Part shown: positions 1 to 24,806 of the stretch, in pieces
How positions within the stretch are numbered: the first letter of the stretch is position 1
Layout: each line of letters begins with the position of its first letter
Assembly (NCBI GenBank): GCA_023807065.1
Contig: JAJJLU010000653.1
Coordinates: 1-24,806 of the forward strand
DNA from: Isotricha intestinalis
Taxonomy: Eukaryota; Ciliophora; Litostomatea; Vestibuliferida; Isotrichidae
Direction of reading: 5' to 3'
Length of the DNA: 24,806 nucleotides
Translations under genes and position numbers: made by a program
The notes under the pieces: generated by a model
The model's database searches: none
The model's input: the letters and a program-made list of their open reading frames with translations, nothing else
What the model was told of the DNA's origin: nothing

Positions 1-25
1 CAATCCCCAATCCCCAATCCCCAAT
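1..25. repeat. Telomeric repeats, CCCCAAT type (left chromosome end)
   Basis: Three complete CCCCAAT units (5-11, 12-18, 19-25) follow a partial CAAT at 1-4. The C-rich strand lies at the 5' edge, as expected for a left telomere whose G-strand reads ATTGGGG toward the end. The array stops abruptly and unique AT-rich DNA follows. The unit resembles the CCCCAA of Tetrahymena-type ciliates with one extra T. That the window begins at a true macronuclear chromosome end is inference. Confidence 0.85.
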
Positions 26-1329
26 TAAAGCAATTAAAATCTTTGATAAATATTAAATTTAAATAAAAAGATTAAAACAATTTTATATTTTTTTATAAAA
101 ATATCAATATAAATTATATCATAGTATAATCTTTATCCTTCAATGATATTAATCCCAATAATTCCTCTCTACTTCTTTAAATTATTTTTTTATAGTATTT
201 TTATCCAAAAAAAATTAAAATTATAATTTCACTATAAATAAAAAAACCTATCAAAAGGATAATTTTTAATGTAATATTTTGATTACTTAAAAAATCATTT
301 ATTATTTGATAATCTTAAAAATTTTATCAATGAATATTTTTTGTGAAAATTAAACTCATATTTATAAGTTAAGTTATAAAATTTGATATATGATAATTTG
401 ATTTTAATAAAATTTATTAGGTAAATAATCTATTTTATAATATATAATTAAAAAATTTTAATTTTATGATTTGTATAAAATAAACATTTTTCCTTAAATT
501 GACTTTTTTATATTTATTTATACTGTTATTTATTTAAATCATCTTTTTATAATCATCTATTTTATTATTTTTTATTTCTTAATATTAACTGTTATTCAAT
601 TTATTATTAATTTATTAAATCATTATATTTTAATTTAAATTTCTTTTAATTCTGTTTCTTTTCCTATTTTTTATTCTACCTTTTCTAAAAAGTTTTTCCT
701 TAACTAACGTTTGTTAAAACTATTGTAAATAATATTTCTTAAAAGATATCAAATTTAATGATAATTTCAATATTTAAAAAATTATAATTATTAACTATAA
801 ATTAGGCAAATATTTAATATAAAAGCAAAGATATTTAAAAAGAACTAAGTCTCATGAATAGACACATAAATATAAATAGCAAAGAAAGTAATTAATAAAT
901 TGTAAGAAGATTTAAGAAAATATCAATATTAAAATCAAAAATATAGAAGGAGAAGAAGATAATAAAACATAACATGATGTTAAGGAAATAAGTCATAATT
1001 CTAATTTTACATAAAAAGTTATTCCTTTTAAATCATATTTTCAATTGAATTAAAAATTATATTTATGTTTATATTAAATCTCTTACTAATCATGATTATG
1101 AAATTACCTAATTTTAAATTATTAATTTTATTTTTTCTTCATTTGAAGATATTAATTTCTATTTATAATTTTCTTTAAAATAAATAAAATTCAAAGTTTA
1201 TATTATTATAAAATAACAAAATCAACTGAAATATAAAATAATTAAAAAGTATTATTTTTTTAAATAAATAAATCATTTCTCAATAATTAAATTAATTAAA
1301 ATAAATTACACTTTTAAAAATATCTAAAT
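26..1329. other. Subtelomeric gene-poor DNA
   Basis: AT-rich sequence between the telomere and the NAD+ synthase gene. I find no convincing reading frame. The block near 840-1010 is slightly richer in G and would read through if TAA/TAG were sense codons. Competing frames look equally good there, and the neighbouring genes clearly stop at TAA, so I do not call a gene. Confidence 0.5.
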
Positions 1330-2175
1330 TTATTTATCATATAAATTTCGTTGAATAACAATAGGAAGATGTTTCCTTTTAAATTCAGAATTTTTCATTC
1401 TTTGAATAACTTTATCAACAATCTCTCCACCATATTTCTTATAATTTTCTTGAATTTCATTATCATTATTTTGAATATACGAAATAAGAATATGATCAAC
1501 ATCATAATAATTACAACCAGGTGCAATTTGTGCCATATCTCCTCCATCTTGAACACCATTACCATCAGTAGGTATAATTTCAATACTTTTTTTGAGTGCA
1601 TTTATTTTATCTGTATCATCTTTATAATAATTTAATAAATATTTTCCTAATTCATATATTTCATGCTTCCAAAGACCACCTATTGGATTTAAATCTCCCA
1701 TATCACCATGAATAGTATAAAAACCAAGGTAATGTTCAGTTAAATTATCTGTGTCTATAACTATTCCATTTAATGTAGATGATAAATTATATAAATATAT
1801 CATTCTTAAACGAGCTTTTATATTTCCTTGAGATATTAAGGTTGATTTTGTATGAAGTTCACAAGTTGATTTTATTGTATTATAATCTTTTTCTAGATTT
1901 TGAATCCAATAATCTCCTTCTTTACAAAATGCTTTCATTGCTTTTAATGCTGAATTATTCTCTTCTTCAGTGTTTGTTGAACATGGAAGATTCACTCCTA
2001 TAAATTTTAAATCATTTTCTTTTGAATATCTTTTTATTATTTCATAACAAATTGATGCTGTTATTGTTGAATCTATTCCACCAGAAATACCTAGGATCAT
2101 TGTCTTTAAGTTGTTTTTATATAAATATTCATAGGTTTCTTCAATTATTTTATTAAAAACCTTTTCATAATCCAT
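1330..2175 (-). CDS. nadE: NH3-dependent NAD+ synthase (NadE type)
   Basis: The 281-residue protein matches the single-domain, ammonia-dependent NAD+ synthases, which amidate deamido-NAD through an adenylated intermediate, the last step of NAD synthesis. The N-type ATP pyrophosphatase loop SGGIDS is at residues 31-36, followed by the TDNLTEHYLGFYTIHGD region around 140-157 and a GDGVQDG-like stretch (TDGNGVQDGG) near 205 typical of the C-terminal part. Length is close to bacterial NadE (about 275). There is no glutaminase (nitrilase-like) domain, which most eukaryotic NAD synthetases carry, so this is the bacterial form and probably came by transfer. That is inference: no phylogeny was run. 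The gene is intronless, transcribed toward the telomere, and starts at an ATG in an A/T-rich context. Codon use is as AT-rich as the neighbours, so any transfer is old enough to have ameliorated. Confidence 0.9.
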   Translation of the reverse strand: MDYEKVFNKIIEETYEYLYKNNLKTMILGISGGIDSTITASICYEIIKRYSKENDLKFIGVNLPCSTNTEEENNSALKAMKAFCKEGDYWIQNLEKDYNTIKSTCELHTKSTLISQGNIKARLRMIYLYNLSSTLNGIVIDTDNLTEHYLGFYTIHGDMGDLNPIGGLWKHEIYELGKYLLNYYKDDTDKINALKKSIEIIPTDGNGVQDGGDMAQIAPGCNYYDVDHILISYIQNNDNEIQENYKKYGGEIVDKVIQRMKNSEFKRKHLPIVIQRNLYDK

Positions 2176-2960
2176 TTATATATTATTTAAAATAAAAATA
2201 ATTATTTTGATATAATATTTAAATTCTTTAATAATTGTTGAATTTCTTTAATAAAAATTGAATATATCTTAAGCTAAATGATAAATTTAACTCAATCTCA
2301 AATTTTTTTTTAAATCTAGAATTTTAATTATTATAATGAGAGTACTAAATTCAAAATTAAAAATTTTATTTAAGCTAAGGAAAGAATTTAAAATATTAAA
2401 TGATAAAAAATGAAAGAGAAGTGTTGATTTAACTAAAGAATTAAATATGTTTAATTTAAAATTGATTAATTGAATTAGAAATTCTTATAAATCTGTAGAG
2501 AAAAGGTGTATTATTTTAATCGAAATAACAATTGAAATAGAAAATAGAAATACTCAAATATGAAAATTAATGAATTTAATAAGGTATAAAAAATTAATAT
2601 ATACGAATCTATATAAAGTAATTTCTAATAATTTTAAAAATTGTCTTTTTGAAAAATAGGACATTCATCAAAAATTATTTTTTGTAGAGAACAACTCTTT
2701 TTTTGGTTTCCATCATCATTCTCCTATGATACACTAAGATTGGTGTATTTATCTTATAATAGATTAAGGTTGTTTAAAGTAGAACTGATGAAAATAAAAA
2801 AAATTGAAAACATTCAATAATAAATAATTCAAATAAATAATAGGAATTTAATTGTATATAAAACCAAAATTTATAATGAATAATTTTTATTAATAAAACA
2901 TTTTAATATTAAAGGAATAATATTATATAATTAAATAAATTATTAGAAACAAATTTAATA
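2176..2960. other. Shared upstream region of divergent genes, with a GC-richer structured block
   Basis: This 785-base gap lies between the NAD+ synthase and the USP-like gene, which diverge, so it should hold both promoters. Most is plain AT-rich DNA. The part at about 2640-2800 is visibly richer in G and C and contains two potential small hairpins, ATACAC with GTGTAT (around 2729-2748) and GAGAA with TTCTC. Short open stretches exist on both strands but all are interrupted. It could be a small RNA or a decayed gene; I cannot choose. Confidence 0.4.
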
Positions 2961-4553
2961 ATGGATGATGATCCTTCTTTTCATTTATTAAAAAGTAGTG
3001 TGAGTGAATTTAGTCAATCTCAGAATAAAGAATTAAACAATATAAACAATGATCAACTAAATAACCTATTATACATATCTTCTCAATCACTTGAACAAAC
3101 AGTTAATAGAATAGGAATAGAAAATCGTAGTTTTGAAAAAAACTGTTTTATAAATGTATGTATTCAAACTATTATTCATTTCCACGATTTAAGAACTTTC
3201 TTATTAAATAAAAAGAAATTTATTATATTAGAAAAAACACCTTTAATTATTAAAGAACTAATTAATCTTTTAAATCAATATAAAGAATTTTCAAACGACA
3301 CACCAAATAATAAAAAAATTATTGATCCTTATAATTTTAGAATAGCACTTTCAAATCATTTTTCAAATGAAAATATATTTCAATTAGGCTCAGAAGGAGA
3401 TCCAATGGAATTATTACAAATTTTATTCAAATTTTTTCATTCTTATTTAAATTCTAATTTTAAAGAAATTGATAATCCTGATCAAATTTGTGATATGTGT
3501 GAAATTCATAATCTTTTTTTTATTGATATTGTAAAGGAGTCAAAGTGCGATAAATGTGATTATAATAATATAATTAAATATGATTCTAATTATTTTTTTC
3601 ATTTAATTAATGTTTCAAATATTTTAGAAATTGTTAAAAAAAATAATTTATCATTTTTTGATTTTATTGGGAAGTTAATTCATTGTTCATCTTTAGATGA
3701 AAAATTAATTTGTAATAAATGTAAACAAATATCTTTAACAGAAGAATTTAAGTGTAAAAGACTTGGAAAATATTTAATGATAAATTTAATTTGGGAACAA
3801 ATGATAAATTTTGAGAATTTATTAATAATATTATGTATGATAACAAACCATTTTCAACCTCAAGATTTATTTACAATGGAAAATAATATAAGAAGAAATT
3901 ATAAATTTTTAGGAATGTTAGTTTTTTATTTAGATCATTATATTTGTTTTTTTTATGATAAAAAAAATAGAAAATATATCCTTTATGATGATAAGGAATT
4001 ATTATCATTTAATTGTTGGCATGAAATTATTGAAAAAATTATTGAATTTAATGCAAAACCAATTGCTATTTTTTACGAAGATAATAATGATAATTATTGT
4101 AAATGGGATATTAATTTAGATATTTATAATAAATTATTATTTTCTTGTAAAGAAAAAGATAAAAATAAAGAGATTAATAATAATAATTTAATACCTTTAA
4201 ATGATAATGAATGGGATTGCCAATTTTGTCAAACTATTAATTATAAAGATTCTTGCATTTGTAAAAAATGTAATAAAAAAAATAATGTGATAGAAATGTT
4301 AATTTTACAAAATATGAGAAATAGGGAAATAGAACAAAAAAATAATTATGATGACTCACCAAAGATTTGGAAATGTCCTGTTTGTTTAAAAAAGTATCAA
4401 GGTGATAAATGTCCTACTTGCAATAGAAGAAATTTTAATTCAAATAATAATTATTATACACAAGATAAATATTGGAAATGTTCAATTTGTAACAATTTGA
4501 ATATAAGAAATAATTTACTATGTAAAACTTGTGGGAATAAAAAAAAAGAATAA
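2961..4553 (+). CDS. USP53/54-like ubiquitin C-terminal hydrolase with RanBP2-type zinc fingers
   Basis: The 530-residue protein has a ubiquitin-specific protease fold followed by zinc fingers. The Cys box is NCFINVCIQ (nucleophile candidate C62). The NFRIALSNHFSNENIFQLG stretch (about 125-143), the CDMC/CDKC and CNKC pairs (177-199, 251-254) and the His box GMLVFYLDHYICFF (H326) with YDD (342-344) follow the order seen in USP53/USP54 and plant USP-related proteins. The C-terminus carries W-x-C-x2-C...C-x2-C modules typical of RanBP2-type fingers at 418-437, 470-487 and 505-524; the middle one is short. Some family members are catalytically weak or inactive. The Cys and His are present here, so activity is possible but not shown. 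The gene is intronless, the ATG follows an A/T-rich leader, and it stops at TAA. Confidence 0.8.
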   Translation: MDDDPSFHLLKSSVSEFSQSQNKELNNINNDQLNNLLYISSQSLEQTVNRIGIENRSFEKNCFINVCIQTIIHFHDLRTFLLNKKKFIILEKTPLIIKELINLLNQYKEFSNDTPNNKKIIDPYNFRIALSNHFSNENIFQLGSEGDPMELLQILFKFFHSYLNSNFKEIDNPDQICDMCEIHNLFFIDIVKESKCDKCDYNNIIKYDSNYFFHLINVSNILEIVKKNNLSFFDFIGKLIHCSSLDEKLICNKCKQISLTEEFKCKRLGKYLMINLIWEQMINFENLLIILCMITNHFQPQDLFTMENNIRRNYKFLGMLVFYLDHYICFFYDKKNRKYILYDDKELLSFNCWHEIIEKIIEFNAKPIAIFYEDNNDNYCKWDINLDIYNKLLFSCKEKDKNKEINNNNLIPLNDNEWDCQFCQTINYKDSCICKKCNKKNNVIEMLILQNMRNREIEQKNNYDDSPKIWKCPVCLKKYQGDKCPTCNRRNFNSNNNYYTQDKYWKCSICNNLNIRNNLLCKTCGNKKKE

Positions 4554-5330
4554 TAAAAGATAATCTTATATATAAAATAAAAAAAAAATTTAAAAGATAT
4601 AAATTTCTTAATTATTCATTAATAATAATTTAGAATTGAAATAATATTAAATGATCTTGTTTTGGTAAATCAATTAAGAAGTAAAACATTAAATTAATTT
4701 GATTGAATTAACTAAACCTTTATGATTTATTAATTTTTATTAAATTAGCTCTCATAGATTTATTATCTTTTTTATTATTTAAATTTAGAAAAGATATTGA
4801 AATTTTTAAAATCATTCATTATAAATTTTATTGAAAACAAAATCCAATTCTTATATAATTCCAATGATCTTTCATAAAATCATATTTTAGATTAATATTA
4901 TTGTTTTAATGACGTAAATTAATCTAAAATTTGAGAATATAAATAAAATAATAAATTTTTTTAATGTTTAAAATCAAAATTTAGTCTAATTTGATATTAT
5001 TTTAAATGTGAATTAATTTATTTTACAATAAAAATTTAAATAATAAATATTTAAACTTGAAAATTTTTAATATGTATTTTAGTAATTTTTATTTCTTATT
5101 TATTTTAAACGGTGAATTATTACAAATTTAAATTTTAATAAGAAAAGAATACTTTCTCATATATTTAATGTAAATGAATAATAATAATATTAATAAAGAG
5201 ATTTATTCATTATAATTCAAAATAAGTATTAATCATAATTGGTTTACATCGTAAAATTATTTAAATAATTAATTAAATAATTTTTTTAAAAAAGTACAAA
5301 AACAAAATTAAAAATTATCAAAAAAAAAAA
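4554..5330. other. Intergenic AT-rich DNA between convergent genes
   Basis: This is the 3' flank shared by the USP-like gene and the eIF2B delta gene. I see no reading frame, RNA gene or repeat family in it. Poly-A and poly-T tracts close to both stop codons may be part of 3' ends. Confidence 0.5.
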
Positions 5331-6734
5331 TTAATCCTTCCTCAATTCCCCAATATCAAATTCCATATTCTTATGTAAATATTCTTGAACAACAAAAGGA
5401 ACACTCGTAGGTGGAATATTACCAACATCACAAATAACCATAGCAATATCCTTAGCAGGTGTAATATCAAATTCCAATTCAATTTTTTTTCCAGCAACAT
5501 CATCAAAATTTTCATTTGAAACATTTAAACTTTTTCCTTGAAAACTATCTAAAATAATTTTATCCCAAAATTTAAAAATTTGACAAAACGCAATAACTGG
5601 TTTTTTAAAATGATTAGCAATACATGAAATAGCAGCTGTTCCTAATTTTCCTTGTAAATCTCCATTTGATAACATTGCTTTTGCTTTAATAAAAATTTTA
5701 GTTACTTTTCCTATAATATTATATAAACCTGTTATATAAGTATATGTAATTGGAATATTTAATTTTGAAAAATATTCTATTTCTGTTGATATATGATTTA
5801 ATTGTGGATTATCTACAAAAATTAATTTAAAGTTAATTTGCTTTTGTTTTGCTTTTGATAATAAATTTCTAAATATTTTAGATTTACCATATATTAAAAT
5901 GACATCATTGTTTTTTATTAAATCTGTTTTATCACTTATTATTTGTTTTGTATTTATATTTTTTAAAATAAAATCATCAATTTTTAAACTTATAAAATCT
6001 CTAATATTTGGAAATGAAATATTTGTTGGAATTGTATTTAAAATTGCTTTAATTTCTTTTAAAAAATATATTGTATTATCTAAACCAGAACCACTTTGAG
6101 TTGTTTCATTTATTATTGTAAATATTTCTTCAAATAAACTTTTTATTTGATTTAAAATTTGAAAAGTATCTCCATCTAATTTTTCTATATATTTTTTTAA
6201 ACCATTTAATAAATAACAACAATTTGAATTTTGTTTATTTATTCCATTTTTTATTATTAATCTTAAGGCATTTATTATTTCTTCATTTACATAATTTATG
6301 TTAGTATTTGAAGATAATAATTTTATTATATGTTTACTTGTATAATTTTTAGGATTTATATCTTGAAATTTTATTGTTTTTAATTGCTTATATCTTTCTT
6401 CAAATGATGTTAAAGAAAATAAATTTTTTTTTTTTATTTCTTTTTCATCTTTTTTAATTTCATTTTTCTTGTTTTCTTCTTTTTTAATTTCTTCTTTTTT
6501 AATTTCTTCTTTTTTGATTTCTTCTTTTTTATTTTCTTCTTTTTTATTTTCTTTCTTATTATTTGTATCTTTATTTTCATTTAATTTTTTAGCTTCTTCT
6601 TCTAATCTTGCCTGCTCTTTTTTTAACCTTTTTTTTTCTGCGGCTTTTAATCTTGCTGCTTCTTTTTCTTCTTGTGTTTTCTCTTTTTTCTTTTTTTTTT
6701 GTTGATTTTGATTGTTTTCTTTTTTGTCTTCCAT
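5331..6734 (-). CDS. EIF2B4: Translation initiation factor eIF2B, delta subunit
   Basis: The 467-residue protein belongs to the IF-2B alpha/beta/delta family, the regulatory core of the eIF2 guanine-nucleotide exchange factor in the cytoplasm. Residues 1-103 are a lysine/glutamate-rich tail with a (KKEEI)n repeat at about 60-90. The fold runs from about 110 to 455. Delta-type signatures are ILIYGKSKIFRNLL (279-292), the NGDLQGKLGTAAISCIANHF segment (357-376) matching the metazoan SNGSVMSRVGTA motif, and the final FDITPAKDIAMVICDVG/NIPPTSVPFVVQEY part (422-452), matching [29 protein letters not shown]. A long charged N-terminal tail is normal for delta and absent from alpha and beta. No introns; the start is the first ATG before the Lys-rich tail. 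Confidence 0.9.
   Translation of the reverse strand: MEDKKENNQNQQKKKKKEKTQEEKEAARLKAAEKKRLKKEQARLEEEAKKLNENKDTNNKKENKKEENKKEEIKKEEIKKEEIKKEENKKNEIKKDEKEIKKKNLFSLTSFEERYKQLKTIKFQDINPKNYTSKHIIKLLSSNTNINYVNEEIINALRLIIKNGINKQNSNCCYLLNGLKKYIEKLDGDTFQILNQIKSLFEEIFTIINETTQSGSGLDNTIYFLKEIKAILNTIPTNISFPNIRDFISLKIDDFILKNINTKQIISDKTDLIKNNDVILIYGKSKIFRNLLSKAKQKQINFKLIFVDNPQLNHISTEIEYFSKLNIPITYTYITGLYNIIGKVTKIFIKAKAMLSNGDLQGKLGTAAISCIANHFKKPVIAFCQIFKFWDKIILDSFQGKSLNVSNENFDDVAGKKIELEFDITPAKDIAMVICDVGNIPPTSVPFVVQEYLHKNMEFDIGELRKD
6474..6548 (-). repeat. 15-bp in-frame tandem repeat encoding KKEEI
   Basis: Five 15-bp units (6474, 6489, 6504, 6519, 6534), with one or two substitutions between them, lie in the N-terminal tail of the eIF2B delta gene. 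The period is a multiple of three, so copy-number changes would not break the frame. It encodes a charged spacer, probably helical or disordered. Confidence 0.85.
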
Positions 6735-7959
6735 AGATAATAATAAAAATAATTAAAATAAATAAGCAAATAAAAAATAATTATGTAAAATTAAATTTGA
6801 AAGAATTAATTGGGTTTGTCTGAAAGATTTCGTTTGGAATTAAATTTAAATTAAAAAAAGTAAAACTTCTTAAATTTGCATAATATAATTTTCTATAAGA
6901 TAAAATATTTTATGTTGATTTCTCAAAATATAAGTAAATTGATAAACAAAAATTTAATGGTTTTATTTTATGAATTAAGTTTGTTTTTTAAATTATCATT
7001 TTTGTCTTTAATTATTTTTTTGAATTTTAAAATAATTTTTATTTACTAGAAAAATGTTGCTTTCAAGTAAAATAAATATAAAGCAATAATCAAAGGAGAT
7101 TGTCAATTGTTTGGTGTTCAGTTGAAATGTTTGATAACAGCAAGTTACTCATAATTGAAATAATTAAGTTAGAGATAAGTAAAGCTTTAAATTGTCAGAT
7201 AATTATAAAAGGAAAGATAAATTGATAAAAGAATCTTTAAAGTATTAAATGATGTTTGTTATTATGAAATAATAATGAGTAGAAAAGATTCAATAGAATA
7301 AAAGAAAGTACAGAGATTTTAAAAATATATATCTCCTTTTTATAAAATACTCTTTATCGAAGATTATTCTTTTAAACTTTTTATAGAATTATTATATTTT
7401 TTTATTTTTTCTTTATATTTTAACAATAATTTTGAAATATCATTTTTTCACAAAAATATAAGAAAATTTACAAATAAATAAGACTAAAATATTAAATATT
7501 CTCTAAATAGAAATAAATCATAATTGATTTTTATATGGTTTATTAATCCATATTTCAGCTATTTAATCATATGTTTAAAATCTAAAAATGATTTCAAAAT
7601 TCTGATGAATAGTTTTAAAGATTATTTATTATATAAATATTTATTTTTTGGTTTTATTATTATTTAAATTATTTTTTTTGTTTATTATTTCCATACGTTA
7701 ATTATTCTTTTGTTGTTATATTTTTTATAAAAAATTTGTTTTATTCAAATGATTGTTCTTTTCTTCTTCTTATTGTTTATAAAATAAATCTAATTTATTT
7801 TCAATATTTCTTTTATTGATGATTGTTTTTTGAATAAATTTCTTTTGTTATTTTTAATATTAAAATCAATTTAATTAAATTTTTCTTTATTCTTTTTTAT
7901 TATATCAATTATTATTATTTAATATATTTCAAATAAACAAAAATTTCTTTATAAATTAA
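6735..7959. other. Long gene-poor interval with a possible transposase remnant
   Basis: This interval separates the divergent eIF2B delta and fragmented genes and should contain both promoters. Most is AT-rich with no frame. The segment at about 7080-7310 is less AT-rich and holds a 47-codon open stretch (separate entry). T-rich DNA with TTTTCTTT-like runs fills 7370-7930 just upstream of the fragmented gene. I see no tRNA or other structured RNA. Confidence 0.4.
7082..7222 (+). pseudogene. Possible decayed ISXO2/Merlin-like transposase fragment
   Basis: A 47-codon stretch open between a TAA and a TGA reads RRLSIVWCSVEMFDNSKLLI, then a segment rich in I, E and K ending IIIKGKIN. Its order (a VxGxVE-like strand, a K-x-L-I-I-E-I strand, a helix, then I-x-x-G-x-I) loosely resembles the core of IS1595/ISXO2-type DDE transposases. 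No catalytic Asp survives and the frame is closed at both ends. Base composition is richer in G than the surroundings. This is a weak resemblance and could be chance. Confidence 0.22.
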
Positions 7960-9925
7960 ATGAATTCAAAGATTAGAGATATTGAAAATCCTACTGATAG
8001 ATGGGAATTAAGGTAAATTGTAATATTAGATATTTAAGAGTATTTAATAAAATAATTTAGTGTGTATAAGATTTAGTGAATATATTAGGCTGTTTGAATA
8101 TTTGATAATAATAATAGGGAGTATATTAAATAATAATATTAGTGTGTAAGAAATTTAATAATAAATAAGCATGTAATCATTAAATTAAAAATAGTATGTA
8201 TAAAATAAAATAATGAATAGCAAGTAATAATAAAATAAAAGAAGTTTGTAAATAAGATTATTAATGATAGTGGGTAAAATATATATATAAAGAAAGAAAG
8301 TAAAATAAATTATAATGTAAAAAGGGAGTAAATAAATAATAAAGTAGGAAGTAAAATATATTATAATATATAGAATGTAAATTAAAAATAAAAATAAGAA
8401 AGTAAAAATAAGAATTAAAAATTAAGCCAGTAAGATAATATTTTAATTAATTATAGTTAGTAAAAATATTATTAATTAATTATAGTTAATAAGATAATAA
8501 AATTAATTAATTATAGGATGTAATATAATATTATTAATAAATATAGGATGTAATAAAAAATTATTAATTAATTATAGGGAGTAAGAGAATATTATTATAA
8601 ATAAAGGAAATAAGATAATATTGTTTATTAATTATAGTTAGTAAGATTATATTATTTATTAAATATAGTTAATAAGATCATATTATTAATTAATTATAGG
8701 ATGTAATATAATATTATTAATTAATTATAGATGGTAAGATTTTAATTAATTAAGTTTGTAAGATCATATTATTAATTAATTATAGATGGTAAGATAATAT
8801 AATTAATTAATTATAGGAAATAAGATTAAATTATTAATTAATTATAGGGAGTAAAATAATATTATTATTTTATTATAGAATGTAATATAAATTATTAATT
8901 AATTATAGGAAGTATGATAATATTATTAATTAATTATAGCATGTAATATAATAATATTAATAAATTATAGGAAATAAGATAATATTATTAATTAATTATA
9001 GAATGTAATAAAATGTTATTAATTAATTATAGAATGTAATAAAATATTATTAATGAATTATAGTTAGTAAGATAATATTATTAATTAATTATAGTGGGTA
9101 AGACTATATTTTAATTAATTTAGTTAGTAAGATAATATAATTAATTAATAATAGGTTGTAATATAATATTATTAATTAATTAGTATTTAAGATTCTATCA
9201 TTAATGAATTATAGGAAGTAAGATAATATTTTAATTTATTATAGTTTGTAATAAATATTATTAATAAATTATAGGATATAAGAAAATATTATTAATTAAT
9301 TTTAGGAAATAAGATAATATTATTGATGAATTATAGGATATAAAATAATATTATTAATTAATTATAGAATATAAGATAATATTATTAATGAATTATAATA
9401 TTTAAAATAATATTATTAATTAATTGTAGTGGGTATGATAATACTATAAATTAATTATAGGGAGTAAAATAATATTATTAATTAATTATAGTTAGTAAGA
9501 TAATATTATTTTTATTTTTTGATTGTCAATTACTTATAATCTTTAGTGTGTAATATTATTATTATTTATTTTAGCATGTAATTTTTATATAATTTTTTGA
9601 ATGTAATAATATTAATTATATTATAGGATGTAAATATTAAATAATATATTTGAATGTAAAATATTGATTAATTTTAGGCTGTATTAAATATATTAATTTT
9701 AGTGTGTATTTAATATATTTAAATTAGCCTGTATATTATTAATAATTTTAGTATGTAATAATTAATTATATTATTAGTGTGTAATTAATGAAAATAATAT
9801 TAAGGGAGTAATTAGATTAAATTAATAATAAGAAAGTAATATATTAATAATATGATAGAAGGGTGTATATTATTTATATATTTTAGGAAAATTCTAAAGA
9901 ACCTCATGAAATTAATGAATTCTAG
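7960..9925 (+). CDS. Gene split into about 63 single-codon exons; zinc-ribbon-like product
   Basis: Exon 1 (7960-8012) runs from ATG through MNSKIRDIENPTDRWEL and ends in AG, followed by GTAAAT. A 1-nt exon A (8039), or alternatively a 10-nt exon 8030-8039, completes the Arg codon. From 8061 to 9835 come 63 exons of exactly 3 nt, each flanked by an AG-type 3' site and a GT-type 5' site, then a 6-nt exon (9859-9864) and a last exon (9887-9925) reading ENSKEPHEINEF and TAG. The total is 288 coding nt, 95 residues, and about 66 introns averaging about 25 nt, so about 85 percent of the gene is intron. The spliced frame has no stop. It begins its split part with CAGCHYQFWKG and ends it with ICHNDNACPYCGKK, so two CxxC half-sites of a zinc ribbon are recovered only by joining the triplets. 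The middle is acidic (LLDDGELLDMFMEGNEHENN, then LWLVYEFDEDNYWG). I do not recognise the family. An intron-free reading gives nothing. The exact boundaries of a few exons are uncertain, and splicing itself is inferred, not observed. Confidence 0.8.
8013..8429 (+). other. 5' section of the micro-exon array (heterogeneous introns)
   Basis: Exon start and encoded residue: 8061 C, 8089 A, 8118 G, 8143 C, 8170 H, 8195 Y, 8221 Q, 8245 F (or 8242-8247, KF), 8271 W, 8297 K, 8325 G, 8348 E, 8374 N, 8399 K, 8427 P. All introns begin GT (GTAAAN, GTATNN, GTTTGA) and end TAG or AAG. Lengths are about 20-26 nt and sequences differ from one another. Because these introns are not copies of one unit, the constant 3-nt exon spacing cannot be explained as repeat phasing. 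Intron 1 has two possible acceptors (8028-8029 or 8037-8038). Confidence 0.75.
8430..9494 (+). repeat. Central micro-exon array: about 31-bp period, near-identical 28-nt introns
   Basis: Units consist of a 3-nt exon plus an intron that typically starts GTAAGATAATATT and ends AATTAATTATAG; 28 nt is the commonest length, with some at 21-27. Exon start and residue: 8457 L, 8486 L, 8517 D, 8547 D, 8578 G, 8607 E, 8638 L, 8669 L, 8700 D, 8731 M, 8755 F, 8786 M, 8817 E, 8848 G, 8879 N, 8909 E, 8940 H, 8971 E, 9002 N, 9033 N, 9064 L, 9095 W, 9124 L, 9155 V, 9184 Y, 9215 E, 9245 F, 9275 D, 9306 E, 9337 D, 9368 N, 9399 Y, 9430 W, 9461 G, 9492 L. The intron copies are conserved and the triplets are not, and no triplet is a stop. 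The TTAATTAATTA core is palindromic and offers a branch-point adenosine about 8-12 nt before the AG. Nine donors read AT and two TT instead of GT (separate finding). Confidence 0.8.
9495..9886 (+). other. 3' section of the micro-exon array (heterogeneous introns)
   Basis: Exon start and residue: 9522 I, 9547 C, 9575 H, 9600 N, 9627 D, 9653 N, 9678 A, 9703 C, 9728 P, 9752 Y, 9778 C, 9805 G, 9833 K, 9859-9864 KG, then the terminal exon. Introns are about 21-27 nt and individually different. Three exons (9522, 9600, 9653) need a TTTG 3' site instead of AG. If those are not used, three introns of 48-52 nt result and the residues I, N and N are lost without changing frame. The tight spacing of CPYCGK codons (9703-9835) with canonical GT and AG sites is the strongest part of the array. 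Confidence 0.75.
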
Positions 9926-10648
9926 TCTTTGTTTTTAAATCAAAATATTTATTTCAAAAATTAATTTTCTTTTTCTTTATATTGATATATTATATTGTAT
10001 TCTTTATTTATTTAATATAAAATGTTCTTATTATTATATTTTGAAACAAAAAATATTTGTTGAATTTTTTTTCTTTTGAATATATTACTATTCTATTTTT
10101 GTTTCTTAATTTTTGTGTCAAAAATTGCTATTATATATAAATTCATGTGATTTAATATCCCCTTTTTTATCATTATATTCCTCCTTTTAAAATCAATTAT
10201 TTTGTTGAGTTACATATTATTAATATAATATTTATTAATTTCGCTGGAATATTTATTAATAATTATCTTCGTTGATCTTTTTTTAATAAATTGATTTATC
10301 TTCTAAAAATCTAAATTTAATATTATTGCATTATTTTTTTATTTAAAGATAAATTATTAAAGGAATTATTCTTAAATTATTAACAATTTTTTAATACTTA
10401 TATTATATATTATTTCCATATAATTTATTTGATTTATTTAATCAAACGTCATTTTCAATCTAAAGTAAAAATTTCTTATAAATAAATGGAATAATCTCTT
10501 ATTAATAATATTATTTTTTATATATATTTGAAATTAGGATAATAAAATTATAATATATTTAAACAATATAAATATTATTTATTAACTTTTTGAAAATTTT
10601 AAAAATAAAAAACTTAAATATAAAGTAATTAAAATATAATAATTAAAA
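9926..10648. other. Intergenic AT-rich DNA
   Basis: This is the 3' flank of the fragmented gene and the promoter side of the TFIIIC-like gene. I see no reading frame, repeat or structured RNA. The AG-NNN-GT rhythm ends at 9886 and does not continue here. Confidence 0.5.
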
Positions 10649-13600
10649 ATGAAATCATCAAAAAAAGAAAATAAAATATATTTAGAAAAATTAAGCAAAC
10701 AAATATCAAGAGAAGATATTCGTTCTCACTTTAAAAATTGTGGAGAAATAATAACAATAAATATAATTCCAAAAAAATTATATAATGATGCAGAAATAAT
10801 ATTTGCTTCAAAAGAAGGATATTTAAATAGTCAATTAAAAAATCATTCATATTTAAAAAATTCAGAAATAAAAATTCGAAATGACAAAAATAATATATCA
10901 AAAAAATATTATAATGAAGAAGAATTATCAGAAGAAGATTTTAATTTAAATTCCTCAGAATTATTATCTGAAAATTTAAATGAAGAAAATTCAATAAATG
11001 AAAATATAGAATATGAAAATTTTGAAAGAGAATATAAATCATATTATAAAAACAATAAGAAAAACTTAAAAGAAAAATTAAAAAGAAATACATCAGATAA
11101 TATAAATATAAATGAATTATTAAATGAAGCAAATTCATTATATGTAAATAATAAATTAGATGAAGCAATAGAAATATTAAAGTTAATAATAACAAAAGAT
11201 GCAAATTTAATAGAACCTTTTCAATTATTAAGCTTAATATATAATGAAAAAGGTTTAATTAAAGAAGAATTAGATTTTTTAATGTTAGCAGCACAATTAT
11301 CAAGTGATAAGGAAATGTGGATTAGATGTTCAAAATTAAATTTTAAATTAAAAAATTATCAACAAAGTGAATATTGCATGACAAGAGCTTCTCAATTAGA
11401 TAAAAATAATATTTATATTTTATATGAAAGAGGATATTTAAATGAAATATTAGGTAATTTATTTAAAGCGAATAAAATTTATGAAAAAATTTTAAGTATT
11501 TATTGTAATAGTGATATTTTAATTCATACTTGTCAAATTTATTGTAAATTACAAAAATTAAATGATGCTATTAATTTAATTGAAAAATATTATTCTAAAG
11601 TACATAAAAAATTACCTGTTTTAATTTTATTATTTGATTTGTATTTAAAAACTAAAAATTATGAAAAGGGAATTAAAACTTATAATTTAATTCTCTTTAA
11701 TAATAATGATTTTGAGAATATTATTTCTAATAATAATTTTCAATTAAAAAGATTATTCTGTTTTATTTATATTCTTATTAAATATGATGGTGATTTTTCT
11801 TATTTAAATGAATTAAATATTAAAGAAAGTAAAGATGAAATTATTAATAAAATAATTTCTAATTTTAATAAAATTATTTATGATGATTATTTAATGGAAA
11901 ATGTTCATTTACTTTTTTATATTTTTTATTCTTTAAATAAAATGAATATTTTCATTGAAATTTTTGAACAAATTGAAAAGAATATTTCTTCTTATGAAGA
12001 AGATACTTTTGAAAAAAAAAAATTTAACCCTGAAATATATTTAAAAATAGCAGAATATTATTTTTCTAATGAACAATATGAAAAATCAATTGAATTTTTT
12101 GAGAAATGTTTAGAAATAAAGAATAATGATGATAATACTAATTTAATTTTAGTAAAATTAAGTCAAGCATATGAAAAAATAAATTTAAAAGAAAAAGCAT
12201 TAGAAGTTCTTCATAGAAGTTTTATAAATAATAATTTAAAAGAAAATAACGAAGAAGTTTATTCAATTTCTGAAAATGATGAAGATAAAAAAATGTTTCA
12301 ATTTTACGCTGAAAATGAATTAAATATTAAAAATGAAGATTATACTCTTTTTGATAATAATAATATTGAAAATGAAAATAACATAAATGAAGAAGATAAT
12401 AATTTTTTAAATAAAGAAATTTTTTCAAATGAATATTTTTATCCTTTTCCTTTTGTTTCTAAAAGACTTTTAGGTAAAAAAAGAATAGTTTTATCTTCTA
12501 AAAATAATAATAATAAAAAAAAAGATAAAATATTAATTGATTATACTTTTGATAATTATTTACATAATAGAATAAAAAGAATTTCACATTTAAATAATAA
12601 AAGTAGAAGTAATTCAATTTCTAATTTTACTTTTATTAATCAAAATATAACTGAATTAAAAAGTGATTTTAATGAATTATTTAATGAAGTTAAAAACAAT
12701 AAAAATTTATATTTAGAATTACAACAAAGTTTAGTTTATTTAAATTCTAATGATAAAAAAAATTTCTTAAATAAAACTTATATTCCTTTAAAAAGAGTAT
12801 TAATACAAGAAATAAAAATTGAAAATTTTAAAAATGATTTATTTAATTATATCCTTGAAAAAAGTCAAATTAAAAATTATTTTTATACTAAAAATTCAAT
12901 ATTTGAACAAGAAGAAAATAACATTAATTATAATGATAATATCGATTATGATAATAATAATATAAATAATAATTTTAATAAATTTCAAGAATCTTTTAAA
13001 TCAATAGAAGATAAAAATATAGATTTAGATGAAAATAAGTTAGAAGATAATAATAATATAATTGAAAAAAAAGATAATTTATTTGTTAGGAAATCATCAA
13101 ATAAATATTATTTATCTCGTAAAAAAGTTTTACCTTCAATTGTTTTAGTAGAAAAAGAAATTAAAAATATAGAAAATGTAGATAAATATATTAATCCTGA
13201 TGATTTTTTAAAAATAATTGAAAACTTTATAATTTTTTCTTTTGAAGAAAAAAAATATAAAGAAACTTATTCAATATTAATATTATTATTCAATTCAAGA
13301 AATTTTTCAAATAGAAATGATTATTTTTCTTATAATATGACTTTATATGGAATTATGACTTGTTATCATAAAAAATTATATAAAACTGCTTTTGAATTGT
13401 TAAAAAGAACTTTTATAAAATTTAATTGTCAAAACTTTTCTTTTTTTTGGATTCAATTATGGAATATAGGTAAAAAAATTAATCCTCAAACTTTAAGATC
13501 TTTTATGTATAAATTATATTTAAATAAAAGTTTATCAAATAATAATTTTCTTAAATTAATTATTGGAATTTGTTATTTTCAATCTAATAATTATGAATTT

Positions 13601-14011
13601 TCTTTAAAGTTTTTAAATGAATCTATTGAAAATTTTAATAATCCTTTTATTTATTTTATTATGTCTCTTTCTTCTTTATTTCAAATGATGAATCGATTAG
13701 AAAAAAATAAAAAGAATAAATTTATTAAATCAATGAGATATTTACATTTATATTCTTTAAAAAGGAAAAAAAATAATATTATTGAAGTTTATTATAATTT
13801 AGGAAGATTTTATCAATTTTTAGGACATGATAATTTTGCAATGAAAAATTATAATTTCATTTTATATAATATTGATAATATTTTTTATTTAGATAAAGAA
13901 ATTAAAGAAAAAATAAAAAGAAGTTGTATTTATAATATTTCATTGATAATGAAAAAAATTGAAAATGAAGAAAATGCACATAATTTCATTTGTAATAATA
14001 TTGTTATTTAA
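10649..14011 (+). CDS. TFIIIC tau131/GTF3C3-like TPR protein with N-terminal RRM-like domain
   Basis: This 1120-residue protein has TPR arrays in the layout of the TFIIIC subunit Tfc4/GTF3C3, which binds the Pol III promoter A-box side and recruits TFIIIB. The first TPR block (about 156-285) contains ANSLYVNNKLDEAIEILKLI, EPFQLLSLIYNEKG, DFLMLAAQLSSDKEMWIRCS and ASQLDKNNIYILYERG. This matches the conserved tau131 run in which 'LAAHL...WLRLAELS...CY.KAI.LDP...L..R' occurs. A second block lies at about 455-530. The C-terminal part has KFIKSMRYLHLYSLKRKK then YYNLGRFYQFLGHDNFAMKNY (about 1030-1065), like 'ILQGLTFLNRYLELR...EALYNLGRAFHQLG'. Residues 9-77 look like an RNA-recognition fold (IYLEKLS as RNP2-like, NDAEIIFAS as RNP1-like), which is not usual for this subunit. 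Linkers are Asn/Glu-rich. The gene is a single exon despite its length. Confidence 0.8.
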   Translation: MKSSKKENKIYLEKLSKQISREDIRSHFKNCGEIITINIIPKKLYNDAEIIFASKEGYLNSQLKNHSYLKNSEIKIRNDKNNISKKYYNEEELSEEDFNLNSSELLSENLNEENSINENIEYENFEREYKSYYKNNKKNLKEKLKRNTSDNININELLNEANSLYVNNKLDEAIEILKLIITKDANLIEPFQLLSLIYNEKGLIKEELDFLMLAAQLSSDKEMWIRCSKLNFKLKNYQQSEYCMTRASQLDKNNIYILYERGYLNEILGNLFKANKIYEKILSIYCNSDILIHTCQIYCKLQKLNDAINLIEKYYSKVHKKLPVLILLFDLYLKTKNYEKGIKTYNLILFNNNDFENIISNNNFQLKRLFCFIYILIKYDGDFSYLNELNIKESKDEIINKIISNFNKIIYDDYLMENVHLLFYIFYSLNKMNIFIEIFEQIEKNISSYEEDTFEKKKFNPEIYLKIAEYYFSNEQYEKSIEFFEKCLEIKNNDDNTNLILVKLSQAYEKINLKEKALEVLHRSFINNNLKENNEEVYSISENDEDKKMFQFYAENELNIKNEDYTLFDNNNIENENNINEEDNNFLNKEIFSNEYFYPFPFVSKRLLGKKRIVLSSKNNNNKKKDKILIDYTFDNYLHNRIKRISHLNNKSRSNSISNFTFINQNITELKSDFNELFNEVKNNKNLYLELQQSLVYLNSNDKKNFLNKTYIPLKRVLIQEIKIENFKNDLFNYILEKSQIKNYFYTKNSIFEQEENNINYNDNIDYDNNNINNNFNKFQESFKSIEDKNIDLDENKLEDNNNIIEKKDNLFVRKSSNKYYLSRKKVLPSIVLVEKEIKNIENVDKYINPDDFLKIIENFIIFSFEEKKYKETYSILILLFNSRNFSNRNDYFSYNMTLYGIMTCYHKKLYKTAFELLKRTFIKFNCQNFSFFWIQLWNIGKKINPQTLRSFMYKLYLNKSLSNNNFLKLIIGICYFQSNNYEFSLKFLNESIENFNNPFIYFIMSLSSLFQMMNRLEKNKKNKFIKSMRYLHLYSLKRKKNNIIEVYYNLGRFYQFLGHDNFAMKNYNFILYNIDNIFYLDKEIKEKIKRSCIYNISLIMKKIENEENAHNFICNNIVI

Positions 14012-14490
14012 TTCTTTTAAAAATTATTTTTAAAGATTTTTATAATTTTTAATAATTTAATTTATATAGAAATTTAATATTATAATCAAATAAAAGTATT
14101 AAATTTTTTTTTTTAAATTAACTTTTATATTAAAGTTAATCCTTTAAAATAAATATATATTATAGAAAAAAATTATAAATCCCATAAATATTAAAATAAA
14201 TGAAATATAGTTAAACTTTTTCAAATAAAACAATATTTGTTTAAAAAATAAAACAATTTCATTTTTAATATTTTTCAATTTTTTTCAATATTTATTAAAA
14301 TATATTTTATTTGATAATCAGAATAAAATTATATTGAAAAATTAAAAAAAGATTTATTTTAATTCAAATCTTTTTGTTTTTTCTTATAAAAAACATTGAA
14401 AAAGGATAAGAATGAATAATTCAAATAAAAATAAAATAAAGGAAAATAAATTTTTAAATTAATTATATTGAATTTTAAATTTATTTATAA
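14012..14490. other. Intergenic AT-rich DNA
   Basis: No gene, repeat or RNA is visible. It contains the 3' end of the TFIIIC-like gene and the A-rich leader of the next gene. Confidence 0.5.
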
Positions 14491-14991
14491 ATGGAAGAAA
14501 ATAATTATGAACAATATGAATGGTGGAATTTTTTTTGTGAAGGATATGATGTAGCTTCATTTAACAATAATATAGATTCATCAAATGGAAATAATGATTT
14601 ACTAAATTATCCAATTAGTTTAAAAGTAGAATTTAAAAATAAAATAATTATGAGTGAACAATTAAAAAACAAATATAATAAAAATAACAATAATTATAAT
14701 AATAATTTAAAAAAAAGAAATGAGTCTTATAATTATCTTCCAAAAAATTCTGGTAATATTTCTTTTGGAATAAATATTAATAATTCTTTTTATTCAAAAG
14801 AATCTCCTCTTGAAAATAGTTTAAGAATAAGTCAAAGTTCTTTTTTAAATAAAAGTAATACAGAAAATAAATTAAATAATAATAAAAAATTTTTTGTAAT
14901 TAGTGGGAATAAAAATTCAATCAAAAAACAAAGAAAAATTATCCAAATAACACCAAGAGTTTTTGTTATAATAAAGGAGAAAGAAAAATAA
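14491..14991 (+). CDS. Small Asn-rich protein of unknown function
   Basis: This 166-residue product is not one I recognise. The N-terminus is acidic and aromatic (MEENNYEQYEWWNFFCEGYD). The middle (about 60-135) is low-complexity with many Asn, Ser and Lys. The C-terminus is basic with a hydrophobic strand (IIQITPRVFVIIKEKEK). There is no signal peptide, membrane segment or metal-binding pattern. An ATG in a typical A-rich context, a stop at TAA and codon use like the neighbours support a real gene, but AT-rich DNA can make Asn-rich frames by chance. The WW-containing N-terminus is the least chance-like part. Confidence 0.6.
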   Translation: MEENNYEQYEWWNFFCEGYDVASFNNNIDSSNGNNDLLNYPISLKVEFKNKIIMSEQLKNKYNKNNNNYNNNLKKRNESYNYLPKNSGNISFGININNSFYSKESPLENSLRISQSSFLNKSNTENKLNNNKKFFVISGNKNSIKKQRKIIQITPRVFVIIKEKEK

Positions 14992-15473
14992 AGGATATTA
15001 ATAAAAATAAAAATTTAATCTTTATAAAAACAAAAAAAAAATTTCAAAAAATTTATTTAAAAGTTTAAAATAAATTGAAGTATATGTATTAAAAAAATAT
15101 TCTTAAGTTGTTATTAGGTATATAATATTATTAATTTATCAATAGAAATATTTTCTTAATGTTGAAAATAAAAAACTTAAATTATATTTTAGGAAATTAT
15201 GATTTTTATTTTAAGATTTTTATAATAAATTATTGAAAATTATTAATTATGTAAATCTTTTTTTTTAATCTTAAGAAAAAAAATCTTTATAATAATTATT
15301 TTAAAATATTGCAGTAAAGGAAACATTATATAATTTTTTAAAATAATTTCAATAATTTATAAAAAAATGAAATATAAAATTATTTGAGAAGAAGATAAAC
15401 AAAATATTTACTAATATTACTATCTAATATTTATTTACATAAAATAGAATCTTAAAAAATTAATATATAATCA
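14992..15473. other. Intergenic AT-rich DNA between convergent genes
   Basis: This is the 3' flank shared by the small Asn-rich gene and the coiled-coil gene. I see nothing beyond homopolymer A and T runs. Confidence 0.5.
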
Positions 15474-17768
15474 TTATATGATAAAATCAAATTTATTAAA
15501 TCTTTTTTTTCTTTTTTTTTCATTTTCATTTAATTCTTTAATAACATTATTATCATTAATATCATTATTAATAAAGTTATTATGATTAATATGAGTATTT
15601 AAATTATAATCAATTTTATTGTAATTACGATTTTGATTTTTATTAATTAAATCTTTTTGTAATTCTTGATATAAAGTGCCAATATTATTTTTATTATTTT
15701 CTTCATTTATAGTAAAATTATTTTCTATTTCATTATATTTTATTTTTTTATTATTTTTAGGAGTATCTAAAATCATTTCTTCAGAATTTTTATCTGTAAT
15801 TGATATATCTAATAATTTAGAAGATAAATCAAAAACCGGAGCACGAGTTGTATTAGTTCTTTTTAATTTACCTTTTTTTGTTATATTTCCTTTATTTTCA
15901 TTATTATTATTATTTTCATTAGTATTATTATTATGAATGTTAGTGTTGTTAATATTATTATTTTCTATTTTATTTTCTTCATTATTTTTATTTTCTGGTA
16001 AAATATTATTTTCATTATTTTTATTTGATGACATTTTTTTTTCTGGTCTTTGATCAAAAGTTATTTTTCTATGATAATCATATATTTCTTTTTCATTTTT
16101 TGTATTATTATCAAATTTTAAATTTTTTAAATTATCAATATCAAATTTTAAATCTTTATTATAAAGTTTTAATTTTTCAATTTCATTTTTTAATAATTCA
16201 ATATCATTTTTTAAATTTTTATTTTCTTCAATAATTAATTTATAATCTTCATTTTCAATTTGTAATTTTGGGAAATTTTTTTTACTTAATTTCTTACTTA
16301 ATTCATCTAGTAATAATAATTGATCATTATCATTTGTAGCAATACTTTTATGTCTTTTTAACTTTTTTAAATTGTCAATTAAATTATTTTGAAATTTTTT
16401 ATTTCCTGAATCAAGAATTTTATTATTTTCATTATTATTTAAATTTAAAGTATTTTCATTTTTTAAATTATCTTCTTTTTTAGATTTATTATCATCTATT
16501 TTACTTTTTTTAGAATTTAAAGTTAAATTAAATAAAAAATTATTCTTTTGAATATCATCTTTATTATCATTTTTAATACTTTTATTATCATTTAAATGAC
16601 TTTTACTTTCATTATTATCAGAAGTATAAATAATTTTTGTAGGAGTATCATCATTTTCATTTTTATTTAATTGTAATTTTATTCTTTTTGTTAATCGTTT
16701 CATTTTATTTCTTGATTTATTTTCAGTAGAAATATTAGATTGATTAAATAAAGAATAATGCGATTTAGGAGATAAAGAATTAATTTCTGATTTTTTATTT
16801 GTTGTTGTATTATTATTATATGATGAATTTTTTTTAGATAAATTTACATTCTTTTTGTAATTTTGATATAAGTTTTCATTTTGAATTGTAAAAAAATTAT
16901 TTTTAGTCTTTTTATTTCTCTTATTCTCTATTAAAGGTAATTCTATTGAATTTTCACTTACATTATTATTTAATAAAGAATTATTATGTAATTCTTGAAA
17001 TGATATTGATTTCGTTTTTTTATCTTTTATATTTGATAATAATGAATATATTAAATCTATTTGATTTATACTTTGATTATAATTATCTAATTGTTTTATA
17101 TTTGAAGAACATTTTTTTATTTTTTGAAAAAGCTTTATTAATTCATTTAAAAATTCTATTATTTTATCTTCAAATTTATTTTGAGTTTCCATTTTTTTTA
17201 TGTCTTTAATACAATTTTCAAATTGTTTATTTATATCATTTAGTTCTTCTTTATTAATATTTATTTTTTCATTGAATAATTCTTTTAATTTATTATAATT
17301 TTCTATATTATAATAATTTTCTAATTTTAAACAAATTTCAGGAATATCAATTTCAAAATCTTTAAATAAATTATTTAATATATTAAATTTTTCTTTAAAT
17401 AATGTTTTAAATTCTATTAATTTATTATTTACTTTTATAAAATCAGTAGAAAAATTTTCAAATTTTAATTTTATTGATTTAAAACTATTATCTTTTAAAT
17501 TATTATAATTAATATTTTTTTTATCTTTTTTTTCTTTATCTAATTTAACATAAATAGAAATTTTTTTTATTTCATCATTTTCAATTAATTCATTTAATTC
17601 TGTATTATCATTATAAGAAGTAATATTTTCATTATTATAAAAAATTTCAAAAGAATTTGGTTTTAAAATAAAGATTTTAATGCATAATTCTTTAATATAA
17701 CCTATTGTTATTGATGAAGAAATATCAAATCCTCTTTTTATTTCTCCATAAATTAAATTAAGCTCCAT
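15474..17768 (-). CDS. Coiled-coil, Asn-rich protein with a possible ubiquitin-like N-terminus
   Basis: The 764-residue protein is of unknown function. Residues 1-75 have alternating strands and a helix (MELNLIYGEIKRGFDISSSI, then IGYIKELCIKIFIL, then ISIYVKL), which could be a ubiquitin-like or similar beta-grasp fold. A helical region follows (about 105-255: FSTDFIKVNNKLIEFKTLF to LIYSLLSNIKDKK), then a low-complexity stretch rich in Asn, Lys and Ser, then a clear heptad coiled coil (about 505-555: KLIIEENKNLKNDIELLKNE and following). The C-terminal 150 residues include long Asn runs and end in a basic RKKRFNKFDFII. A cytoskeletal or scaffold role would be typical of such ciliate proteins, but that is a guess. 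It lies head-to-head with the PHAX-like gene, 125 bp apart, so they probably share a promoter. Confidence 0.7.
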   Translation of the reverse strand: MELNLIYGEIKRGFDISSSITIGYIKELCIKIFILKPNSFEIFYNNENITSYNDNTELNELIENDEIKKISIYVKLDKEKKDKKNINYNNLKDNSFKSIKLKFENFSTDFIKVNNKLIEFKTLFKEKFNILNNLFKDFEIDIPEICLKLENYYNIENYNKLKELFNEKININKEELNDINKQFENCIKDIKKMETQNKFEDKIIEFLNELIKLFQKIKKCSSNIKQLDNYNQSINQIDLIYSLLSNIKDKKTKSISFQELHNNSLLNNNVSENSIELPLIENKRNKKTKNNFFTIQNENLYQNYKKNVNLSKKNSSYNNNTTTNKKSEINSLSPKSHYSLFNQSNISTENKSRNKMKRLTKRIKLQLNKNENDDTPTKIIYTSDNNESKSHLNDNKSIKNDNKDDIQKNNFLFNLTLNSKKSKIDDNKSKKEDNLKNENTLNLNNNENNKILDSGNKKFQNNLIDNLKKLKRHKSIATNDNDQLLLLDELSKKLSKKNFPKLQIENEDYKLIIEENKNLKNDIELLKNEIEKLKLYNKDLKFDIDNLKNLKFDNNTKNEKEIYDYHRKITFDQRPEKKMSSNKNNENNILPENKNNEENKIENNNINNTNIHNNNTNENNNNNENKGNITKKGKLKRTNTTRAPVFDLSSKLLDISITDKNSEEMILDTPKNNKKIKYNEIENNFTINEENNKNNIGTLYQELQKDLINKNQNRNYNKIDYNLNTHINHNNFINNDINDNNVIKELNENEKKRKKRFNKFDFII

Positions 17769-17893
17769 TGTTTTTTTTTAATTTATTCTATTGATAAAAA
17801 TTATTTTTTTTAAATTTTTATTTTTTTATCGTTTAAATTAAAATAATTAATTGTTATTAAATTAAATAAAAATATTGAATTTAATTAGTTAAA

Positions 17894-18292
17894 ATGGAAA
17901 AAGAAGAAAATAAAAATTTTAAAAATGAAAATGATATTGAAAGAATAATAGAAAAATGTGGAGAAATAGAAGATAAAAAACAATTTATTAAATATATATC
18001 AAATATAATAAAAGAAAAAGATAATTTTTTATATTGTTTATATAAATTATATTCAAAACAATTAATTATTAAAATTTTAGAAAAAACATTAATGACAATG
18101 AAAGAAGGAGGATTAAAAAAAAAAGATTCTGATTCAATTAGAACTATAGGAGGAACTTTTATTTATTATATTAAAAATAATAATGATATTTTGAAAGATG
18201 ATTTAAAAAAAATTTTTTGGAGAAAAGGAAAAAATAGAAAAGAAAGAAAAAAAATGTATAAAAAATTAAAAAAATTAGAAATTAAAAATTAA
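17894..18292 (+). CDS. PHAX-type RNA-binding domain protein
   Basis: The 132-residue protein corresponds to the RNA-binding domain of PHAX, the adaptor that carries capped snRNAs to the export receptor. It shows DIERIIEKCGEIEDKKQFIK (14-33), a helix ILEKTLMTMKEGG (61-73) and the signature SIRTIGGTFIYYIKN (81-95), matching the PHAX pattern in which RRTPGGVFL..LK follows a GG turn. It ends with a strongly basic tail. The domain fills the whole protein. The nuclear export signal, phosphorylated linker and cap-complex-binding parts of animal PHAX are not present, so it may act only as a single-stranded RNA binder or in a reduced snRNA/snoRNA pathway. The start ATG is the first in frame after an A-rich leader. 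Confidence 0.75.
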   Translation: MEKEENKNFKNENDIERIIEKCGEIEDKKQFIKYISNIIKEKDNFLYCLYKLYSKQLIIKILEKTLMTMKEGGLKKKDSDSIRTIGGTFIYYIKNNNDILKDDLKKIFWRKGKNRKERKKMYKKLKKLEIKN

Positions 18293-18502
18293 AATAAAAA
18301 ATAGTATTATTCTTAGATTTTTGTCGAAATAATTATTTAAATATTTTTAAGTTATGTTTCTATTTGATAATAATTTAAAGATTAAATAAATAGTTTTGAT
18401 ATCATAAAGAATATCAAATAAATAATTGAGTATAAAAGAAAAAATAAAATATAACTTTTTTAGATTTAATTAAATAAATTAAGTAACAACAAATAAATTG
18501 AA

Positions 18503-19555
18503 TCATTCATCAATTTGAATAATATTAAAGTCATTAAAGCTTCTTAAACTTATTGAATCTTTTGTATTTACATCTAAATGAAAACAAATTAAAATAATAT
18601 TTTCATTATAAATTAATGAAGCAAATAAAATTAATGAATATCCAATAATATTTAAAGCTGTAGCAGAGGAAAGATGAACAAGAAAAACTAATATTGATGA
18701 AATACTTTCTGAAATAGCAATATGAGTTGGAGTTAAATCATGTAAAATTAATTCAATAAATAAATTATAAAAAGCACTTGAAATAATAAATAGAATAAGA
18801 AATAATTTTTGTTTACTTTCAATAAGTGTATTAAATATAAACTTTTCTTTATCATAAAAAAGACTAATAACAGAAATAGTAATCATGCCAATTATTCCTT
18901 TTAATGTATTTAAGAAATAAGGAGAAATATATTTTAGAATTTTAGATTCAATAATAATTTCTAAACTAAAAATTAGAAAATTTAAAATAGTCAATAATAA
19001 ATTGTTTAATTCTATATTAACTGAATCTCCTAATATTAATAAAATACCACTGATTAAAAGAATTATTATTGAAAATAGATGATGATTATAAAAAGGTAAA
19101 TTAAGCAATTTATTACATAAGAATGAAGTAATAATTAATTCTAAAGCTCTTATTGAGTCTTGATTCCATCCTCCATGTTTAATATCTCCTATATTCATAT
19201 TATCTTCTATATCAAATATTGTTATTATTATTACTATTATTATTATTTTATACATTGACATTTTCGATTTGAATTTTTTATTTTCAATTAAAGATATTTT
19301 TGAGGTATTTATTGCTAAATTATTTACTTTTTTTTTATTTTCTTCTTCTTTTTTTGTTGTGAAATATAATATTATTAAACCTATTATTGATAAAAATTCA
19401 CTGAAAAATATTATAAAGGAAAAATATAATTTTTTCTTAAATTCTTCTGATAAATCAGTATGATGAGAAAAATAATCCCTTAAAAACCAAAATATTGGGG
19501 AGATAAAAGGATATATATTTGATAAAGAATATAAGTTAAATTTTATATATTTCAT
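18503..19555 (-). CDS. DMT-superfamily (SLC35F-like) multipass membrane protein
   Basis: The 350-residue protein has about nine hydrophobic segments, including residues 44-67, 103-119, 134-150, 159-179, 182-202, 218-235, 250-272 and two near 280-325. The pattern of the second half (IRALELIITSFLCNKLLNLP, then a segment like GILLILGD, then LEIIIESKILKYISPYFLN with GIIGMI, then LTPTHIAISESISSILVFLV) follows the drug/metabolite transporter fold of the SLC35F6-like group, where a 'RG...IFT..LS..FLKR' helix and 'VEEKLLKKY..SPLL..GLEG.FG' occur in the same order. The substrate cannot be told. The N-terminal half is short and poorly conserved, so the first EamA repeat may be incomplete. The extra first 40 residues contain no clear signal peptide. 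Confidence 0.65.
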   Translation of the reverse strand: MKYIKFNLYSLSNIYPFISPIFWFLRDYFSHHTDLSEEFKKKLYFSFIIFFSEFLSIIGLIILYFTTKKEEENKKKVNNLAINTSKISLIENKKFKSKMSMYKIIIIVIIITIFDIEDNMNIGDIKHGGWNQDSIRALELIITSFLCNKLLNLPFYNHHLFSIIILLISGILLILGDSVNIELNNLLLTILNFLIFSLEIIIESKILKYISPYFLNTLKGIIGMITISVISLFYDKEKFIFNTLIESKQKLFLILFIISSAFYNLFIELILHDLTPTHIAISESISSILVFLVHLSSATALNIIGYSLILFASLIYNENIILICFHLDVNTKDSISLRSFNDFNIIQIDE

Positions 19556-19841
19556 TATTTAATTATAATTTCTTTAAATTATAAATTTATTTATTAAATA
19601 TAATAATAAAAAGATTTATAATAATACATTTAAATTTATTTTTTTTAATTCAATGATATAATTAACATTCATTAAAACATTTATTTTTCAAGTGAAATTG
19701 AACACAATAATCGTTTTTTAAATAAGAAATATCATTAATGATTATTACTTCCAATAATTGTTTTCTTTTAATTTTATAAAAAAATAAATTAAACTTAATA
19801 AAAAAAAAATAAAATTGTATTCTTAAAAAAAAATATAAATT

Positions 19842-20360
19842 TTAATAAGGTTGTCCTTTAAATTTAGTACATTTATTTTCTTTATGTATTTTATAACAAT
19901 CAACACAACAATATTTATCCCCACAAATTTTACAAGTATAATTAGCAAAACCAAAGCATACATTACAAATTTTATATAAAGGTTTAATTAACTTAGCTTT
20001 AGTAATAATATTATTATAATTAGGATAATCATATAAAACATTTTCACTTTCATATTGAAAATATTGAGTTAAATTTATTTTTCCAAATCTAATATCTTTA
20101 GTAAATTTTTTTGGTCTTGCTGCTCTTTTTTTTTTTTCTTTATTTTCATCTTCTTCATCATTATAATCTGAATCATTATTATCTTCTTCTTTTATTTCAT
20201 CTTCTTCTAATTGAGATAATTTTGATAATTTTTGAAAATGTTTTTGTTGTTGTTCTTGAAGCTCTCTTAATTTTTCTGGATTTTGTAATATTTTTTTACT
20301 TCGAGTTTTTACTTGTTGATCATTTGAAAATATTTCATTTATATTATTATTATCTAACAT
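19842..20360 (-). CDS. ZNHIT1: HIT-type zinc finger protein, ZNHIT1/SWC6-like (SWR1/SRCAP complex)
   Basis: The 172-residue protein ends in a HIT zinc finger: C132-x2-C135, C143-x2-C146, C151-x3-C155, H159 and C164 (ICNVCFGFANYTCKICGDKY and CCVDCYKIHKENKC). Spacing and wording match human ZNHIT1 (FCAVCGFPSNYTCVSCGARY), a small subunit of the SRCAP/SWR1 complex that deposits histone H2A.Z in the nucleus. Length is close to ZNHIT1 (154). The upstream part, KTRSKKILQNPEKLRELQEQ and an acidic stretch (51-76), also agrees with the family. The finger sits at the very C-terminus as in ZNHIT1, rather than N-terminal as in most other HIT proteins. It lies head-to-head with the nucleoside hydrolase gene, 104 bp apart, so a shared promoter is likely. 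Confidence 0.85.
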   Translation of the reverse strand: MLDNNNINEIFSNDQQVKTRSKKILQNPEKLRELQEQQQKHFQKLSKLSQLEEDEIKEEDNNDSDYNDEEDENKEKKKRAARPKKFTKDIRFGKINLTQYFQYESENVLYDYPNYNNIITKAKLIKPLYKICNVCFGFANYTCKICGDKYCCVDCYKIHKENKCTKFKGQPY

Positions 20361-20464
20361 TTTGTTTTTTTTTTGAAATTTAAATGAATTTACTTTTTAT
20401 TATTATTTAAATTAATTTATTTTTTTTATTTTTTAATTAAAAAATTTAAAAAAAAATAAAGAAA

Positions 20465-21805
20465 ATGGGAATGAATCAAAATAAAAATAAAAATTCAAAA
20501 TTAAAAATAAAATCAATATTAGATTATTGTGAATTAAAAGTTCCATGTACTGAAAATTATAGATTTCAAAATAGGGAAGAAATATATCTCGGAGAAAAAT
20601 ATGAAATATCTCCTGAAGAATTAAAGACAATACAATTAATAAAAAATACAAAAGTAACATTAAAAGAAATTCCTTTAAAAGAAAAACCAATAAAAGTAAT
20701 AATAGACACAGATATAGGAACAGATTTAGATGATGCATTAGCATTATTATTTGCTTTACATAATGATAATATTAATATATTAGGAATTACTACTAATTAT
20801 GGTCCTACAAATTTAAGAAAAGAAATTGCTTCAAAAATATGTGAAATATATTTTAAAAATAATAAATCTAAAAAAGCTTTTCCTATTATTCCTGGATTCC
20901 CTTTTCCAATGGGAACTCATAGAGAATTTTTTTTTGCTGGAAATGAAGGAAAATTAATTTTTAATGATGAAGAAATACTTAAATTATCTGGTGATTGGTT
21001 TTCTTATGATAAAAAGAAGAAATATAATAATTTAGCTTCTGACTTTATAATTAAAACATGTTTAGAAAATGAAAATATTACTTTAATTTCAATTGGTATT
21101 CCTACAAATATAGGAAATGCAATTAAAAAGAATAATAATATCATAAGTAAAATAAAAGAAATTGTTATTATGGGAGGAGGGTCATATTTAACTAAAAGTA
21201 AAGAATATAAAATAGGAAAATATTCTTTAAATCCAAATGATTGGGATAAAAATTTAAATGAAAAAAGTCCTTTTGAATTACCTAAAAATGAAGAAGAAGC
21301 AAATAATTTTTTATATGAAGGAAAGCCAATAATATTATTTCCAAATCATAATTTTTCAGGAGATACATTAGCTACAAAATTAATATTTTCAACAAGTAAT
21401 TTAAATATAAGAATAATCCCACATAATGTAACATCTCAATTTTGGTTAGAAGGTAAATCAATAGATTATTTAATAAAAAAAAGTGAAAATTTTGAAAATG
21501 ATAAATTGAATAATAAATTACAAAGTTCAAGTTACGTTGGTTTATTATTGAAAGCGTGGTTCGAAGTTAGAGGAGGTAATGGAGGTGGACAATGTCCTCA
21601 TGATCCTCTTACTATTTACGAGGCTACTGCAGGAGGGAATCAGAATCATGTTGTTTATGTTCCTGGGACACTTGTTGTTCATGAATGGGCTGCGTATTCT
21701 ACTTTTGTCCCTCATTCTGATGGGAAACATTTATTAGGAATTGAAGCTAAGGATGTTCAAGGATTTTTAGATAAGTTGGAAAAGGGACTTATTATGCAGG
21801 ATTAA
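20465..21805 (+). CDS. Inosine-uridine-type nucleoside hydrolase
   Basis: This enzyme family hydrolyses ribonucleosides to base and ribose for purine/pyrimidine salvage, using a bound calcium. The Asp-rich motif IIDTDIGTDLDDALALL is at residues 79-95 (typical DTDPGxDDA, here with a two-residue-longer form). The central IKEIVIMGGGSYL (230-242), NHNFSGDTLATKLIFSTSN (294-312) and the C-terminal CPHDPLTIYEATAG with H379-D380 complete the calcium site and active site. The 446-residue length exceeds the usual 310-340 because of about 75 extra N-terminal residues and a Gly-rich loop (GGNGGGQ, 370-376). No signal peptide. The last 270 bp are clearly less AT-rich than the rest. The same family is common in rumen and gut bacteria, so transfer is possible but untested. 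An internal piece is duplicated at 24675-24806. Confidence 0.88.
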   Translation: MGMNQNKNKNSKLKIKSILDYCELKVPCTENYRFQNREEIYLGEKYEISPEELKTIQLIKNTKVTLKEIPLKEKPIKVIIDTDIGTDLDDALALLFALHNDNINILGITTNYGPTNLRKEIASKICEIYFKNNKSKKAFPIIPGFPFPMGTHREFFFAGNEGKLIFNDEEILKLSGDWFSYDKKKKYNNLASDFIIKTCLENENITLISIGIPTNIGNAIKKNNNIISKIKEIVIMGGGSYLTKSKEYKIGKYSLNPNDWDKNLNEKSPFELPKNEEEANNFLYEGKPIILFPNHNFSGDTLATKLIFSTSNLNIRIIPHNVTSQFWLEGKSIDYLIKKSENFENDKLNNKLQSSSYVGLLLKAWFEVRGGNGGGQCPHDPLTIYEATAGGNQNHVVYVPGTLVVHEWAAYSTFVPHSDGKHLLGIEAKDVQGFLDKLEKGLIMQD

Positions 21806-22206
21806 AAAGAGTTTATTTTTTTTTTACTTATTTGAAGAGGATTATTAAGGTTTTCATTATATGAAAAATAATATTTTTTTTCATATTTTTTTAAGTAATT
21901 TTTTTATTTTGAGATTTAATATTTTAATTTTTATTATAATAATTATAATATTAATTAAAAAATATTTAAGATAAATTTATCATTTAATAATATAATATAT
22001 ATATTATACAATCATTTAATTTAATATTACATTATTACATTAAATAAAAACCTTTATCAAAAAAAAAATAAAATTAAACTTTAATAAATTTTTAGAGTTT
22101 ATAAACACATATAAAATTATTTACAATATATACAAATATTTTTTCAAATATCTTTTCTTGACAAAAAAAATTATCAAATTTTTTAAAAACAGCATTTACA
22201 ATTGAT
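21806..22206. other. Intergenic AT-rich DNA between convergent genes
   Basis: This is the 3' flank of the nucleoside hydrolase and Mei2-like genes. I see no further feature. Confidence 0.5.
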
Positions 22207-22639
22207 TTACTTTAAAAAATTATTTTTATGATTTTTCGAAATAATTTTACTTAAATTAATTTTACCTTGAATTTTACAATAAGAAACTTGAATAGGTTTA
22301 TCAATTTGAAAATTATTAAAATTATATTCATAAATTCTTTTACATAAATTTATTATATTTTTATAATTAACTACATTAATTAAAGCAAAGCCAAAATTTT
22401 TTTTTGAATTTTTATTAAAAGGTAAATATATAAAATTAATATTTCCTATTCCAATCAACATTTCTTGAATAAATGCTTTTGTTATTTTATTTGGTATATT
22501 TTTTATTATTACTGAAGTTCTTTTATCTTCTCCTTTTTCTATTTTTTCTAAAGAAATTGAATATTTATTATTTTTGAAATTTAAAGAAAATAAATTTAGG
22601 AAATAAAAAATGTGAAATTATTTCATATTTTGTTTTCAT
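22207..22639 (-). CDS. Mei2-like RRM protein with an apparent one-nucleotide frame slip
   Basis: The frame ending at 22207 encodes the Mei2-type C-terminal RRM (RRM_2). It reads upstream of the nearest ATG (22461) through SLEKIEKGEDKRTSVIIKNI and PNKITKAFIQEMLIGIGNIN, then FIYLPFNKNSKKNFGFALIN and VSYCKIQGK, matching the Mei2 order 'TT.MIRNIPNKYT...ML...FFYLP.DFKNK.N.GYAFINF...YA.IQGK'. So the true protein begins well before 22461. This frame is open up to a TAA at 22618-22620 and has no ATG of its own. The best start is the ATG at 22637-22639, one base out of frame: 433 nt is 3x144+1. The likely slip is in the T6 run near 22604-22609. It could be a sequencing indel, a +1 frameshift or a real break. 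The 143-residue product would be essentially the RRM alone. Confidence 0.65.
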
Positions 22640-23550
22640 CTTATGAATTTGTATGTTTTTTTTTTAATTATATCTTAATATTATTTTTTTTTTTTTTTTT
22701 TTACTTTTTCTTTAAATAATGTTTTTGTTAAAAAAAAGTTTTGTAAATGATGATAAAAAATTTTGATTGAAAAAAGAAAGGTAAAAGAATTAATGAATTA
22801 AAAATTCGAAACATCAATAAAGAAAAAAACTAAATTTTTTTTATTTTCACATTATATATTAAATTAACTTTATTTTTTGTTATTGTTTTTTTTAAAGATT
22901 GGATGATTACAAAAAAAAATATGAAAAAATAGAAATTATTTTTTAACAACATTGATTAAAAATAACATTTAACTTTATTTAGTTTATTATTTGATTAAAT
23001 TTATAAATAATATATTTGGATAATTATTTCAATTTAACTTTATGTTTAAAAATTAAAAGAGTCTTTTTTATTTTAATTTTTATGATTTAAATCTTTTGTG
23101 AAAATTTTTTCATCAAAATCAGATAAAAACTATCTTTATTAAATTATACTTTTTTCTTAATATCAAATTATCAAATTTTACATTTAGAATAATTAAAATT
23201 CATAGATTATTTTTCATATAGTTTATGTTTCCTTTTTTTTTTTACTTTTTTTTTATAAAAAAAATTTTTAAAACTAACTTTAAATGAATAAGTGTGATAA
23301 ATTTTTATAAAAAAATGAATTATTTTTAATTTATAATAATTTTTAATTATCTTTTCAGAAAAAATATACTTAATAAATTTTTAAATATATATATATTTAA
23401 TTCAATATTTGAAATAAATAAAAATATATTTTGAAATAAATAAAAAGATACATTAAAAAATTAACAACGAGAAAAATATTTAATTTCATAACAAAAATAA
23501 ATAACAAATAAAAATAAAAATAAAAATTTCATTTCCAAAAATAAAAAAAA
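22640..23550. other. Long AT-rich intergenic interval between divergent genes
   Basis: It contains long poly-T and poly-A runs (around 22683-22702 and 23231-23265) and an A-rich leader before the Rab-like gene. No coding frame, repeat family or RNA gene is apparent. It should hold the promoters of both flanking genes. Confidence 0.5.
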
Positions 23551-24288
23551 ATGGAAAAAGAAAAAATAAAAAACAATAAATCTCCATTTCGAAATCATAC
23601 ACCAATAATAGAAAGAGATGATATTCGTTATTTTAATGATTCACATAATTTATTAGTATCAAAAATATTATTACCATCAAAAAAGGACATAATATATGAT
23701 GCTAAAATTTTAATAACAGGAATGGTAAACGTAGGAAAAAAGACTTTATTACATTGGTTTGAAGATGGAAGATTTGTAATTTCTGATAAACCTTATATGG
23801 GTGGTTCTTTTATTAATATTGAAACAATAATTAATCATAAAAGATTAAAGTTAGATATTACTACTACTCAAGGACAAGAAAGATTTGGTATTTATTTATT
23901 TAAAAGGATTTTAGATGTTTATTTAATTATGTATGATGTTGGAAAAAGAGAAAGTTTTAATCTTGTTAATGTTATATTAAATCAAATTAATTCTTTAGAA
24001 AATAAAAATAATATTCAACCTTTAATTTTTTTAGTTGGAAATAAAATTGATAATAAAAATGAAAGAGAAGTTAATACTGATGAAGGTAAAAAATTTGCTA
24101 AAGAGAATAATTTATTTTTTTATGAAATTAGTGTTAAAAGTGGGAAAAATTGTTATGAATTTTTTAGTTATTTAAATTTACAAATATTAATTAAATATTA
24201 TAAAAGAAATGAAAATGAAAATAAAAAAGAAAACAATAATGAAAGTATAATTAAAAAAATCATAAATTTTTTTGTTTCCAAAAAATAA
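23551..24288 (+). CDS. Degenerate Rab/Ras-like small GTPase-fold protein
   Basis: The 245-residue protein has a Rab-type fold between about 50 and 215, with a 50-residue N-terminal and a Lys/Asn-rich C-terminal extension. The switch II core GQERFGIYLFKRI (108-120), MYDVGKRESF (127-136), the G4 box NKID (164-167) and a G5-like SVK (194-196) are clear. G1 reads GMVNVGKKT (57-65), so the Ser/Thr that should follow GK and hold magnesium is Lys. The DTAGQ box reads TTTQGQ (104-109), so the catalytic-site Asp is lost. The C-terminus ends FFVSKK with no cysteine for prenylation. It probably does not cycle nucleotide or insert in membranes like a normal Rab; guanine binding through NKID may remain. 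A paralogue that became a structural or regulatory pseudo-GTPase is the simplest reading. Confidence 0.75.
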   Translation: MEKEKIKNNKSPFRNHTPIIERDDIRYFNDSHNLLVSKILLPSKKDIIYDAKILITGMVNVGKKTLLHWFEDGRFVISDKPYMGGSFINIETIINHKRLKLDITTTQGQERFGIYLFKRILDVYLIMYDVGKRESFNLVNVILNQINSLENKNNIQPLIFLVGNKIDNKNEREVNTDEGKKFAKENNLFFYEISVKSGKNCYEFFSYLNLQILIKYYKRNENENKKENNNESIIKKIINFFVSKK

Positions 24289-24674
24289 TTAAATAATTTT
24301 TAAAAACTTAAAATTCATAAAATTAGACTTTTTAAATAAATAAATAGTATATTGAATAATTTAGAAAAAAAGTTTTATTGGTTAATATATATATAATATT
24401 AAATAAAAAAATTAGGAAATTTTTTTTTTTAAATTTTTAAAATTAAATTATAATTAACGTTTATTACACTATAAAATAAAAAAATTAAAAAATAATAATA
24501 ATAATATAAATTCATTAGTTTTAATAAATTTTCAAAATAAACTAATATTAATAAGAATGATCTTTAAAATAATGAATTATTAATTATTAACTTTTTAATT
24601 AAATTTATATAAATTATTCATTATTAAAAAATTATTGTTTCATTAAATTTGAATTAGAAAATTATAATAATTTT
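24289..24674. other. AT-rich spacer before the duplicated gene fragment
   Basis: Nothing coding is visible. An in-frame TAG at 24655-24657 lies just before the duplicated nucleoside-hydrolase fragment. The same bases could serve as a 3' splice site (GAATTAG). Confidence 0.4.
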
Positions 24675-24806
24675 AAAATTAATTTTTAATGATGATGAAA
24701 TACTTAAATTATCTGGTGATTGGTTTTCATATGATAAAAAGAAGAAATATAATAATTTAGCTTCTGACTTTATAATTAAAACATGTTTAGAAAATGAAAA
24801 TATTAC
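24675..24806 (+). pseudogene. Truncated direct duplicate of nucleoside hydrolase gene interior
   Basis: These 132 bases match 20950-21081 with two substitutions (24696 T for A, 24729 A for T) and no gaps, on the same strand at an offset of 3725. In the parental frame this is about codons 163-206. Both changes fall at third codon positions; one is silent (Ser) and one is Glu to Asp. Homology begins abruptly at 24675: upstream bases do not resemble the gene and carry a stop. The copy continues off the window, so it may be a 5'-truncated pseudogene, a later exon of a diverged paralogue, or an assembly artefact. Confidence 0.8.

Follow-up and report, generated by a model that had tools for sequence, protein, structure and literature searches.

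Architecture of the gene

The window, as we call the whole 24,806-nt stretch of Isotricha intestinalis DNA analysed here, is a 24.8-kb contig of a 57.3-Mb assembly, has a G+C content of about 15–16% and begins at a contig end with the telomere repeat (CCCCAAT)n (positions 1–25, forward strand). According to the available parts of the sources, this repeat also forms the telomeres of the gut ciliates Entodinium caudatum, Muniziella cunhai and Balantidium ctenopharyngodoni, and M. cunhai uses the standard genetic code; this repeat and the very AT-rich genome fit a trichostome (gut) ciliate. The window holds several long uninterrupted reading frames of up to 1120 codons, and an Rfam search of it returned nothing at the gathering threshold. 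By eye, a segment at about 24700–24806 seems to repeat part of a nucleoside-hydrolase-like frame (20465–21805), as either a second copy or an assembly effect.

On the forward strand, a gene spanning 1966 nt (7960–9925) was decoded, with its final exon model settled using paralogues as a guide. In this model, 63 three-nt exons are preceded by exons of 53 nt and 1 nt and followed by a last exon of 39 nt. Joined together, the exons provide 282 coding nt, or 93 residues, with a single stop, at the end; introns take up 1684 nt, about six times as much. Among the 65 predicted introns, 23 are 28 nt long and one is 59 nt, the others measuring 20–27 nt. The first exon (7960–8012) encodes MNSKIRDIENPTDRWEL plus the first two bases (AG) of the next codon and shares 81% identity with the first exon, likewise 53 nt long, of a close relative, L056 (array loci other than the window are given L numbers). 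It is followed by predicted intron 1 (8013–8038; 26 nt, GT...AG) and by the 1-nt exon, an A at 8039, which completes AGA (Arg). All 63 three-nt exons come after it, between 8061 and 9864, and are in phase 0; 63 of the 64 internal exons are multiples of three. They begin with an N block of 14 exons (8061–8401) reading CAGCHYQFWKGENK, in which every exon has AG before it and GT after it. Then comes a linker (8427–9494), where the exons lie mostly between near-identical 28-nt introns and where AT donors occur, an ATT (Ile) exon behind a TG acceptor (9522–9524) and a C block of 13 exons (9547–9864) reading CHNDNACPYCGKG, with the exons at 9600–9602 and 9653–9655 also behind TG acceptors. The last exon (9887–9925) encodes ENSKEPHEINEF and ends with TAG. 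Two other models were dropped. A 10-nt exon 2 (ATATTTAAGA, giving RYLR) conflicts with paralogues, which read WELR-C with a 1-nt exon at this point, and leaving out the Ile and Asn exons that follow TG acceptors would remove residues that are present in paralogues.

A sequence-only reading had proposed that the locus is a gene of about 63 one-codon exons encoding some 95 residues free of stops, flanked by readable coding ends, with AG-NNN-GT at each exon. For the window, the one-codon exons stand, as paralogous triplets align residue by residue, splicing itself being inferred, and both coding ends recur in paralogues. The frame is open as well, although the decoded product has 93 residues, and joining the triplets to the ends gives this frame only once the 1-nt exon at 8039 is added. 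The AG-NNN-GT rule describes most exons but not all: of the 63 donors, 53 are GT, nine AT and one TT, and of the 63 acceptors, 60 are AG and three TG.

The exact three-base spacing is far from what base composition would give. AG-NNN-GT occurs 50 times within 8013–9887, compared with a mean of 5.44 and a maximum of 13 in 500 dinucleotide shuffles, and each of the other spacings (0–2 and 4–12) occurs 0–7 times in the same interval, so that only a spacing of three is enriched. Over both strands of the whole window, AGNNNGTAA was found 46 times versus 5.74 expected, a count reached in none of 100 shuffles. Moreover, a decoder supplied with nothing but codon frequencies, weights for splice sites and a broad prior on intron length, and with no preference for exon length, picked 32 three-nt exons among 38, but hit a wrong stop at 9295. 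As had been noticed beforehand, the spacing is kept where introns are unrelated to each other, at both ends of the array.

Paralogues indicate that the triplets encode protein

Six genes (the window gene, L035, L036, L048, L049 and L050) were compared over their first 14 triplets; L033 was excluded, since no path made of triplets throughout would fit it. Homologous triplets share 73% of nucleotides versus 34% for others, a value matched in none of 2000 permutations. By comparison, identity is 69.3% between introns in matching positions and 68.2% between non-homologous ones, a very small excess that nevertheless lies above all 300 permutations. In the N-terminal triplets, two Cys residues and a Gly are invariant, and Tyr, Phe and Glu are kept in five of the six genes. 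Furthermore, differences among homologous triplets include silent ones (TGT/TGC, GGA/GGG, AAA/AAG). L056 shares the window layout (53-nt, 1-nt and 3-nt exons); its triplets are 83% identical to those of the window gene over 16 positions, and homologous introns are 82% identical versus 71%. Such likeness of the introns is to be expected if L056 is a more recent duplicate.

The 1-nt exon between WEL and the first Cys is found in nine of the 12 decoded family-1 genes. It is A in the window gene, L033, L035, L036, L048, L050 and L056 and G in L049 and L059, and completes AGA, AGG, AAA or AAG, the choice between A and G being silent. It was not seen in L046; in L042 and L057, the beginning of the domain is missing. 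Near the other end, the codon pairs P-I, P-K and P-M form one 6-nt exon in L035, L048 and L050, whereas the matching P-x codons of the window gene and L036 are two 3-nt exons; thus, the intron varies while the frame is kept. In paralogues, the C block decodes as CYNDNACPNCG (L036), CYNNNACPNCG (L042) and CYDNACPMCG (L050). Overall, both the architecture and the protein-coding nature of the triplets are well supported by these sequence comparisons.

The readability of the first and last exons on their own would also fit removal of 8013–9886 as a single intron, with the triplets left untranslated. However, joining the 53-nt exon directly to the last exon would put the latter out of the ENSKEPHEINEF frame, and the frame so lost recurs in paralogues as KEAH (L042, L048), KEAY (L036) and KEAN (L050), with more divergent last exons in L033, L035, L046 and L049. 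As triplet conservation would also be left unexplained, we regard removal as a single intron as very improbable.

Across paralogues, the family-1 domain approximates WELR-CxxCxYxFxxGEE-linker-ICxNDNACPxCG-KEAH, with deviations such as CxNxF and CSSCG in L049 and CPICR in L035. Like zinc-ribbon-like domains, the window protein has two CxxC pairs, CAGC and CPYC, both of which are present in most paralogues, and its sequence suggests that it probably binds zinc. Searches with a 96-residue version of the protein (RYLR included and Ile taken at 9398 instead of 9522) gave nothing above the cut-off in Pfam, E-values of 1.1 or worse against L37Ae chains and no relative at E 10 in the protein database; later queries found no relative there at E 1. 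Within the same genome, a contiguous WELRCxxC DNA pattern was absent, and a protein search for an uninterrupted copy of the domain returned only the gene's own last exon and one weak match (E 1.3, 30% identity).

Array genes differ in what precedes the array. The window gene, L036, L046 and L056 each have their own short exon at the start. A protein-kinase and B-box region lies ahead of the array in L048 (Pfam Pkinase, E 7.8e-42; B-box, E 8.7e-4, below cut-off) and, by eye, also in L035; in L059 the array is preceded by a B-box (E 1.1e-4, below the Pfam cut-off), and in L049, by eye, by a coiled coil. L033, which resembles L050 by eye, had no Pfam match. Family-2 arrays follow trypsin-like peptidases, with L054 matching Trypsin_2 over the cut-off (E 8.3e-7) and L040 and L038 giving trypsin-like matches below it. 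A query with the family-2 N-terminal linker had 13 matches, 12 of which end at residues 26–31, where the array starts in decoded members; the thirteenth extends to residue 43 with three internal stops. In L053, the sequence N-terminal to the array weakly matches an ADP-ribosyltransferase (E 7.6e-4, below cut-off), and L055 is almost entirely array and cysteine-rich. The kinase, B-box, trypsin-like and perhaps ADP-ribosyltransferase N-termini recall effector or immune-type proteins.

Splice sites

In the N blocks of the six genes, all 84 donors are GT and all 84 acceptors AG, and in the last 12 exons GT and AG each account for 68 of 72 sites, with AT at two of the donors. In the linkers, GT makes up 196 of 251 donors, and the 55 others include 39 AT donors; introns there often start with ATAAG instead of GTAAG. 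AT donors are absent from the N blocks. Given the non-GT donors, part of the linker exons may be skipped or no longer functional. It is conceivable, although we would sooner doubt it, that only a subset of the exons is constitutive, the conserved ends always being joined and the linker exons often or always skipped. The gradient of GT donors from the ends to the linker points in this direction, and the frame survives the skipping of any 3-nt exon, but most linker donors are GT. This reading is compatible with one-by-one removal of the introns, rather than exclusive of it.

The TG acceptor before the Ile codon is shared by the window gene, L035 and L036, whereas L048, L049 and L050 have AG there; by eye, the TG acceptor before the next Asn is common to the window gene and the end of L056. 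The exons behind TG acceptors were taken as used because their residues are shared with paralogues. GT...TG introns are likely at 9520–9524, 9598–9602 and 9651–9655, as well as in L035, L036 and L056, and TG is also the end of an ordinary intron predicted in L049. In the genome, a single U1 snRNA scores above the Rfam cut-off (C831:209-368), with the canonical ACTTACCT near its 5' end. In their mostly GT...AG ends and in a U1 predicted to pair with the donor, the predicted introns agree with U2-type spliceosomal introns.

Linker introns and triplets

TRF reports a repeat with a period of 31 and 35.5 copies at 8429–9510. Here, as the sequence-only reading had remarked, variable triplets lie between conserved introns: in the window linker, intron cores are 86% identical and triplets 38%, and over the four arrays measured the ranges are 85–92% and 32–41%, respectively. 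Linker introns are 28 nt long in the window gene and L048 and 33 nt long in L040 and L054. One duplication, of 12 units, can be made out in L048 (codon match 0.38 at lag 12). However, simple tandem duplication is not enough to account for the linkers, because it would carry the triplet along. The remaining pattern needs introns that are copied into, or homogenised between, the triplets, or else strong selection that favours a variety of residues. Intron types are shared between arrays on different contigs.

Arrays across the genome

A genome search for further AG-NNN-GT arrays, which had been proposed as a check, was run on the 57.3-Mb assembly. A three-exon pattern with 3-nt exons matched 343 times, compared with no match in the reversed control. 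Over the whole assembly, the same pattern with 4-nt exons and that with 2-nt exons had no matches, the latter matching nine times in the reversed control. Arrays occupy at least 52 places on at least 49 contigs. Some contigs start or stop inside arrays, which may therefore be under-assembled.

The window and 27 further stretches, all picked because they matched the pattern, were decoded. Taking the best gene per locus, these 28 loci contain 1,251 three-nt exons; 24 of them have at least 15 and four have fewer. None of the 28 reaches 15 when read backwards, the maximum being two exons, in one locus. The decoder used later draws on codon frequencies and gives preference to 3-nt exons, and linker sequences are therefore approximate. 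The largest number of three-nt exons within one gene, 124, is found in L053.

Chains were also built without regard to codons, from AG-NNN-GT and intron length alone. This gave 26 chains with 734 triplets, which in their best frames contain two stops (one each in the chains of L043 and L053) versus 35.5 expected. Single chains are mostly too short to be significant on their own, although those of L053 and L054 are significant and those of L055 and L057 nearly so. Codon-blind chains of at least 12 were absent at spacings 1, 2, 4–9 and 12. The longest unbroken run, 107 consecutive triplets in L054, has no stops in one frame and five and 18 in the others. Seven of the 26 chains (in L032, L034, L040, L044 and L054) are closed in codon phase and open with codons split across exons. 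Thus, the unit of the arrays is three nucleotides plus a phase and not the codon: the one-codon unit perceived in the window does not extend to the genome, where the constant is 3 nt.

Ciliates cut internal eliminated sequences from their DNA during macronuclear development, and the spacers, being short and AT-rich, could in principle be such sequences in a germline (micronuclear) contig. However, the contigs of the window and of seven other array loci (L033, L039, L040, L043, L044, L046 and L047) end in (CCCCAAT)n telomeres, as macronuclear chromosomes do. Moreover, the spacer ends are GTAAG...TAG-like, fitting the 5' end of the genome's U1, and by eye no flanking direct repeat is apparent. 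It is therefore hard to believe that the spacers are eliminated at the DNA level. A number of arrays are found only a few kb from a contig end capped by a telomere, the distance being 8.1 kb in the window.

Least credible of all is that the locus is a non-coding minisatellite in an AT-rich genome with an accidental AG-NNN-GT rhythm: the 31-nt repeat reported by TRF would suit it, but the spacing holds where the introns are unrelated, paralogous triplets align into one protein while introns hardly align, a mere repeat would not exclude stops from 734 triplets, and the pattern-matching chains of viral contigs are short and mostly monotone. Those viral contigs comprise 22 stretches with one pattern match each, six of which (L010, L011, L017, L025, L028 and L030) give chains of 6–11, monotone or of few codons and mostly with repetitive triplets (e.g. 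SSSSSSS, LLLLLLLL); one of the six, in L030, has a spacing of four (AG-N4-GT).

A probable mechanism

Taken together, the comparisons make it very probable that the window gene consists of coding pieces parted by 65 short predicted introns that are likely spliced out one by one, and that such arrays recur in the genome. One-by-one removal would probably be carried out by the ordinary spliceosome acting on U2-type, mostly GT-AG introns. Introns of 20–35 nt would be recognised as units (intron definition), since an exon of 3 nt is too small for exon definition. Removal would proceed in sequence, with each ligation extending the exon ahead of the next donor. In the window gene, all but two of the 63 phase-0 introns (61) would introduce a stop or a frameshift if retained. 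Exon size may be held at 3 nt by the fact that loss or duplication of a unit keeps the frame. Since retained introns disrupt the product while lost 3-nt exons leave it in frame, the arrays would tolerate skipping and the gain of units. They may grow by duplication of exon-intron units, as in the 12-unit case of L048, with near-identical linker introns spreading, or being homogenised, independently of the triplets. A far bolder conjecture, which we consider rather unlikely, is that codon-by-codon splicing provides effector-like enzymes, often encoded near telomeres, with arrays of 3-nt cassettes, so that any residue of a recognition domain could be left out in frame and a single locus would yield a huge family of variants, intron copies marking the exons while the codons diversify.

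In splicing theory, exons cannot be smaller than certain limits, and programs for gene finding and alignment generally take them to exceed a few bases. Conserved domains encoded on runs of up to 107 three-nt exons would thus be missed by standard annotation. With the arrays, one can ask directly whether intron definition alone is enough for the spliceosome and in which order adjacent introns are removed. In addition, they raise the questions of how accurate splicing is when one mRNA of the window gene would take 65 events, of how introns multiply, given that those of the four arrays measured reach 85–92% identity and the intervening triplets are close to random, and of whether exons that leave the frame intact serve to diversify proteins joined to kinase- and protease-like domains.

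Relation to known systems

Introners, or introner-like elements, are near-identical introns present in many copies. The linker introns resemble them in being near-identical at many sites (cores 85–92%), but the copies here lie 3 nt apart inside one gene. Micro-exon genes (MEGs) of Schistosoma have exons that are multiples of three, as are 63/64 here, and both kinds of genes are composed largely of very small exons. However, in the accessible portion of the source, MEG exons are about 6–36 bp long (PMC8673669), whereas the arrays have exons of 3 nt, up to 124 per gene, and the internal exons of the window gene (63 of 3 nt and one of 1 nt) fall outside the 6–36 bp that defines MEGs. Introns of a few tens of bases further set the array genes apart from MEGs, which are reported to produce protein variants through alternative splicing. 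Very short spliceosomal introns are also known from the ciliates Nyctotherus and Stentor, but the excerpts available for these two do not mention runs of 3-nt exons.

The bicycle genes of aphids likewise evolve fast as a family and contain numerous unusually small internal exons, almost all in a single phase. According to the available part of the source, they have about 17 exons on average, and their small internal exons are mostly in phase 2 (PMC9168663), whereas exons here are 3 nt long and, in the window's family, in phase 0, and the proteins are different. Our literature search, which covered open-licence PMC papers, found no gene made of runs of 3-nt exons. An isolated 3-nt micro-exon encoding one residue is described for Drosophila homothorax (PMC7392893); it has the same size and coding capacity as the exons here but, as far as the excerpt goes, is a single alternative exon and not part of a run. 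Finally, one-nucleotide exons kept across relatives are reported for plant APC11 and VPS55 in the accessible parts of two papers (PMC4674806, PMC8831610). The 1-nt exon of family 1 is similarly conserved among relatives; however, the plant exons are described there as isolated cases, whereas here the single base opens a run of 3-nt exons.
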